Shown in pieces: positions 1 through 64,000 of a stretch of DNA of 64,000 nt. Origin of the DNA: Rhodococcus sp. W8901 (GTDB lineage: Bacteria; Actinomycetota; Actinomycetes; Mycobacteriales; Mycobacteriaceae); NCBI RefSeq assembly GCF_013348805.1, contig NZ_CP054690.1, positions 3,596,001 through 3,660,000 on the forward strand, read 5' to 3'. The position numbers and the translations under genes are program-made. Below the pieces are notes generated by a model. It was not told the origin of the DNA. It made no database searches and worked only from the letters and a program-made list of their open reading frames with translations. The first letter of the stretch is position 1, and each line of letters begins with the position of its first letter.

Positions 1-2
1 GC

Positions 3-1289
3 GAACAAGCGACCGTGCTCGAGGCCCGACTGATGCCCGCTCTCGCGACGGTCGGCGAACTCGACGCCCGTGCCGGCGCCGCCCTGGACACCGCGACCGC
101 CCAGCTCGGCGACCCCGGTGCGGCCCGAGCGGGGAACCTCGGAACCGATGGGCTCCCCGAGCCGATACCCGGTGCCACGGCCGCCGACAACAAGAAGTAC
201 TGGGACTCGCTCACCGAGGACCAGCGACGCCGGATCATCGACGAGCATCCGGACTGGGTCGGCAACCGCGACGGTATCCCCTCCTCCGTGCGTCACGAGG
301 CGAACGTGAGCCGGTTCGACGACGAACGCTCCCGCCTCGAAGCCGAACGCGACCGCCTGCAGACGAACCTCGACGACAACTTCTTCGGCGGCACGTTCAC
401 CAACGACGACGCGGCGCTCTGGTACACCGAGCAGAAACTGCGCGACCTCGACGAAATCGAGGGCATCGTGGCGGACAACCCCGACGGCCGCCTGATGCTG
501 CTCGATCTGCAGTCCGGCGAACGCGGCATGGCTGCGTTCGCCGTCGGCGACCCCGACACCGCCGACCACATCTCCGTCACCACCCCCGGACTGAACACCA
601 ACATCGACGGCTCCTTCAACGGCATGGTCGACGAGGCAAAAAACCTGCGGAGCGAGGCGGAAGAGCAACTCGAAGCCGTCGGTCGGGACGAGACTGTAGC
701 GAGCATCGCGTGGTTGGGATACGAACCACCGCAGGCGGACACCGGCGCGTCGAATGCGTTCATGGACGGCGTACGCGGCTACGGCGATGTCGTCCAGACT
801 GATCGTGCGAACGCGGGCGCCGCGAAGCTCGCCGGGTTCTACGACGGCCTCGATGTCGCGTCGACGCATCCGGACCCGCACATCACCGCCCTCGGGCATT
901 CCTACGGATCCTTGACTACCGGTCTGGCCCTGCAGGACCCCGGACCCGGCCAACCCATCGACGACGCCGTGTTCTACGGATCACCTGGCATCAACGCCGG
1001 CGACGAATCCGACCTCGGCCTCGCCGAAGGACACGGCTACGTGATGGAGGCGGACGGCGACGTCCTGATCCCCGAAGCTGGCAAGATTCACGTGTTCGGA
1101 CCCGACCCCAGCACCTCCGATTTCGAACAACTCTCCGTCAACGCAGGCACCAGCCCCGACGGCGTAATGCGAGATGGCGTCGGGTCGCACAGTGAATACC
1201 CAACACTCGGCAACAACGGGGAGCTTCGAATGTCGGGATACAACATGGCCTCGATCGTGGCCGGACTACCCGAACAGGTCGTGCGCTGA
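3..1289 (+). CDS. DUF1023 alpha/beta-hydrolase protein (5' partial)
   Basis: The frame is open to the window edge (E-Q-A-T precede a GTG at 15), so the true start is probably upstream. The C-terminal half reads as a DUF1023 alpha/beta hydrolase: the nucleophile elbow A-L-G-H-S-Y-G-S has its Ser codon at 900-902, in a region that continues with Y-G-S-P-G-I and ends in a conserved H-S-E-Y. The N-terminal part is helical and charged. Proteins of this architecture in Nocardia and Rhodococcus commonly sit beside WXG100 or YbaB-like partners and are thought to be exported effectors or envelope enzymes; that role is inferred here. The stop overlaps the next start by one base. Confidence 0.8.
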   Translation, partial: EQATVLEARLMPALATVGELDARAGAALDTATAQLGDPGAARAGNLGTDGLPEPIPGATAADNKKYWDSLTEDQRRRIIDEHPDWVGNRDGIPSSVRHEANVSRFDDERSRLEAERDRLQTNLDDNFFGGTFTNDDAALWYTEQKLRDLDEIEGIVADNPDGRLMLLDLQSGERGMAAFAVGDPDTADHISVTTPGLNTNIDGSFNGMVDEAKNLRSEAEEQLEAVGRDETVASIAWLGYEPPQADTGASNAFMDGVRGYGDVVQTDRANAGAAKLAGFYDGLDVASTHPDPHITALGHSYGSLTTGLALQDPGPGQPIDDAVFYGSPGINAGDESDLGLAEGHGYVMEADGDVLIPEAGKIHVFGPDPSTSDFEQLSVNAGTSPDGVMRDGVGSHSEYPTLGNNGELRMSGYNMASIVAGLPEQVVR

Positions 1290-1852
1290 TGAACCGACGA
1301 ACCCTGCCGCTGCTGGCGGCGCTGGCAACAACCGTGACAATCCTGACCACCGGATGCGGAGACCTCGAGACCATGGGCAACCCCTACAACCACACCGACG
1401 AGGAGATCGCCGCCGCGGCCGCCCTGCTGCCCACTCTGCCCTCACTCGAGGACACCGAGAAGCAGATCACCGAGGCCGTGGTGCAGATCGCCGACGCCGC
1501 CACAGCCATCGCACCGGAACTGCAGTGGGAGTGGCGACGCGAGCGGAGCCAGTCCAGCTGCGGCGGCGCGTTCGGCAAGACCGACGGGCTCGAGATCCAA
1601 CTGCAGATGTACGTCTCTCTCACCCCGATCTCCGACGCAGACTGGCCCCGTATCCTCCAGGCCGCCCACGACATCGCCGCACCCCTCGGCATCACCCAGC
1701 TGACCGTGCGCGTCGACAAGCCGGGCAAGCACGACGTGGTGCTCACCAGCGATGACGGCAGCCGGATCTTCCTCGGCTCGGACGTGCGCGCCGTCATCAG
1801 CGCCCAAACCGGCTGCCGTCTCCCCACCGAGCAGACCGACCCGACCCCGTAA
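1289..1852 (+). CDS. LppA-like lipoprotein
   Basis: This 187-residue protein starts with M-N-R-R, a hydrophobic stretch and a lipobox T-T-G-C near residue 23, so it should be lipidated and anchored outside the membrane. The mature part contains W-E-W-R-R and S-S-C-G-G motifs and a late Cys (T-G-C-R) that could form a disulfide, as in the mycobacterial LppA/LppB type lipoproteins. It overlaps the DUF1023 gene by one base and precedes a YbaB-like gene, a combination repeatedly linked in Nocardiaceae genomes. Molecular function is not known. Confidence 0.75.
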   Translation: MNRRTLPLLAALATTVTILTTGCGDLETMGNPYNHTDEEIAAAAALLPTLPSLEDTEKQITEAVVQIADAATAIAPELQWEWRRERSQSSCGGAFGKTDGLEIQLQMYVSLTPISDADWPRILQAAHDIAAPLGITQLTVRVDKPGKHDVVLTSDDGSRIFLGSDVRAVISAQTGCRLPTEQTDPTP

Positions 1853-1914
1853 CGCGTCAACCCCCGATTGCCGCCCGCCCAGCACACCCGGCCGACCACT
1901 CCGAGAGCGACACC

Positions 1915-2313
1915 ATGACCCACAGCGCACCACTCGACGACCTCGCCGTGAATGCACGCCGAGTTCACGAGGCAGTGACACTCGTACGCGGACGGGCCCA
2001 ATCCGCGGGCGGGCACGTCACCACCGAAGTCGACGCCACCGGCCGCATCACCGCGCTGACCATCACCGACACCGCCCTCGCGGGCGGCGCCGCCGCGCTC
2101 GCGGCGATCGTCACCGAAACCCACCGCGCAGCATGCACCGAAGCGGAGGGAGCAGCCCAAGCCCTTCGTGGCGAGTTGGCTGCGGATCCCCGAGTCGCAC
2201 AGGTCATCGCCGGAACACGCACCACCGCCCGCGCTGCGCCTCGCCACCACCCCGGACCTGAGGAAGACGACGACGCGTACTACGCCACCAGGTCGATCCT
2301 CCGGAGCATCTGA
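1915..2313 (+). CDS. YbaB/EbfC-like protein
   Basis: This 132-residue protein has the YbaB/EbfC pattern: an N-terminal helix, a short beta hairpin (G-H-V-T-T-E-V-D-A-T-G-R-I-T-A-L-T-I) and a C-terminal helical part. YbaB proteins are small dimeric nucleoid or DNA-binding proteins, but the versions beside DUF1023/lipoprotein genes in mycolata probably act with the secretion-linked module; that is inference. The tail is acidic and low in complexity (E-E-D-D-D). Its stop is followed in the same frame by the remnant at 2314-2634, so the 3' end may be a recombination junction. Confidence 0.7.
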   Translation: MTHSAPLDDLAVNARRVHEAVTLVRGRAQSAGGHVTTEVDATGRITALTITDTALAGGAAALAAIVTETHRAACTEAEGAAQALRGELAADPRVAQVIAGTRTTARAAPRHHPGPEEDDDAYYATRSILRSI

Positions 2314-2634
2314 CAACAGCGATCTGGCCACAACGCCATCGGTCCAAGCGGCGCGGACAGCGCACGGCTGCTCGGACTCGAGGTCGGTGGCCGGTACCGC
2401 TACCCACTGTTCCAATTCGCCTTCACCCGGGATCGGCGTGGCATTTCGCCGGTCGCCGGGTACGCACACGAGGTGATGGAATGCGACCTCGACACGTGGG
2501 GCACGCTCGACTGGTGGTTCACCGCGAACCTCGGAATCCGCCATGAACGCCCGGTGGACCGCCTGACCGCCGGTCTCCTGACCGAAGCGGACGTCGACCG
2601 GCTGATCGCGCTCGATCTGCAGGGCATGGACTAA
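2314..2634 (+). pseudogene. Remnant of a DUF2384 (Xre/MbcA/ParS) antitoxin-like gene
   Basis: The frame directly after the YbaB-like stop stays open to a TAA at 2632 but has no ATG or GTG start before 2473. It reads S-A-R-L-L-G-L-E-V-G-G, then R-Y-P-L-F-Q-F-like and W-G-T-L-D-W-W motifs and R-P-V-D-R-L-T-A-G. The Y-P-x-F-Q-F / W-x-x-x-x-W-W / R-P-x-D-x-L pattern is that of the C-terminal toxin-binding domain of MbcA/ParS-type antitoxins and relatives. The N-terminal helix-turn-helix part is missing, so this looks like a 5'-truncated gene. Family assignment is from motif memory only. Confidence 0.5.
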
Positions 2635-2790
2635 TGGGCGGTGCCAAGCCCGGCCGGTCCGGAGCCTGTCCGCTGATCGGGTCGAGGGCGGGTCTCCCGC
2701 AGTGGTGGGAATCGGGGTGCGACCTCAAGCCCTGTTCGGGGGTGGCCCCAATGGTTCTCGGCAAGTCGCAGCGGCATTTCCGGCCAGCAG

Positions 2791-2796
2791 TACGAT
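2791..2796 (+). promoter_or_regulatory. -10 element of a leaderless promoter
   Basis: TACGAT ends 6 bases before the ATG at 2803, so transcription would begin at or near the start codon. The same TANNNT-to-start spacing recurs elsewhere in the window and supports the small gene downstream. Confidence 0.5.
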
Positions 2797-2802
2797 TCGG
2801 AC

Positions 2803-3063
2803 ATGGCGAGTTGGGTGCGGTGGACTCCGCAGAATATCTATGTTCCGTGCAAGTCGTGCAACTCCGACGACTCGGTGTTCTGGCCGTCAAGGCTGGCGAC
2901 CCGGGCCGACTCGGAAGACGAGTATGGGCGACAGTTGGACACCCGTCGGAACGACGAGTGCCCACACGAGCAGCATTCTCCGTCGTACTTCACTAAGACC
3001 AGTGAGAGCGACCCGCGGGCTGAATGGCTCGACATCGACTGGGATCCGCCGGCCCCACTGTGA
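2803..3063 (+). CDS. Small Cys/Trp-rich hypothetical protein
   Basis: This 86-residue frame starts at an ATG placed as for leaderless translation. It contains C-K-S-C and a distal C-P-H-E-Q-H, which could bind a metal, and ends with a Trp/Pro-rich tail (W-L-D-I-D-W-D-P-P-A-P). No family is recognised. Codon use is mixed. The leaderless promoter spacing is the main support; it could also be a relic between two damaged genes. Confidence 0.45.
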   Translation: MASWVRWTPQNIYVPCKSCNSDDSVFWPSRLATRADSEDEYGRQLDTRRNDECPHEQHSPSYFTKTSESDPRAEWLDIDWDPPAPL

Positions 3064-3241
3064 AGTCCCTGCGGCTGATCAGCGACGAGTACAAGCCCTC
3101 ACGGCGCAGATACGCGCCACCCTCGTTCGCCTCACAGGCCTGCTCGTGCGCGACCAGATACGCGAGCTTGTCCGCCCGGTGAAAAAGCGCGGCGTCGAAG
3201 CGGGCCGTCCGAACGAGGCGGCGAGGGTTCCATGCAGACAT
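3061..3241 (-). pseudogene. IS3-family transposase OrfA fragment
   Basis: The minus-strand frame reads A-D-K-L-A-Y-L-V-A-H-E-Q-A-C, then Y-L-R-R-E-G-L-Y-S-S-L-I-S, the signature helix-turn-helix segment of IS3-family OrfA proteins (typically L-L-R-R-E-G-L-Y-S-S-x-I-x-x-W-R). The match stops after L-I-S, where W-R-R is expected and R-R-D-F is found. No OrfB and no terminal inverted repeats are nearby, so it is a dead fragment of an insertion sequence. Confidence 0.65.
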
Positions 3242-3408
3242 TGTCCCCGGCCACGGCCAGGCTGGACATTGTCATCGAAGAGTTGATCCGCATCTCGCCC
3301 CGCAGGAGGGGTTGCTGTGAACCACTGCACTCAACTCCCCATGGAACGCAGGGCACCGGGCTGAACGCTCGACACACGACTTCTCACCGAAAGACCGGAA
3401 AGCGCGGG
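3242..3408. other. Gap without a convincing gene
   Basis: This stretch lies between the IS3 fragment and the DnaQ-like gene. An AGGAGG at about 3303 precedes only a 15-codon frame. No hairpin or repeat stands out. Confidence 0.5.
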
Positions 3409-4389
3409 TCAGAACGGGTGATGATGGTGATACTTGGCATGCGTCCGGGGAAGTTCCGGCAAGTGACCGCCAAGGGTCGGCCACCCCGTCCTCAGGTTCT
3501 TCACCCTGCCGCGAAGTCGTTCTCGGGCCGCATCACTCGTCGCAGATCCAGCCTGAGCCTCAAGAAATGAACGATAGTCCTCACGCTGGCTACGCGCCCA
3601 GGCGGACTGACATCTCGTCAGAAAGCCCGGACTGCACGACACCAACGGATCGTCCTTACTTTCAACCAATGACCGCAATGAGCGCCCCTCGGGCAGAGCA
3701 CTGATGGGCTCAATCGAGTACCGGCGGAGCATGACGTATGCGAGCCGAGCTGCGGCCAGCGCAGCCCCGACGTCCCGCGGGTCCGGATGCGGGGAGTATT
3801 CGACACCGTAATGCCTGCACACATCAGCGAGAGCCCTCGGGCCCTTCCGATATTTGTCGCCAGCTCGGTCGAGCACGAGTGGATCGAGGACCGGACCACC
3901 AAGAGACCACTGTTCGGGGACGAACACGCGGTTGAACTCGTTCTCGACGATCGTCAGGTGAGCCGCTGCGTCGAATGTAACCAGAATGAACCCCGTTTCC
4001 CATGCGCAGGAGAGCGCCTCACTGATGTCACGGAGTCCTTCGACGTACTCATCCGATGTATAGGACGGCACCATGGACGGACCTTCCTCGGCGACGAGCC
4101 TGCGAACGGCGTCCATGTCGGGCGCGTTGTCCCAACGCGGATCGAGCACCCAGTCCAGAGTCTCGACCGTCGGCGCAGCGCCGTCGAGACCGAGCTCGAT
4201 CAAAGTGAGTTGCGCCGAAGCAATATGCGCCGTTACGGGATCGGACGCGAGGGAGGTCGTGTGGAACGCCGCGATGGGCATTTCCCCGACCAACAACGTT
4301 CTCGACCCTGAACCAGAGGACTGGTCACTCTCACCCGCCCAGACTGACTTACCGGACGAACCCGGCAACGATCCCTGACCGCCACCCAT
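3409..4389 (-). CDS. DnaQ-like protein with degraded exonuclease site
   Basis: This 326-residue protein aligns by eye along its length with the DEDDh exonuclease at 28366-29052: L-D-P-L-V-L-D-R with D-K-Y-R-K-G matches V-D-P-Y-V-I-D-R with D-R-Y-R-R-G, followed by C-R-H-Y-G-V-E and an A-A-A-R-L-A helix. The metal-binding positions are altered: F-D-L-E-T-T-G has become F-H-T-T-S, and the second Asp (Y-D-L-T-V-M-D) has become A-H-L-T-I-V-E. Nuclease activity is therefore unlikely. An AGAGGTGG sits just before the ATG at 4389; a second ATG at 4281 begins at the DnaQ-like domain. The role is unknown; a regulatory or decoy function would be a guess. Confidence 0.75.
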   Translation of the reverse strand: MGGGQGSLPGSSGKSVWAGESDQSSGSGSRTLLVGEMPIAAFHTTSLASDPVTAHIASAQLTLIELGLDGAAPTVETLDWVLDPRWDNAPDMDAVRRLVAEEGPSMVPSYTSDEYVEGLRDISEALSCAWETGFILVTFDAAAHLTIVENEFNRVFVPEQWSLGGPVLDPLVLDRAGDKYRKGPRALADVCRHYGVEYSPHPDPRDVGAALAAARLAYVMLRRYSIEPISALPEGRSLRSLVESKDDPLVSCSPGFLTRCQSAWARSQREDYRSFLEAQAGSATSDAARERLRGRVKNLRTGWPTLGGHLPELPRTHAKYHHHHPF

Positions 4390-4621
4390 TGCACTCCACC
4401 TCTATCCTCAGCAGTCTCAAAATCGATCTGACCGTTATGCACCATCTCGGAAGCCCTGGCACCGTACCGTGGCGTGCCGACCCCCAACGGACAGTTGGGA
4501 TCGGATCACAGTTGGCGACGGGACGCTTCGAGGCACGCCAGACTCCCAGAGCATGCTTGGCATACAAGTCGGCGAGGCAGATCCGTTCCTGCACGATCAC
4601 CAGCTCTCGCTCTTGCATCAT
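4349..4621 (-). CDS. Doubtful small hypothetical protein
   Basis: This minus-strand frame from ATG-ATG at 4621 encodes about 90 residues beginning M-M-Q-E-R-E-L-V-I-V-Q-E-R-I-C-L-A-D-L-Y. The first part has plausible protein composition, but the second half is poor and overlaps the start of the DnaQ-like gene by 41 nt. No ribosome binding site is clear. It is listed because the 4390-4852 stretch otherwise has no gene. Confidence 0.2.
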   Translation of the reverse strand: MMQERELVIVQERICLADLYAKHALGVWRASKRPVANCDPIPTVRWGSARHGTVPGLPRWCITVRSILRLLRIEVECNGWRSGIVAGFVR

Positions 4622-4852
4622 GTCGCGATTGCGTTGCCCCACCTCACCGGCGTCATGCAGTCGGTGCGCACATTCGACGATCTTCCCAAGTTGATGGTGC
4701 AACAGGGCAGGTTGCCTGGGTCGGCCAACTTGTACGTTTCCTCAGTTCGCTCATGGCGGTGGATCGACCTCGCCAATCCTGCAGCGATCAGCTGCAGGAG
4801 GACAGAGGTGCTGGTCCAACATCATTCGACCAGCCCCTCTGCCATTGGTTCA

Positions 4853-7081
4853 TCAGTTCCCGAGCAGACGCTTCGCGACGGCGAGTTGGTCGGGGACCGG
4901 GCCCGTCTCAGCGAGGGCTGCCGTGATGTCGTGAGGCGTGACATAGATGGTCTGTACAACATCAAAGCCGCCGTCCTCTGCCACCGTGATGCACCGCCCC
5001 TTCGCTGACCGCGGGATCTCGGCCGGCCGCGGTGCATCGTCGGGCAGCACCCCGAGGACTGTCGTGCCCTGCTCGCGGGTCGTCACCTTGAACGCGATCC
5101 TCAGCCCGCTATTGTCGCGGATCACGGTGGGGATGGATTTCGCGTCGGGCTTCTGGGTAGTCAGGACGACGATAATCCCGGACGAACGACCCTTCTGGAT
5201 CAGCTGCCGGATCCCCTTAGTGATGACCGCACCCAACTCGCGCTCCTCCTTGTCCATGCCAGAGGTATCCAACCAAGTCTGGCACTCGTCGATCACCACA
5301 ACGACCGGATACAGAGCCATCTCCATACGCACCTGCAGCGGAACGTTCCAGAAGTTCGAGATCCCGGTGCGCGTGTAGAGCGCCCGCGACCGCGCCACCC
5401 GTAGCTGCTCGACCCTCTCGAGCACGTCGACAAGCTGTCCGTCGATGTCGCCGCTGTTGTCGAACGTTCTGGCGATTGGCCGCAGTGGTTCTAGGTCGAA
5501 GCCAGCCTTGCCGTCGAATACATGTAACTCAGCGTGCCCGGCCATGCCAGCGAAGACAGGCAGCATTGATGCTGTCTTGCCGGACCCCGGAGTACCTCCG
5601 ACCACCAACCCACTGTTACCCGCCCAGGTAATGCATGCGTCGTCGCCGGTCTCGGTCTGTCCGAGGTAGGAGCGACCGGCGACCGCGTCGTACGGCACCG
5701 GGCCTGTCCGGGTCAGCTTGGTGGGCATTTCCGGCGGTGTCACGTCGTGGGTTCCGACGACGATGCGTCGGCCCCGCTGTTCGACGGTCAAGGTGGTCAT
5801 GCCCAGTTCGACGCCGAGCACGCCCAGGGCGGACTGCCAGGTGGCGACCGATTGTCCGGGCAGCGGGGTGAACTCGAGTTCGATCCCGTCGACGACATCC
5901 GCGATTGCCACGAGTGTCGGAAGCTGCTCGGACACGAGTTTGGTGGTCGATCCGTCAGGGTTCTTCCTGGGGGTGGTCGTTTTCACGCCCAGGCCGGCGG
6001 TGCGGAGTAATTCGGTGACGGGGCGGTGACCGTGGGCCCCGATCGATCGGATGAGCGGGTACCGCTGGACGAGGTCGGCGCCAGCGGTACGCCACTGGGC
6101 GACGGCGGCCTCGACCTCGGCTTGCTCTTTCGCTGCTGCTTCCGCAGCCGCGTCGGCAGCACGCGCGGCTGCGGCGTCGGCCGGAGACATACGGCGGATG
6201 GCTGCTTCCCGTGCGGCGCGCCGGCGTTCATCCGGGGACATGGCGGCCAGCCGGGCATGGGCCTGCACGCGTGCCAGGACCAGCGAGTGGGCGGCAGAGT
6301 CTGGATGGCCGGCCTCGGCTGCGAATTCTGTTGTCTCGGCAAGCCGGCCGCGCAGATCCCGGGTGAGGGCCTTCCACGGGTCCGCCAGGTCGGGGTATGA
6401 GGTGGTCATTCGGCTAGCAATGTCTCCGACAGCAGAGACCACCGACTGTGTCTGGACGATTGCAGGACGCAGGGCCTGATTCAGCACTGCGGCTGCTCTG
6501 TGCCACGTGTCGTCACGCAACTGTGCATCGCCGAAGATCGGTTTCCAGTCGTTCTCGATGGCAGAGAGCCAGGCCGTCGACACCTTCGCAACCCGTGCAG
6601 TGAGCGTGTCCAGCACTGCGGAAGCGATCTCCTGGCACGCTGCGTGCGCGGCCGCCGATGCCTGCTCCGGCGCTGTGAACAGCCGCTCCTCGAGCTCCCG
6701 GATCTGTGCGGTCAGATCGTCGCCGAGATCGGCCCAGCCGCCGGCTTCACACATCGGAGACCCGGCCTCGGCCATGGCCGTGATCGCATCGGTGATGCGC
6801 TCCGATTGTGCCTCCGTCTGGGCCATCCGATCGAGATCACGCACGGGGCCTTCGGCTGGTTGCCGCGGTTCCGTCGCTGGCTCTGGTTCCGGACTTGCCT
6901 CCAGTTGTGTCACCAGCTCGGGGTTACTCGGCCGGGGTGTCTCCGGCATGACCTCAAGTTGCGTGTCCTGAATCTGTGGTTCTGTCTCGGTCTCGGTTTC
7001 GTGTGTCTGTCCGAGCTGTTTCTGGATTCGGGCCCGGTGGGCCCGCATCTCGGCGATAAAGTCGTCGTTCTTCCTAGCCAC
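4853..7081 (-). CDS. FtsK/SpoIIIE-type DNA translocase (conjugative transfer)
   Basis: This 742-residue protein has a Walker A motif V-G-G-T-P-G-S-G-K-T near residue 495 and a Walker B strand V-V-V-V-I-D-E-C-Q-T, followed by K-G-I-R-Q-L-I-Q-K-G-R-S and L-T-T-Q-K-P-D, as in the FtsK/SpoIIIE pump. The long N-terminal half is Ala/Glu-rich and mostly helical, with no obvious membrane segment. In actinobacterial integrative elements a single protein of this kind moves double-stranded DNA between cells; the neighbouring element genes support that role. The GTG start overlaps the upstream gene by 8 nt, so the two are probably cotranscribed. Confidence 0.88.
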   Translation of the reverse strand: MARKNDDFIAEMRAHRARIQKQLGQTHETETETEPQIQDTQLEVMPETPRPSNPELVTQLEASPEPEPATEPRQPAEGPVRDLDRMAQTEAQSERITDAITAMAEAGSPMCEAGGWADLGDDLTAQIRELEERLFTAPEQASAAAHAACQEIASAVLDTLTARVAKVSTAWLSAIENDWKPIFGDAQLRDDTWHRAAAVLNQALRPAIVQTQSVVSAVGDIASRMTTSYPDLADPWKALTRDLRGRLAETTEFAAEAGHPDSAAHSLVLARVQAHARLAAMSPDERRRAAREAAIRRMSPADAAAARAADAAAEAAAKEQAEVEAAVAQWRTAGADLVQRYPLIRSIGAHGHRPVTELLRTAGLGVKTTTPRKNPDGSTTKLVSEQLPTLVAIADVVDGIELEFTPLPGQSVATWQSALGVLGVELGMTTLTVEQRGRRIVVGTHDVTPPEMPTKLTRTGPVPYDAVAGRSYLGQTETGDDACITWAGNSGLVVGGTPGSGKTASMLPVFAGMAGHAELHVFDGKAGFDLEPLRPIARTFDNSGDIDGQLVDVLERVEQLRVARSRALYTRTGISNFWNVPLQVRMEMALYPVVVVIDECQTWLDTSGMDKEERELGAVITKGIRQLIQKGRSSGIIVVLTTQKPDAKSIPTVIRDNSGLRIAFKVTTREQGTTVLGVLPDDAPRPAEIPRSAKGRCITVAEDGGFDVVQTIYVTPHDITAALAETGPVPDQLAVAKRLLGN

Positions 7082-7595
7082 GTTGCGCCCCGTGGCCTGT
7101 GTTGATGGTGATCTGCCACAGGCCGGCCGGGGTGGGTGACAAGGTGGCGGGGCGTATCGCCCGGTGCGAGCGCAACTCGATCGGCGAGTTCGGGATCGGT
7201 AGATCGAGCATGTCCTCGGCCGGGTAGTGAACGATCCGGTCGTTGGTCAGGATCTGGATGATCCGAGCGGATCGGTCCACGCGCTCGGTTTTCAAGACCC
7301 GGTTGATCCGGAGGCTGGTCAGCATCTGGTCGGCCACCTGGGACAACACCGCCGGATGAGCCCTCGGCCCCAGCAATTCCCACTCGATGATCACCGAATC
7401 CGTCTCCCCGGTCATCCGCTGATACGCGACCGGCAGACACCCGGTGTAGTTCCGCTCCGCCGGACCGTCCAAGAGCGTGTCCCAGAACCCCTGGGCGGGC
7501 GGTTCGGTCCACCGCAGGACCCCGACCGCCCGCGCGAGCTGCCGCAGCCCCTCGAGCTCCAGGGCGTCTACCTCGTCGAACGCGGTCCGTGTCAC
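7074..7595 (-). CDS. Element protein of unknown function
   Basis: This 173-residue protein has an alpha/beta composition with many Leu/Val and a central E-W-E-L-L-G-P-R-A-H segment. No family is recognised. The GTG at 7595 was chosen because it forms a 4-nt GTGA overlap with the upstream gene; an in-frame start at 7631 would overlap by 40 nt. The order (this gene, then the FtsK-like pump with an 8-nt overlap) suggests an accessory transfer role. Confidence 0.65.
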   Translation of the reverse strand: MTRTAFDEVDALELEGLRQLARAVGVLRWTEPPAQGFWDTLLDGPAERNYTGCLPVAYQRMTGETDSVIIEWELLGPRAHPAVLSQVADQMLTSLRINRVLKTERVDRSARIIQILTNDRIVHYPAEDMLDLPIPNSPIELRSHRAIRPATLSPTPAGLWQITINTGHGAQRG

Positions 7596-7939
7596 GGTCG
7601 GCCCGCTTCGCGCAGCACCTTGCCGACCCACCAGGACGACATGTTCACCATCTCGCCCAGTTCCTCGTGCGTGTAAACGCCCGCCAATGCAATCACGATC
7701 TCCCGTCGCACCGTCGTCGCGACCTCATCGATGGTCGCGTACAGCACCCCACTCGTCCCCGCGACCTGCGGCGACCACGGAGCCGTCGCGTCGACGTCGT
7801 CCAACAGCTGCGCAGCCTGGCTCTGCAACGACCGGGCCGCCCGAACGAGTGCCGCCTGCGCCGCCACTCGCCCCATCGCGATTTCCTCCGGAGTACGCGC
7901 TCGATGTCGTGGCACGACCTCTCCATTCAGTTGCATCAT
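7592..7939 (-). CDS. Small element protein with C-terminal HTH-like segment
   Basis: This 115-residue protein opens M-M-Q-L-N-G and contains P-R-H-R-A-R-T-P-E-E-I, also seen as R-R-H-R-A-A-T-P-E-E-I in the 57-residue protein at 11575-11748. The middle is a helical, Ala-rich region, and the end (Y-T-H-E-E-L-G-E-M-V then W-W-V-G-K-V-L-R-E-A) resembles a helix-turn-helix that could bind DNA. An AGGA lies 9 nt before the first ATG. It heads the operon leading to the translocase. The motif TATCTGCAT overlaps its start codon. Confidence 0.65.
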   Translation of the reverse strand: MMQLNGEVVPRHRARTPEEIAMGRVAAQAALVRAARSLQSQAAQLLDDVDATAPWSPQVAGTSGVLYATIDEVATTVRREIVIALAGVYTHEELGEMVNMSSWWVGKVLREAGRP

Positions 7940-8189
7940 GCAGATATTTCCTGCTGAAATCAGCTGATACGCCAGCCATCGGAGATGACCGCACTCATCC
8001 TATCGGGCGTTGTACAGGTATTTTCGGCCCTCGTTCCGATCACGGGACACCAGTGGCATCGTCCATATTCATGACCCCCTCACCAAGAACCCGGGCACCC
8101 AGCCATCTGAATCGCCCCGGTGAGTCCGGAGACCGTCCTTCAACGCGCGGCCCGCTGTAGCTGCCACCCATAGAATCGAGACCACCTGC
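7940..8189. promoter_or_regulatory. Divergent intergenic region
   Basis: This region separates the transfer operon (minus) from the lipoprotein frame (plus). TAGGAT on the minus strand (about 8000) could serve as a -10 for the transfer operon. A short GCTGA-AA-TCAGC palindrome lies at 7953-7964. Nothing else is evident. Confidence 0.3.
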
Positions 8190-8501
8190 ATGACTGTGTA
8201 CTGCCGTACCGGCGTGGTCGCCGCGACGACAGTCACCGTGATCGCCGGCTGTTTGCCGGACGGCCCGGTCGCCGAGCCCGTGACCTTCGGCACCGCGCCC
8301 GCTACTGCCGCCGACACATTCACGGTCGGCTCGGCGGTGTTCTTCGCAGATCTGCCCGATGGCGCCCGCGTGTTCCACATCGACGACGGCGACGACGCGC
8401 GCGTCACGAGGTATTCAGACAGCCCGTGGAGACGATCAACAAGTTTTGAGTACCCGCGGGGATCGCTCTCAGCTCCCGGAACCTCGGCTTCCATCCTGTG
8501 A
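8190..8501 (+). CDS. Short lipoprotein or truncated lipoprotein gene
   Basis: This 103-residue frame begins M-T-V-Y-C-R-T-G, followed by a hydrophobic segment ending I-A-G-C, a usable lipobox at residue 21. Codons are strongly GC-ending for the first 70 residues (to about 8400), then switch to mixed codons such as AGG-TAT-TCA and a low-complexity tail. This suggests that an originally longer gene was cut near 8400 and now ends in foreign sequence. Function unknown. Confidence 0.4.
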   Translation: MTVYCRTGVVAATTVTVIAGCLPDGPVAEPVTFGTAPATAADTFTVGSAVFFADLPDGARVFHIDDGDDARVTRYSDSPWRRSTSFEYPRGSLSAPGTSASIL

Positions 8502-8665
8502 GTCACTGCCCGCTTCAGTCGGCTTCAGGGCCAGGTCAACGCACTCCGAATCGCGCCGAGCCAGTAATGACTTACACCAGATCCGGCCTGTGCAAGTCAG
8601 ACGAGATGACATTCCTCACCGAGCAGTGAACAAAGATAGAGCCCATGCTCGCAGGGAGCTGCGAA

Positions 8666-8711
8666 CCGAGAGCGGCCCACCGTGTGGGTGCACACGGTGG
8701 GCCGCTCTCGG
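8666..8711 (-). terminator. 21-bp perfect hairpin
   Basis: Arms 8666-8686 and 8691-8711 are perfectly complementary with a GGTG loop. The hairpin lies 14 nt past the stop of the lipoprotein gene at 8725. There is no T-run, which is common in actinobacterial terminators. Confidence 0.75.
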
Positions 8712-8724
8712 CTCCAAGGAGCCG

Positions 8725-9999
8725 TCACTTCTGGGTCTTGCCGCTCTTCATGACCGTCCATCCATTGAGGTAGGTCACGGGGTAGTCGGACCAGCCGGTT
8801 TCCACGTCTTCGCCCGTCGTCGCGTCTAGCGTGACGGTCTCGTCCGAGGTCTCGAAGTACACTTTCTTGTCGTAGAGCGAGAGGACCTCCATCTTGAGGT
8901 CGCCGACCTGCTCGGAGGGCATCTCGTAGACGATGCTCATGTCGTCTCGGTTCACCACCTGGAGGAGAGGTCCGGGAGAAGACGTTGCCCTACCCGAGTC
9001 GAAAAGCACGGAGAGATTCGACTTGGGATCGCGGAACTCGTAAATGGTCTCTCGCAGCTCTGCCGGTCGACCGGTGTCGTTGGACAGGTAAAAGGTTCCT
9101 CGGATGTCGCTCCCATTGGCGTAGGCCTTGATTCTCGTGAACGATGGGCCCACACTGTCGGGCACCAAGGTCCAGCACATCTGATCAGAGAGGCTGGAGA
9201 GAAGCCCACTCGTACCGGGCTTCACCTCCCACACCGGCTTGCCGTCTTCGAGCGAGTACCTTCCGATGGAGGAGCAGGTGTCGAGGAAGTCCCTCCATTC
9301 CTGCTCGATAGTCACGGACCCATTGAAGGAGCCATAGACGGAAGCCCTGGCTTCCACCATAGTTCCGTCAACCTTCCAGGTCTCCTTACCGGTGGACAGA
9401 TCAGCCCCGGTGACGAAGGGTGCCTTGTCGGAAGGTGTGTGCTGGAGAGCGACGTAGTTTCCGCTGCCTGAGGCCATGTTGGTGATGTCCTCGGAAAGGT
9501 CGTACACCTTGTCGAGAACGTACTCGTCCAGATTCATCGTCGCCAGGACGGTCTTGTTGCGCGCAGGCTCAGTGCCGGAAGACGGAGTCCGAACAACAGC
9601 GAGGACGATTCCGAAGGGGTCGCCGTCACCTGCCGCAATGTCGAAGTCGAGAATCTCGAATGTGGCCTTCGAGTTGTCAGTTCCTGTCAGTTTCTCCTTG
9701 AATCCCACTCCTCCAGGAGTGAACAGTCCACTGGCGTCTCCCATGCCCTTCCTGCCAGGAACGCATCTGGCAAGCCTCTTGTCCGAGTCACCTTCCCAGT
9801 AGTAGAGGGGAACCATGTTGTCCGGGACTTTCTTGATGTCCGCAGGCGTGCAGTGCTCCAGCGCCACGCCCTGAGCCTCGACCGTCTGGGTGCCGCCAGA
9901 GGCGTTCTCGGTCTGGGCGTCACCCTCCGATGAACAGGCCGAGAGAAGGGCGACAGCGGACACCGATCCGATCACTACAGCCTGCTTGAGACGTTTCAA
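8725..9999 (-). CDS. Secreted lipoprotein, large beta-rich
   Basis: This 424-residue protein starts at a TTG preceded by AAGGAG at 8-nt spacing. It has a lipoprotein signal (M-K-R-L-K-Q, hydrophobic core, L-L-S-A-C lipobox at residue 22) followed by a Ser/Glu/Asp-rich linker. The mature part is rich in Thr, Asp and aromatic residues with repeated G-K-E-T-W-K and G-K-P-V-W-E strands, resembling PQQ-type beta-propeller blades. Codons are less GC-rich than in neighbouring genes, which suggests recent transfer. It stands alone between a hairpin terminator and a small gene. Function unknown; a surface-exclusion or envelope role on a mobile element is only a possibility. Confidence 0.75.
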   Translation of the reverse strand: MKRLKQAVVIGSVSAVALLSACSSEGDAQTENASGGTQTVEAQGVALEHCTPADIKKVPDNMVPLYYWEGDSDKRLARCVPGRKGMGDASGLFTPGGVGFKEKLTGTDNSKATFEILDFDIAAGDGDPFGIVLAVVRTPSSGTEPARNKTVLATMNLDEYVLDKVYDLSEDITNMASGSGNYVALQHTPSDKAPFVTGADLSTGKETWKVDGTMVEARASVYGSFNGSVTIEQEWRDFLDTCSSIGRYSLEDGKPVWEVKPGTSGLLSSLSDQMCWTLVPDSVGPSFTRIKAYANGSDIRGTFYLSNDTGRPAELRETIYEFRDPKSNLSVLFDSGRATSSPGPLLQVVNRDDMSIVYEMPSEQVGDLKMEVLSLYDKKVYFETSDETVTLDATTGEDVETGWSDYPVTYLNGWTVMKSGKTQK

Positions 10000-10066
10000 T
10001 TCCTGATCTCCTTGATAGTTCTACTGTTGCACTTATCATTCACTTCAGTCAGGTTTCGGCTCTGGC

Positions 10067-10270
10067 CTAGACGGTTCGTGCGATCTCGACGGCAAGCCGG
10101 CCGTCCGCGGTGGGTGTGACGCGGGAGTCGATGTGCAGGAAGGACTTTCGGACTGCGGCGATCTTGCCGGTGCGCAGGTCCCGGGCGACGACGCTCGCAA
10201 GCTGCCGGCGGCCACGGTCGTAAAGCTTCCAGGTAAGCCATTCACCGGGCCGTGTGCTCGCCAGCGCCAT
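10067..10270 (-). CDS. Small basic hypothetical protein
   Basis: This 67-residue protein (M-A-L-A-S-T-R-P-G-E-W-L-T-W-K-L) is basic, with a regular beta-strand pattern (L-A-S-V-V-A-R-D-L, then L-H-I-D-S-R-V-T). It overlaps the end of the upstream membrane protein gene by 29 nt, which favours cotranslation. No family is recognised. Confidence 0.5.
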   Translation of the reverse strand: MALASTRPGEWLTWKLYDRGRRQLASVVARDLRTGKIAAVRKSFLHIDSRVTPTADGRLAVEIARTV

Positions 10271-10730
10271 GAGTTATTCCGTAGCCCAGTCGCTTGTGAG
10301 CTTCCTGCACCAGATCCTCGAAGAGGATTTGATCGGCAGCCTGCTCCGCCGCGGCGGACTGTACTCGCTCGACTTCCTGTGCTGCCGCGGCTTCCCGGGC
10401 TACGGCAGCCTCCCGCGCAGCTTGCTCGGACGCCGCTTGCTCGAGAGCAGCACACTTCATCCTGCACTCCTCCGCCTCAGCGTCAGCCGAGGCAACAACT
10501 TGCTCGACCACTGCAGCGTTCGCCCTCTTCGCAACCTTCTCGAGCACGATCAGCGCAACCGCGAAGGTCAGGATCCCTCCGGGAATCATCTCTTTTCCCG
10601 CGCTCAACGCCAGGAGGATGCTGGTAGCCAATCCGAGGACCGCGGATATCTTCCAGATCCGCACCCTCGTCCAGGGAAGATCCTGGGTCGCCCCATCCAT
10701 GCCGTTCATCGGTGGTATTTCCTGAGTCAT
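10242..10730 (-). CDS. Two-TM, coiled-coil membrane protein
   Basis: The start at 10730 has GGGGAGG five bases upstream; the open frame extends to 10781 but lacks a site there. The 162-residue protein has two predicted membrane helices (W-K-I-S-A-V-L-G-L-A-T-S-I-L-L-A-L and G-G-I-L-T-F-A-V-A-L-I-V-L) in its first third, then a long Ala/Glu/Gln coiled coil. Such proteins on actinobacterial elements are often spread (Spd-like) or transfer accessory proteins; this is inference. A palindrome at 10787-10809 and a TATCTGCAT motif lie upstream. Confidence 0.6.
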   Translation of the reverse strand: MTQEIPPMNGMDGATQDLPWTRVRIWKISAVLGLATSILLALSAGKEMIPGGILTFAVALIVLEKVAKRANAAVVEQVVASADAEAEECRMKCAALEQAASEQAAREAAVAREAAAAQEVERVQSAAAEQAADQILFEDLVQEAHKRLGYGITHGAGEHTAR

Positions 10731-10786
10731 GCACCCTCCCCGCCCCCATTGTTCCATGCAGATACGGCAACGCATCCACACTGGAT

Positions 10787-10809
10787 CTATCTGCGTATCG
10801 TGCAGATAG
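10787..10809. promoter_or_regulatory. Palindromic operator candidate
   Basis: CTATCTGC and GCAGATAG flank a 7-nt spacer. The palindrome sits between a minus-strand gene (start 10730) and a plus-strand frame (start 10831). Its half site matches the TATCTGCAT motif found at 7939-7947, 10756-10764 and 11436-11444. Confidence 0.5.
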
Positions 10810-10830
10810 AATGCAGCTTAAAGAAGTTTC

Positions 10831-11046
10831 GTGCAAAAATTCCTCCCACCGAAGCCCGAGAACTGGGACCAGGACGAGTGTGCACACTATGCAGATTCGG
10901 TCGCGGTCTTATTAGAAAGTCAGGCTGGCCGCCTGCTGGCACCGCGCCACTTCTGTACGCACGCGCGCGGGATCGGGCAGGGCGGCTGCGCAGGTCGCGG
11001 ACAAGCGATAGGTCACAGGATCCGTACGAGATCCGGTTCGATATAG
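10831..11046 (+). CDS. Possible small protein divergent from the 10730 gene
   Basis: A GTG start at 10831 (AAAGAAG about 6 nt upstream) opens a 71-residue frame. Its first 37 residues (K-P-E-N-W-D-Q-D-E-C-A-H-Y-A-D-S-V-A-V-L) look like a natural helical protein, but the rest is Arg/Gly-rich and overlaps the 3' end of the nucleotidyltransferase gene. It may be a truncated gene. Confidence 0.3.
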   Translation: MQKFLPPKPENWDQDECAHYADSVAVLLESQAGRLLAPRHFCTHARGIGQGGCAGRGQAIGHRIRTRSGSI

Positions 11047-11309
11047 AGCCAGAAATGTCGGTTGATGTTCGTGACGACGTCCGCCCCTGCGGGCAGCCTT
11101 CGTTCCAGCTCGTCGGCCAGGCTCAGGAACTCCCACGGGTCTGCATCCGGCCCCAAGGTGACGAGTAGATCGAGGTCACTGTCCGGGCGGGCGGTACCCC
11201 GCGCATAGCTCCCGAACACATACGTCTCGACAACCCCGTAGCGACGCAATATCTCCCGCAGCTCCGGCAGCGGGATCGGTAGCACCAGTTCTCCGGCGTC
11301 ACGGGCCAT
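11013..11309 (-). CDS. MNT-type nucleotidyltransferase domain protein
   Basis: This 98-residue protein carries the minimal nucleotidyltransferase signature G-S-Y-A-R-G then D-S-D-L-D-L-L-V, with a third acidic strand later (A-D-V-V-T). MNT proteins normally pair with a HEPN toxin, which they neutralise by adding AMP. No HEPN-like frame is evident on either side, so it appears orphaned. ATG 11309 was chosen because TAGGCT on the minus strand (11323-11318) ends 8 nt before it, a leaderless arrangement; the open frame extends to 11444 but that part has poor composition. Confidence 0.7.
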   Translation of the reverse strand: MARDAGELVLPIPLPELREILRRYGVVETYVFGSYARGTARPDSDLDLLVTLGPDADPWEFLSLADELERRLPAGADVVTNINRHFWLYIEPDLVRIL

Positions 11310-11574
11310 ACCATCGAGCCTAGAAGGTCGTTCGATCCAGGAAAGCCGGCAGGAAGGTCCCCCGCAGCCACGACGACAACGCCGAAGGAGTTCCGTGTGA
11401 GAGCCCAGCATCCGTGCACCGCCGACGAGCTGGACTATCTGCATCTCGTTCCCAGGGCACGCCGGAGCGTAGGCGCCGCACGAAGCGGGCCTCGGCCCGC
11501 CGCGATAGCCGTCTCCAGCTCACTGCCGAGTTCCGGCGCAATCTGCTCTGAAGGTGGCCGGAGGCGGGGCGGTT
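11310..11574. other. Gap without a convincing gene
   Basis: Several minus-strand frames cross this stretch, but none has a ribosome site together with protein-like composition. A TATCTGCAT copy lies at 11436-11444. Decayed coding sequence is possible. Confidence 0.4.
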
Positions 11575-11748
11575 TCACCGCGTCGGCGGTTGTTTCCCGG
11601 CCTCGCGATACCGCCGCTTCTCTTCGTCTGTCACCGGCAGCGCGCGCCCCAACGCGGCTTCTGACCGATGACGGCGTGCCGTGATCTCTTCCGGTGTTGC
11701 GGCGCGATGCCGACGAACCTGCATGTGGTCTCCGGTCAACGCCGACAT
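11575..11748 (-). CDS. 57-residue basic element protein
   Basis: A strong GGAGG lies 5 nt before the ATG at 11748; an in-frame ATG at 11724 also has GGAG upstream. The protein is short and very basic and includes R-R-H-R-A-A-T-P-E-E-I, closely matching P-R-H-R-A-R-T-P-E-E-I in the 7592-7939 protein. It ends K-R-R-Y-R-E-A-G-K-Q-P-P-T-R. The shared motif, good ribosome site and an upstream palindrome (11868-11899) argue that it is real. Function unknown; DNA or RNA binding is likely from charge. Confidence 0.6.
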   Translation of the reverse strand: MSALTGDHMQVRRHRAATPEEITARRHRSEAALGRALPVTDEEKRRYREAGKQPPTR

Positions 11749-11867
11749 CGCCACCTCCGGAGTCGCAATCCGCTACCGCGCTCGACGACGGCGGCGGCTC
11801 TCTCACCCAACCTACGGCAGCAACGACGCGAACAGGGTCGATGACCGGGCGTCAGCTGCGGACGGTT

Positions 11868-11899
11868 CCCATAAATGGATGACATTATCCATTTATGGG
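11868..11899. promoter_or_regulatory. 13-bp perfect AT-rich inverted repeat
   Basis: CCCATAAATGGAT (11868-11880) is repeated inverted at 11887-11899 around GACATT. It is conspicuously AT-rich for this GC-rich sequence, has no T-run, and lies about 120 nt upstream of the 57-residue gene and just past the 11933 gene, so an operator is more likely than a terminator. Confidence 0.55.
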
Positions 11900-11932
11900 T
11901 AACGTCCGGGGACGCACGGTTCGCGGCAACGG

Positions 11933-12523
11933 TCAGTTCAGTCGGCGGATGCGGTCCGGAGGACGCTTGTCCGCGCACCGATCACACAGATTCTGCTGCC
12001 GGTAATGGTCGGTCCGCATCCGCACCCCAGAACCGGCGTCCCCGCATTCTTCGCACACCAACTCGGCAGCAGCCTCCGCCGCGTCGACGAGTGCGCACAT
12101 CGCCTTCCGGAGTTCGTCCTGCTCGGTGCGGAAGTAGTACTTGAGACCACCGAACTTTTCCTTGACCTGATGCACCTGATAGTCCGGGTCGAGGGCGGCG
12201 AGATCCTCGTCAAGTCGGACGATGATCGGATACCAGCCCTTACTCGCCCGGATCCAACGTCCCCACCCGTCCGGGATCCGCAGCAGGATCCGCCGTAAAC
12301 CCTCGGTGTACTCGCCGGCATCCTCCGGCACATGCAGACACTCCCGCACCCGATTCCAGTCGATCCCGATCTGCCTCATCTGCTGGATCACAGCGAACGC
12401 CCCTTCACCGTCTGCATCGGCAAACGCATCACGAAAAGACGTCACCGCTGAACCCACGGCCTTCAACTGGGCTCGGTCACGCTCGGTCAACTCCGGAGGC
12501 TGCTCACGGTCGGACATACCCAT
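11933..12523 (-). CDS. Phage/element hypothetical protein with zinc ribbon
   Basis: This 196-residue protein contains G-W-Y-P-I-I-V-R-L and Q-V-K-E-K-F-G-G-L-K-Y-Y-F, a combination I recall from many phage and mobile-element hypothetical proteins (G-W-x-x-L then V-K-E-K-F-G-G-L-R-F-Y). It ends in a four-Cys zinc ribbon (C-E-E-C then C-D-R-C). GGGAG lies 4-5 nt before the ATG. Function is unknown; the zinc ribbon suggests nucleic-acid or protein binding. Confidence 0.7.
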   Translation of the reverse strand: MGMSDREQPPELTERDRAQLKAVGSAVTSFRDAFADADGEGAFAVIQQMRQIGIDWNRVRECLHVPEDAGEYTEGLRRILLRIPDGWGRWIRASKGWYPIIVRLDEDLAALDPDYQVHQVKEKFGGLKYYFRTEQDELRKAMCALVDAAEAAAELVCEECGDAGSGVRMRTDHYRQQNLCDRCADKRPPDRIRRLN

Positions 12524-12589
12524 CAGTCTCCCCTCTCACGCCAGGGAACACGATCCAACCGAACGCCAGTGCACAGCCGAGCCAGGAAC

Positions 12590-13288
12590 TCAGTGCCGCC
12601 ACCAGTCGGCGACGTGGTCCTCCAAGGGTTCGACAACGGTGGCACTGGCGTCGGAGTGACCTGATCCGTCCAGAGCCGGAGCAACAACCCCGATCGCGAG
12701 CACCGTGCCGTCGGCCTCGTAAACCCACACCGGGGAGCCGGAACTTCCTCGGCCGGAGGCGAAGTGGAACACAAGCTTCGACGACGGAGTTTCGACCGCA
12801 CGAGTCAACTGGCCGCAAGTCGGACGCGAAACCTGGTCGAGGCTGCAGGCGACCGGGTCCACTCGTTGCACTTCTGCACGGGTGAGCATCCCCTCCGGGA
12901 TCCCCACTCCGGGGATGCTGTCGTCGACAGTGACAGCGTCAGGATGGAAGGAAACAAGAGCAGTGTGGCTGGCGCCGACGTCTTGCCGCCCATCTACCGT
13001 AGAACCTTCCGAGACCATGATCCGTCCGATCGGTCGACCTTCCGCAGTTTCTACGACGTCACCGTCGCTCCCGCAGGGTCCTGAAACAACCGCTTGCGGC
13101 ACGCCTTCCGCGGTGGTCCGCGCGAACCCAAGCCTGCAGGCGGTCGCGGTACCGTCACCATTAGCAACGACAACCTGATCGGTTACTCGAATAGTTTGTG
13201 GCTCAACACCGGTCACCGCAGGTGCGATCGCGCTAGCCACGATCGCAACGGCCGCAATTGCTGTCGCTCCCCCAAGTGCCTTCATCAT
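12590..13288 (-). CDS. Exported S1-like protease homologue lacking the catalytic His
   Basis: From ATG 13288 the 232-residue product has a signal peptide (M-M-K-A-L-G-G then an Ala/Val/Ile core ending near A-V-T-G). The C-terminal part carries G-R-G-S-S-G-S-P-V-W-V, the Ser motif of trypsin-like S1 proteases of mycolata. Where those enzymes have T-A-G-H-C-G this protein has V-S-G-P-C-G, and the strand that normally holds the Asp reads S-H-T-A-L-V-S-F. The triad is therefore incomplete and activity is doubtful. The open frame continues upstream to 13690 but overlaps the recombinase gene and has no start signal. Confidence 0.65.
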   Translation of the reverse strand: MMKALGGATAIAAVAIVASAIAPAVTGVEPQTIRVTDQVVVANGDGTATACRLGFARTTAEGVPQAVVSGPCGSDGDVVETAEGRPIGRIMVSEGSTVDGRQDVGASHTALVSFHPDAVTVDDSIPGVGIPEGMLTRAEVQRVDPVACSLDQVSRPTCGQLTRAVETPSSKLVFHFASGRGSSGSPVWVYEADGTVLAIGVVAPALDGSGHSDASATVVEPLEDHVADWWRH

Positions 13289-13439
13289 GGCATTCACACT
13301 ATCAACGACTTCGATGCCAGTTCCCTGTCCTCCGATCGGGAATACCGCTTGCAGGCAATGCCTTTGAGAAAAATGATCATCGACCGCGATCGTATACCGC
13401 ACACTCGCAGAAGACTGAGCCAGCGCCGCGCCGCCGGCA

Positions 13440-14459
13440 TCAGGTGCGGTCTCGACACCACCGATCTGTCTGGTATCCGTGTCTTCCGCACACCAATTCC
13501 GGTGCAGTTGACCACTGTCGGCCTTCGAGCCAACGCAGCACTGCCGCCGGCATCGCGCCGTCTGCGCTGACGCCGACGCCAGCAACCAGAGGCCCGTCCC
13601 CACATCGCTCGCACGTGACCGCGACGACCTGTTCACGAGGCTGGCACCGGACACAGTGTCGGCGCTCGCTGATCTCACCGGGCGGGTCAAGGTGCAGCCA
13701 GACCGTGTCGAGGTCGTCGCGATGTGCAGTCACATCTTGTCGCGTCGATGGCCGGTAGCCGCACGTGGGGCATGTCAATCTGTCGGCCACGGGACTACCT
13801 GCAGCAGCGGCAACCGTCGAGGCCAGCGGCGGGGGCTTGGTCGAAGACTCAGGCGTCGGCGGGCCCACAACGACAGGGAACTGCTCGGCAACTCTCCGCG
13901 GCAAGTGCCGGTACAGGGTTGAGCGCGTCAGACCAGTCTTGGCAACGATCTCGGCGGCGGTGGCCCCCGAGTCCCTCAACTGGATCGCGTGGGCGAGTTG
14001 AGATTCGGTAACTACCGACGGCCGACCAGTGCGCCGCCCCTTCGCAGTGGCGACATCGCGAGCGTGCGCAGCGCGCTCTAGTGTGTACGTGCGTTCCATC
14101 TGCGCAAACAGTGCCAGCAACACCACTGCCAGCTGACCGATCGGATCATCTGGATTAGTCGAGTCGATTCGGATCGGGTCCGCGAGGTTGCGAACCCCGA
14201 TCTCACGCTCACGTAGATCGTGAATGAGGTTCAAGGTGTCGCGCACGTTCCGCCCGAGCCGATCGAGAGTATGCGTAACGATGACGTCGCCGGCACGAGC
14301 GTACTTGAGCAGCGCCGACAGTCCAGGACGGTCGGTGGTGGCTCCGGATTTTCGATCCACGTAGATGCGGTCCGTCGCTATGCCCGCGGCGGTCAGGGCA
14401 ACAATCTGCCGTTCAAGGTCCTGCTTGGTCGTAGACACTCGCGCATACCCTAGATCCAC
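13440..14459 (-). CDS. Serine recombinase (resolvase/invertase family)
   Basis: The N-terminal catalytic domain shows L-G-Y-A-R-V-S-T with the nucleophile at Ser9, Y-V-D-R-K-S-G-A, and the H-T-L-D-R-L-G-R-N motif. An HTH follows (G-A-T-A-A-E-I-V-A-K-T-G-L-T-R-S-T-L-Y). Unusually, the C-terminus adds Cys-rich segments (C-P-T-C-G-Y, C-V-R-C-Q, C-E-R-C-G) that look like zinc fingers. The 339-residue start at GTG 14459 fits a leaderless promoter: TACTCT on the minus strand (14472-14467) ends 7 nt before it; an ATG at 14510 would add 17 residues. It could resolve element multimers or be a remnant of a transposon. Confidence 0.8.
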   Translation of the reverse strand: MDLGYARVSTTKQDLERQIVALTAAGIATDRIYVDRKSGATTDRPGLSALLKYARAGDVIVTHTLDRLGRNVRDTLNLIHDLREREIGVRNLADPIRIDSTNPDDPIGQLAVVLLALFAQMERTYTLERAAHARDVATAKGRRTGRPSVVTESQLAHAIQLRDSGATAAEIVAKTGLTRSTLYRHLPRRVAEQFPVVVGPPTPESSTKPPPLASTVAAAAGSPVADRLTCPTCGYRPSTRQDVTAHRDDLDTVWLHLDPPGEISERRHCVRCQPREQVVAVTCERCGDGPLVAGVGVSADGAMPAAVLRWLEGRQWSTAPELVCGRHGYQTDRWCRDRT

Positions 14460-14640
14460 ACCCGCGAGAGTACCGAAAGTTGTTCCTGCCGTAGTCTTTT
14501 GAAGAATCATTTTGGAACTAACCTTTGAGACGGTTTCTCCTGCCGCGATGCGTTCCGGCACACGCAAGCACTTGGCCGTCCCACAACCAAGGTTACGGAA
14601 CGTTGGGACTGCCACTATCTCGATGGCTCGATGACCTGCA

Positions 14641-14661
14641 CCACGGGGACTTACCCCGTGG
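14641..14661 (-). terminator. Hairpin spanning the helicase stop codon
   Basis: CCACGGGG and CCCCGTGG flank a 5-nt loop that contains the TAA stop of the UvrD-like gene. It marks the probable end of the defence operon. Confidence 0.6.
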
Positions 14662-16384
14662 TCTCACCCAGAATGACGTGTGCATTCACGCCGTCCTTGC
14701 TCAAGACCTTTGAGATCGGGTCATAGACGTCTCGATGAGCCGCGATCACGAGCAATTCTTGTGCTCGGGAGGCGCCCACATACAGGACGCGGCGAGCTTC
14801 ACCGGGCTCGTCGGCACACCACTGTTGCACCCCATCTTCCTCACGAGACCTGGAGGGTTTGGGAACAACCAACGCCACGGCGGGCGCTTGAAGACCCTTA
14901 TAGCCGTGGACGGTCGAGTATGCGAACGCCTCTGCGGCCGCGTCCGGTTCGATAGGCCACACATCGCCGTCGGGTCTGCGGACTCCCTCCAGCGACCATC
15001 CAAGGACGTGTTGGCTCTCCTCCTGCGAGAGCAGATACGTTTTGAACTGCGACGGGCTACAACTGAACGGAGGCACAGATCCCACAGCCAACCGCAGGCA
15101 TCGCTCACGGAACTGCGAGGCTGTCAGTCGGCGATCATCGAGATACGCGTCGAAGGTGAGCGCAGCAAGCTCGTCCGGGCAGAGTTCCTGCAGATATCGC
15201 TCCAGCAACCGCAATGCTCGCGCGCGATCCGGACCGAAGGACTCCTTGTCCTGTATCCGGTGGATCAGCATGGCCAAGCGGACGAGTTTGTTGCTCTTCG
15301 GGCTAGGCGATTTCGCGGAGCCTGCTAGCTTTCGTGCCTTGTCAGCGTGGTGCGCCAGGACCACCATCTCTCTGCGGTCGACGCTGAGGCGGTCGAGGAG
15401 CTGTCCGATCGCCTGTCGCGCATCATGCTCGGCGGTGTACGACAGCAGGTACACAGGATGATCAACGTCTTTGTCTTTTCCGACCGGATCGTCGGACGCA
15501 CCGCCATAGCGCAGGCTGTCGACCGCTCGGCAGATGGCCGGCGAACTACGGAAATTTCCGTTCAATCGTTCGCCGTGGGGCACCTGATCCAGGAGAGTGT
15601 CCAGTTGCGTCTCGCCTGTGTCTTGTCGGAATCCATAGATCGCTTGGTCTGGATCACCGACCATGATCAATCGCACGCCGGAATCGAGAAGTAGCTTCAG
15701 CACGGCAACGTCTTCACGGCTACAGTCCTGGACTTCGTCGACGATGACTTCGGAGAAACGCGCACTCAACACCTCTGCGAGACGCTCGCGATAGCTTCCC
15801 CGGAGGTACTCCGCCAGACACACCCGCGAGGCCTCCGCGTCGAGGATGCCCTTGCGCACCAGGGAAAGCCAGAGTGCTGAGGCCTTGGATTCCAACGCGT
15901 CGGTCTTCCAGGGCTCTTGGCTTGCCAGCCATCCCCTGCTTTCCCATGGCACGCGCTTGATCCGGAATTTCGCGGTACCCGCGGCGTCGAAGGAGAACCA
16001 GTCGAGTTCTGCCCTAAGCCCGTGTGCTTGCACTGTTGTTCCTGGCACCGTCGCCCAAGTGTCACGGAAGGATGGCGAGATACCTTTGCGTGAGCGAAAT
16101 ACCGGACCTACGACGAATCGATTGATGAAGCTGTCGATGGTGCCCACGAAGTTGGGAACCTGCAGAAGCGCCGGATCAGCGCTGCATCGTGTGCGCGCCT
16201 CATCGATCACGGCGTTGGTGAACGAGATGAGACCGACTCCGCGTCGAGGATCGCTCGCCGGCCGGTCGATAAATCGCTGGACGATCGCCTGGGTCTTTCC
16301 CGCCCCTGGGCATGCCTCTACATAGATCGATGACTTCGTCCTGATGAGGGCACGCTGGGCGCGAGTGAAGTTTAGGGGCGGCAT
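14651..16384 (-). CDS. UvrD-like helicase, GajB-like
   Basis: This 577-residue superfamily 1 helicase has Walker A A-C-P-G-A-G-K-T (residues 24-31), motif Ia (S-F-T-N-A-V), motif II V-I-V-D-E-V-Q-D, motif III G-D-P-D-Q-A-I-Y-G-F, motif IV region N-G-N-F-R-S-S and motif V/VI (V-H-G-Y-K-G-L, Y-V-G-A-S-R-A). In Gabija defence, GajB is a UvrD-like helicase that works with the GajA nuclease against phage DNA. The start lies 2 nt after the GajA-like stop, so translation is coupled. It is slightly longer than the Bacillus GajB I recall (about 500 residues). Confidence 0.8.
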   Translation of the reverse strand: MPPLNFTRAQRALIRTKSSIYVEACPGAGKTQAIVQRFIDRPASDPRRGVGLISFTNAVIDEARTRCSADPALLQVPNFVGTIDSFINRFVVGPVFRSRKGISPSFRDTWATVPGTTVQAHGLRAELDWFSFDAAGTAKFRIKRVPWESRGWLASQEPWKTDALESKASALWLSLVRKGILDAEASRVCLAEYLRGSYRERLAEVLSARFSEVIVDEVQDCSREDVAVLKLLLDSGVRLIMVGDPDQAIYGFRQDTGETQLDTLLDQVPHGERLNGNFRSSPAICRAVDSLRYGGASDDPVGKDKDVDHPVYLLSYTAEHDARQAIGQLLDRLSVDRREMVVLAHHADKARKLAGSAKSPSPKSNKLVRLAMLIHRIQDKESFGPDRARALRLLERYLQELCPDELAALTFDAYLDDRRLTASQFRERCLRLAVGSVPPFSCSPSQFKTYLLSQEESQHVLGWSLEGVRRPDGDVWPIEPDAAAEAFAYSTVHGYKGLQAPAVALVVPKPSRSREEDGVQQWCADEPGEARRVLYVGASRAQELLVIAAHRDVYDPISKVLSKDGVNAHVILGETTG

Positions 16385-16386
16385 GC

Positions 16387-18360
16387 TTACGGAACCGGCT
16401 TCCGGACCGATACGGCGATAGCTTCAACTAGGTAAGCCGGGCATTCGAACGATGCCCCATCGACGATCCTCCGTGCGACGTCGTGTGCGAATTGGCCCTT
16501 GCTGATCAGCCCCTTGGAGTTACGCAACCGCACGTAGAATTCCCGGGCTGGATCAGAACTCTGGGTGATTTCCCCCCACTGTCGCTGCGATTTTGGGTGT
16601 TGGTCGAGGTAGGCCTGACCCAAGACGACGTGATTCATGGTGCCGGAAACCAGCAGGTCAGCTTCGAGGGTGTGTGGAGCTTCCGCTATATGGAGTAGGT
16701 CGTCGCCGACACCGAGGGACTCCCGCAGGGCCCGTAGGTCTGCCGCACGGTTGTACAGGACCTTGTCATTGTCCTCGTTGTCATCGTCTTCGTCGGACGC
16801 CAACTCCGGCTCTGCGGCGAGTGAGTCGTTGATGTTTCCGGGACTCGGCTGTGGCGCCTCCTCGCCGGCAGCATCTCTCTTTTTGCTCTTGCTGTTCTTG
16901 CTCCGCTTCTCTTCGGGGGTGAGTGCTGGATCGGCATCGGTGACCACGACCAGGCGGTCAGCCAGCCGACTACCGTTCACCTCCTGCATCAGCAGCTTGA
17001 TGTAGGGCTTGAAGTCGACGGAGCCGACGTTGACAACCGACACACCACGAAAAGCTCGGCGGAGCTGCTGCTCGGATTGAGTGGATCCGTTGAAGACGCA
17101 GTGTCGCGCCAGCACCGGGACGAGAACGGCCTCGGCGATTCCTTCTACCAGTACCACCGACCGGGCGAACAGCAGCTCCGAGCGGGTCACATCGAGATAC
17201 TGATCGATCTTCCGACGTTCGTTCGGCTCAAGTGAAATGTCCGCCAAGGGGATCACTGCGGTGCCGGTATCTCCGCTCGATCCATGCCTAACGACGACCA
17301 CATTCTCGGTCTCCAGGGCACTCGCCAGGTTCGGCGAGTGCGTCGTGGCAATGACCTGGATCCGTCCGGCCGGCCCCTCCCGGTCATCGCGCACTGACGT
17401 GGCGGCTTGGTCAACCAGGAACTCCATGAGCACGGCCTGCAACTGCGGATGCAGATGTGCTTCCGGTTCCTCGACCAGGAACAGCGTCAGCTCCGAATCT
17501 CGGGCATTTTGCAGTTCCAGGATCACTGTGGCCATGAAGAGCAAATTGGCGTATCCGAGGCCGGACATGGTCAGATCTGCCGGCCTGAGCTCGTGCTCAG
17601 CCATCTTGAGTCGCAAGCTGCGCGCAAGACGCTCAAGACGCGGTCGTTCAAATCCGAGGTGAACCTTCTGCGCGCGCACCGGATCAGTCAGCTTGGACAA
17701 ATGCCCCTGAATGCCGCTATTCACACCCGTGACAGCCGGGTGCCCCTCGAGATCATCCAGCGCTTCCTGCGCCTGCGTGACGAACTCGTTCCGATCGCTC
17801 TCCTCGACAAGATGTTGCATTATCAATGCCAGCCGGTTCCCCGAAGCTGAATCGAGCTCGCGTTGTGCATCCCGGAGGGGGGCCAGATAGACGTGATTTA
17901 TCTGCTCACGCTTCTCCGGTTCAGGATCTGGCGAGCATGCGCGCCCAACCAGATGCTCGACACGCCCCCGGCGGACACCGTCCGGCGACGGCCGAAAACG
18001 CGTCACATGGACAGCGTCATCGTTCGCAAGGTCCAGCGCACCGATGAGATGCGCGCGTTGGAACGCCGTCAACCCCGAGAACTGGGACGTCAGGAGCACC
18101 TGCTCTGTGTCGCCGTCCCTCACATCGTCGATCTCGAAGTATCGAGTCCGCCGCCCGCTCAGTGGAGCGGTCGCCAATCGCAACGCTTCGATGATGTTGG
18201 ACTTGCCTGCATTGTTCTCGCCGACTAGCAAGGTCACCGTCGGGCCCAGGGGAATCGTGACCTTTCCGCACGATCGGAACCCCTCTATCGTGAAGCTCCG
18301 AAGGTACATCCCTTCTACCGGTGCCCCTTCTGTGATTGTCGAGGCCGTCGCCGTTGTCAC
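16387..18360 (-). CDS. OLD-family ATPase/TOPRIM endonuclease, GajA-like
   Basis: The 657-residue product has an N-terminal ABC ATPase with Walker A G-E-N-N-A-G-K-S (residues 47-54), a S-G-L-G-Y-A-N-L signature, Walker B F-L-V-E-E-P-E-A-H-L-H-P and T-T-H-S-P-N-L. A TOPRIM domain follows (V-V-L-V-E-G-I-A-E-A near 403, V-V-T-D-A-D-P near 472). This is the OLD/GajA architecture. A long Lys-then-Asp/Glu-rich insert interrupts the TOPRIM region. GTG 18360 was chosen because GTGA overlaps the upstream stop and AGGGG lies 5 nt before it; ATG 18309 begins the conserved domain. With the adjacent UvrD-like helicase it fits Gabija, where GajA nicks DNA when nucleotide levels fall. Confidence 0.82.
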   Translation of the reverse strand: MTTATASTITEGAPVEGMYLRSFTIEGFRSCGKVTIPLGPTVTLLVGENNAGKSNIIEALRLATAPLSGRRTRYFEIDDVRDGDTEQVLLTSQFSGLTAFQRAHLIGALDLANDDAVHVTRFRPSPDGVRRGRVEHLVGRACSPDPEPEKREQINHVYLAPLRDAQRELDSASGNRLALIMQHLVEESDRNEFVTQAQEALDDLEGHPAVTGVNSGIQGHLSKLTDPVRAQKVHLGFERPRLERLARSLRLKMAEHELRPADLTMSGLGYANLLFMATVILELQNARDSELTLFLVEEPEAHLHPQLQAVLMEFLVDQAATSVRDDREGPAGRIQVIATTHSPNLASALETENVVVVRHGSSGDTGTAVIPLADISLEPNERRKIDQYLDVTRSELLFARSVVLVEGIAEAVLVPVLARHCVFNGSTQSEQQLRRAFRGVSVVNVGSVDFKPYIKLLMQEVNGSRLADRLVVVTDADPALTPEEKRSKNSKSKKRDAAGEEAPQPSPGNINDSLAAEPELASDEDDDNEDNDKVLYNRAADLRALRESLGVGDDLLHIAEAPHTLEADLLVSGTMNHVVLGQAYLDQHPKSQRQWGEITQSSDPAREFYVRLRNSKGLISKGQFAHDVARRIVDGASFECPAYLVEAIAVSVRKPVP

Positions 18361-21300
18361 AGGTCCCCTTGTCTCAGCACCGACGCGATTGCCAACGAGT
18401 CGACGATCGTCATCGTCTCGACCGCAACGGTGGTCACCCGCTTGATCAGATCGACGATGTAGCGCGGGTCGTCGCGCTCGTCGCACCAGTCGTTGGGGTC
18501 GTTGACGATCCCGGACGCCTTGTCGGTCTTGACCTGGTAGCGATCGATGATCCACGCCAACGCTGACCGGGAGCCGAGCATGTACCGTTCAGCAGCCTCG
18601 GGGATGCCCGCGATGGTGACCTTCGGGTTGAAGACGATGCTGGTTCGGTCGTCGACGTTCTTGCCGGTCTCGGGGTCCCTCTTCTTGCCCCACTTCATCT
18701 TCGACACCCGCCATGTCTCACGATCCTCCGCTGAGACGTCCTTCTTCAGCTGCACATCGAGGTCGTACGGCTCCACGGTCCCGTAGTTCACGTGCAGGTC
18801 CGCCAGCTTCCTGCCGGCAGCGACCAACTGCTCGAACCGGTCCCGAAACTCGGGCGTCGGGATGTGCGGGAGCATCTTCTTCAGATCCGCGGCGTAGGTT
18901 TCGCGGTAGGCGGGGTCGTGGAGCAGACCGTAGACGTAGTAGAAGATGTCGTCCTTCGTGACCTGGTCGCCGACCGCGCCGCGGTAGAGAGCGAGGATGC
19001 CGTCGGTGATGTTGTCGACCCGACGGTAGCCGTGCTCGTCGACGCCAGCAGTGTCTGCCGCCGCGAAGTCGAGTTCACCATCAGCCGATTCAGCCTTGCT
19101 GTAGGTCCAGCGAGGGAAGAACTGTCCGGTATCGAGCAGATGCAGGTTCGGCAGAAGGTCCGTCATGAACGGTGTGAACTCGAAGTGCGACGCCGGTGCC
19201 GTCAGCACGATCCCGATGTTCTTGTGGTGTGGTGTGGGGAACATCGACGGAGTGAGGCCAACGATGTGGTTCAACGTGCGGTCGAAGTAGACGTTCTGTT
19301 TGCAGAAGGGGCGGTACGAGCCCACGACCAGTCCGTCTGGAGCGAAGCTGGCCGGACGATTGGAGATCAGCCGATTCTTGAGGCTCAGGGTCCAGCTGAT
19401 CTTATGGCCGTCGTTGACCGTATCTCCGCAGTCCTTGAAGAAGCGATCACGGCTCTCCTTCTTTCTGCCAAGCCCCTTCTCGCTCAGCCAAGTTGAGTAG
19501 AGACCCTCGACGTGCGAATAGAACTCGAGAGTGGCCCGACAGTTCTGCTCAACCTTCGGCGCGGAGTAGTTGTAGACCCAGACGTCGCGTCCCGTCTCCA
19601 AGCCTCTTGAATACGAGTCGAACACCGTGCAACTCGTCACGACGTGCTTCTCTCCGATCGCAGGCCACCCCTCGAACGCGTCGTTGCGCTGATTGATCCA
19701 GTCTCCGTGGGTATTCGGGGTGATGGCCTGCCAGTCGACGGTCGCGAGGTTGCCGTCGTCGACAATACGGAGTTTGTCCTCGCGGCTGAGGTAGTCGCCG
19801 ATGTCGCGGTAGAAGATCTCACAGAGGCCAACGTAGGCGGGGTTCTTGACACCAATAAGGATCGCGACTGTATTGCGACTGCCGGAGCCAAATACCTTGC
19901 CGCCCTCCTTGCGGGAAAGTTCGCCAGCGGTGCGCTGGTTGCCACGGAGGTTGTAGACGTAGATACGGGAGTACTCGTCGGTGAGGGACATCCGTAGCCC
20001 AGCCGCGGTGTTGCCGTCGATCCAACCGCCATTGGAGACGAACGCGACGATCCCGGCGTCGCCGATACGGTCGGTCGCCCATCTGAACGCACGAATGTAC
20101 GAGTCGAACAACGAGTTGCTGCCGCCGCGTCCACGATCTGCCAGATATGTCTCTCGTATCCGGCCGTCCAATGTGGGGTACGCGACGTTCTCATTGTTGT
20201 CGTTGGCAGAGTCTTGGCCTACCGAGTACGGCGGGTTGCCGACCACCACGTTGATCGGGATTGCGTTCTGACGGATGATGCGGTCGTTGTTCTGCGGGAA
20301 CATCACCGCGTCGAGGCTGTCGCCGTCCTCGGTGATCTGGAAGGTGTCCGCAAGCACGATGCCCTCGAACGGAACATACTCGGAGGCAGCCTCTTTGCCG
20401 ATGAGGGCGTGGTAGGTGGACTCGATGTTCACCGCCGCGATGTAGTAGGCAAGCAGCATGATCTCGTTGGCGTGCAACTCGCACGCGTACTTGCGGGCCA
20501 GATCGGCGGGGTCGATGAGTCCGGACTGCAGTAGCCGGGTCATGAAGGTGCCGGTGCCGGTGAACGGATCCAGGATATGAACATCTTCGTCGGTCAGGCC
20601 GCGGCCGAACGCATCCCGGGACGCGTGGTCGGCGGCGCGGAGGATGAAGTCGACGACTTCGACAGGGGTGTAGACGATGCCGAGGGCTTCGGACTGCTTG
20701 CGGAAGCCGAGACGGAAGAACTTCTCGTAGAGTTCGGCGATCACCTTCTGCTTGCCGTCCGCGGTGGTCACCTCGGCGGCGCGGGTGCGGACGGAGGCGT
20801 AGAAGCCGTCGAGTTTCGCAGTCTCGGCCTCCAATCCGGAGTCGCCGAGGGTGGCGACCATCGCCTCCATCACCTTCGAGACAGGGTTGTGGGAGGCGAA
20901 ATCGTGTTCGGCGAACAGGGCGTCGAACACCGGCTTGGTGATCAGATGCTGCGAGAGCATCGAAATCGCGTCATCGCGGCTGATGGAGTCGTTGAGATTG
21001 TCCTTCAGCCCCTGATGGAACCTCTCGAACGCCGCCGCCACCTCCGGGGACGCCCCGGCCAGCAAGTGCCGGATGCGGGTGATCTGGGCGGCGGCGATGT
21101 CGGCGACGTCGGCGGCCCAGTCTTCCCAGTAGGCACGGGTACCGACCTTGTCGACGATCTTCGCGACGATCGCTTCCTGCCACTCCGACAGCGAGAACAA
21201 CGCCATCTGCGTCGCCATCTGCCCACCATCTGCGCCACCTTCGGCCACAGAACTGGGCGCATCGGTGGTGCCGGTGGCATCGGTGGACGAACCGGTGCCG

Positions 21301-23351
21301 GCGACGGATTCGTTGTCGCTGCTCACGGGGCCGATGTGGTCGCCCATCAACATGGTCGAGCCCTTGCCGGTCTTCTTCGCCTCGGTGGTGGCGTTGAGGG
21401 CGATGGAGTTGACCATCGCGTTGAACCGGTCGTCGTGCGCGCGGAGCGCGTTGAGGACCTGCCACACGACCTTGAAGCGGCGGTTGTCCGACAACGCCTG
21501 CGACGGGGACACGCCGACAGGGACGGCGACGGGCAGGATGATGTAGCCGTAGTCCTTGCCGTCGGCCTTCCTCATCACCCGACCCACGGACTGCACCACG
21601 TCGACGACGGAGTTGCGGGGGTTGAGGAACATCACCGCATCCAGCGCCGGCACGTCCACTCCCTCAGACAGGCAGCGGGCGTTGGTCAGGATCCGGCACT
21701 CCCCCTCCGGCACCGGGGCCTTCAACCACGAGAGTTCGGCGTTGCGCTGCAGGGCGTTGAACGTGCCGTCCACGTGATGCACCGAGCACGCCAGGTCCCG
21801 GTTCGTCGACGACACCGCATGTCCGTCGTTCTCGTTCTCCTCGAGCAGGTCCCGATACGCATCCACCACGGACGGGAACACCTCGGCGACCTGCTTGGAG
21901 GCGGCGATGTCCTTGGCGAACACCACCGCACGTCGCATCGGTGGCTCCCCCGGCGCGAACCCGGTGCCGTCCGGGGAGCGGCCGGCACGTTTGGCGAGAC
22001 CGTTCCAGCAGCCGACGATCTTCGAGGCGTCGTCGAGCTTGAGTTCGGAGAACTCACCGGCCAGCTGGGCCTGCAGCGGGGAGGCGACCAGGTTCTCGTC
22101 GACGGTCAGCACGATCACCTTGTAGTCGGTGAGCAGGCCGCGTTCGACCGCGTCCCCGAACGACAGGCGGTGGAACTCGGGGCCGTAGACGGTCTCGTCG
22201 TCCATCGAGGCGAGTTCGGCCGAATGCTCGGCGGCCTGGTCCTTGACCTTGTCGTCGAACAGCCGCGGGGTTGCCGTCATGTACAGCCGGCGTGACGCTT
22301 TGAGGAAGTCGCCGTCGTGCACCTTGACGAAGTTCGACTCGTCCTCCCCTGCCAACGTGACGCCGGTGGTGCGGTGCGCCTCGTCGCAGATCACCAGATC
22401 GAACCCGTCCACCCCCTGCTGCTGCGCCTTCGCGACGACGGGCAGGGACTGATAAGTGGTGAACACCACCGTCAGGCCCTTGGCCCGTTTGCGGTGCCCC
22501 ATCTCGGCGGCGAGGGTGGCCGGGTCGGTGGTGACCGGGATCGCGACATCGACCGCGCCGATGTCCTCGGCGGCGCGGGAGACCTTCGTGTCCGAGCACA
22601 CCGCGAACGCCCGCAGGTCCAGCTGGGTCTGCGCGGTCCACTCCCGCAAGGTCTGCGAGAGCAGGGAGATCGACGGCACCGCGAACAGGATCCGGGCCGA
22701 CCCGCTCTGCTCGAGCGCGGTGCGTTCGGCGATCTTGAGCGCGGTGAACGTCTTGCCGGTGCCGCACGCCATGATCAGCTTGCCGCGGTCGTTGCCAGCC
22801 TCGAACCCGGCAAACACGGCATCGATGGCTGCCTGCTGGTGCGGGCGCGGATCGTGGCGCTTGGCCTCGGTGAGTTCGACGTGCAGTTCACCGGCCGGCC
22901 AGGCGATGTCCCAGTCGATCGGGGACTCTGCGATCTCCGCCAACCCGATCCGCTGCACCGGGGTGTGCTGATCCTCGAGCGCCGCCTCAGCGTTCTTCCC
23001 CCACCGGTCGGTGGTCGAGATGATCACCCGGTTCGTGAACGGCTTCTTCCCCGACGCCGTGAAAAATGAATCGATATCGCCCTTGGCGAGCGTGTGGGTG
23101 GGTTCGTAGAACTTGCACTGGACCGCCGTGAACGCGCCGGTGTCGCGCTCCCGGGCGACCAGGTCGATCCCGGTATCGGGCTTCCCGTCCCGGCCGGGCC
23201 AATCCGTCCACCGCCACACCTGGTCGTACTGCTGCGACAACAACGGATCGAGCTCGAAGTAGCGGACCATCAACTGCTCGAACTTCGTGCCCCGTTCCGA
23301 GTTCGACGGCGCCTGACGGAACGCCTCGATGACCTCGTGAACAGAACCCAT
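18357..23351 (-). CDS. Type ISP-like single-chain restriction-modification enzyme
   Basis: The 1664-residue protein combines an Mrr-like nuclease (D63 with Q78-C-K80 of a PD-QxK site), a superfamily 2 helicase (Walker A A-C-G-T-G-K-T at 195-201, D-E-A-H near 320, later Q-S-V-G-R-V-M-R-K), an N6-adenine methyltransferase (L-D-P-F-T-G-T-G-T near 925, N-P-P-Y near 1038) and a C-terminal specificity region. This order and size match type ISP enzymes such as LlaBIII, which cut after translocation and collision. ATG 23351 starts at the conserved M-G-S-V-H-E-V-I; the open frame reaches 23546 through the hairpin and is unlikely to be used. All modules appear intact. The stop overlaps the GajA-like start by 4 nt. 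Confidence 0.88.
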   Translation of the reverse strand: MGSVHEVIEAFRQAPSNSERGTKFEQLMVRYFELDPLLSQQYDQVWRWTDWPGRDGKPDTGIDLVARERDTGAFTAVQCKFYEPTHTLAKGDIDSFFTASGKKPFTNRVIISTTDRWGKNAEAALEDQHTPVQRIGLAEIAESPIDWDIAWPAGELHVELTEAKRHDPRPHQQAAIDAVFAGFEAGNDRGKLIMACGTGKTFTALKIAERTALEQSGSARILFAVPSISLLSQTLREWTAQTQLDLRAFAVCSDTKVSRAAEDIGAVDVAIPVTTDPATLAAEMGHRKRAKGLTVVFTTYQSLPVVAKAQQQGVDGFDLVICDEAHRTTGVTLAGEDESNFVKVHDGDFLKASRRLYMTATPRLFDDKVKDQAAEHSAELASMDDETVYGPEFHRLSFGDAVERGLLTDYKVIVLTVDENLVASPLQAQLAGEFSELKLDDASKIVGCWNGLAKRAGRSPDGTGFAPGEPPMRRAVVFAKDIAASKQVAEVFPSVVDAYRDLLEENENDGHAVSSTNRDLACSVHHVDGTFNALQRNAELSWLKAPVPEGECRILTNARCLSEGVDVPALDAVMFLNPRNSVVDVVQSVGRVMRKADGKDYGYIILPVAVPVGVSPSQALSDNRRFKVVWQVLNALRAHDDRFNAMVNSIALNATTEAKKTGKGSTMLMGDHIGPVSSDNESVAGTGSSTDATGTTDAPSSVAEGGADGGQMATQMALFSLSEWQEAIVAKIVDKVGTRAYWEDWAADVADIAAAQITRIRHLLAGASPEVAAAFERFHQGLKDNLNDSISRDDAISMLSQHLITKPVFDALFAEHDFASHNPVSKVMEAMVATLGDSGLEAETAKLDGFYASVRTRAAEVTTADGKQKVIAELYEKFFRLGFRKQSEALGIVYTPVEVVDFILRAADHASRDAFGRGLTDEDVHILDPFTGTGTFMTRLLQSGLIDPADLARKYACELHANEIMLLAYYIAAVNIESTYHALIGKEAASEYVPFEGIVLADTFQITEDGDSLDAVMFPQNNDRIIRQNAIPINVVVGNPPYSVGQDSANDNNENVAYPTLDGRIRETYLADRGRGGSNSLFDSYIRAFRWATDRIGDAGIVAFVSNGGWIDGNTAAGLRMSLTDEYSRIYVYNLRGNQRTAGELSRKEGGKVFGSGSRNTVAILIGVKNPAYVGLCEIFYRDIGDYLSREDKLRIVDDGNLATVDWQAITPNTHGDWINQRNDAFEGWPAIGEKHVVTSCTVFDSYSRGLETGRDVWVYNYSAPKVEQNCRATLEFYSHVEGLYSTWLSEKGLGRKKESRDRFFKDCGDTVNDGHKISWTLSLKNRLISNRPASFAPDGLVVGSYRPFCKQNVYFDRTLNHIVGLTPSMFPTPHHKNIGIVLTAPASHFEFTPFMTDLLPNLHLLDTGQFFPRWTYSKAESADGELDFAAADTAGVDEHGYRRVDNITDGILALYRGAVGDQVTKDDIFYYVYGLLHDPAYRETYAADLKKMLPHIPTPEFRDRFEQLVAAGRKLADLHVNYGTVEPYDLDVQLKKDVSAEDRETWRVSKMKWGKKRDPETGKNVDDRTSIVFNPKVTIAGIPEAAERYMLGSRSALAWIIDRYQVKTDKASGIVNDPNDWCDERDDPRYIVDLIKRVTTVAVETMTIVDSLAIASVLRQGDL

Positions 23352-23485
23352 GACCAACCCGCCCCTTCGCAGACCCGACAACACTCGGAATGACATCTTG
23401 CCCGGTCTCATCCCGGTCTTGATGTGCAGGTACGACCCGGCCGTGTCGGATGGCCATCCCCCGCATTCTGTTCTCTTCAAACCCG

Positions 23486-23518
23486 CGTCGAGGGCGGGCC
23501 ATAGGCCCGCCCTCGACG
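23486..23518 (-). terminator. 15-bp GC-rich hairpin
   Basis: Arms 23486-23500 and 23504-23518 are perfect with an ATA loop. The hairpin lies downstream of the DUF2637 gene and upstream of the restriction gene, so it probably ends the transfer-gene transcript. The promoter of the defence operon should lie in 23352-23485. Confidence 0.65.
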
Positions 23519-23575
23519 GCCGGTGAGAGGTCTCGTTCTCGGACAATCGCTATGAACCGAGGCTGACACCTCAGG

Positions 23576-24292
23576 TCACAGCGACACAGACTGACAGTGC
23601 TTCCGCTTCCACCGGTAGACGGTGGTTCTGTGGACGCCAACCTGGTCGGCGACATCCTGAGCTGGCATTCCTCCAACCAGAAGTTCGATCGCGAGAGCAC
23701 GGGCAGCGTCGTCACTACGAGCGTCAGCTGCAACGTCCTCGTCGACAGGCGCAACCGTGTCGCGGCGCGAAGCCGCGGGACTGGCCACGGTCGGCTCGGT
23801 CAGAGCAAGCGCCGTGCCGTGGTACTCGTCACCCCCACCGACCAGATCCTCGTCTCCGCCGCTATCGCAGATTGGATCGCTTGTCCGGACCGAGGTGTCG
23901 CACGCTGCAGTCTGAGTAGCAGACGACGCTCGTCGCAGACGCACCGCAAGATGTGTGACTGCGACGAGCGCTACAGGTGGAACTGCGGCGACTGTCGCAC
24001 GAAGCCACACGGGTAGCGCCTCATCGGGAAGCGCGGCATGCAACGCGTTCCCCGCAACCGAGACCAATGCACCGACGATTAACAGTCCCCAGGCGTAACG
24101 CCCAGCGCCCGCGACTACAGCGACAGTCGCAACAACGACTACGCCATCGACTATCGCGGGCCACAACGCAGGAACCGCGACACCGGAGCGAGCGGCGAGA
24201 TCGCTCAAGGCCGTGAATGACAGCACCGCCGCAGCAACACCGATGCCGGTGGTTCCCACCACAGCCACCAAGGCTGGCCACCGCGCCGTCAT
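23576..24292 (-). CDS. DUF2637-type membrane protein with C-terminal HTH
   Basis: This 238-residue protein has about four N-terminal membrane helices (including W-P-A-I-V-D-G-V-V-V-V and A-W-G-L-L-I-V-G-A-L-V), typical of the DUF2637 family encoded on actinobacterial plasmids and integrative elements. After an acidic linker it ends in an HTH (P-A-Q-D-V-A-D-Q-V-G-V-H-R-T-T-V-Y-R-W-K). DUF2637 proteins are associated with conjugal spread, but their biochemistry is unknown. The ATG overlaps the upstream stop by 4 nt (ATGA). Confidence 0.75.
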   Translation of the reverse strand: MTARWPALVAVVGTTGIGVAAAVLSFTALSDLAARSGVAVPALWPAIVDGVVVVATVAVVAGAGRYAWGLLIVGALVSVAGNALHAALPDEALPVWLRATVAAVPPVALVAVTHLAVRLRRASSATQTAACDTSVRTSDPICDSGGDEDLVGGGDEYHGTALALTEPTVASPAASRRDTVAPVDEDVAADARSDDAARALAIELLVGGMPAQDVADQVGVHRTTVYRWKRKHCQSVSL

Positions 24293-25161
24293 CGCACAGT
24301 CGCCACGGTCGAGGGACTGACCCTGACCTGCTGCCGGGCGAGTACCGCGCGGACACGCGCGGCCCCGCGGCGGTTGACCTCGTCCTGCGAGAGGTCGTGG
24401 CTGCAGATGCCGCCCATGCGATAGCCACTGCTGTCACACATCACGCACGCCGCGATTCTGCGGCGCCGAGCATCGGCGGCCGTGAGACGGGCTGCGGCCT
24501 GGGCAGCTGCCACCTCGTTAGCACGGCGACGAGTCCATGCCTCACGCTGCTCACGAGCGCTGGCACATGCACCACACGGCTTGGCGGTGCCGTCTGGATG
24601 CTCAAAGCAGTATCTGGATGGGGCGCCTCCCGCGAGCGCGCCTGCTTGCGCGCGCGACCCCCGGGAATCACTCACGGGGTTCTCTAAGGGAAGTGGGACA
24701 TCTGGAAGTCTCCCCAAAAATTCGGATTTGTCCCCCGGTTCCATCAGATTCGTCGTCCCAGCTTCACTCTGCGAGGACGCTCGGGTGTCCTCCGAATCAG
24801 GCGACTCATCTGACTCTTGCGCCTCACTTAGGCTCTTGAGTAGCTCGATCCGGTAGAGTGTCGCGACCCCCTTTTCGACAGTCTCACCCGTCACCGGATC
24901 GAACGACCGGGCCCGCCGTCGAGGACCTTCAACGACCACGACGATGCCGGCTTGGACGAGCTCTTGTAGCGCGCGTGTCGCGGTACGCTCCGTAGCGCCG
25001 AGGACAGCAGCGATGCGAGCACGAGCCACATGCCCCTCGCGACTGGGCTCACGGCAGCCCTCAGCAATCACAGTCAGCGCCATGAGGGCCCGCTGAGAGA
25101 GCCCTCGATCCCGCAAGCGCTGCGCGTTGTCCATCACCTGTCCGACGATTCGCCCCGCCAC
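24289..25161 (-). CDS. Winged-helix/zinc-ribbon element protein
   Basis: The 290-residue product starts with a winged-helix domain (S-Q-R-A-L-M-A-L-T-V-I-A, R-T-A-T-R-A-L-Q-E-L-V-Q-A-G). A Ser/Glu-rich linker follows, then Cys-rich segments (Y-C-F-E-H, C-G-A-C, C-V-M-C-D). Proteins of this layout occupy the replication/transfer position of actinobacterial integrative elements. It may be a replication initiator or a regulator; the sequence alone does not decide. It is 2 nt downstream of the previous gene and overlaps the DUF2637 gene. Confidence 0.6.
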   Translation of the reverse strand: MAGRIVGQVMDNAQRLRDRGLSQRALMALTVIAEGCREPSREGHVARARIAAVLGATERTATRALQELVQAGIVVVVEGPRRRARSFDPVTGETVEKGVATLYRIELLKSLSEAQESDESPDSEDTRASSQSEAGTTNLMEPGDKSEFLGRLPDVPLPLENPVSDSRGSRAQAGALAGGAPSRYCFEHPDGTAKPCGACASAREQREAWTRRRANEVAAAQAAARLTAADARRRRIAACVMCDSSGYRMGGICSHDLSQDEVNRRGAARVRAVLARQQVRVSPSTVATVR

Positions 25162-25163
25162 CG

Positions 25164-25628
25164 CTACAGACCCCGGAATTCTGAGTCGGCGCTGCCAGCC
25201 GCCGCCCCCGGCAGATCCTCGATCGCCCCGGACAGCACCGGCGAAACGACAGACTCGCCAGCCGACCGTTCGAGATCCGCGAGTACGGCGACCACGGCAT
25301 CGACCAGATCGACCGAGTCAGTCACTGACAGACTGAGATGCACAGGTCCGCAATTGATTCGAACGCCATGCGCAGTCGTCTCTGCACAGACTGACCAGCG
25401 CAGGGCGCTGTCGGCGACAATTCGGTACTCGAGCACGTCGCCAGTCCCGAGCGTGGCGGACATCGCGGCGAAATCGAACGTCCTACACGTGCCGAGGTCG
25501 TCGGCACACGTCGATGCGTGGGTGATCGCGGCGTCCATCGCGGCCACGTGCGTCTGAAACGTTCCGAGCTGGTCAACGTGGCCAGTGTCGAGATGGCAGG
25601 ACACGACGTAGCGGGTAAAATCAGTCAT
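25164..25628 (-). CDS. Hypothetical element protein
   Basis: This 154-residue protein starts at ATG 25628 with GAAGG upstream; the open frame to 25832 crosses a hairpin and is not used. It has a regular alpha/beta pattern, beginning with a strand (Y-V-V-S-C-H-L-D-T-G) and a helix (A-A-M-D-A-A-I-T-H-A), and scattered Cys residues. No family is recognised. It is the first gene of the operon that continues with the winged-helix and DUF2637 genes. Confidence 0.6.
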   Translation of the reverse strand: MTDFTRYVVSCHLDTGHVDQLGTFQTHVAAMDAAITHASTCADDLGTCRTFDFAAMSATLGTGDVLEYRIVADSALRWSVCAETTAHGVRINCGPVHLSLSVTDSVDLVDAVVAVLADLERSAGESVVSPVLSGAIEDLPGAAAGSADSEFRGL

Positions 25629-25661
25629 CGAGCCTTCTTCTTGGTAGAGGTTGGATTCACT

Positions 25662-25691
25662 GCCCGTCCGGTGTTCGAGCACCGGGCGGGC
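25662..25691. terminator. 12-bp hairpin after the excisionase gene
   Basis: Arms 25662-25673 and 25680-25691 pair with one G-U. GTTTT follows on the plus strand. It lies between the excisionase stop and the next minus-strand start and may act in both directions. Confidence 0.5.
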
Positions 25692-25717
25692 GTTTTCGTT
25701 CGTGACCGCGGCGACCA

Positions 25718-25912
25718 TCAGGCCGCGCCGCCGGTGACCTGGTTGTCCTCCCAGGCGACAATGTCGCTGAATTTGTAGCGGGCGAATCGGCCAATCTTCG
25801 AGAAGCGCGGTCCTTTCTTCTGCGTTGCCCACTGCGCCAACGTCTTCGGGGGCACCTTCAGCCGACCCGCGACCTCTTCGCGACTCAGCCAGTAGTCCTC
25901 GCTGGTGTGCAT
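25718..25912 (-). CDS. xis: Excisionase (MerR-like HTH)
   Basis: This 64-residue protein has the helix-turn-helix of element excisionases: W-L-S-R-E-E-V-A-G-R-L-K-V-P-P-K-T-L followed by G-P-R-F-S-K-I-G-R-F-A-R-Y. It would bind the attachment site and direct the integrase toward excision. GGAGG lies 4 nt before ATG 25912. It is divergent from the XRE-integrase pair, so the two directions could be switched from the shared region 25913-26012. Confidence 0.85.
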   Translation of the reverse strand: MHTSEDYWLSREEVAGRLKVPPKTLAQWATQKKGPRFSKIGRFARYKFSDIVAWEDNQVTGGAA

Positions 25913-26000
25913 CTTCCCTCCACGTATCTCGTTATTCGATGAGCTCAATCGACTAACACGATACATGACGAGATTCGTTGGTCAGTACCGCAAAACGCGA

Positions 26001-26006
26001 TACCCT
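26001..26006 (+). promoter_or_regulatory. -10 of a leaderless promoter for the XRE gene
   Basis: TACCCT ends 6 bases before GTG 26013. The distance fits leaderless transcription and supports GTG 26013 over the upstream ATG at 25965. Confidence 0.5.
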
Positions 26007-26012
26007 ACCGTC

Positions 26013-26900
26013 GTGGACGCAGACGAAGCAGTTGGCAAGCGAATCGAGGATCTGAGAAGCGCCCGGGGGCTCAGCCAGGGGCAACTGTCGGACCTAGTCC
26101 GTGCAGCCGGCCTGAACTGGTCACAAGGAACGGTCTCGCGAGTCGAGGCAGGGACTCGCCCAGTTCGGTTCACCGAAGCATTCACTGTGGCCAAGGCTCT
26201 CGGCGTTGAAGTCGTAGCGTTGGCACACACAGGTGGCGGGCTTGAGTACGTCTACCAGCAGGATCTCGGCACGGTCATTGCGGCGCGGCGACACCTACGG
26301 AAGAGCGAAAGGCAGGTCGAACAATCGATCGCCATGGCTCAGGTCATGCGGTTCGCGGTCGAACTTTCCGAGGGTCGACAGGGCCCGTACGTCGTGCACT
26401 CGTCGACTGCCTCAATTACATACTGGCTAGCAGGCCATCTGCGGACACCCGTAGAGGGTGTGCTGGAACTGTTGGGTATCCCGCGGGCGGTCGCCGACCA
26501 CCAGTTGGCCCGCGCCGACAGCGACTTTCAATCCATCGAAAAGTCCGGCCTCGACCCGGAATGGGACGGGCCCGACTACGCGCCGAACCTTGGCGAGTGG
26601 ATCCGTCGCCACATGGACGACAACGGATCAGACCCAGCTCTGCAAGATAGCCAGGGATGGAGGGACCTGCTTGACGATCTCCACGACCAACTGCGCTCAG
26701 CTGCAGTAGTCAGCCTGTGGCGTCGCTACTTCCCGTTCGTAACGGAGGTCCCGCATGTTTGGTACGGCGGAATGACGAAGGACACACCCCCCATCGTCGA
26801 GGGAATCGACACCACCGACATTGACGAGCAGATGAATCTGCCCGTGCAATTTCTTCTGCCCGCATCTGCGCTAGAAGTACTAGACGGACATAGGTACTAG
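26013..26900 (+). CDS. XRE-family regulator of the integrase
   Basis: This 295-residue protein has an N-terminal lambda-repressor-type HTH (I-E-D-L-R-S-A-R-G-L-S-Q-G-Q-L, then W-S-Q-G-T-V-S-R-V-E-A-G). A long helical C-terminal region without a recognised enzyme domain follows. No IrrE-type H-E-x-x-H protease motif is visible. Its stop is immediately followed by the integrase ATG with no gap, so it probably controls integration and the divergent excisionase. Confidence 0.8.
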   Translation: MDADEAVGKRIEDLRSARGLSQGQLSDLVRAAGLNWSQGTVSRVEAGTRPVRFTEAFTVAKALGVEVVALAHTGGGLEYVYQQDLGTVIAARRHLRKSERQVEQSIAMAQVMRFAVELSEGRQGPYVVHSSTASITYWLAGHLRTPVEGVLELLGIPRAVADHQLARADSDFQSIEKSGLDPEWDGPDYAPNLGEWIRRHMDDNGSDPALQDSQGWRDLLDDLHDQLRSAAVVSLWRRYFPFVTEVPHVWYGGMTKDTPPIVEGIDTTDIDEQMNLPVQFLLPASALEVLDGHRY

Positions 26901-28076
26901 ATGGCCGCCGGTAGACCGCCGCTGCGGATCGGGCAGCACGGGAAGATCACCCGGCGCGACCTCGGCGGCGGAGTCTGGCTGGCGCACTGCCGGTTCCGCG
27001 ACACAGACGGCGTCGTCCGTCGCGTCGAGCGGCGCACGCCCGCCGGCCGCCGGGACCAGCACGGGAAGGTCGCCGAGCGGGAGCTGCTAGACCACCTCGA
27101 CGCACGCCGAGCGCCGAGCGAGGAGGACGTCACCGACGCGACGACCATCACCGCACTGGTCCGGACGTACCTCGGCCGTCTCGAAGAGGAGGGGCGGTCG
27201 GCCGCGACGATGGACACCTATAGGTTCGCCGCCGGGAAACTCGAGAGCAAGATCGGCGGCGTGCGGGTGGGTGAGGCCACGGCCGGACGAATCGACACGG
27301 CCATACGTGCGATGGCCAAAGCGCACGGGCCGACGATGGCGCGGCAGGCGAAGACGATCCTTCGCGGCGCCCTCGGCATCGCGGTGATCGCCGGGGCAGT
27401 GGACTCGAACCCCGTGCGCGATGTCTCCCCCATCAAGTCCAAGACGCCTCCGAAGGGGGCACGGCCGCTCACGGCCGACGAGCTGCGCGCGCTGCTCGTC
27501 GCGCTCGGCGAGTCGGAGTACTGCGCGGCGAACGATCTGGTCGACCCGATCACGCTGTTGATCGCGACGGGCCTACGGCGGTCGGAGCTGCTCGCGCTGC
27601 GGTGGTCCGACGTCGATGACGAGGCCGGCACCGTGACCGTGTCAGGAAAGGTCGTCCGGGCAAAGGGCGCCGGGTTGCAGCGCGTCCAGGCGGCGAAGAC
27701 AGCAGCGGGACTGCGGACCATCGCCTTGCCGCTGTTCGCGCTCGAGGCGTTGAAGCGTCGGGCCGACGAGCCGCAGCTCGGGCAGCTCGGCGTGATCTTC
27801 CCGTCAACGTCCGGAACCCTGCGCGACCCGAACAACTTCGGGAAGCAGTGGCGGAAGGTCCGCGACGACCTCGGGGTGCCGGAGGTGACGACGCACAGTT
27901 TCCGCAAGGCGCTCGCCACGCTCATTGACGAAGGCGGCCTGTCGGCCCGCGTGGGCGCCGATCACCTCGGGCATCGACATGTCAGCATGACGATGGACCG
28001 GTACATGAGTCGTGGCCGGACGCACACCGCGGTGGCGGATCTGCTGGACAGTGTCGTCGCCGTAAACGACGAATAA
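26901..28076 (+). CDS. int: Tyrosine integrase
   Basis: The 391-residue enzyme has an N-terminal arm-binding part, a core-binding helical domain (A-L-V-R-T-Y-L-G-R-L-E-E-E-G-R-S) and the catalytic domain. Catalytic residues are R226 (G-L-R-R-S-E-L), H332 and R335 (H-S-F-R), H358 (L-G-H-R-H) and the nucleophile Y368 (M-D-R-Y). It catalyses recombination between the element and the tRNA-Met 3' end 44 bp downstream. It is cotranscribed with the XRE gene. All catalytic residues are present, so mobility is plausible. Confidence 0.93.
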   Translation: MAAGRPPLRIGQHGKITRRDLGGGVWLAHCRFRDTDGVVRRVERRTPAGRRDQHGKVAERELLDHLDARRAPSEEDVTDATTITALVRTYLGRLEEEGRSAATMDTYRFAAGKLESKIGGVRVGEATAGRIDTAIRAMAKAHGPTMARQAKTILRGALGIAVIAGAVDSNPVRDVSPIKSKTPPKGARPLTADELRALLVALGESEYCAANDLVDPITLLIATGLRRSELLALRWSDVDDEAGTVTVSGKVVRAKGAGLQRVQAAKTAAGLRTIALPLFALEALKRRADEPQLGQLGVIFPSTSGTLRDPNNFGKQWRKVRDDLGVPEVTTHSFRKALATLIDEGGLSARVGADHLGHRHVSMTMDRYMSRGRTHTAVADLLDSVVAVNDE

Positions 28077-28082
28077 ACGACG

Positions 28083-28116
28083 GATGGCACCTCACCCGAT
28101 CAGGAAAAGTGCCATC
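28083..28116. terminator. Hairpin between integrase and tRNA-Met
   Basis: GATGGCAC (28083-28090) pairs with GTGCCATC (28109-28116) around an 18-nt loop. It lies in the convergent gap and could end both transcripts, or be part of the integrase arm sites. Confidence 0.45.
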
Positions 28117-28120
28117 TACG

Positions 28121-28165
28121 TGGGGCGGGCGGGGCTCGAACCCGCGACCAATGGATTATGAGTCC
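28121..28165. other. Probable attachment-site core (3' half of tRNA-Met)
   Basis: The tRNA 3' half faces the integrase, so the crossover most likely lies here. No second copy of this stretch was found by eye in 1-28120; the partner site should be left of the window. Confidence 0.4.
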
Positions 28166-28194
28166 ACGGCTCTAACCGACTGAGCTACCGCCCC
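28121..28194 (-). tRNA. tRNA-Met (CAT)
   Basis: The 74-nt cloverleaf reads: acceptor GGGGCGG/CCGCCCC, D-arm GCTC/GAGC, anticodon loop CTCATAA, T-arm GCGGG/CCCGC and discriminator A. The body resembles actinobacterial elongator tRNA-Met rather than initiator tRNA; a lysidine-type tRNA-Ile2 is less likely. CCA is not encoded. Confidence 0.9.
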
Positions 28195-28365
28195 CTGCCG
28201 CGGCGGTACGCCGCGGACAGCCGAATGTTACCGCCCGCCCTCGACAGTTCCCGTCTGCGGGGTGGCGCATGTCGCGTGCCCGACAGGGCGTGTCGGTGCC
28301 TGCCCGCAGACTGGGCGGCGACACGATCGAACGGCACGATCCCGCGACACCCGAAGGACCTCGAA

Positions 28366-29052
28366 TTGAAGAACTGGACCACCCGACCGATCTGCGCGTT
28401 CGATCTGGAAACAACTGGCCGAGACCCGCTCTCGGCGCGAATCGTCACCGCATGCGTGGTCACCGTCGAGGGTGGGCGGCCCCGGTCACGCAACTGGATC
28501 GTCGATCCGGGTGTCGACATCCCCGAGGACGCCAGCTCCATCCACGGCATCTCGACGGCCCACGCGCGCGAGCACGGCACGGATTACGCAGTCGGGTACC
28601 GGGAGATCCGGCAGGCCCTCACCGACGCGTGGGCGGCCGGCTACGCCGTCGTCGCGTTCAACGCCTCGTACGACCTCACCGTGATGGACGCCGAGGGCCG
28701 CCGCCTCGGTCTGCCACCGATGGACGACTACGGGCTCGTCGTCGACCCGTACGTGATCGATCGGGAGGTCGACCGCTACCGCCGCGGCAAGCGCACGCTG
28801 GGCGCGCTGTGCGAGCACTACGGGATCGAGTTGGGGTCGGCGCACGAGGCGGAGTCCGACGCCCTCGCTGCCGCCGAACTGGCGCAGATCCTGCCGCAGC
28901 GGTTCCCCGAACTCGCCGCGCTCGACGACGTGATGACGAGTCAGGCAGGCTGGCATGCCGAGCGCCAGCGCGACTTCGCCGAGTACCTGCAGCGCGAGGG
29001 CCGCGACGCGTCGGACGTCGACGGGCAGTGGCCGATCCGGCTCGCGGCCTGA
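28366..29052 (+). CDS. DEDDh 3'-5' exonuclease (DnaQ-like)
   Basis: The 228-residue protein has the complete exonuclease set: F-D-L-E-T-T-G (Exo I), A-F-N-A-S-Y-D (Exo II) and H-E-A-E-S-D-A (Exo III, DEDDh type). It degrades single-stranded 3' ends and may assist repair or proofreading. TTG 28366 has AAGGA 8 nt upstream and begins at the conserved domain; the frame upstream to 28225 has no start signal. It is the chromosomal neighbour of the integrated element and a relative of the degraded copy at 3409-4389. Confidence 0.85.
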   Translation: MKNWTTRPICAFDLETTGRDPLSARIVTACVVTVEGGRPRSRNWIVDPGVDIPEDASSIHGISTAHAREHGTDYAVGYREIRQALTDAWAAGYAVVAFNASYDLTVMDAEGRRLGLPPMDDYGLVVDPYVIDREVDRYRRGKRTLGALCEHYGIELGSAHEAESDALAAAELAQILPQRFPELAALDDVMTSQAGWHAERQRDFAEYLQREGRDASDVDGQWPIRLAA

Positions 29053-29127
29053 CGCCACAGCGCCCGGAGTGCTCCCCGGTCTGCGATGATGCCGTGAACC
29101 AGCACACACCAGACCGGGGAGGCTGAG

Positions 29128-29295
29128 TTGGACGAGCACAATCCCACCCTGCCCGTGGCCTTCGACATCACCGCGCTGGTGGTCGCGCTCCTATGGCTCG
29201 TGCTGGTGGTGGCGGTCCTCGGCGCACTCGCACGGCTGCTGATGGGCAACAAACCCGGCGCCGCCGATATGCGTTCGGATTCCCCGCCCCGCTGA
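29128..29295 (+). CDS. Small single-pass membrane protein
   Basis: A TTG start has GGGGAGG 5 nt upstream and opens 55 residues. The product has one long hydrophobic helix (A-L-V-V-A-L-L-W-L-V-L-V-V-A-V-L-G-A-L) and a short polar tail. A perfect hairpin follows 14 nt after the stop, as expected of a real transcript end. Confidence 0.65.
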   Translation: MDEHNPTLPVAFDITALVVALLWLVLVVAVLGALARLLMGNKPGAADMRSDSPPR

Positions 29296-29308
29296 TCGTT
29301 CCGAAACG

Positions 29309-29346
29309 CAGAAGGCCCCTCACCCGCTAGGGTGAGGGGCCTTCTG
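29309..29346 (+). terminator. 17-bp perfect hairpin
   Basis: Arms 29309-29325 and 29330-29346 pair perfectly around GCTA, with a T-containing tail. It ends the small membrane protein gene and lies just past the 3' end of tRNA-Asn. Confidence 0.85.
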
Positions 29347-29351
29347 TTCGG

Positions 29352-29424
29352 CTCCCCCGGCTGGACTCGAACCAGCAACCGTTCGATTAACAGTCGAATG
29401 CTCTGCCAATTGAGCTACAGGGGA
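29352..29424 (-). tRNA. tRNA-Asn (GTT)
   Basis: The 73-nt cloverleaf reads: acceptor TCCCCTG/CGGGGGA, D-arm GCTC/GAGC, anticodon loop CTGTTAA, T-arm GCTGG/CCAGC and discriminator G. tRNA-Asn next to dnaG is conserved in mycobacteria. Confidence 0.95.
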
Positions 29425-29559
29425 TTACCTGGGCGGCACTGCCGTTTCCCGCGGTGCCTGGAAAACTGTAGCCCATACCCCCACCCAAGTACCAAATCGC
29501 CTGAACAGAGACGGATCAGGCAGGATGTATGCAGGCAGTTCGACGGGAGGAATCCGGAA

Positions 29560-29808
29560 ATGTTGCGGTTGTTGGTAGGCGTTGCGGCGGGTTACGTGCT
29601 GGGCACCCGAGCGGGACGAGCCCGGTACGAACAGATCAGCAAGGCCGCGAAGGCCGTGGCAAGCAGCCCCGCCACCAAGAAGGTCATCGAGACGGGTCGG
29701 CAGAAGCTGTCGGATTCGCTCAGCACGCAGCCCAAGCTCGAGCCGATGAAGCCGATCGACGAGCGGACCACGATCCTGGTCCCCCACGACCAGCTGCGGA
29801 GGAACTAG
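29560..29808 (+). CDS. YtxH-like small protein
   Basis: This 82-residue protein begins M-L-R-L-L-V-G-V-A-A-G-Y-V-L-G-T-R-A-G-R, the N-terminal glycine-zipper membrane anchor typical of YtxH-like actinobacterial proteins, followed by an amphipathic Lys/Ala helix. GGGAGG lies 9 nt before the ATG. It converges with dnaG with a 34-nt gap. Function unknown. Confidence 0.7.
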   Translation: MLRLLVGVAAGYVLGTRAGRARYEQISKAAKAVASSPATKKVIETGRQKLSDSLSTQPKLEPMKPIDERTTILVPHDQLRRN

Positions 29809-29842
29809 CGGCACCTCGGTTCGGCACCGGCGGCGCCGACCG

Positions 29843-31768
29843 TCAGGCGATACCTTCGCCGCTGGTGTCGCCGATCGCCTGATCGAGCAGGCTGCGCCGG
29901 TACTGCTCGAGTGCGACCAGATCACCGAGCAGGGAATGGAACTCGTCGGAGTCGGTGGTCGGCGAGACGCGCTGCAGCTTGGACTTGAGCTCGGCGACCT
30001 GTTCGCCGACCCAGACCTCCTGCAGTCGTGCCAGCACGCCGCGGATGTAGCGAGGAATGATGTCCTCGTCGGCGGGCAGCGGCTCGACTGCGAGTTCCAT
30101 CACGATCGACTGCACGACGAGGTCGCCCGCATTGCGCCCGACCGCGTCCACCCATTCACCACCACCGAGACCGGCGGATGTACCGCCGGCCGCGGCGACC
30201 GCCTCCCGGACGGCCGCATAGGCCGGATGGGCGAACGTCTCCCCCGGCAGCGAATCGAAGACCGTGCCCGCAATGGCCGGGTACTGCAGGGCCGCCTTGA
30301 GGGCGTCGCGCTGCGGCCACAGCGCCGGGTCGTTGGGCCGCGGGCGGGACACACCGGCCGCCGGAGCCGACGCCGACGCTCCCGGGGAGTCGTCGACGGG
30401 ACGACGCTTCGTCGGTGCCCCGCCTCCGCCACGCGCGATCTTGCGCGCCTCGTCCCCGACCCGACGGCGCACCGCCGGAATTTCCTCGCCGACCCAGCCC
30501 GACAGCTGCACGGCGTACTGATTGCGCAGCGTCGGTTCCTTGATCCGCGCGACCACCGGCACGGTGCGACGCAACGCCTCCACCCGCCCCTCGGCGGTGT
30601 CCAGATCATGTTCGGCGAGAAGGGATTTGACAACGAACTCGAACATCGGGGTGCGGCGCGCGACCAGATCGCGGACGGCCGCGTCACCCGACTGCTGACG
30701 CAACTCGCACGGATCCATTCCGTCCGGCGCGATCGCGACGAAGGTCTGCCCCGCCATCTTCTGGTCGCCCTCGAACGCCTTCAGCGCGGCCGCCTGGCCC
30801 GCGGCGTCGCCGTCGAAGGTGTAGATCACCTCACCGCGGAAGTAGCTGTCGTCCATGAGGAGTCGGCGCAGCATCGCGAGATGTTCGTCACCGAATGCGG
30901 TGCCGCAGGATGCAACGGCGGTCTTCACGCCGGCCAGGTGCATCGCCATCACGTCGGTGTAGCCCTCGACGACCACCGCCTGGTGGCCCTTCGCAATGTC
31001 CCGCTTGGCCAGGTCCAGACCGAACAGCACGTTCGACTTCTTGTAGAGGATCGTCTCGGGGGTGTTGACGTACTTGCCAGGCATCGTGTCGTCGTCGAAC
31101 AGCTTGCGGGCGCCGAAGCCGATGACGTCGCCGGAGAGATTGCGGATGGGCCACAGCAGCCGCCGATGGAACCGGTCGATCGGTCCGCGTCGACCCTCCT
31201 TGGACAGCCCGGCGGCCTCGAGTTCCTTCGCCTCGAAGCCCTTGCCCATCAGGTGCTTGGTCAGGGTGTCCCAGCCGTCCGGGGCGTAGCCGCAGCCGAA
31301 CTGCGCGGCCGCGGCCGCGTCGAAGTTGCGTTCGGTGAGGTAGTCGCGGGCCGCCTGCGCGTCGGGCTCCTTCAGACGCGCCGCGTAGAACTCCTGCGCC
31401 GCCGCGTTGGCGGCGACGAGGCGCGCCCGGGTACCCCGGTCGCGCTGCACGGACGTGCCGCCGCCCTCGTACGAGATCTGGTAGCCGATCCGATCGGCGA
31501 GCTGCTCGACCGCCTCCACGAAACTGACGTGTTCGATCTTCTGCAGGAACGAGTAGACGTCGCCGCCCTCACCACAGCCGAAGCAGTGGAAGTGGCCGTG
31601 ATTGGGCCGGACATGGAACGAGGGCGACTTCTCGTCGTGGAAGGGGCACAGCCCCTTCATCGAATCGCCGCCCGCGCGCTTGAGCGAGACGTACTCGCCG
31701 ACGATGTCCTCGATCCGAGTGCGTTCGCGAACGGCCGCGATGTCTCTGTCAGGGATTCGGCCGGCCAC
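29843..31768 (-). CDS. dnaG: DNA primase DnaG
   Basis: This 641-residue primase synthesises RNA primers for the replication fork. The zinc ligands are C41, H44, C62 and C65 (C-P-F-H, F-H-C-F-G-C). The RNA polymerase core holds the TOPRIM motifs V-V-V-E-G-Y-T-D and F-D-G-D-A-A-G-Q. A C-terminal DnaB-interaction region follows a Pro/Ala-rich linker. The start is GTG at 31768. It lies downstream of dgt in the same direction, as in mycobacteria (Rv2343c-Rv2344c). Confidence 0.97.
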   Translation of the reverse strand: MAGRIPDRDIAAVRERTRIEDIVGEYVSLKRAGGDSMKGLCPFHDEKSPSFHVRPNHGHFHCFGCGEGGDVYSFLQKIEHVSFVEAVEQLADRIGYQISYEGGGTSVQRDRGTRARLVAANAAAQEFYAARLKEPDAQAARDYLTERNFDAAAAAQFGCGYAPDGWDTLTKHLMGKGFEAKELEAAGLSKEGRRGPIDRFHRRLLWPIRNLSGDVIGFGARKLFDDDTMPGKYVNTPETILYKKSNVLFGLDLAKRDIAKGHQAVVVEGYTDVMAMHLAGVKTAVASCGTAFGDEHLAMLRRLLMDDSYFRGEVIYTFDGDAAGQAAALKAFEGDQKMAGQTFVAIAPDGMDPCELRQQSGDAAVRDLVARRTPMFEFVVKSLLAEHDLDTAEGRVEALRRTVPVVARIKEPTLRNQYAVQLSGWVGEEIPAVRRRVGDEARKIARGGGGAPTKRRPVDDSPGASASAPAAGVSRPRPNDPALWPQRDALKAALQYPAIAGTVFDSLPGETFAHPAYAAVREAVAAAGGTSAGLGGGEWVDAVGRNAGDLVVQSIVMELAVEPLPADEDIIPRYIRGVLARLQEVWVGEQVAELKSKLQRVSPTTDSDEFHSLLGDLVALEQYRRSLLDQAIGDTSGEGIA

Positions 31769-31802
31769 GAAGGCAGTCTAGGCCCTCACCGCAGGCGAAC
31801 AC

Positions 31803-33092
31803 CTATCCCCAGCTCGCCTGGGCGCCCAGGCTCTGCTTGTCGATCCGTTCCAGACGACTCTCGGTGCACGACGCGATCTGGTCGACGATCACCCGCACCC
31901 GCGCGGCGTCGTCGGCGGCGGCGTGCCACGCGGGCAGGAACAACGGATCCAGACCGGACGGTGCGGTGCGCAGCAGCCACTCGGCCACCCGGTGCACCCG
32001 GTCCCGCTGCCGGTCCTGGCGGTTCTTGTGCCCGGCGTCGGACATCACATAGTGCAACGCGACGGTCTTGAGTAGGGCCACCTCGGCCGCCACGATCGAG
32101 GGCACCACGAGGTCGGCCTGATACCGCGTGAGCGGGCCGGGCCCGACCGCCTCTCGGGTGCCGCCGACGGCGGCCGACGCGAACCGGCCCACCAGCTCGC
32201 TGGTGAGGTTCTTCAGCGCCACCGAACTGGTCAGCGTCCCATCGTAGTCGCCGACGGAGGTCACCACAGGCAGCCTCGACAGGCGTTCGGCCGCCTCCGC
32301 CAGCTCGTCGACGACGAGGCCCGAGAACTGCCTGGCCCCCAATTCGGCCAGCGCACGAACCTCGATCGCGTCGCCCAGCACGCGCAGGTCGATGCGGCCG
32401 GCGATCACACCGTCCTCGACGTCGTGCACCGAGTAGGCGACGTCGTCGGCCCAGTCCATCACCTGCGCTTCCATGCACTGCCGCCCCTCGGGCGCGCCCT
32501 CGCGCACCCACGCCAGCACCGCCGCGTCGTCGTCGTACGCGCCGAATTTCGCCCCGGGCCGCGGCCGGGTCCACGGGTACTTGATGGCGGCGTCGAGCGA
32601 TGCCCGGGTGAGGTTGAGCCCGACACTGCGCCCCTCCGGGTCCAGGACCTTGGGCTCGAGGCTCGTGAGGATCCGCAGGTTCTGCGCGTTGCCCTCGAAG
32701 CCGCCGCAGCTCTCCGCGACCTCGTCGAGCGCCTTCTCCCCGTTGTGTCCGTACGGCGGATGCCCGATGTCGTGGGCCAGGCCGGCCAGGTCGACGAGGT
32801 CGGGGTCGAGTCCCAGCCCGTCGGCGATGCCGCGGCCGATCTGCGCCACCTCGATCGAATGCGTCAGCCGGGTCCGCGGGGTGTCGCCGTCACGCGGACC
32901 GACCACCTGGGTCTTGTCCGCGAGACGCCGCAGTGCGGCCGAGTGCTGGACGCGGGCGCGGTCGCGCGAGAACGCCGAGCGGTGCTGCGACGACTCCGCG
33001 GCCGCGATCAGTCCCGCGGTCTTGGGCGCCTCGGACACGAGTCGGTCGAGATCGTGCGAGGTGTACGGCGCCCGTGTGTCGCGGCCGATCAC
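31803..33092 (-). CDS. dgt: dGTP triphosphohydrolase-like HD protein
   Basis: The 429-residue protein has HD-domain metal motifs (R-L-T-H-S-I-E, then [15 protein letters not shown]) of deoxyguanosinetriphosphate triphosphohydrolases, which convert dGTP to deoxyguanosine and triphosphate. GTG 33092 gives a 4-nt GTGA overlap with the upstream YdcF-type gene and begins at the usual family N-terminus; the longer frame to 33281 lies inside that gene. Confidence 0.93.
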
Positions 33093-33784
33093 TGGCCCGC
33101 CGTGTACGGGAAGTCTGCCGAGAAGTGAGTGAGCTGATACCACAGCAAAGCACCTGTCTCCCTCGTTATTCCGTGCAGCTGCGATTCCCGGGTGATCACC
33201 GCGGGACCCTGCCGGGTGGGTGCGGTCCACGCCTCGAGACCCGCGTCGCGGGCCATGGTGCGGGTCCGGAGAGAATGCCACGGATCGCTCACCAGCACCG
33301 CCGACTGCATGCCCTGCTGCCCCATCTCGCGGCTGACCGCCTCGATGCTCAGCAGGGTGTCGGAGCCTTCCTCGACGGCGGTGATCCGATCCCCAGGCAC
33401 TCCCTGGTCCATCAGGTAGTTCCGGCCCGACGCCGCCTCGGTGTACTCGTCACCCTCCTGCTTGCCACCGACCGTGACTATGGCCGGCGCGACACCCTGT
33501 TCGTAGAGCTTGCGGGCCTGGTCCAGGCGGGCCTCGAACACCGACGACGGGGTGCCCGCGTACTGAGCGGCACCGAGTACGACGATCGCGTCGGCCGGTG
33601 TGGTGTCGGTGATCCGCGCCACCTGCCACACCCGGAAGGCCGTGCCCCCGACCAGAACGAGGCCGATCAACGCGGCGCCGAGCACAGCCCGACCGGCCCA
33701 ACGAGCCACCGCGGCACCGAACGAACGGCGCGGCACGGGGCGGGGCGACAGCTCCGGGGGGTCGTAACTGGGGGCGGTACTCAC
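33089..33784 (-). CDS. YdcF/SanA-like DUF218 membrane protein
   Basis: This 231-residue protein has one N-terminal membrane helix ([14 protein letters not shown]) and a DUF218 domain ([14 protein letters not shown], then T-V-G-G-K-Q-E-G-D and S-D-P-W-H-S-L-R). The family includes SanA/ElyC proteins linked to envelope integrity. The stop overlaps the dgt start. Confidence 0.85.
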
Positions 33785-33852
33785 TCCCCGATTCTGCCAG
33801 TCACCCGCCCGGGCCGCCGATGACGACGCGCGGCACCGGATAGATTCGTCCT

Positions 33853-35910
33853 ATGGCACACGCACCGTCGCGTTCACCCGCTCGCCAGTACACGCCGCGC
33901 CGATCGGTGGCCGCGACCGCCGTCGCCGCGCTGCTCACACTGGGCGCCTTCCTGTTCGCGCCCGCGACCGCCACGGCCGAGGCCCCGCTGCGGCTGCCGG
34001 ACCACATCACCGACCTGTCCGGGGTTCTCGACTCCGGTCAGCGCTCCGACGTCCAGGACGCGCTCGACACGCTCTACGACGAGCACAAGGTCGCGCTCTG
34101 GGTGGTGTACGTCGCTGACTTCGACGGACTCTCCGAGAAGGCGTGGACGGAGCAGACCGCGAAGCTCAGCGGTCTGGGGAACAAGGACGCGCTGCTCGCG
34201 GTCGCCACGACCGACCGCGCGTACTACTTCGATGTCCCACAGGCGCTCTCGGAGGTCACCGACGCGGAGGTCACCTCGATCCGCACCGATTCGGTGGAAC
34301 CGGCCCTGCGCGAGCGGGACTGGTCCGGGGCCGCGATCGCCGCGGCGGGCGGGCTCGGGGACGCGATGACCGCCTCGGGCGCATCGCTGAAGGTTCTCGG
34401 CGTCGGTGTCGGCATGGTGGCGCTGGCCGGCGGCGGTGTCTACCTCTACTCCCGCAAGAAGCGGGGCGACCGTCTCGAGGCGACCGTCGCCGCAGCCCGG
34501 CAGGTGGATCCCACCGATCCCGAAGCTCTTGCCGCGCTGCCCGTTCCAGCCCTCGATGCGCTCGCCAAGGACGCCCTCGTCGAGATGGACAACGCGATCC
34601 GCACCAGCGAGGAGGAGCTGAACCTGGCCGTCGGCGAGTTCGGCGCCGATGCCACCGCGCCGTTCACGACCGCCTTCGAGCAGGCCCGCCGGACGCTGGC
34701 GTCCGCGTTCACGATCCGCCAGCGACTCGACGACGACATTCCCGAGACGCCGCAGCAGCAGCGCGAGATGCTCACCGAACTCATCACGACCTGCGGACGC
34801 GCGGACCGCGAACTCAACGCCCGGGTAGCGGAGTTCGACGCGATGCGCGACCTCCTGATCGACGCACCTTCCCGGCTGGACGCCCTCACGCAGGACGTCG
34901 TCTCACTGACCGTCCGCGTCCCGTCCGCGGAGGCGACGCTCGCGTCGCTACGGGGCGAGTTCCCGGCCTCGGTCCTGGCGACAGTCGAGAAGAATCCCGA
35001 GATGGCGCGCGAGCGGATCACGTTCGCGGAGCAGAACATCGCGGCCGGACGCGATGCCACAACGCTCCCGGCCGGAAAGCAGGGCCCGGCGGTGGTCGCG
35101 ATCCGGGCGGCGGAGGGCGCGCTGAACCAGGCCCGTCAACTGCTCGACGCCGTCGCGCGGGCCGACACCGACATCCGGCACGCCATCGCGACGCTGCCGG
35201 CGGCGATGGCCGACGTGCAGGAGGGCATCACCGCCGCGGCCGCGCTCACTGCGCAGGGCGGACAGAAGCTCGCCGACGCGACGGCCGCCGCCGAGGAGGC
35301 GCTGCGGAATGCGCAGGCCGCGAAGGACACCGATCCGCTGGGCAGCTTCACCAAGGTCGTCGACGCGGACGCGAAGCTCGACGCCGTGCTCGCCGAGGCA
35401 CAGGAGGCGCGGCAGCAGGCCGACCGCGCACGGCAGCGGCTCGACCAGGATCTCACCGCGGCCGAGGCCCAGGTGAGCGCGGCATCGGACTTCATCTCCA
35501 CCCGGCGCGGCGCCGTCGGGGCCGAGGCCCGCACCCGCCTGTCGGAGGCGCAGCGGCACCTGCAGGCCGCGCAGCAGCTCACCGGCTCGGATCCGTCGAA
35601 GGCACTGCAGCACGCACAGTCCGCCACCGAACTGGCGTCGCGGGCACTATGGGCGGCGCAGGCGGACGTGAACCGCTACCAGGACGACCAGCGCAACCAG
35701 CGACCGCCGAGCGGTGGCGTGTCCGGGGGCGGCGGCAATGCGGCCGGCGCGATCCTCGGCGGCATCCTGATCGACAGCATGCTCCGCGGCAGCAGGGGCG
35801 GGAACTGGGGTGGCCGCGGCAGCGGTGGGTGGGGCGGACCCGGACCCGGGTCCTTCGGAGGCCCGAGCAGTTCGGGCCGTATCGGGCGCGGCGGCGGAGG
35901 CCGTTTCTGA
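33853..35910 (+). CDS. TPM-domain exported protein (Rv2345-like)
   Basis: This 685-residue protein has a signal sequence (A-V-A-A-L-L-T-L-G-A-F-L-F-A ending in A-T-A-E-A), then a TPM domain (D-L-S-G-V-L-D-S, V-A-L-W-V-V-Y-V, A-L-L-A-V-A-T-T-D-R-A-Y-Y-F), a membrane helix near residue 185 and a long Ala/Gln-rich coiled-coil region. It ends in a Gly/Ser/Arg low-complexity tail. It matches mycobacterial Rv2345, which sits at the same place beside dgt-dnaG. Role unknown; an envelope position is likely. Confidence 0.85.
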   Translation: MAHAPSRSPARQYTPRRSVAATAVAALLTLGAFLFAPATATAEAPLRLPDHITDLSGVLDSGQRSDVQDALDTLYDEHKVALWVVYVADFDGLSEKAWTEQTAKLSGLGNKDALLAVATTDRAYYFDVPQALSEVTDAEVTSIRTDSVEPALRERDWSGAAIAAAGGLGDAMTASGASLKVLGVGVGMVALAGGGVYLYSRKKRGDRLEATVAAARQVDPTDPEALAALPVPALDALAKDALVEMDNAIRTSEEELNLAVGEFGADATAPFTTAFEQARRTLASAFTIRQRLDDDIPETPQQQREMLTELITTCGRADRELNARVAEFDAMRDLLIDAPSRLDALTQDVVSLTVRVPSAEATLASLRGEFPASVLATVEKNPEMARERITFAEQNIAAGRDATTLPAGKQGPAVVAIRAAEGALNQARQLLDAVARADTDIRHAIATLPAAMADVQEGITAAAALTAQGGQKLADATAAAEEALRNAQAAKDTDPLGSFTKVVDADAKLDAVLAEAQEARQQADRARQRLDQDLTAAEAQVSAASDFISTRRGAVGAEARTRLSEAQRHLQAAQQLTGSDPSKALQHAQSATELASRALWAAQADVNRYQDDQRNQRPPSGGVSGGGGNAAGAILGGILIDSMLRGSRGGNWGGRGSGGWGGPGPGSFGGPSSSGRIGRGGGGRF

Positions 35911-35923
35911 ACCCCGCCCGAAT

Positions 35924-35974
35924 GGCCGAATGTCACATGCGTTCAGTTGGACTGAACGCATGTGACATTCGGCC
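35924..35974. terminator. 24-bp perfect hairpin between convergent genes
   Basis: Arms 35924-35947 and 35951-35974 pair perfectly around TGG. The hairpin separates the TPM gene from glyS and should stop transcription in both directions. Confidence 0.85.
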
Positions 35975-35980
35975 GGGAAA

Positions 35981-37387
35981 TCAGGCGCCGATCAGGCGCT
36001 GCGCGAGGTAGCCCTCGACCTGGTCGAGAGCAACGCGCTCCTGCGCCATGGTGTCGCGCTCACGGACGGTGACCGCGTGGTCCTCGAGCGTGTCGAAGTC
36101 GACCGTGATGCAGAACGGGGTACCGATCTCGTCCTGGCGACGGTAGCGGCGGCCGATGGCGCCGGCATCGTCGAACTCGACGTTCCAGTGCTGACGCAGC
36201 GTGGTCGCGAGGTCCTTCGCCTTCGGCGTGAGGTCGGCGTTGCGACTCAGCGGCAGCACCGCGGCCTTGACCGGGGCCAGGCGACGGTCCAGGCGCAGCA
36301 CGGTGCGGGTGTCGACGCCGCCCTTGGCGTTGGGCGCCTCGTCCTCGGTGTACGCGTCGACGAGGAACGCCATGAGCGAACGGGTCAGGCCCGCGGCCGG
36401 CTCGATGACGTACGGCGTGTAGCGCTCACCGCTGGTCTGATCGAAGTAGTTCAGATCCGTGCCCGACGCCTTGGAGTGCGTCGCCAGGTCGTAGTCGGTG
36501 CGGTTCGCGATGCCCTCGAGCTCGCCCCACTCGCTGCCCTGGAAGTGGAAGCGGTACTCGATGTCGACGGTGCGCTTGGAGTAGTGCGACAGCTTCTCCT
36601 GCGCGTGCTCGTACAGGCGCAGGTTGTCCTTGTTGATACCCAGGCCGGTGTACCAGTCCATGCGGTAGTCGATCCAGTACTGGTGCCACTCCTCGTCCTC
36701 ACCCGGCTTGACGAAGAACTCCATCTCCATCTGCTCGAACTCGCGGGTGCGGAAGATGAAGTTGCCGGGGGTGATCTCGTTGCGGAAGCTCTTGCCGATC
36801 TGGCCGATGCCGAACGGCGGCTTCTTGCGCGACGTGGTGAGCACGTTCGCGAAGTTCACGAAGATGCCCTGCGCGGTCTCCGGACGCAGGTAGTGCAGGC
36901 CGGTCTCGCTGTCGACCGGGCCGAGGTAGGTCTTGAGCAGGCCGGAGAAGGCCTTGGGCTCGGTCCACTGCCCCTTGGTGCCGCAGTCCGGGCACACGAT
37001 CTCGGTCATCGCCACGGCGTCCGGGTCATCGAGCTTGTGCTTCTCCGCGTACGCCTCCTGCAGGTGGTCCTGGCGGTGACGCTTGTGGCAGTTGAGGCAC
37101 TCGACGAGCGGATCGGTGAACACGTCGACGTGGCCGGAGGCCTCCCACACCTGGCGGGGCAGGATCACCGACGAGTCGAGGCCGACGACGTCCTCACGGC
37201 TGGTGACCATGTTGCGCCACCACTGCTTCTTGATGTTCTCCTTGAGCTCGACGCCGAGTGGACCGTAGTCCCAGGCCGACTTGGTACCGCCGTAGATCTC
37301 ACCGCAGGGGTAGACGAGCCCCCGGCGCTTGGCGAGGTTGGCGACGGTATCGATCTTGGACTTGGGTGCCACTTGGGTGCTCTCCAT
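35981..37387 (-). CDS. glyS: Glycyl-tRNA synthetase
   Basis: The 468-residue class II enzyme charges tRNA-Gly. It shows the N-terminal [11 protein letters not shown] segment, the zinc Cys pairs C-L-N-C and C-P-D-C, motif 2 (F-R-N-E-I-T-P) and motif 3 (G-L-T-R-S-L-M). ATG 37387 precedes the conserved region by about 10 residues; a GTG at 37369 is another option. It is divergent from the arsR-furB pair, as in mycobacteria. Confidence 0.95.
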
Positions 37388-37472
37388 CTGGGTAATAGAT
37401 GCGTGGTTCACGTGCGGTTTTCGCCAGTCCAGCCTATCGGTACCCGCGCCGACGTCCACTCACCCGGTTGAC

Positions 37473-37488
37473 ATGCACATTCGTGCAT
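37473..37488. promoter_or_regulatory. Palindrome ATGCAC-ATTC-GTGCAT
   Basis: A perfect 6-bp inverted repeat lies upstream of the arsR gene and directly abuts a second inverted repeat. It may bind the Zur or ArsR-type regulator. Confidence 0.45.
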
Positions 37489-37503
37489 ATCAAAATGGAT
37501 ATG
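37486..37503 (+). promoter_or_regulatory. ArsR-type operator candidate over the -10
   Basis: CATATC and GATATG flank AAAATG. The right arm overlaps the likely -10 TATGAT (37500-37505), so a bound ArsR/SmtB-type repressor would block the promoter. This fits zinc-released autorepression known for the mycobacterial pair. Confidence 0.55.
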
Positions 37504-37520
37504 ATTTGCAATAAGGTGGC

Positions 37521-37928
37521 ATGTCCGACCCTGTCCGATCCCAGACGAGGAGCTACACCGTGAGCGTTGCCGACGCGGGCGACCTGCGAGCCGACGCACA
37601 CGACCACGGGCCCTGCACCGAGACCCCGGCGGCTCCGATGCCGTCGAAGGAGACACTCATCTCGGCGGGCGAGATCCTGCGCGCTCTCGCCGCGCCGGTC
37701 CGCATCGCGATCGTGCTCCAACTGCGCGAGTCGCAGCGGTGCGTCCACGAACTGGTCGGCGCGCTGGGCGTCACCCAGCCACTGATCAGCCAGCACCTCC
37801 GCGTCCTCAAGGCGGCCGGGGTAGTACACGGCGAACGCAACGGACGTGAAGTGATGTACCGACTGGTGGACGACCACCTCGCCCACATCGTCGTCGACGC
37901 CGTGGCCCACGCAGAGGAAGAAGGATGA
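37521..37928 (+). CDS. ArsR/SmtB-family zinc-sensing repressor
   Basis: This 135-residue protein has the ArsR winged helix (L-A-A-P-V-R-I-A-I-V-L-Q-L, L-G-V-T-Q-P-L-I-S-Q-H-L-R-V-L). Its late D-H-L-A-H-I-V-V-D-A-V-A-H helix supplies metal ligands of the alpha-5 type. It corresponds to mycobacterial SmtB (Rv2358), which releases DNA when zinc binds. AAGG lies before the ATG. It overlaps furB by 4 nt. Confidence 0.9.
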   Translation: MSDPVRSQTRSYTVSVADAGDLRADAHDHGPCTETPAAPMPSKETLISAGEILRALAAPVRIAIVLQLRESQRCVHELVGALGVTQPLISQHLRVLKAAGVVHGERNGREVMYRLVDDHLAHIVVDAVAHAEEEG

Positions 37929-38362
37929 CCGAAAACGTGACGGACGGAACCGACCGACGCCGACGTGCCGCCGTCGGCGTGCGCTCGACCAAGCAGCGCA
38001 GCGCGATCTCCGCGCTCCTCGACGAGATCACCGAGTTCCGCTCCGCCCAGGAACTGCACGACGAGCTCCGCAAGCGCGGCGAGGGCATCGGCCTCACCAC
38101 CGTCTACCGGACGCTGCAGACGCTCGCCGATGCCGGCACCGTCGACGTGCTCCGCACCGACACCGGCGAATCGGTGTACCGCCGGTGCTCGAGCGGCCAT
38201 CACCACCATCTCGTCTGCCGCGGTTGCGGATTCACCGTCGAGGTCGACGGACCCGCCGTCGAGCAGTGGTCGCAGACCATCGCCGACAGCAACGGCTTCA
38301 CCGACGTCAGCCACACCGTCGAGATCTTCGGAACCTGTCGGGACTGCGCCCAGGCGCGGTAG
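37925..38362 (+). CDS. furB: Fur-family zinc uptake regulator Zur (FurB)
   Basis: The 145-residue protein has a Fur winged helix (T-K-Q-R-S-A-I-S-A-L-L, G-L-T-T-V-Y-R-T-L) and a metal-binding half with S-G-H-H-H-H-L-V, C-R-G-C and C-R-D-C. In mycobacteria FurB is the zinc-dependent repressor of uptake genes and is itself controlled by the upstream ArsR protein. ATGA overlap gives translational coupling. Confidence 0.93.
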   Translation: MTENVTDGTDRRRRAAVGVRSTKQRSAISALLDEITEFRSAQELHDELRKRGEGIGLTTVYRTLQTLADAGTVDVLRTDTGESVYRRCSSGHHHHLVCRGCGFTVEVDGPAVEQWSQTIADSNGFTDVSHTVEIFGTCRDCAQAR

Positions 38363-38434
38363 CCCGGCAGGCTCGACCGCACCAATTCGAGCCGATGCCG
38401 ACAGACGGTTCCCGGCGGCCACGCAGCTCGCCTG

Positions 38435-38830
38435 TTACGCCAGCAGCCCCTTCCGGGCATCCTCGGCCCCGGACAACACCAGCAGCAGCATCGTGGTGAG
38501 CGGCGCGTCGGCCAACCCCGTCGCCGGGAAGGTGTAGCGCAGCACGACATCGGCGAACTTGCCGCGGGTGATCACATTGATCGACCCGAACTGGAGCTGC
38601 GCGTTGCGCTCGGCCACCCGCTTGTGGAGCGCCGGCTTGACCGTCCGGTCCCACGCCAACACTCCCGTCAACGACAGCACGTCGAGCCCGTCCGCGAGTG
38701 TGACCGCACGCAGCGAGCACAGTGCGCCGCCGTACTCGAACCGCAACGAGCCGTCGTCGTCCGAGTCGACGGCGACGAAGCCGCCGAGCGCCTCGCGCAC
38801 CCGGGCCTGCAGAGCCTCCGAGGAATCCAT
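38435..38830 (-). CDS. YbjN-like conserved protein (Rv2360c-like)
   Basis: The 131-residue protein (M-D-S-S-E-A-L-Q-A-R-V-R-E-A-L-G-G-F) has an alternating strand/helix pattern of the YbjN type, a type III chaperone-like fold. It lies directly downstream of uppS as in mycobacteria. ATG 38830 was chosen since the upstream frame overlaps uppS. Function unknown. Confidence 0.8.
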   Translation of the reverse strand: MDSSEALQARVREALGGFVAVDSDDDGSLRFEYGGALCSLRAVTLADGLDVLSLTGVLAWDRTVKPALHKRVAERNAQLQFGSINVITRGKFADVVLRYTFPATGLADAPLTTMLLLVLSGAEDARKGLLA

Positions 38831-38838
38831 CGACGGCC

Positions 38839-39651
38839 TCACTGGTACTTGACGCCGCCGAAGCGGCGGTCGCGGGAGGCGTACTCGACGCACGCGGCCC
38901 ACAGGTCGCGGCGGTCGAAATCGGGAAACAGCTTCTCCTGGAACACCATTTCCGCGTAGGCGGCCTGCCAGATCAGGAAGTTCGACGTCCGCTGCTCACC
39001 GGAAGGCCGCAGGAACAGGTCGACGTCGGGCATGTCCGGCTCGTCGAGGTACTTCGCGAATGTGGCCTCGGTGATCTTCTCCGGGTCGATCTCACCGGCA
39101 GCGGCCCGGCGGGCGATCTCCCGTGCCGCGTCGGCGATCTCGGCGCGGCCACCATAGTTGACGCACATCGTCAGCGTCATGACGGTGTTGTTCCTGGTGA
39201 GTTCCTCGGCGATCTCGAGTTCCTTGATCACGCTGCGCCACAGACGCGGTCGACGACCCGCCCAGCGCACGCGCACACCCATCTCGTGCATCTCGTCGCG
39301 CCGTCGGCGAATGACGTCCCTGTTGAAGCCCATCAGGAACTTGACCTCGTCCGGGCTTCGCTTCCAGTTCTCGGTGGAGAATGCGTACGCGGACAGCCAC
39401 TTCACACCGATCTCGATGCATCCCTCGAGGGTGTCCATGAGGACCGCCTCGCCGCGCTCGTGGCCCGCAGTCCGCGGCAGCCCCCGATCCTGCGCCCAGC
39501 GGCCGTTGCCGTCCATCACGAGCGCCACATGATTGGGGATCAGCTCGGGCTGCAGAATCGGCGGACGGGCGCCCGAGGGGTGCGGGGAGGGAGGGCGGAT
39601 CCCCCGGTCAGGCTGAGCTTGCGGTTCGCGTCGTCGAATCACGCTCCCCAT
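38839..39651 (-). CDS. uppS: Long-chain (decaprenyl) diphosphate synthase
   Basis: This cis-prenyltransferase has the signature [13 protein letters not shown], then [10 protein letters not shown] and [17 protein letters not shown]. It makes the polyprenyl phosphate carrier for cell wall synthesis at the membrane. About 40 residues precede the core. ATG 39651 overlaps the end of recO by 44 nt; a GTG at 39642 is possible. Confidence 0.93.
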
Positions 39652-40423
39652 CCTGCCTGACCGTGTCCGGGTCCCCGACCGCCGCATGCGGACGCGACCG
39701 TTCGATCAGGGGCAACGTGCGCAACTGCCGCTCGAGATGCCACTGCAGGTGCGCGGCGATGAGCCCGCTGGCCTGGCTGCGCATCGACGACGTCGCACTC
39801 TCGGTGTCCTGCCACTGGCCGTGCACCAGCGCGTCCATGAAGTCGAGAACACCCGGAGACGGTGTGGCCGCACCGGGCGGACGGCAGTGCACACACACTG
39901 CGCCACCGGCCGCGACGTGGAAGGCGCGGTGCGGTCCGGGAGCCGCGCACCGGGCGCACTCGTTCAATGCCGGCGCCCATCCCGCGTAGCCCATGGCACG
40001 CAGCAGAAAGGCGTCGAGAATCAGCTCGACGGGCCGGGCCTGGTCCCCGATCGCCCGCAACGCCCCGACGGTGAGACTGTGCAGTCGCGGGGCCGGGGCC
40101 CGCTCCTCGCCGGCCAACCGTTCGGCAGTCTCGAGGATCGCGCAGGCCGTGGTGTAGCGGCCGTAGTCGTCGACGATGTCCGCACCGAACGCGTCGACCG
40201 TGTGGACCTGGGTGACGACGTCCAGGCTGCGGCCGGGGTACAGCTGCACGTCGATGTGCGCGAACGGCTCGAGCCGGCCTCCGAACTTGGACTTGGTACG
40301 ACGCACCCCCTTGGCGACCGCCCGGACCAGTCCGTGCTGCCGGGTCAACAGGGTCACGATGCGATCGGCCTCGCCCAGCTTGTGCTGGCGCAACACCACC
40401 GCATAGTCCCGGTACAACCTCAC
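39608..40423 (-). CDS. recO: DNA repair protein RecO
   Basis: The 271-residue protein begins [23 protein letters not shown], the OB-fold N-terminus of RecO, and has the zinc-binding Cys pairs C-A-R-C and C-V-H-C. It loads RecA with RecR and anneals single strands. GTG 40423 has GAGG 5 nt upstream. The last 15 codons overlap uppS. Confidence 0.92.
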
Positions 40424-40514
40424 GACAACCTCACCTGGCCAGTCTCCCACGCCGCACCGACGAGTCTCGACAGGCGCGGGCGGCAAAACCCCACCCCGAA
40501 AACTGGAACGCGTT

Positions 40515-40536
40515 ACTGTTCGTTCGAACGAACAGT
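40515..40536. promoter_or_regulatory. 22-bp perfect palindrome, TetR operator candidate
   Basis: The palindrome ACTGTTCGTTC/GAACGAACAGT overlaps a likely -10 (TACTGT, 40514-40519) upstream of the amidase. The TetR gene at the end of the same operon is the obvious ligand. Confidence 0.75.
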
Positions 40537-40554
40537 CGGCATGACGGGGCGGGA

Positions 40555-41985
40555 ATGAGCACTGAACTGCAAGAACACGACGTCGAACAGCACGCTCCGG
40601 GGCTCGAGGAGCAGGCCGTGGCGCTGGCCGCCGGACGCACCTCGTCCGTCGCGGCCGTCACCGCCGCCCTCGATCGGATCGAGGCCACCCAGACCACACT
40701 CAACGCGTTCCGGATCGTGCGCCGGGCCGCCGCACTCGACGAGGCGGCCGCAGCCGACCGCCGACTCGCGGCCGGGGAGCGCCAGCCGCTGCTCGGTGTC
40801 CCGATCGCCGTCAAGGACGACGTCGACGTCACCGGCGAACCCACCGCGTTCGGATGTCCGGGCGAGTTCCCCGCCAAGACCGCCGACTCCGAGGTGGTTC
40901 GCCGACTGCGCGCCGCCGGCGCGGTGATCGTCGGCAAGACCAACAGCCCCGAACTCGGGCAGTGGCCGTTCACCGGGGGCAGCGCGTTCGGTCACACCCG
41001 CAATCCATGGGACCGCGGGCGCACACCGGGCGGATCCTCGGGCGGCAGCGCCGCGGCGGTGGCGGCGGGGCTGGTGTCCGCCGCGATCGGCTCCGACGGC
41101 GCCGGCTCCGTCCGGATCCCGGCGGCGTGGACCCACCTCGTCGGGATCAAGCCGCAGCGCGGGCGGATCTCGACATGGCCCGAGCCCGAGGCGTTCCACG
41201 GCATCACCGTCAACGGACCGCTCGCACGCACCGTCGCCGACGCGGCGCTGCTGTTCGACGTCGTCGCGGGCAACCACGACGGCGATCTGCACAAGCCACC
41301 ACCGGTCACGGTCCGCGACGCCGTCGGCCGCGATCCGGGACGGTTGAAGATCGCCCTGTCGCTGCGGATCCCGTTCACCGCCACGCCCACCGCACTGCAC
41401 CCCGAGATCCGGGCCGCGGTCGGCCGCACCGCGCACGCGCTGCGCCGACTCGGACACGACGTGACCGTCGACGACCCGGAGTACGGAATCCTGTTGGGCC
41501 TCAACTTCCTTCCCCGGTCGCTCGCCGGTGTGGACGCGTGGCTGGGGCAGCTCCCGGATCCGTCGTTGGTCGACCCACGCACCCGTGCCAACGCCCGCAC
41601 CGGACGTCTGCTGTCCGGCCTGCCGCTGCGCGCGGCCCGAGCCGCCGAACCCCGGATGCGACGTCGGGTCGGGGAGATCTTCGACGACTACGACGTGATC
41701 CTCGCCCCCACCACCGCCACTCCCCCGCCGCGGGTGGAGGGGTTGGACGCGATCGGCGGCGTCGAGACCGACAAGGTGATCACCGCGGCGTGCCCGTACA
41801 CGTGGCCGTGGAACATCCTGGGCTGGCCGAGCGTCAACGTCCCCGCCGGCCTCACCGCCGACGGGCTCCCGATCGGCGTCCAGTTGATGGGCCACGACAA
41901 CACCGAACCGATGCTGGTTTCGCTTGCGGCGCAACTCGAGTCGGTCCAGCGTTGGCAGGACCACCGCCCGACCCGGTGGTGGTGA
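40555..41985 (+). CDS. Amidase (amidase-signature family, AmiA2-like)
   Basis: This 476-residue enzyme has the Ser-cisSer-Lys triad of the amidase-signature family: K87 (I-A-V-K-D-D-V), S161 (T-P-G-G-S-S-G-G-S) and S185 (S-D-G-A-G-S-V-R-I-P). It hydrolyses a carboxamide; the substrate cannot be told. It sits beside recO as Rv2363 does in M. tuberculosis. It is followed after 3 nt by a TetR gene, with a palindromic operator in front, so its substrate or product probably induces it. Confidence 0.9.
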   Translation: MSTELQEHDVEQHAPGLEEQAVALAAGRTSSVAAVTAALDRIEATQTTLNAFRIVRRAAALDEAAAADRRLAAGERQPLLGVPIAVKDDVDVTGEPTAFGCPGEFPAKTADSEVVRRLRAAGAVIVGKTNSPELGQWPFTGGSAFGHTRNPWDRGRTPGGSSGGSAAAVAAGLVSAAIGSDGAGSVRIPAAWTHLVGIKPQRGRISTWPEPEAFHGITVNGPLARTVADAALLFDVVAGNHDGDLHKPPPVTVRDAVGRDPGRLKIALSLRIPFTATPTALHPEIRAAVGRTAHALRRLGHDVTVDDPEYGILLGLNFLPRSLAGVDAWLGQLPDPSLVDPRTRANARTGRLLSGLPLRAARAAEPRMRRRVGEIFDDYDVILAPTTATPPPRVEGLDAIGGVETDKVITAACPYTWPWNILGWPSVNVPAGLTADGLPIGVQLMGHDNTEPMLVSLAAQLESVQRWQDHRPTRWW

Positions 41986-41988
41986 CCG

Positions 41989-42558
41989 GTGGGCTCGACG
42001 GAGGTGCGTGACCGAATTCTCGCGGCGGCGCTGCGCATCGTCGGCACCGACGGCGTGCCCGCCGTCACGAACCGGCGGATCGCCGCCGAGGCCGGGGTCT
42101 CGCTCGGCTCGATCACCTACCACTTCCCCACGCAGTCCGACCTGCTGCGGGCCGCGCTGACAGGGTTCGTGGCCGAGGAGACCACTCGACTTCGCCACCT
42201 CGCCGAAACCTACCGCGACAAGGGGCTGAGCCTCGAGGACGCCGCGGCGCTCACCGAGCAGGTCGCGCGGGATCTGGACTTCTCGGCCGAGCGAATCGCC
42301 CCGTTCGAGATCTACATCCAGGCCGGCCGGGATCCCGAACTCCGTGAGGCGTCGGCCGAGTGCTTCGCGGCGTACGACGAGCTGACGGCGACGATCCTGA
42401 CCGCGCTCGGCGTCCCACAGCCGGAGTCGCTGGCCCCCACCCTGGTGGCGACCATCGCCGGCCTGCAACTGCGTCGGCTCGCCACCGGCGATGCGGGGCA
42501 GGACATCTCGACGGCCATCCTGCAACTGGTCCGCGGGGCGTACCTCCCGGCGCCCTGA
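41989..42558 (+). CDS. TetR-family regulator
   Basis: The 189-residue protein has the TetR HTH (I-L-A-A-A-L-R-I-V-G, then I-A-A-E-A-G-V-S-L-G-S-I-T-Y-H-F) and a ligand-binding C-terminal domain. The start is GTG 41989. Located 3 nt after the amidase, it probably controls this operon through the palindrome at 40515-40536. Confidence 0.88.
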   Translation: MGSTEVRDRILAAALRIVGTDGVPAVTNRRIAAEAGVSLGSITYHFPTQSDLLRAALTGFVAEETTRLRHLAETYRDKGLSLEDAAALTEQVARDLDFSAERIAPFEIYIQAGRDPELREASAECFAAYDELTATILTALGVPQPESLAPTLVATIAGLQLRRLATGDAGQDISTAILQLVRGAYLPAP

Positions 42559-42568
42559 CCGCGTCGGG

Positions 42569-43078
42569 TCACGCGCTCTCGGGGGTCAGGACCATCACCG
42601 GGATCCGCCGGGCGACCCGCTTCTCGTACTCCGCCCATCCGGGATAGAACTCCAGCGCCCGAGCCCACAACCGTTCACGCTCCGCGCCCTCCGCCTCGTA
42701 CGCCCGCACCGGCCGCGAGGCGCCGCCAGCGACCGTCATCGAGGCCCGCGGATGTGCGCGCAGGTTGTAGAACCACGCCGGGTTGTCGGGCCGCCCGTAG
42801 CTCGAGGCGATCACGACCATCCGGTCCCCGTCCCGCATACCGACCAGCGGGAGCGTCCGGCGCGCTCCACTTTTCGCGCCGACGGTCGTGAGCATCACGA
42901 TCGGCCACCCCAGCACCAGGCTCGTCAGCGTGTGCCGGCCCCGAGTGATCCCGAAGACCACCCGATCGATGTGCCGCTGCCCCGGAGCGAGCACCCGGCC
43001 CGTCGTCGCCGACGCACCCTGCCTGATCAGATATCGACGCACCGGGTTCGCCTCACGATAGGTTCCCTCATTCGACAT
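42569..43078 (-). CDS. Nitroreductase-family (F420/Ddn-type) protein
   Basis: This 169-residue protein has the split-barrel pattern of deazaflavin-dependent nitroreductases: M-L-T-T-V-G-A-K-S-G-A-R-R-T-L-P-L, S-Y-G-R-P-D-N-P-A-W-F-Y-N-L and Y-P-G-W-A-E-Y-E. Such proteins use F420 for quinone or nitro-compound reduction in mycolata. ATG 43078 has GAGGG 5 nt upstream. It converges with the TetR gene. Confidence 0.85.
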   Translation of the reverse strand: MSNEGTYREANPVRRYLIRQGASATTGRVLAPGQRHIDRVVFGITRGRHTLTSLVLGWPIVMLTTVGAKSGARRTLPLVGMRDGDRMVVIASSYGRPDNPAWFYNLRAHPRASMTVAGGASRPVRAYEAEGAERERLWARALEFYPGWAEYEKRVARRIPVMVLTPESA

Positions 43079-43151
43079 CGGACCCTCACCTCGTCTCGAG
43101 CCGGTCGAGGTCTCCATCGTCGCACGTCGACAGGGTGCCGCGCCGGAAACA

Positions 43152-43187
43152 GTCGTGCCGCTCCCCCGACCGGAGGAGCGGCACGAC
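43152..43187 (-). terminator. 13-bp hairpin after era
   Basis: Arms 43152-43164 and 43175-43187 are perfect. The hairpin lies 22 nt past the era stop and ends the phoH-ybeY-corC-era gene run. Confidence 0.75.
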
Positions 43188-43208
43188 GAAAACCGGAGCG
43201 GCGGATCG

Positions 43209-44132
43209 CTAGAAGCCGAGACGGCCCAACTGCTTGGGGTCGCGCTGCCAGTCCTTGGCGACCTTCACATGCAGTTCCAGGAAGATCTTGGTGCCGAGCA
43301 GCTTCTCGATCTGCTTGCGGGCGGTGGTGCCGACCTCGCGCAGGCGGGCGCCGCCCTTGCCGATGACGATGCCCTTCTGACTGGGACGCTCGACGTACAG
43401 CAGCGCGTGCACGTCCAGCAGTTCGCCCTGCTTCTCGGTGCGGCCCTCACGCGGGATGACCTCTTCGATGACGACGGCCAGCGAGTGCGGCAGTTCGTCG
43501 CCCAGGCCCTCGAGTGCCGCCTCGCGGATCAGCTCCGCCATCAGGGTTTCCTCGGGCTCGTCGGTGAGCTCGCCGTCCGGGTAGAAGGCCGGCCCCTCCG
43601 GCATCGCCTTCGCCAGCACCTCGACCAGCAGCTCCACCTGCTCGCCCGACTGGGCCGACACCGGAATCACCTCGGTGTCCGGTCCGAGCACCTTCGACAG
43701 CGCCAGCAACTGCTCGGCGACGCGGTCCTTGCTGACCTTGTCGATCTTGGTGACGATGCCGATCAGCTTGGTCTTCGGCGCCATCTGCCGGACCTGGTCC
43801 AGGATCCACCGGTCACCGGGGCCGATCTTCTCGTCCGCCGGGATACACAGGCAGATGACGTCGACCTCGGAGTACGTGTCGCGCACCAGGTCGTTGAGGC
43901 GCTGCCCCAGCAGCGTGCGCGGACGGTGCAGACCCGGCGTGTCGACCAGGATCAACTGGGCGAAGTCGCGGTGCACGATGCCGCGGATCGTGTGTCGGGT
44001 GGTCTGCGGCCGCGACGACGTGATCGCGATCTTGCTGCCCACCAGCGCATTCGTCAGCGTCGACTTGCCCGTGTTGGGCCGTCCGACGAAACAGACGAAG
44101 CCGGAACGGAATTCGTTATCGGTCATGGTCAC
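43209..44132 (-). CDS. era: GTPase Era
   Basis: The 307-residue protein has G1 [10 protein letters not shown]3 D-T-P-G and G4 T-K-I-D, followed by the C-terminal KH domain ([11 protein letters not shown]). It assists 16S rRNA 3'-end maturation and 30S assembly. GTG 44132 gives a GTGA overlap with corC; ATG 44126 is a nearby alternative. Confidence 0.96.
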
Positions 44133-45454
44133 TCCTGGCTCACGTTTCCGTCTTCGTCCACATGGTCGTTCTCGGTATGTTCTTCGGTCGCCACGCGCTC
44201 GACGTGAACGGTGCTGATCCGCACGCGCCCGCGTACGTCGGCTCCGCCCTCGCCGCGCAGTCGCAGGCCCGCGGTCTCGACCTGCGAACCGGGCAGCGGC
44301 ACGCGGCCGAGCTCGTAGCCGAGCAGTCCGCCGACCGTCTCGACCTCGTCGTTCTCGATCTCGATGTCGAACAGCTCGCCCAGGTCCTCGACGGGCAACC
44401 GCGCCGACACCCGGTAGGTGCCGTCACCGAGGTCCTCGATGGGCGGGGTCTCGTCGGTGTCGTACTCGTCGGCGATCTCACCGACGATCTCCTCGATCAC
44501 ATCCTCGATGGTGACCAGGCCCGCGATGCCGCCGTACTCGTCGACCAGCACCGCCATGTGGTTGCGGTCGCGCTGCATCTCGGCGAGGAGGCTGTCCAGC
44601 GGCTTCGAATCCGGCACGAACACGGCGGGGCGCATCACCTGCGCCACCGTGACGCTGCGGCCACCGTCGGACGAGTAGTACGTCTGCTGCACCAGGTCCT
44701 TGAGGTACACCACGCCCAGCACGTCGTCGACGTTTTCGCCGACCACGGGGATCCGCGAGTGCCCGGAGCGCACCGCAAGCGACGTGGCCTGGCCGGCACT
44801 CTTGTCCGCCTCGATCCACACCATCTCGGTCCGCGGCACCATCACCTCGCGGGCGGAGGTGTCGCCGAGTTCGAACACCGACTGGATCATCCGGCGTTCC
44901 TCGTCGGCCACCACGCCGCGTTCCTGTGCCAGATCCACCAGCTCGCGCAGTTCGATCTCCGACGCGAACGGGCCCGCCCGGAACCCCTTACCGGGGGTGA
45001 GCGCGTTGCCGACGACGATCAGCAGCCTGCTGACCGGGCTGAGCAACGTGCCCAGCGCGACCAGCGGAACCGCCGACGCCAGGGCGAGCGGATACGCGCG
45101 CTGCCGACCCAGGGTGCGGGGGCCGACACCGATGGCCACGTAGTCGACGAGCACCATCACCACGATCGTGACGACCATGCCCCATACGGCTCCGAGCAGA
45201 TCGATCAGCGCGCCCGCGAGCAGGACGGCGGCCGCGATCTCGCAGAGGATCCGCAGCAGGACCATGAGATTGACGTAGCGGGGACGGTCGGAGACGATCC
45301 GCACCAGCCGCGCCGCGCCCGGACGGTCGTCCTTGGCCAACTCGTCCACCCGCGCCGGGGAGAGCGTGTTCAGCGCCGAATCGACGGCAGCGAACAGACC
45401 ACCGAGCGGGACCAGGACGACGGCGAGAACGATCAGGACGACGGCGTCACTCAC
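44129..45454 (-). CDS. CorC/HlyC-type CNNM-CBS membrane protein
   Basis: This 441-residue protein has an N-terminal DUF21/CNNM domain with about four membrane helices, then two CBS domains ([20 protein letters not shown]) and a C-terminal CorC-HlyC domain ([13 protein letters not shown]). The family is involved in magnesium efflux or homeostasis. Gene order matches Rv2366c between ybeY and era. Confidence 0.9.
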
Positions 45455-45478
45455 CGGCCGATCACCGTCCGCCGGACA

Positions 45479-46021
45479 TCACTGTTCGGGGCCATCGAAG
45501 AACCCGGCCTTGCCCAGCAACCGCTGGTCCCGGGCGGCGAGTTCGGCCTCACGTTCGGCGCGGCGCAGATCCTCGTACCATTCGGCCAGCAGCTGATTCT
45601 GCAGCCCGAACATCTCCTTCTCCTCCTCCGGCTCGGCATGGTCGTAGCCGAGGAGGTGAAGGACACCGTGGACGGTCAGCAGCGCCAGCTCGTGATCGAG
45701 CGAATGGCCCGCGTTCTGCGCCTGGTCGGCGGCGAAGGACGGGCACAGCACGATGTCACCGAGCATCGACGGACCCGGCTCCGGCGCGTCCGGGCGACCG
45801 CCGGGCTCGAGCTCGTCCATCGGGAACGACATCACGTCGGTGGGGCCGGGCAGGTCCATCCAGCGCATGTGCAGATCGGCCATCGTGGCCGAATCCACGA
45901 GCACCATCGACAGTTCCGCCGCGGGATGGACGTCCATCCGGGCGATCACGAAGCGCGCGACGCTGATCAGGTCCTCGTCGGAGACTTCCATCCCCGATTC
46001 GTTGGAGATCTCGATACTCAT
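45479..46021 (-). CDS. ybeY: Endoribonuclease YbeY
   Basis: The 180-residue protein carries the zinc motif [11 protein letters not shown] and [10 protein letters not shown]. It takes part in 16S rRNA 3'-end processing and ribosome quality control, consistent with the neighbouring era. Confidence 0.95.
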
Positions 46022-46080
46022 TTACGTCGCTCTTTCGTCGTCCGCGGGCGCGCGGTAGCCGTGCTGGGGCGGAAACAACC

Positions 46081-47211
46081 CTACCGCCGCTGCGAGCGCG
46101 ACTGGACCGCTCGTCGGTGCGCACGGTTCCCCAGCGGCATGTCGGCCGCGCGGGTCGACTCGAAGCGGTCGTACGCGTCGACGATGTCGGAGACCAGGCG
46201 GTGCCGGACCACGTCGCTGCTGTCGAGAATCGCGAAGTGAATGCCGTCGATGTCGTCGAGGATCTCGGTGGCCGCCCGCAGGCCCGAGCGCGCCCCACCC
46301 GGCAGGTCGACCTGCGTGACGTCGCCGGTGACGACGATCTTGGAGCCGAACCCGAGTCGGGTGAGGAACATCTTCATCTGCTCGGCCGTGGTGTTCTGCG
46401 CCTCGTCGAGGATGATGAACGCGTCGTTGAGGGTGCGGCCACGCATGTACGCGAGCGGCGCGACCTCGATGACGCCGGCCTGCATGAGCTTCGGGATCGC
46501 CTCGGGATCCATCATGTCGTGCAGCGCGTCGTGCAACGGACGCAGATACGGGTCGATCTTCTCGTGCAGCGTGCCCGGCAGGAAGCCCAGGCGCTCGCCG
46601 GCCTCGACGGCCGGACGGGTCAGGATGATCCGCGTCACCTGCTTGCTCTGCAACGCCTGCACGGCCTTCGCCATCGCGAGGTACGTCTTGCCGGTACCGG
46701 CCGGGCCGACACCGAACACGATGGTGTTCTCGTCGATCGCATCGACGTAGCGCTTCTGGTTGAGCGTCTTCGGCCGGATCGTCTTGCCGCGCCGCGACAA
46801 GATGTCCAGGCTCAACACGTCGGCCGGCGACTCGGACAGACCCTGCGTGAGCATGCCGACGGTCCGGCGCACCGCGTCCGGCGTGATGGGCTGATTGCGG
46901 CGAACCAACGCGGCGAGCTGCTCGAGCACCCGCTCGGCGAGCGCGACGTCGGCGGGGGTGCCGGTGAGGGTGACCGCATTGCCGCGGACATGGATGTCGG
47001 CGTCGAGGACCTGTTCGAGAGCGGTCAGGTTCTCATCGGAAGACCCGAGCAGGGGCGGCACCACCTCGGGCGGGAGTTCCATGCTCGAGCGCACGGTGCG
47101 CTCGGCCGGCTGCGTGGGATCCTGCGGGGAGTCGCTGTAACGCGACCTGCCGTTCTCGACTTGTTCACTCACGTGAGGGCTATGGCCTACTTTCAGGTCC
47201 GATCCGTCCAC
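46081..47211 (-). CDS. phoH: PhoH-like ATPase
   Basis: This 376-residue protein has an N-terminal KH-like region and a PhoH ATPase: Walker A G-P-A-G-T-G-K-T, Walker [11 protein letters not shown] and [10 protein letters not shown]. PhoH is thought to act with YbeY in RNA processing. GTG 47211 is the first start; GTG 47172 would give a length nearer that of the mycobacterial PhoH1. Confidence 0.94.
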
Positions 47212-47268
47212 GACGGGCTGTCATGTGTGCCCAAAGTCTAGCGCCCGACAGTGATCACGCCCACCGAG

Positions 47269-47943
47269 TTACCCCTCGGACCTACCGCCCGGTTCGCCCG
47301 GATCCCGCAACCAGCGCGCCGCCTCCGCCACGATGTCGGCCGCACGCTCGGGCGGCAGACCCAGCAGTACCAGACTCGCGGTCGCGAAGGTCTCGCCGCG
47401 GTCGTTGATCACACCCTGATTCGCGCGCTCGAGCAGTGTCAACGTCATACCCTCGTCCATCGCGACCAGAAGGTCGGCGGGCAGGTACGACGAGAACACC
47501 CCGTCCCGTTGGCCCCGCTCGACATTGCCGACCGTGGTCGCCCGCAGCGGGTCGAGCAGGTCGTGGATTCGGTCCTCCCCCAGTTCGCGACGAGCGAACG
47601 AGAGCAGAACCCGGAAGCGGTCGCCGATCGGCCACGTACGCAGCGCCAGCACCGCGAGCGCCAGGTCGGGTCGTTCGGGCAGGGGCGGGCCGGTGACGAG
47701 GCTCACCGCGATCGCGGCGGACGCCTCGGCGACCAACCCTTCGATCAGCGCGTCCCGGTTCGGGAAATGCGAGTACACGGTCCGGCGCACCACCCCCGCC
47801 GCACGGGCCACCTCGTCCATGCTGGAGTCCGGATCGGCCGCGAACGCCGTGATCGCCGCCTCGAGAATGCGGGCACGGTTCGCCCGCGCCTGCGGCCGCT
47901 GTTGCGGCGGTGGCGAGGGGGACGTCGAGGACTCGGAACTCAC
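47269..47943 (-). CDS. TetR-family regulator of the divergent efflux gene
   Basis: The 224-residue protein has a Pro-rich start, a TetR HTH (I-L-E-A-A-I-T-A-F-A-A-D, V-A-R-A-A-G-V-V-R-R-T-V-Y-S-H-F) and a helical ligand domain. GTG 47943 has GGAGG 8 nt upstream. It is divergent from the MFS transporter, with two palindromic sites between them. Confidence 0.85.
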   Translation of the reverse strand: MSSESSTSPSPPPQQRPQARANRARILEAAITAFAADPDSSMDEVARAAGVVRRTVYSHFPNRDALIEGLVAEASAAIAVSLVTGPPLPERPDLALAVLALRTWPIGDRFRVLLSFARRELGEDRIHDLLDPLRATTVGNVERGQRDGVFSSYLPADLLVAMDEGMTLTLLERANQGVINDRGETFATASLVLLGLPPERAADIVAEAARWLRDPGEPGGRSEG

Positions 47944-48040
47944 GAAGCCATCCTCCCCCACCCGCCCGCCGCGCCGCTCGAACGTCGGATACCGGCAGGC
48001 GTGTTCGATCCGCGACCACGTGGCCTCCATCACACCCTTC

Positions 48041-48058
48041 TTGCACACTCGTGTGCAG
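48041..48058. promoter_or_regulatory. TetR operator 1
   Basis: TTGCACA-n4-TGTGCAG. It shares its half sites with operator 2, and the centres are 27 bp apart. Confidence 0.7.
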
Positions 48059-48067
48059 ATAGCTAAC

Positions 48068-48085
48068 TTGCACATCAGTGTGCAA
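48068..48085. promoter_or_regulatory. TetR operator 2
   Basis: TTGCACA-n4-TGTGCAA, a perfect palindrome. It lies closer to the transporter start, in the position to block its promoter. Confidence 0.75.
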
Positions 48086-48129
48086 TGTTCTCGGCGCGGA
48101 GGACGCCCGGGGGTAGGGAGGGAACGACG

Positions 48130-49749
48130 ATGACGGTCACGCTGACGCGATTGCCGGGTCTGGCCACCACACCGGTGGACCGCATGACGGAGCCCTATCG
48201 GCGACGATGGGCGGCACTGGGAGTGCTCTGTCTGAGCCTGCTGATCGTGGTGATGGCAAACACCGCCCTCATCGTCGCGGCGCCGGACATGACCCGCGAC
48301 CTGCAGCTGACGAGTTCGGACCTGCAGTGGGTCATCGACGGGTACACCGTCCCCTACGCGGCGCTGATGCTGCTGTTCGGGGTCATCGGCGACAAGTACA
48401 GCCGCCGCGGCGCCCTGTTCGCCGGCCTGCTCGTCTTCGGCGGCGGCGCCGTGTTCGGCAGCCTCGCCGACAGCACGACGTCGGTGATCGCGGCCCGGAT
48501 GATCATGGGCGTGGGTGCCGCGATCATCATGCCGGCGACCCTGTCCCTGCTGGTTGCGACGTTCCCCGCCGCGGAACGCGCCCGGGCGATCGCCGCGTGG
48601 GCCGCGACGTCGGGGCTGGCGATCGCACTCGGACCGCTGCTCGCGGGCTGGCTGCTCGAAAGCCGCTCGTGGCACTCGACCTTCCTCATCAATGTGCCGA
48701 TCGCCGCGTTCGCGATCGTCGCCGCACTCGTGCTGGTCCCGCCGTCGAAGGCGCACGGCCTGGGCCGGATCGACTGGATCGGCGGGCTGCTGTCGGTGGT
48801 GACGATCGGCGCGCTCGTGTTCGCGATCATCGACGGATTCCACTTCGGCTGGACCTCGCGAGCGGTTGCCGCGGCCGTCGTCTCCGCTGTCGGACTCGCC
48901 GCGTTCGCGCTCTGGGAACTGCGGCACGAACAGCCCCTCCTCAACGTGCGCAAACTCGGCGAACGCAAGGTCGGCGGCGCGGCGCTCGCGGTGCTGCTGG
49001 TGTTCCTCGCCGCGTTCGGCGCGATGTTCTTCGTCGCCCAGCAGTTCCAGTTCGTGCTGGGCTTCGGCCCGCTCGCGACCGGCGTCCGGTTGCTGCCGCT
49101 CGCGGTGGCGGTCTCGGTCGGCGCCGCGGCCAGCGCCCGCCTGGTCCCTCGGATCGGCACCCGCGCCGCCGTCGCCGGAGGGATGGCGGTGGCTGCGATC
49201 GGCGTGTTGCTGCTCGTCCGCGTCGACGCCGCGTCCGGGTACGCCGACTTCGTCCCGACGCTGGTGCTGCTCGGAATCGGTGTCGGGCTGTCGGTCTCAC
49301 CCGCCACCGATGCGCTCATGGGCAGCTTCCCCGACAGCGACCTCGGTGCGGCCGGCGGACTCAACGACACCGCGATCGAACTCGGCGGATCGCTCGGCAT
49401 CGCCATCCTCGGCTCGGTCCTCGCCTCGGCCTACAAGGACGGCATCTCCGGATTCCTCGCTGCGCTCCCGATCCCGAAACTCACGGGGCCACAGGCGGAT
49501 CTGGTGGCGCAGGGACTCGAGGCCTCCGGCGAGTCGGTGGGCGGAGCCGCGATCGTCGCCGAGGAGATGTCGCAGAACATGCTCGCGCAGGCGCAGGCAC
49601 AGCCGCTGATGGAGGCCGCCACCGCGGCATTCGCCGATGCGATCTCGCAGGCCAGTCTCGTGGGCGGCCTCGCGCTCGCGGTCGGCGCGGTGGTGGTCGC
49701 GGGCATCCTGCCCGGTCGGACCGTCGACCGTGTCGGCATGGACAACTAA
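48130..49749 (+). CDS. MFS efflux transporter (DHA2/EmrB-QacA type)
   Basis: The 539-residue protein has about 14 membrane segments, with motif A variant (F-G-V-I-G-D-K-Y-S-R-R-G) and the L-Q-W-V-I-D-G-Y-T segment of proton-driven DHA2 drug exporters. ATG 48130 has GGGAGGG upstream. Regulation by the divergent TetR protein through two operators is likely, so expression should respond to a toxic substrate. Confidence 0.9.
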   Translation: MTVTLTRLPGLATTPVDRMTEPYRRRWAALGVLCLSLLIVVMANTALIVAAPDMTRDLQLTSSDLQWVIDGYTVPYAALMLLFGVIGDKYSRRGALFAGLLVFGGGAVFGSLADSTTSVIAARMIMGVGAAIIMPATLSLLVATFPAAERARAIAAWAATSGLAIALGPLLAGWLLESRSWHSTFLINVPIAAFAIVAALVLVPPSKAHGLGRIDWIGGLLSVVTIGALVFAIIDGFHFGWTSRAVAAAVVSAVGLAAFALWELRHEQPLLNVRKLGERKVGGAALAVLLVFLAAFGAMFFVAQQFQFVLGFGPLATGVRLLPLAVAVSVGAAASARLVPRIGTRAAVAGGMAVAAIGVLLLVRVDAASGYADFVPTLVLLGIGVGLSVSPATDALMGSFPDSDLGAAGGLNDTAIELGGSLGIAILGSVLASAYKDGISGFLAALPIPKLTGPQADLVAQGLEASGESVGGAAIVAEEMSQNMLAQAQAQPLMEAATAAFADAISQASLVGGLALAVGAVVVAGILPGRTVDRVGMDN

Positions 49750-49830
49750 GGTACGGCGTCGGCCGATCATGCTGCTTGCGCGGTCGCACCAGCCAGTTTG
49801 CGGCCCGCGGGAAGCGAGAGGAGCGGCATC

Positions 49831-49922
49831 ATGACGGAGGACGCGTCGTCGGGTGGTTTCCCGGACCTACAACGGGCTGCCCTACATCGGCCTGATCGAG
49901 GACGTGCGAGAGAGGTCGCCCG
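49831..49922 (+). pseudogene. Short coding remnant before the DUF2442 gene
   Basis: A frame ending at a TGA at 49928 reads T-Y-N-G-L-P-Y-I-G-L-I-E-D-V-R-E-R-S and has no complete 5' part. It looks like the tail of a lost gene, now joined to the following operon. Confidence 0.3.
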
Positions 49923-50573
49923 ATGACTGACTGCCGAATCGCCGAGGTCGGGTTCACTGACACACACATCGTGCTGGCGCTCACGAACGGCGACGTACTG
50001 ACGACCCCGATCGTGCGGTACATCCGCGTCGAGAAGGCGACACCCGCCGAGCGCGCCCGCTGGGTGCTCGCCGACGACGGGCACGGTGTGAACTGGCCGG
50101 AGCTGTGGAAACCCGACGACGAGGGCATGGTGAGCGTCTGGGAGATCCTCCAGAACCGGCTCTACGAGGCCGCGCTCGGTCGCTTGCAGCAGGCCGGCTG
50201 GGACGTGGATACCGTGTCGCAGCGCGACCACGAGCTGGTCGCCCTGTGGCGCCTGGAGGCCGACGTCAACAACGGCGGGTTCTTGCAGTTCTTCGGAAAC
50301 TGGGGCGAGCGAAACCATCTCACCGCTGTCGCCGCGCTCGACCTGATCGGTGCACGCAGGGCCGCAGAGCTCGTCCGCAGGATGTACGCGGTGATCGAGC
50401 CGTACGCCGACGAGGTCGTCTCACTCGCCGATCTTCCGGGTCTGCTCACCGACGCCGACCACGACCGGCTGCAGGAGCTCGACGAGGCGTTCTGGGAGTA
50501 CCCAGACCGGCTCGCGCGGCTCGTCGTGCAGCACTACGGCGTCGACACACACGACGACGGTGGCACACGATGA
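49923..50573 (+). CDS. DUF2442 plus DMP19/DUF4375 fusion protein
   Basis: Residues 1-75 match DUF2442 (L-T-N-G-D-V-L-T-T-P, A-T-P-A-E-R-A-R-W, V-N-W-P-E-L). The rest matches DMP19/DUF4375, with the core E-A-D-V-N-N-G-G-F-L-Q-F-F-G-N-W. DUF2442 and DMP19 domains are common in toxin-immunity and antitoxin contexts; a fusion of both is unusual. GAGAGAGG precedes the ATG. It overlaps the next gene by 4 nt. An immunity function is an inference from the families. Confidence 0.75.
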   Translation: MTDCRIAEVGFTDTHIVLALTNGDVLTTPIVRYIRVEKATPAERARWVLADDGHGVNWPELWKPDDEGMVSVWEILQNRLYEAALGRLQQAGWDVDTVSQRDHELVALWRLEADVNNGGFLQFFGNWGERNHLTAVAALDLIGARRAAELVRRMYAVIEPYADEVVSLADLPGLLTDADHDRLQELDEAFWEYPDRLARLVVQHYGVDTHDDGGTR

Positions 50574-50830
50574 TCACGACCGAAGAGATCGAACGCCGCA
50601 CCGACGGCGACCGGCTGCCGCTTCTGACGCTGTCCGAGTTCTTCGACGGAAACACCCAGGAGGATTCCTTAGCGCCGAACCAGTGGGGCTACGGTCGTTC
50701 GCCGCTCGCGGAGATCGCCACGCGACTACGTGTACTCGAGGCGTCCTCCGACATCGCCTGGGTGCGTGTCGAGTTGCACCCCGACACCGGCGACGGCGTG
50801 ATCGAGGCACCGCACGGAGGCGCGCCATGA
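50570..50830 (+). CDS. Small acidic protein of the immunity-like operon
   Basis: This 86-residue protein (M-I-T-T-E-E-I-E-R-R-T-D-G-D-R-L-P-L-L) contains T-L-S-E-F-F-D-G-N, seen in several immunity-type proteins, and a W-V-R-V-E-L strand. It overlaps both neighbours by ATGA, which makes a real gene likely. Family not recognised with confidence. Confidence 0.65.
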   Translation: MITTEEIERRTDGDRLPLLTLSEFFDGNTQEDSLAPNQWGYGRSPLAEIATRLRVLEASSDIAWVRVELHPDTGDGVIEAPHGGAP

Positions 50831-52437
50831 CCGAATCTGAATCACGTGCATTCGTCCCGACAGTGGGGGATGTTCTCGTGTTTCCCATCGAGCGGATCGA
50901 CCGGTACGGGGCGTGTCAGGTCGTCGCGGCCGACGAGACCGAGCGGCTGGCAACGGTCGCGGTGCTCGCGTGGACGGGCGCAGCGGTGCCTGACGTCACC
51001 GCGTTGGCCGGCGTGCCACGGATGGTGAAGGACTTCATGTTCTGGCGCCCCGAGGAGGTCGTGATGGAGGTGGCGCTCCCGGTGCCCGAGTCGTATCGGC
51101 GGATCGGGAGTCTGCCCGTGACCGGCGAGACCGTCTCGCGGTCCTCCGGGTCATGGGATTTCGAGCACGACATCGCGCGCCAGCATCGGTGGGACGTCAC
51201 GCCGACCGAAACGACCTCGGCGTTCAAGGCGGCCCTGGACAGCGAGGAGATCGCGACAACTCCGGGCCTCGTCTACGCGCGCAACGGTGACCCGTACGAG
51301 GCGCGCTTGGCCGCGGCGCGCAGCTTCAGAGACGACGCCGGGTACCGGGTCGGCGACGATTTCTGCATGGAGTCGCTGCGGGCCTGGCCCGCGCTGTACC
51401 AGGTCACACTCCACTCCTGGCGCGATGACCTCGTGCCGTTCCTGGAATCGTCCCCGCTGGTCAACGAGTTGACCCTCACCGGGCACGGCCGGCGTGAACT
51501 CGACCTCTCCCGCACGAGCCTGGACCGACTGTCGGTGGACATCACGGGGCTGGAACGACTCGTACTCCCGCCGAGCCTGGACCTTCTGCTCCTGCACGGC
51601 GCGGGTGCGGTGAATCGCTTCGACTCGCGCGACGGTCTGCTCGACGGCCCGAGCGCCGAGACACCCGAGGCGCTCGCGATGCTGCAGGTCGTCGCCGATC
51701 AGGACGGCCGCTGGATCTCGGTGCAACTCACCGGGACGGTGCCGCCGGTGCGCGGACTCGACCGCGTGCAGGGACTGCGGATCGGAGCCATCGACGACCT
51801 GGACATCTCCGATGTCGCCGAGTGCTTCCCGAACACTTCCTGGCTGCACCTGTTCGGTGCGCCCGGTCTGCTCCGCGGACTGTCCGAGTTGCCGGCGCTG
51901 CCGACCTTGGAGACGCTGTGGCTGTGCGACCTGTTCGGCTACGAGCCCGGCGACTTCCCGGGGCCGGGCGAGCTGCCGGCGCTCACGAGCCTCGACCTCG
52001 ACAGCATCCCGACCGACGTCGCCACCCGCGTGCGCGCGATGTACAAGAAGGCGTCGCACGTCTCGCTGAGCGTGCGCAGGCCCCGCAAACCCGAGTGGCT
52101 GGCCGAGAACTTCGAGAACCCGCTGCGGCACTGGGACGGACGCGACGGCATCCCGGCAGCAACAGCGAAGCAGGCCCGCACCGCATTCGTCACGGCGCTG
52201 CGGCAGGTGCGCGACGCCGACGCGTCCCGCACCGACGAGACCGGCTACGCGAAGACCGTGACGGCCTCGGTCACCGAATTCCTCGACGTCATCTCGGGCC
52301 TCAACCGCAAGCGCCAGTTCCTGTACACCCTGGAACGCGACGAGGTGATCGACGCCGTCGACACCCTGACCACCGGTCTCCCGCCCGAGGCCAACCGCAC
52401 TCTCGAACCGCTCATCGAGGAGGCACTCGACGACTGA
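50827..52437 (+). CDS. Imm26-like N-terminus fused to a leucine-rich-repeat protein
   Basis: The first 120 residues (V-G-D-V-L-V-F-P-I-E-R-I-D-R-Y-G-A-C-Q-V-V) resemble the Imm26 immunity fold. From about residue 195 onward there are irregular leucine-rich repeats (L-Y-Q-V-T-L-H-S-W, V-N-E-L-T-L-T-G-H, L-E-T-L-W-L-C-D-L), ending in a helical domain with F-V-T-A-L-R-Q-V-R-D. The 536-residue size is far above a simple immunity protein. The role is unknown; sensing or neutralising a toxin is one guess. Confidence 0.7.
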   Translation: MTESESRAFVPTVGDVLVFPIERIDRYGACQVVAADETERLATVAVLAWTGAAVPDVTALAGVPRMVKDFMFWRPEEVVMEVALPVPESYRRIGSLPVTGETVSRSSGSWDFEHDIARQHRWDVTPTETTSAFKAALDSEEIATTPGLVYARNGDPYEARLAAARSFRDDAGYRVGDDFCMESLRAWPALYQVTLHSWRDDLVPFLESSPLVNELTLTGHGRRELDLSRTSLDRLSVDITGLERLVLPPSLDLLLLHGAGAVNRFDSRDGLLDGPSAETPEALAMLQVVADQDGRWISVQLTGTVPPVRGLDRVQGLRIGAIDDLDISDVAECFPNTSWLHLFGAPGLLRGLSELPALPTLETLWLCDLFGYEPGDFPGPGELPALTSLDLDSIPTDVATRVRAMYKKASHVSLSVRRPRKPEWLAENFENPLRHWDGRDGIPAATAKQARTAFVTALRQVRDADASRTDETGYAKTVTASVTEFLDVISGLNRKRQFLYTLERDEVIDAVDTLTTGLPPEANRTLEPLIEEALDD

Positions 52438-52472
52438 ACACCGCCGGGTCCTCGAACGGGAGCCAGTGACCG

Positions 52473-53252
52473 CTATGCCTCGCCACCGACGGACCAAGGA
52501 GCCGGATCCAGGGCCGCGCGCAGCGACAGTTCCCAGGACCGCGAGCCGCGGTCGAGGAAATCGTTGTGGCCCTCCCCAGGCACCTCCCACAGCACCGCCC
52601 GATCCCCCGCCGCGACGGCCCTCTCCACGTACACGCGGCTGCCCGAGGCCGGGATACGCAGGTCCTCGGCACCGTGGAGGCACACCGTCGGGATCCCGGT
52701 CGGGACCCGGTGCAGTGGGGAGGCGTCGAGATAGATCTGCGGATCGCTCGCGTGGTCCACCCCGAACAGATCTTCGAGGACGACGCCGCCACGCCGGGTC
52801 GCGGACCGCGAGGCCAGGTCCAGGGCCCCGGCCTGGGACACCACCCGCTCGGGTCGGACGAGCGAATCTCGTTGCCCGGCAACCCAGACCGCGAGTTGCG
52901 CACCGGCCGAATGGCCGACGATCCGGACGTTGCCGAGATCCAGCGGAATCGGCGAGTGCTCCGGCAACAGCGTCGCGGTCGCGGCGAGCGCGGCAGCGAT
53001 GTCCGCGCTCGTCTCGGCCCAGCGGCCGCCGGCACCGACACGGCGGTACTCGACGTTCCATGCCGCGACACCACGCCGGGCGAGCTCGACCGCAAACGCG
53101 GTCGCCAGATTCAGGTGGAAGTCGGCACTCCAATAGCCACCGTGGATCAGCATCACCACCGGCACCGGCACCGGCGCCTGCGCGCCGTTCGGAAGGTAGA
53201 GATGCCCGAACTGCTGTGGTTCGGGGCCGTACTCGATCTTCGTTCTGCTCAT
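52473..53252 (-). CDS. Alpha/beta hydrolase (BD-FAE/esterase type)
   Basis: The 259-residue protein has the oxyanion motif L-I-H-G-G-Y-W, the nucleophile G-H-S-A-G-A-Q, an acid strand C-L-H-G-A-E-D and the catalytic His in G-E-G-H-N-D-F. This layout matches esterase/acetylhydrolase or kynurenine-formamidase-like enzymes; the substrate is not known. ATG 53252 follows the rsmE stop by 2 nt, so the two are coupled. Confidence 0.85.
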   Translation of the reverse strand: MSRTKIEYGPEPQQFGHLYLPNGAQAPVPVPVVMLIHGGYWSADFHLNLATAFAVELARRGVAAWNVEYRRVGAGGRWAETSADIAAALAATATLLPEHSPIPLDLGNVRIVGHSAGAQLAVWVAGQRDSLVRPERVVSQAGALDLASRSATRRGGVVLEDLFGVDHASDPQIYLDASPLHRVPTGIPTVCLHGAEDLRIPASGSRVYVERAVAAGDRAVLWEVPGEGHNDFLDRGSRSWELSLRAALDPAPWSVGGEA

Positions 53253-53254
53253 GA

Positions 53255-54016
53255 CTATTGGAGCGGTGCCGTCGTCCAGCGATCCGTCAGCACACCGATC
53301 GCACCCAACGCGACGGCCGCGGCCGTCGACGTCCGCAGCACCGTCGGACCCAGCAGGACCGCGGTCGCGCCGGCCGCGGTGAGCGCGGCGACCTCGTCGT
53401 CGGATAGCCCGCCCTCGGGGCCGACGACCAGCATCACCTCGGGGGCGTCCCGCAGTGGGAGCGACGCGAGCGGCAACTGCGCCGACTCGTGCAGCACGGC
53501 GACGACGCCACCGCGTCCGACCACGTCGCGCACCCGCTCGAGCACCTGCGGGGTGTGATGGAGTTCGGCGACCTCGGGGACCAACGCACGGCGCGCCTGC
53601 TTGGCCGCGGCCACCGCGGTGTTCCGCCAGCGCGTGACACCCTTCTGAGTCTTGGCGCCCTCCCAGCGGGCCACGCACCGCGACGACTGCCACGGCACCA
53701 CCGCGTCGATCCCGGCCTCGGTGGCCAGCTCGACGGCCAACTCGGAGCGTTCGGCCTTGGGCAGCGCCTGCACCAGCGTCACCGCCGGCGACGGCGGCCG
53801 CTGATCGCGGCGCGCGGTCACCTCGAGGTCGAGCCGGTCCTTTGCAGCGGCCGTGACCGTCGCGTCGGCGATCCCACCGCGACCGTCGGCGAGGAGCAGT
53901 CGCTCCCCCGGCTTGATGCGCCGCACCGTCGCGGCGTGACGGCCCTCGGGCCCGTCGAGCACGGCAAGCTGCCCGACGTCGGGCAGCGGATCGAGATAGA
54001 AGACGGTGGCGGCCAT
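53255..54016 (-). CDS. rsmE: 16S rRNA (U1498-N3)-methyltransferase RsmE
   Basis: This 253-residue SPOUT enzyme shows the N-terminal G-R-H-A-A-T-V-R-R-I-K-P-G-E segment, A-L-P-K-A-E-R-S-E-L and the knot motif L-V-V-G-P-E-G-G-L-S-D-D-E. It methylates U1498 of 16S rRNA. It lies next to dnaJ2-hrcA as in mycobacteria (Rv2372c). Confidence 0.94.
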   Translation of the reverse strand: MAATVFYLDPLPDVGQLAVLDGPEGRHAATVRRIKPGERLLLADGRGGIADATVTAAAKDRLDLEVTARRDQRPPSPAVTLVQALPKAERSELAVELATEAGIDAVVPWQSSRCVARWEGAKTQKGVTRWRNTAVAAAKQARRALVPEVAELHHTPQVLERVRDVVGRGGVVAVLHESAQLPLASLPLRDAPEVMLVVGPEGGLSDDEVAALTAAGATAVLLGPTVLRTSTAAAVALGAIGVLTDRWTTAPLQ

Positions 54017-54034
54017 CAGCGGACCCCGCGTCGG

Positions 54035-55186
54035 TCAGCGTCCACTGAACGCATCACGCAGGCGGGAGAACAGGCCCCCGCTGTTCTGCGAACCGGTGGA
54101 CACGACCTCTGCGTGGTCGCGGTCGCGGTGGTTCTTGAACTCCTGCAGCAGCTTGCTCTGCTTGCCGTCGAGGCGCGACGGGATCACCACCTCGAGGTGG
54201 GCGTGCACGTCGCCGCGGACACCCGAGCGCAGCTTCGGCATCCCGTGGCCGCGCAGGATCGACACCGATCCGGGCTGGGTGCCGGGGTCGACGGTGATCT
54301 CGGTGGGTCCGTCGATGATGGTGTCGAGCGTGACCGAGGTGCCGAGCGCGGCGTCGACCATGGGGACGCGGATGGTGCAGTGCAGGTCGTCGCCGTCGCG
54401 GACGAACACGTCGTGCGGCTGCTCGATCACCTCGACGTACAGGTCGCCGGGGTGGCCGCCGCCGGGGCCGACCTCACCCTGCGCAGCGAGCCGGATACGC
54501 ATGCCGTTGCTGACACCGGCGGGCACCTTGACGGAGATGTCGCGGCGGGCGCGGACGCGGCCGTCGCCGCCGCACTTGTGGCAGGGGTCCGGGATGGTCT
54601 CACCGGCGCCACGGCACGTCGGACACGGACGCGACGTCATCACCTGGCCGAGGAACGACCGCTGCACGGACTGGACCTCACCCGCGCCGCCACACGTCTC
54701 GCAGCGGACCGGCTGCGAATCGCCGTGCGTGCCCGAGCCGGTGCAGCTGTCGCACAGGATCGCGGTGTCGACGGTGATGTGCTTGGTGACACCGGTGGCG
54801 CACTCGTCGAGGGTCAGCTTGGTGCGCAGCAGCGAATCGGCGCCCGGCTGCACGCGCCCCTTGGGCCCGCGACCGCCGCCACCGCCGCCACCGAAGAACG
54901 CCTCGAAGACGTCACCGAGACCACCGAAACCGGCTCCACCGAAGCCACCGGCACCCGCGCCACCGCCGGACTCCATCGGATCGCCGCCGAGATCGACGAT
55001 GCGCCGCTTCTCCGGATCCGTGAGCACCTCGTACGCAGTGGAGACCTCGCGGAACCGCGCCTGCGCCGACTCGTCCGGGTTGACGTCGGGGTGCAGCTCG
55101 CGGGCGAGCTTCCGGTATGCGCGCTTGATCTCCTGGTCGGTCGCGTTCGGCCCGACGCCGAGCGTGCCGTAGTAATCCCGTGCCAC
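54035..55186 (-). CDS. dnaJ2: Chaperone DnaJ2
   Basis: The 383-residue co-chaperone has the J domain with H-P-D, a Gly/Phe-rich linker and four C-x-x-C-x-G-x-G zinc repeats (C-D-S-C, C-E-T-C, C-P-T-C, C-H-K-C). It stimulates DnaK ATPase activity. It sits 96 nt downstream of hrcA and is probably part of that heat-shock unit. Confidence 0.96.
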
Positions 55187-55282
55187 TTTGGGTATCTCGT
55201 CCTTCTCTACTTCGTTCGCATCACACGGTGAGCAGCTCCGGTGCCGGAAGATCCGGGACCGGTGCGGGTGCCCGGCCGCACG

Positions 55283-56326
55283 CTATCGCTCGGCGAGTAC
55301 CTCGCCGATGTACCTGGCAACGGCAGCCACCGAGGCAATTGTTCCCGGATAGTCCATCCGAGTCGGTCCGAGGACCCCCACACCGCCGAGGACGGTGCCG
55401 GCGGCCCCGTAACCGGTGGAGACCACCGACGTGCCGCGCATCTCCGCGACCTGGGTCTCCTCGCCGATCCGCACGGTCACGCGACCGGCATCCTGGGTGG
55501 CGGCCAACAGCTTGAGCACCACCACCTGCTCTTCGAGCGCCTCGAGCACCGAACGCAGCGACCCCGGCAATCCTGCCTGCATCGTGAAGTCGGCCGCATT
55601 GCGGGTGAGGTTGGCGGTGCCGCCGAGGACCAGCCGATCCTCGGGATGCTCCACCAGCGTCTCGACCAGCACAGTCGCCGACCGGACCACGGCGTCACGC
55701 AGGTTCTCCGGCGCATCCTCCGCGAGTTCGGACACCGCGATGGACGCCGCCGCGAGTCGCTTGCCCTCGAGCGCCCCGCCGAGCAGGGCCCGCAACCGCG
55801 ACAGGTCCTCCTCGTCGATCACGTCACCGAGCTCGACGATCCGCTGGTCGACGCGCCCCGAGTCGGTGATCAGCACCAGCAGCAGGCGTGCCGGCGTGAG
55901 CGCCACCACCTCGAGGTGACGCACCGACGACGCCGACAACGTCGGGTACTGCACGACGGCGACCTGGCGGGTGAGTTGTGCGAGCAATCGCACACCGCGA
56001 CGCAGGACGTCATCCAGGTCCACACCGGACTCGAGGAACTCGAGGATGGCGCGCCGCTCGGCCGACGACAGCGGCTTGACCTGGGCGATGCGGTCGACGA
56101 ACTGCCGGTACCCCTTGTCGGTGGGCACCCGGCCCGAACTGGTGTGCGGCTGCGTGATGTAGCCCTCGGCCTCGAGTACCGCCATGTCGTTCCGGATCGT
56201 CGCGCTGGAAACGCCCAGGTTGTGGCGTTCCACCAGCGCCTTCGATCCGATGGGCTCCTGGGTGGCGACATAGTCGGCGACGATCGCCCGGAGAACCTCG
56301 AATCTCCGTTCATCCGTACTCGACAC
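55283..56326 (-). CDS. hrcA: Heat-shock repressor HrcA
   Basis: This 347-residue repressor has an N-terminal winged helix ([33 protein letters not shown]) and the GAF-like effector domain. It binds CIRCE elements in front of chaperone genes. GTG 56326 has GGAGG 9 nt upstream; the frame to 56542 is not used. No clear CIRCE copy was seen just upstream. Confidence 0.94.
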
Positions 56327-56567
56327 CGCTGCCCACCTCCACTTCGCCACGAGAACGGGACCCGACGTGGTGGCCCCCGGTACGCGGGCACCGCCGTGCT
56401 TCGTGCCCACCTCGCTACCCAGTCTAATGGCCGGCGCGATTCCGAACGCCGCAGGCCGCGCCGGGCATTCGGTACGAACCGAACAGCCGTCGCAGGCCGT
56501 AGGGTGACCGTCGGGGTGACCGGCATTGGTGATCCGGTCCACACGAGGAACTCAGGCGGCTAGAGCG

Positions 56568-56879
56568 ATGATCTTCAAGGGTGTCAGGGACGGCAAGCCG
56601 TATCCGGAGCACGGGTTGACGCTGCGGGACTGGGCGCAGATCCCCCCGCGCCAGGTGCGACTGGACGAGATCGTCACCACCACGAGAGTCCTGGAACTCG
56701 ATCGACTGCTGTCGGAGGACTCCACGTTCTACGGCGACCTGTTCCCGCACGCGGTGCTGTGGGAGGGCAACATCTACCTCGAGGACGGCGTCCACCACGC
56801 GGTCCGGTCCGCCCTGCGCAATCGCGTCGTCCTGCACGCCCGGGTCTACGACTACGACGCCGCCCTCGCCGACGACTGA
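56568..56879 (+). CDS. Conserved Rv2375-like protein
   Basis: This 103-residue protein starts M-I-F-K-G-V-R-D-G-K-P-Y-P and contains D-S-T-F-Y-G-D-L-F-P-H-A-V-L-W and Y-L-E-D-G-V-H-H-A-V, strongly conserved in mycolata next to hrcA. It has no known function. It is divergent from hrcA and converges with hemW with an 18-nt gap. Confidence 0.85.
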   Translation: MIFKGVRDGKPYPEHGLTLRDWAQIPPRQVRLDEIVTTTRVLELDRLLSEDSTFYGDLFPHAVLWEGNIYLEDGVHHAVRSALRNRVVLHARVYDYDAALADD

Positions 56880-56897
56880 TACCCCCGCCCCTCCGGT

Positions 56898-58106
56898 TCA
56901 GTCGAGGACGTCCCGGACCACGGCGTCGGCGAGCAGCCGACCGCGGTCAGTGAGGATCAGGTGGTCGTCGGCGATCGTCGCGAGTCCGTCGGCGACGACC
57001 CGCTCGGCGGCCGCACGCTCACCCTCGGACAGGTCCGCCAGCGGCAACCCGGTCCGCAGCCGCACGGTGAGCATCACCCGCTCCACGTGCACGTCCTCGG
57101 CACTGAGGGTCTCGCTGCCGCCGACCGGCAGCTCCCCGGCGGACAGGCGGTCCGCGTACCGCGCGGGGTGCTTGACGTTCCACCACCGCACTCCGCCGAT
57201 GTGACTGTGCGCTCCGGGGCCGGCGCCCCACCAGTCGCCGCCGTCCCAGTAGCCCAGGTTGTGGAAGCAGCGGGCGTCGTCGTCGGCCGCCCAGTTCGAC
57301 ACCTCGTACCAGCGCAGGCCCGCCTCGGCGAGACGCGCGTCGATGCGCTCGTAGCGGGACGCGAGGACGTCGTCGTCGGGAGCAGGCAGCTCGCCGCGCC
57401 GGACCTTGCGGGCCAGCGCGGTGCCGTCCTCGACGATGAGCGCGTACGCGGACACATGGTCGACGCCGGCACCGAGCACCGCGTCGAGCGAGGCGTCCAG
57501 GTCGGCGTCGCCCTCTCCGGGCGTGCCGTAGATGAGATCCAGGTTGACGTGGTCGAACCCGGCTGCGCGCGCCTCACGCGCGGCGGCCACGGCCCGCCCC
57601 GGCGTGTGGGTGCGGTCGAGGACCTTGAGCACGTGCGGTGCCGCGGACTGCATCCCGAGCGAGATCCGCGTGTAGCCGGCGCCGCGCAGCGCGCCGAAGA
57701 ACTCGGGTGACGTGGACTCGGGATTCGACTCGGTGGTGACCTCCGCCCCGGGAGCCAGCCCGAAGCTGCCGCGCACGGCCCCGAGAACCTCCGCCAAACC
57801 GTCCGCACCGAGCAGCGAGGGCGTGCCCCCGCCCACGAAGACGGTGTCGACCGCGGGCCCACCCGTGATGTCGGCGGCCTGCGCCAACTCCCGCTTCAGA
57901 GCCTCGAGCCAGGACTGCGGGGACGCGGACGTGCCCAGCTCCCCCGCGGTGTAGGTGTTGAAATCGCAGTAGCCGCACCGCGTGGCGCAGAACGGCACGT
58001 GGACGTAGATCCCGAACGGACGCGTCCCCACTCCCGCCAGGGCCGAGTCGGGAAGCTCGAAGGGTATCGAGTCGACGGCAGGGGTCGAGGCAGCAGATCC
58101 ACTCAC
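56898..58106 (-). CDS. hemW: Radical-SAM haem chaperone HemW
   Basis: The 402-residue protein has the radical SAM cluster motif F-C-x4-C-G-Y-C-D-F, G-G-G-T-P-S and a C-terminal HemN-like domain. HemW binds haem and delivers it to respiratory enzymes; it lacks coproporphyrinogen oxidase activity in studied bacteria. GTG 58106 starts at the usual family N-terminus. Confidence 0.92.
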   Translation of the reverse strand: MSGSAASTPAVDSIPFELPDSALAGVGTRPFGIYVHVPFCATRCGYCDFNTYTAGELGTSASPQSWLEALKRELAQAADITGGPAVDTVFVGGGTPSLLGADGLAEVLGAVRGSFGLAPGAEVTTESNPESTSPEFFGALRGAGYTRISLGMQSAAPHVLKVLDRTHTPGRAVAAAREARAAGFDHVNLDLIYGTPGEGDADLDASLDAVLGAGVDHVSAYALIVEDGTALARKVRRGELPAPDDDVLASRYERIDARLAEAGLRWYEVSNWAADDDARCFHNLGYWDGGDWWGAGPGAHSHIGGVRWWNVKHPARYADRLSAGELPVGGSETLSAEDVHVERVMLTVRLRTGLPLADLSEGERAAAERVVADGLATIADDHLILTDRGRLLADAVVRDVLD

Positions 58107-58157
58107 GTCTCCAGTGTCCCAGCCGCCGTCATCGGCGCCACGTTCCCCCACGAGATC

Positions 58158-58193
58158 GGGACATTTCCCGAGAATTTGGGGGAAATATGTCCC
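58158..58193. promoter_or_regulatory. Imperfect inverted repeat in the sulfate operon promoter region
   Basis: GGGACATTTCCC and GGGAAATATGTCCC are inverted copies with a 2-nt insertion. They lie between hemW and the leader peptide and are candidates for a sulfur regulator site. Confidence 0.4.
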
Positions 58194-58235
58194 CAGTGGT
58201 CGGCAGACGGCAAATCCCATGGCAGAATGGCCGCC

Positions 58236-58325
58236 ATGACAGATACCGGGGTGCGATTGGTGGCCAGACGCCACGTCGACCTCAAGCGTGTCTGTAGCTG
58301 TTGTTGTCTGCCCTGCGGCGTGTAA
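58236..58325 (+). CDS. Polycysteine leader peptide of the sulfate reduction operon
   Basis: A 29-residue frame begins M-T-D-T-G-V-R-L and ends V-C-S-C-C-C-L-P-C-G-V. CAGAAT (58223-58228) ends 7 nt before the ATG, consistent with a leaderless transcript. In mycobacteria leaderless polycysteine small ORFs act as cysteine-responsive attenuators of the operon behind them: ribosomes stall when cysteine is scarce. Position before sirA fits that mechanism. The 169 nt between this peptide and sirA would hold the alternative RNA structures. Confidence 0.8.
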   Translation: MTDTGVRLVARRHVDLKRVCSCCCLPCGV

Positions 58326-58494
58326 AGCAGCCCGGCGTCCCCCTGCCCTGAGTGCAGTCGACGCTCGCCTGTGTTCGTCTCCCCGTTTCTGCCCGCTTAT
58401 CCCGGCCGGCCGAGGACGATCCCCGCGAGGAAACAGCCCTCCTCCCCCGTCTTCGACCGGTGCACCGTGAGATTCACGAAATTCAGGAGCACCC

Positions 58495-60204
58495 ATGACG
58501 TCGACCACCGACGCCGAATCTGCCGTGAGCCCGCCGGCGCGCACCGCGCGTCCGAAGAAGCGTGTCTCCGAGGGCCAGTGGGCCCTCGGCTACCGCGAGC
58601 CGCTCAACGCGAACGAGCAGATCAAGAAGGACGACAACCCGCTCAACGTCCGCGCGCGCATCGAGAACATCTACTCGAAGCAGGGTTTCGACAGCATCGA
58701 CAAGGCCGACCTGCGCGGGCGTATGCGCTGGTGGGGCCTGTACACGCAGCGCGAAGAGGGCTACGACGGCACCTTCACCGGCGACGAGAACATCGACCTG
58801 CTCGAGGCCAAGTACTTCATGATGCGGGTGCGGTGCGACGCGGGCGCGCTCACCGCCGAGCAACTGCGCACGGTCGGCGAACTGTCCACCGAGTTCGGTC
58901 GTGACACCGCCGACCTCTCGGACCGCGAGAACGTCCAGTACCACTGGATCGAGATCGAGAACGTCCCGGAGATCTGGAAGCGACTCGAGGCCGTCGGACT
59001 CAAGACCACCGAGGCGTGCGGCGACTGCCCGCGCGTCGTGCTCGGCTCTCCCCTGGCCGGCGAGTCGTTCGACGAGGTCCTCGACCCGACGCCGGCGATC
59101 GACGAGATCGTCCGCCGCTACATCGGCGATCCCGAATACTCGAACCTGCCGCGCAAGTTCAAGACAGCGATCTCCGGACAGCAGGACGTGGTGCACGAGA
59201 TCAACGACGTCGCGTTCGTGGGCGTCAACCACCCCGAGCACGGCCCGGGCCTGGACCTGTGGGTGGGCGGCGGCCTGTCGACCAACCCCATGCTGGCGCA
59301 GCGTGTCGGCGTGTGGGTGCCGCTGGACGAGGTCCCGGACGTGTGGGAGGCCGTGGTCTCGATCTTCCGCGACTACGGCTACCGCCGTCTGCGTGCGAAG
59401 GCGCGGCTGAAGTTCCTGATCAAGGATTGGGGAATCGAGAAGTTCCGTGAGGTGCTCGAGACCGAGTACCTGAAGCGCAAGCTCATCGACGGCCTCGCGC
59501 CGGAGAAGCCGGAGCGCCCGATCGATCACATCGGTGTCCAGAAGCTGCGTAACGGCCTCAACGCGATCGGGTTCTCCCCCATCGCCGGTCGTGTGTCGGG
59601 CACGATCCTCACCAAGGTGGCCGACGCGGCGGAGCGGATCGGTTCCGACCGCATCCGCTTCACGCCCTACCAGAAGCTGATCGTGCTCGACGTCGCCGAC
59701 GACAAGGTCGAGGAGCTGATCGCCGAACTGCAGCCGCTCGGCCTGCACGCGCGGCCGTCGCACTGGCGCCGGAACCTGCTGGCGTGCAGCGGTATCGAGT
59801 TCTGCAAACTGTCGTTCGTGGAGACCCGCAAGCGCTCGCAGGTGCTCGCACCCGAGCTCGAGGAGCGGCTCGCGGACATCAACGCCCAGCTCGACGTCCC
59901 GATCACGATCAACATCAACGGCTGCCCCAACTCGTGCGGCCGGTCCCAGATCGCCGACATCGGCTTCAAGGGCCAGTTGGTCGACGACGGCGAGGGCAAC
60001 CAGATCGAGGGCTTCCAGGTGCACCTGGGCGGCAGCCTCGGCCTGGACAGCGCCTTCGGCCGGAAGCTGCGCCAGCACAAGGTGACCAGCGCGGAACTCG
60101 GCGACTACATCGACCGGGTGGTGCGCAACTTCGTGAAGCACCGCAACGAGGGTGAACGCTTCGCACAGTGGGCAGTTCGAGCAGACGAGGGGGATTTGCG
60201 ATGA
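58495..60204 (+). CDS. sirA: Ferredoxin-dependent sulfite reductase (SirA/NirA family)
   Basis: This 569-residue enzyme reduces sulfite to sulfide with siroheme and a 4Fe-4S cluster. The cluster Cys are in A-C-S-G-I-E-F-C and N-G-C-P-N-S-C-G, and both ferrodoxin-like half domains are present. The nitrite reductase alternative is less likely because the gene is operonic with cysH and cysDN, as in Rv2391-Rv2392. ATGA overlap couples it to cysH. Confidence 0.93.
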   Translation: MTSTTDAESAVSPPARTARPKKRVSEGQWALGYREPLNANEQIKKDDNPLNVRARIENIYSKQGFDSIDKADLRGRMRWWGLYTQREEGYDGTFTGDENIDLLEAKYFMMRVRCDAGALTAEQLRTVGELSTEFGRDTADLSDRENVQYHWIEIENVPEIWKRLEAVGLKTTEACGDCPRVVLGSPLAGESFDEVLDPTPAIDEIVRRYIGDPEYSNLPRKFKTAISGQQDVVHEINDVAFVGVNHPEHGPGLDLWVGGGLSTNPMLAQRVGVWVPLDEVPDVWEAVVSIFRDYGYRRLRAKARLKFLIKDWGIEKFREVLETEYLKRKLIDGLAPEKPERPIDHIGVQKLRNGLNAIGFSPIAGRVSGTILTKVADAAERIGSDRIRFTPYQKLIVLDVADDKVEELIAELQPLGLHARPSHWRRNLLACSGIEFCKLSFVETRKRSQVLAPELEERLADINAQLDVPITININGCPNSCGRSQIADIGFKGQLVDDGEGNQIEGFQVHLGGSLGLDSAFGRKLRQHKVTSAELGDYIDRVVRNFVKHRNEGERFAQWAVRADEGDLR

Positions 60205-60944
60205 CGGTTGATCTGACGACGGCGACCGAGGACGACCTCCGCGCGTTGGCCGCGCGGGGTGCCACGGAACTGGACGGCGCCTCCGCGCGGGAACTGCTGC
60301 GGTGGACGGAGGACACCTTCGGGGCCGGGGCGAGCGAAGCGACGGGGTATCGCAACAGCTACATCGTGGCATCCAACATGCAGGACGGGGTGCTCGTTCA
60401 CCTTGCGGCACAGGTTCATCCCGGCGTGGACGTGCTGTTCCTGGAGACCGGCTACCACTTCCCGGAGACCATCGGCACCCGCGACGCGGTGGAGCAGGTG
60501 TACGGCGTCAACGTCATCAACGCGCAAGCCGAGGCCTCGGTCGCCGAGCAGGACGCGGCCGAGGGCAAGGACCTGTTCGCCCGCGAGCCCAATCGCTGCT
60601 GCGCGCTGCGCAAGGTCGCGCCGCTGAAGGCGACGCTGAAGAACTACCGGGCGTGGGTCACCGGCATCCGCCGGGTCGAGTCCCCCACCCGGGCGAACGC
60701 CCCGCTGATCTCCTTCGACGAGGCGTTCGGACTGGTGAAGATCAATCCCATCGCCGCATGGTCGGACGACGACATGCAGGCGTACATCGACGAGCATTCG
60801 ATCCTGGTGAATCCGCTCGTCGACGAGGGATATCCGTCCATCGGGTGCGCTCCGTGCACCGCCAAACCTCTCCCCGGCGCCGATCCGCGTAGCGGTCGGT
60901 GGGCCGGTTCCGCCAAGACAGAATGCGGGTTGCACGCCTCATGA
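60201..60944 (+). CDS. cysH: Adenylylsulfate (APS) reductase CysH
   Basis: The 247-residue enzyme reduces APS to sulfite. It has the 4Fe-4S Cys set C133-C134 and C216-x-x-C219, which separates APS from PAPS reductases, and the catalytic C242 in E-C-G-L-H. ATG 60201 overlaps sirA by 4 nt and the stop overlaps cysD by 4 nt. Confidence 0.95.
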   Translation: MTVDLTTATEDDLRALAARGATELDGASARELLRWTEDTFGAGASEATGYRNSYIVASNMQDGVLVHLAAQVHPGVDVLFLETGYHFPETIGTRDAVEQVYGVNVINAQAEASVAEQDAAEGKDLFAREPNRCCALRKVAPLKATLKNYRAWVTGIRRVESPTRANAPLISFDEAFGLVKINPIAAWSDDDMQAYIDEHSILVNPLVDEGYPSIGCAPCTAKPLPGADPRSGRWAGSAKTECGLHAS

Positions 60945-61882
60945 CAATCGACATCTCACTCCCCGAGCCGCGGCTTCAGCTGGACGGCACCAAGTTCGAC
61001 ACCCTCGACGCCCTCGAGTCCGAGGCCATCCACATCTTCCGTGAGGTGGCGGGCGAGTTCGAGCGCCCCGTGATCCTGTTCTCGGGCGGCAAGGACTCGA
61101 CGGTGCTGCTGCACCTCGCGATCAAGGCCTTCTGGCCGGCGCCGCTGCCGTTCGCGCTGCTGCACGTGGACACCGGGCACAACCTGCAGGAGGTGCTCGA
61201 CTTCCGCGACCACGTGGTCGCGAAGTACAACCTGCGCCTGCACGTGGCCAAGGTCGAGGACTACCTCGCCGACGGCCGGCTCACCGAACGCCCCGACGGC
61301 ATCCGCAACCCGTTGCAGACGGTCCCGCTGCTGGACGCGATCGCCGAGAACCGCTTCGACGCGGTGTTCGGCGGCGCCCGCCGCGACGAGGAGCGGGCCC
61401 GCGCCAAGGAGCGGATCTTCTCGCTGCGCAACGCGTTCGGCCAGTGGGATCCCAAGAAGCAGCGCCCCGAGCTGTGGAACCTGTACAACGGCCGGCACTC
61501 CCCCGGCGAGCAGGTGCGCGTGTTCCCGCTCAGCAACTTCACCGAACTCGACATCTGGCGCTACATCGCGCGCGACAACGTCGAGCTGGCCAGCATCTAC
61601 TACGCGCACCAGCGTCCGGTCTACCAGCGCGACGGCATGTGGATGACGCCGGGCGTGTGGGGCGGACCGGCCGACGGCGAAGAGCTGCAGACGCTCTCGG
61701 TGCGCTACCGCACCGTCGGCGACGGCTCGACCACCGGCGCGGTCCTGTCCGACGCCGCCGACAACGAGGCGATCCTCGCCGAGGTCGCCGCGTCGCGTCT
61801 CACCGAGCGCGGCGCCACCCGTGGTGACGACCGAGTTTCCGAAGCGGCCATGGAAGACCGCAAGCGAGAGGGCTACTTCTGA
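60941..61882 (+). CDS. cysD: Sulfate adenylyltransferase subunit 2
   Basis: This 313-residue ATP-PP-loop subunit contains S-G-G-K-D-S-T-V-L-L-H and R-R-D-E-E-R-A-R-A-K-E-R. With CysN it forms ATP sulfurylase, making APS from sulfate and ATP. ATG 60941 overlaps cysH by 4 nt, and cysN starts 2 nt after its stop. Confidence 0.95.
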   Translation: MTIDISLPEPRLQLDGTKFDTLDALESEAIHIFREVAGEFERPVILFSGGKDSTVLLHLAIKAFWPAPLPFALLHVDTGHNLQEVLDFRDHVVAKYNLRLHVAKVEDYLADGRLTERPDGIRNPLQTVPLLDAIAENRFDAVFGGARRDEERARAKERIFSLRNAFGQWDPKKQRPELWNLYNGRHSPGEQVRVFPLSNFTELDIWRYIARDNVELASIYYAHQRPVYQRDGMWMTPGVWGGPADGEELQTLSVRYRTVGDGSTTGAVLSDAADNEAILAEVAASRLTERGATRGDDRVSEAAMEDRKREGYF

Positions 61883-61884
61883 TC

Positions 61885-63213
61885 ATGAGCGACCTTCACG
61901 AGCGTAGCCAGCGGAGCGAGACGAAGCTCCTGCGCCTGGCTACGGCCGGCAGTGTCGACGACGGCAAGTCCACTCTCGTGGGCCGGCTGCTGTACGACAC
62001 CAAATCCGTTCTGGCCGACCAGATCGACGCCGTCACCCGCGCGTCGGTCGACAAGGGCCTGTCCACCCCCGACCTGTCACTGCTCGTCGACGGCCTGCGC
62101 GCCGAACGCGAGCAGGGCATCACGATCGACGTCGCGTACCGCTACTTCGCGACCCCGCGCCGCTCGTTCGTCCTCGCCGACACCCCGGGGCACGTGCAAT
62201 ACACCCGCAACACCGTCTCGGGTGCCTCCACCGCGCAGCTTGTGATCCTGCTGGTCGACGCGCGCAAGGGCGTCATCTCGCAGACCCGCAAGCACGCCGC
62301 GGTGCTGGCGCTGCTCGGGGTGCCGCGACTGGTGCTGGCGGTCAACAAGATCGACCTCGTGGAGGATCCGGCGACGGTCTTCGCCGACATCTCCGCCGAG
62401 TTCCGGTCCCTGACCGGTTCGCTCGGCTGGGCCGCCGAGGACGTCCTGGAGATCCCGGTGTCCGCGCTGCACGGCGACAATGTCGCGGTGCGGTCGGAGA
62501 AGACGCCGTACTACGACGGGCCGACGCTGATCGAGCATCTGGAGTCGGTGCCGGTGGACAGCGACAATGAAGGCAAGCACGCTGTGGGCCTGCGCTTCCC
62601 GGTGCAGTACGTGATCCGTCCGCGCACCGCCGAGTTCCCGGACTACCGCGGCTACGCCGGACAGGTCGCGGCGGGGTCCGTCGCCCCCGGCGACGAGGTG
62701 GTGATCCTGCCGTCCGGAACCCGGACGACGGTCGCCCGGATCGATACCGCCGACGGCGAACTCGACTCCGCGCATGCGGGACGCAGTGTGACGCTGGTGC
62801 TCGCCGACGACGTGGACGTCTCGCGTGGCGATACCATCGCCTCGCCGATCTCCGCCCCCGAGCCGATCGACACGTTCGACGCCACCGTGTGCTGGCTGGC
62901 CGAGAAGCCGCTGCGGCCGGGTGCGCGTCTGCTGCTCAAGCACGGCACCCGCACCACGCAGGCCATCGTCGGGGCCCTCGTCGAGCGCCTCGACGAGCAG
63001 GAGCTGACGTCCGAGCTGAGCCCGGAAACCCTCGAGCTCAACGAGATCGGCAAGATCACGGTGCGCGTCGCGGAGCAGATCGTGGCGGACGACTACACCG
63101 TCAACCGCCACACCGGCTGCTTCCTGCTGATCGACCCGGCCGGCGGCAACACCCTCGCCGCCGGACTCGTCGGCGATGCGATCGCGGCCGTCGAACTCGG
63201 TGAGCGGGTCTGA
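61885..63213 (+). CDS. cysN: Sulfate adenylyltransferase subunit 1 (GTPase)
   Basis: The 442-residue GTPase has G1 G-S-V-D-D-G-K-S-T, D-T-P-G-H-V-Q-Y and N-K-I-D. It couples GTP hydrolysis to sulfate activation by CysD. It ends after the elongation-factor-like domains; there is no C-terminal CysC (APS kinase) domain as in mycobacterial CysNC, which agrees with direct APS reduction by CysH. Confidence 0.95.
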   Translation: MSDLHERSQRSETKLLRLATAGSVDDGKSTLVGRLLYDTKSVLADQIDAVTRASVDKGLSTPDLSLLVDGLRAEREQGITIDVAYRYFATPRRSFVLADTPGHVQYTRNTVSGASTAQLVILLVDARKGVISQTRKHAAVLALLGVPRLVLAVNKIDLVEDPATVFADISAEFRSLTGSLGWAAEDVLEIPVSALHGDNVAVRSEKTPYYDGPTLIEHLESVPVDSDNEGKHAVGLRFPVQYVIRPRTAEFPDYRGYAGQVAAGSVAPGDEVVILPSGTRTTVARIDTADGELDSAHAGRSVTLVLADDVDVSRGDTIASPISAPEPIDTFDATVCWLAEKPLRPGARLLLKHGTRTTQAIVGALVERLDEQELTSELSPETLELNEIGKITVRVAEQIVADDYTVNRHTGCFLLIDPAGGNTLAAGLVGDAIAAVELGERV

Positions 63214-63217
63214 GACC

Positions 63218-63994
63218 GTGACGCGGCTGATCACGGCGGCGATGCCGCCAATGATCGCTGTCGCCCACGGCAGCCGTGACCCCCGATCCGCTCGGGTGGT
63301 CTCGGCTGCCGTGGCGGCGATCCGCGCCCGGCGGCCGGAACTCGACGTGCGGCTGTGCTTCCTGGACCTGAACGCGCCGTCGGTCGATCAGGTGGTCGAT
63401 GCGGTTGCCGCCGAGGGACATTCGTCGGCAGTCGCCGTCCCGTTGCTGCTCGGCAGCGCATTCCATGCTCGGGTGGATCTGCCCGGAATCCTCGCCGCTG
63501 CCCGGGCCCGGCATCCGCAGCTGACCGTGCTGCAGTCGGGCGTCCTCGGGCACGACCGTCGACTGATCGACGCGGTGCGCAGCCGGATCACCACGGCCGG
63601 CGCCACCGCCGACGACGCCGACACCGGGGTCGTGCTCGCGGCGGTCGGATCGTCACACACCGCCGCGAACGACGACACCCGTAGGCTGGCCGCGGTCCTC
63701 GCGGAGGGTACGCGGTGGGCCGGCGCTGTCACCTGTTTCGCGACCTCCGCGGAGCCCACCGTCGGTCAGGCAATCTCCCTGCTGCGCTCGAGAGGGGTCG
63801 AACGCATCGTGATCGCCCCGTGGTTCCTCGCTCCCGGCCGCCTCACCGACCGCCTCGGTGCCGCAGCATTGGCGGCTGCCCCCGAGGTGCTGTTCGCCGA
63901 CACCATCGGTGCACACCCCCATCTCGCGGACGTCGCGCTCGATCGATACGAAGCAACGCTCGCCGTGGACGCCCGGATCGAACGGTCCGCTTGA
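63218..63994 (+). CDS. Sirohydrochlorin ferrochelatase-like protein (CbiX type)
   Basis: This 258-residue protein has A-V-A-H-G-S-R-D-P-R near the start (catalytic His) and a second half with V-I-A-P-W-F-L-A-P-G-R-L, typical of CbiX/SirB chelatases that insert iron into sirohydrochlorin to make siroheme for SirA. GTG 63218 was chosen; GTG 63200 would overlap cysN. It corresponds to Rv2393 at the same position. Confidence 0.88.
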   Translation: MTRLITAAMPPMIAVAHGSRDPRSARVVSAAVAAIRARRPELDVRLCFLDLNAPSVDQVVDAVAAEGHSSAVAVPLLLGSAFHARVDLPGILAAARARHPQLTVLQSGVLGHDRRLIDAVRSRITTAGATADDADTGVVLAAVGSSHTAANDDTRRLAAVLAEGTRWAGAVTCFATSAEPTVGQAISLLRSRGVERIVIAPWFLAPGRLTDRLGAAALAAAPEVLFADTIGAHPHLADVALDRYEATLAVDARIERSA

Positions 63995-64000
63995 CGGTTC

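Follow-up and report, generated by a model that had tools for sequence, protein, structure and literature searches.

Gene content of the locus and its mobile setting

The window, by which we mean the whole 64,000-nucleotide stretch of DNA analysed here, is part of the single-contig 5.71 Mb genome of Rhodococcus sp. W8901 (G000:C1:3596001-3660000). Three genes follow one another closely on its minus strand: a Type ISP restriction-modification (RM) gene (18357..23351), gajA (16387..18360) and gajB (14651..16384). The ISP frame runs at full length from an ATG at 23351 to 18357 and encodes 1664 aa, with no internal stop codon. As determined with Pfam, its product carries an Mrr-type nuclease, an SF2 helicase, a coupler, an N6-adenine methyltransferase and a Type ISP specificity domain, in this order (Type_ISP_C, 2.7e-94; ISP_coupler, 1.1e-49; Mrr_cat_2, 1.3e-48; ResIII, 2e-26). 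The N6_Mtase match was marginal, with 20.3 bits against a Pfam cut-off of 20.4, and reached 24.2 bits in a second search. The best solved relatives in the PDB were LlaBIII (4xqk, 1160.6 bits) and LlaGI (5ffj, 1151.5 bits). The catalytic motifs expected of a Type ISP enzyme (GIDLVA...QxK, AxGTGKT, DEAH, FxGTGTF and NPPY) were all located by pattern search, and the single-chain domain order and the intact motifs together place the protein, as far as its sequence goes, among the Type ISP enzymes. Elsewhere in the same genome, strong N6-methylase matches were found at G000:C1:1571126-1572094 and 173610-174599 (377 and 204 bits, respectively). Since the host has at least two such genes outside the window, the ISP enzyme is probably not its sole RM enzyme.

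The product of gajA matched the PADLOC GajA profile PDLC00073 with 743.6 bits and the Pfam families AAA_15 and OLD-like_TOPRIM, and pattern search recovered the motifs GENNAGKS, LVEGIAE and VTDAD, as for an OLD-family ABC ATPase fused to a TOPRIM nuclease. The 577-aa GajB is a UvrD-like helicase (PADLOC PDLC00136, 558.2 bits; Pfam UvrD-helicase, 2.7e-21) in which the helicase motifs were found. Its ATG at 16384 begins 2 nt after the gajA stop at 16387. The pair thus shows both marks of a Gabija system, an ABC ATPase and a TOPRIM domain in one GajA chain and a UvrD-like GajB directly downstream. The identities, order, strand and tight spacing of the three genes, which a sequence-only reading of this DNA had proposed, were all borne out by Pfam, PADLOC, the PDB and the open reading frames.

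At the right end of the element, a tyrosine integrase gene (26901..28076, plus strand; Phage_integrase, 6.9e-20) lies beside a tRNA-Met gene (28120-28194), whose 3' part holds the 39-bp right attachment site (28119..28157). An identical 39-bp repeat occurs at genome positions 3591890-3591928, 4.1 kb to the left of the window, making a core-to-core length of 32,268 bp. The left flank (74% identity, 470 nt) and the right flank (90%, 1016 nt) meet at a single copy of the repeat in the sister genome G398 (locus L174). The integrase beside tRNA-Met, the repeats and the empty site in the sister genome together identify the three genes as cargo of a 32.3 kb integrative element at the tRNA-Met gene. 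Downstream of gajB follows a serine recombinase of the resolvase family (13440..14465, minus strand; Resolvase, 4.7e-35), and a DUF2637 protein is encoded upstream of the unit (23576..24292, minus strand; 1.3e-05). The element also carries an LppA-type lipoprotein gene (window 1289-1852) beside an alpha/beta hydrolase gene and, near its left end, a short helical protein that looked WXG100-like by eye (L206:9292-9597). In another sister genome, G404, part of the tRNA-Met repeat occurs twice (C1:603849-603888 and 613538), approximately 9.7 kb apart, which suggests another element at the same site.

The junction and the start of gajA

The stop codon TGA of the ISP gene sits within GTGA, and from the GTG at 18360, with AAGGGG upstream, a gajA frame of 657 aa can be read that overlaps the ISP gene by 4 nt. 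The overlap noted in the sequence-only reading is therefore present between the frames. Whether it is used depends on the gajA start, for which an ATG at 18309, giving 640 aa and lying 47 nt behind the ISP stop, is a rival. The codon matching residue 18 of the gajA frame was ATG in all 20 close GajA relatives examined, and the PADLOC GajA profile likewise begins at residue 18. Because of this conservation and of the beginning of the profile, ATG 18309 is favoured and may be the true start. The GTG is favoured, in turn, by the better spacing of AAGGGG and by an upstream extension in the nearest GajA relative (67% identity), on a Prescottella equi plasmid, whose gajA could start at an in-frame ATG located 63 nt further upstream and preceded by the ribosome-site-like AGGGGGAAAG. 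Whichever start applies, the gap between the ISP gene and gajA leaves little room for a terminator.

Judged from this tight spacing, a single transcript covering ISP, gajA and gajB is most likely. Of the coupled three-gene operon proposed earlier, joint transcription is thus likely, whereas translational coupling hangs on the uncertain gajA start. A promoter scan gave no site on the strand of the unit, a result that says little for an actinobacterium. Two hairpins had been thought to bracket the unit, a long and perfect one that precedes the ISP gene (23486..23518, minus strand; fold z -5.85) and one spanning the gajB stop codon (14641..14661, minus strand; z -3.54). Both fold stably, none of 200 shuffles being equally stable in either case. 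However, the terminator scan classed neither as terminator-like, and perfect stems of at least 12 bp were found at four further places in the window. The two hairpins were therefore rejected as clear terminators bracketing the unit.

The DNA around the junction was compared with relatives of both halves. ISP-homologous DNA ends at about 18396 and conserved GajA begins with the Met at 18309, which leaves a join region of about 87 nt (18310..18396, minus strand) that contains the GTGA overlap. In ISP relatives the conserved part runs to ...VDSL, residue 1656 of the ISP protein of the window (P0001), or close to it, and the tails differ; ends were readable in 23 of 24 ISP loci, the window included. 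In blastn, the nearest ISP relatives cease to resemble the window there, after 25 nt. GC3 was 0.87 in the ISP gene versus 0.71 in gajA and 0.69 in gajB, and relatives were split alike, with 0.80-0.89 in four ISP genes and 0.62-0.73 in five gaj genes. The diverging ISP tails and the split in codon composition suggest two cassettes of different origin that were recently joined, and on these sequence features the ISP-gajAB arrangement reads as a recent join and not as a conserved operon.

Restriction-modification genes beside gajAB in other genomes

An ISP gene adjoining GajA was found in none of 80 genome-contig loci, 12 of which have less than 5 kb upstream and are too short there for a whole ISP gene, and in none of 34 viral-contig loci. 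Partial helicase-like matches lay kilobases away in four of the 80. Among 397 genomes of the order, GajA (E <=1e-20) was present in 21 and ISP (E <=1e-100) in 32. Five had both (G000, G252, G299, G321 and G383), and the two were adjacent only in G000, the genome of the window; in the other four they were separated by 1.4 Mb or lay on different contigs. When 394 genomes of the class, a sample overlapping that of the order, were queried with the two halves joined, both parts matched in G000 only. The joined ISP-gaj query was covered to 80% by none of 421 matching plasmid records, and three phage records gave distant matches. The genomes, viral contigs and plasmids searched thus held no homologous ISP-gajAB operon of the kind that the sequence-only reading had proposed to look for. 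The ISP-Gabija junction is singular in the collections searched: it was unique to this strain in each of them, the finding that the sequence-only reading had named as speaking against it, and a conserved ISP-gajAB operon was rejected since adjacency outside G000 was absent throughout.

Within the genus, ISP was present in three of 14 genomes, that of the window counted, and the other two carry other frames behind it. The position behind the gene varies likewise across the ISP subfamily. It holds a 207-aa frame in L187, a 215-aa gene 9 nt behind in L188, a weak HipA-like gene (below the Pfam cut-off) in L190, an ImmA/IrrE gene in L207 and a 329-aa gene with a 4-nt overlap in L211. The closely spaced genes at L211:10980-11969, L188:11355-12002 and L190:5623-6576 all differ, as if the 3' slot were a cargo site.

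Type I hsd genes, which encode the other translocating RM enzymes considered here, were found co-directional with and adjacent to gajAB in six of 138 Gabija loci, in five lineages and four gene orders; all six (L035, L044, L096, L102, L105 and L281) are metagenome-assembled or viral-collection contigs, with no isolate among them. Co-directional adjacency of a translocating RM system and gajAB thus recurs in separate lineages. The 138 loci are those left of 154 of 197 after removal of copies identical over 300 nt, and near-duplicates may remain among them. They were called by tblastn, with RM queries taken partly from loci that were then counted. This search flagged 14 loci and superseded an earlier methylase motif screen that had flagged eight of 84. 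Four flagged loci were left out: L063, L077 and L081, with partial ISP-like helicase matches, and L276, with a 25% HsdR-like match in a frame without a PADLOC family at 1e-10. Four further loci carry a type I-like methylase that is not adjacent to gajAB but no more than 10 kb from it, on the opposite strand in L037, L042 and L080 and about 7 kb upstream in L076.

The order is hsdM-hsdS-hsdR-gajA-gajB in L035 (a Nocardioides metagenome-assembled genome, MAG); measured from the end of hsdR, gajA has upstream candidate starts at 7 and 37 nt and its conserved ATG at about 80 nt. In L281:2227-13012 (an IMG/VR contig), hsdM-hsdS-hsdR, gajA-gajB after 16 nt and a PD-(D/E)XK nuclease gene form one run, and in L105 (IMG/VR) hsdR-hsdS-hsdM precede gajA-gajB with a 158 nt gap. 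L044:4778-15424 (a Desulfovibrionaceae MAG) has gajA-gajB first, then a 338 nt gap and hsdM-hsdS-Abi_C-hsdR; an abortive-infection domain gene (Abi_C) stands there between hsdS and hsdR. In L102 (a gammaproteobacterial MAG) the pair is embedded, as hsdM-hsdS-gajA-gajB-hsdR. L096 (a Candidatus Azophilus MAG) shows an hsdS-like end truncated at the border of the contig, followed by gajA-gajB and an hsdR frame; its hsdS has no Pfam family and was identified by similarity to that of L102, and its hsdR frame has no HSDR_N match. The GajA proteins of L096 and L102 are 88% identical, so that one and the same lineage has gajAB between hsdS and hsdR.

In best-segment identity to the GajA of the window, L035 reached 57%, L044 37%, L096 and L102 31% and L105 28%, and the GajA of L281 was 25% identical to that of L102. 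L104, with a GajA 79% identical to that of L102, had no hsd match in flanks of 10 kb on the upstream and about 4 kb on the downstream side. A joined gajA-gajB-hsdR query was covered to 80% by none of 1482 plasmid records, which thus yielded no example of the embedded form. Defence genes cluster anyway, which tempers the recurrence in six of 138 loci. A narrow literature search found no text naming Gabija inside hsd operons, and we claim no priority. Two other neighbourhoods were also recorded: on a Rhodococcus plasmid of a close clade, an MmeI-like methylase and PLD-helicase pair diverges from the adjoining Gabija (L138:5776-11810), and in Parafrankia a 1700-aa TIR and NB-ARC protein is encoded about 3 kb upstream of gajA (L032:2048-7150).

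Possible function and comparison with known systems

Type ISP enzymes methylate adenine in their site on one strand of host DNA. They are described as translocating along DNA and cutting randomly where they collide (PMC4666363). In the reading that we favour and consider moderately probable, two known systems stand end to end on one likely transcript, each keeps its own activities, and the pairing is two-layered. The ISP enzyme would methylate its own site on host DNA; on unmodified incoming DNA it would translocate and make random breaks where enzymes collide, and Gabija would attack linear DNA whose ends had been closed to the host RecBCD. Restriction would create ends, and Gabija would cover phages that shield ends or use anti-restriction proteins. 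We infer the activity of both systems in this host, as well as any cooperation between them.

For Pseudomonas Gabija, a preprint describes phage end-binding proteins that exclude RecBCD and thereby license attack on linear DNA (PMC12407980). The genome of the window has a RecC-family gene, as this RecBCD-linked model requires. In a transduction test in the same preprint, injected ends alone left Gabija untriggered (PMC12407980), and the same may therefore hold for breaks left by the ISP enzyme. Furthermore, PARIS, Gabija and Zorya II are stated to be activated on sensing Ocr (PMC12255303). In the mechanism offered by the sequence-only reading, methylation could label self DNA and GajA could detect the products of restriction; the literature suggests instead that Gabija is triggered by RecBCD blockade or by anti-restriction proteins. 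Since Gabija is tied to RecBCD blockade, and reportedly to Ocr, a backup or guard role beside a restriction enzyme is a plausible proposal. Against cooperation stands the join itself, since a single occurrence gives no indication that it was selected for.

The arrangement could also have arisen from chance neighbours in a defence island, brought together in the cargo slot of an element and working independently, with the tight spacing as a recombination accident. The junction occurs in no relative searched, the slot behind the ISP subfamily holds different genes in relatives, the two halves differ in codon composition, and gajA may start beyond the ISP gene, with no overlap. Independent action also accounts for the window as simply as the layered model does. 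However, co-directional type I RM genes recur beside gajAB in five lineages, and at two loci with 88% identical GajA proteins (L102 and L096) gajAB stands between hsdS and hsdR. We regard chance neighbourhood as possible, though rather unlikely.

The recurrence bears on a broader proposal, that Gabija has been repeatedly recruited into operons of translocating RM systems, type I as well as Type ISP, to form true composite systems. The type I hsd genes beside gajAB in five lineages lend some support to a joint use of Gabija and a translocating restriction enzyme, whereas the ISP junction stands singular in the collections searched. As a general account we find repeated recruitment doubtful. In such composites the second layer would fire on shielded DNA ends or on a disabled restriction enzyme. 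If the proposal is true, ISP-gajAB is the most compact RM-gajAB cassette, with methylation, restriction and backup in three genes.

We know of no interaction of GajAB with a Type ISP enzyme. That Gabija acts as a guard, monitoring the restriction enzyme and firing once it is blocked by an anti-restriction protein of a phage, in the manner described for PrrC and PARIS, seems improbable to us. The stated activation by Ocr (PMC12255303), the sensing of RM inhibition by PrrC embedded in a type IC RM locus (PMC12707154), the description of OLD-ABC modules in BREX loci as backup effectors (PMC12839542) and the insertion of gajAB between hsdS and hsdR, seen in L102 and also in L096 with its hsdS cut by the contig end, speak for it, but the Pseudomonas work accounts for Gabija by RecBCD exclusion with no need of a restriction enzyme (PMC12407980).

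Taken together, the parts are known, the junction is singular in the collections searched, the setting is mobile and the wider RM-Gabija arrangement recurs modestly. According to a 2025 preprint, it was not known how Gabija discriminates foreign DNA from self (PMC12407980). The three-gene unit makes the bearing of a probably co-transcribed restriction enzyme on this discrimination directly testable, and the type I RM-gajAB loci are further natural test cases.

Compared with LlaBIII and LlaGI, the ISP protein has an identical one-chain domain order, 4xqk aligning in two stretches (P0001 residues 21-669 and 721-1657); the ISP gene of the window differs in having gajAB behind it. GajA and GajB match the PADLOC Gabija profiles across nearly their whole length. 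In contrast, a profile of the GajA branch of the window matched solved GajA chains weakly (best E 7.3e-07, first 73 positions), GajA has an insert judged by eye to be of low complexity, and the gene pair sits behind an RM gene.

Among composite defence loci, the DarTG2/RptR island has a second defence system between hsdS and hsdR, as gajAB is placed in L102 (PMC12255303), although it combines a toxin-antitoxin system with type I RM and a dedicated repressor, where the window has Gabija and ISP. PrrC of the EcoprrI locus and PARIS resemble the window as accessory defences that answer restriction inhibition (PMC12707154). Their effectors are different, PrrC cutting tRNA, and for the Gabija of the window such a link is hypothetical. 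The OLD-ABC/TOPRIM modules of BREX likewise place OLD-type nucleases within the operon of another defence system (PMC12839542), the host system there being BREX in contrast to the Type ISP or type I RM genes described here.
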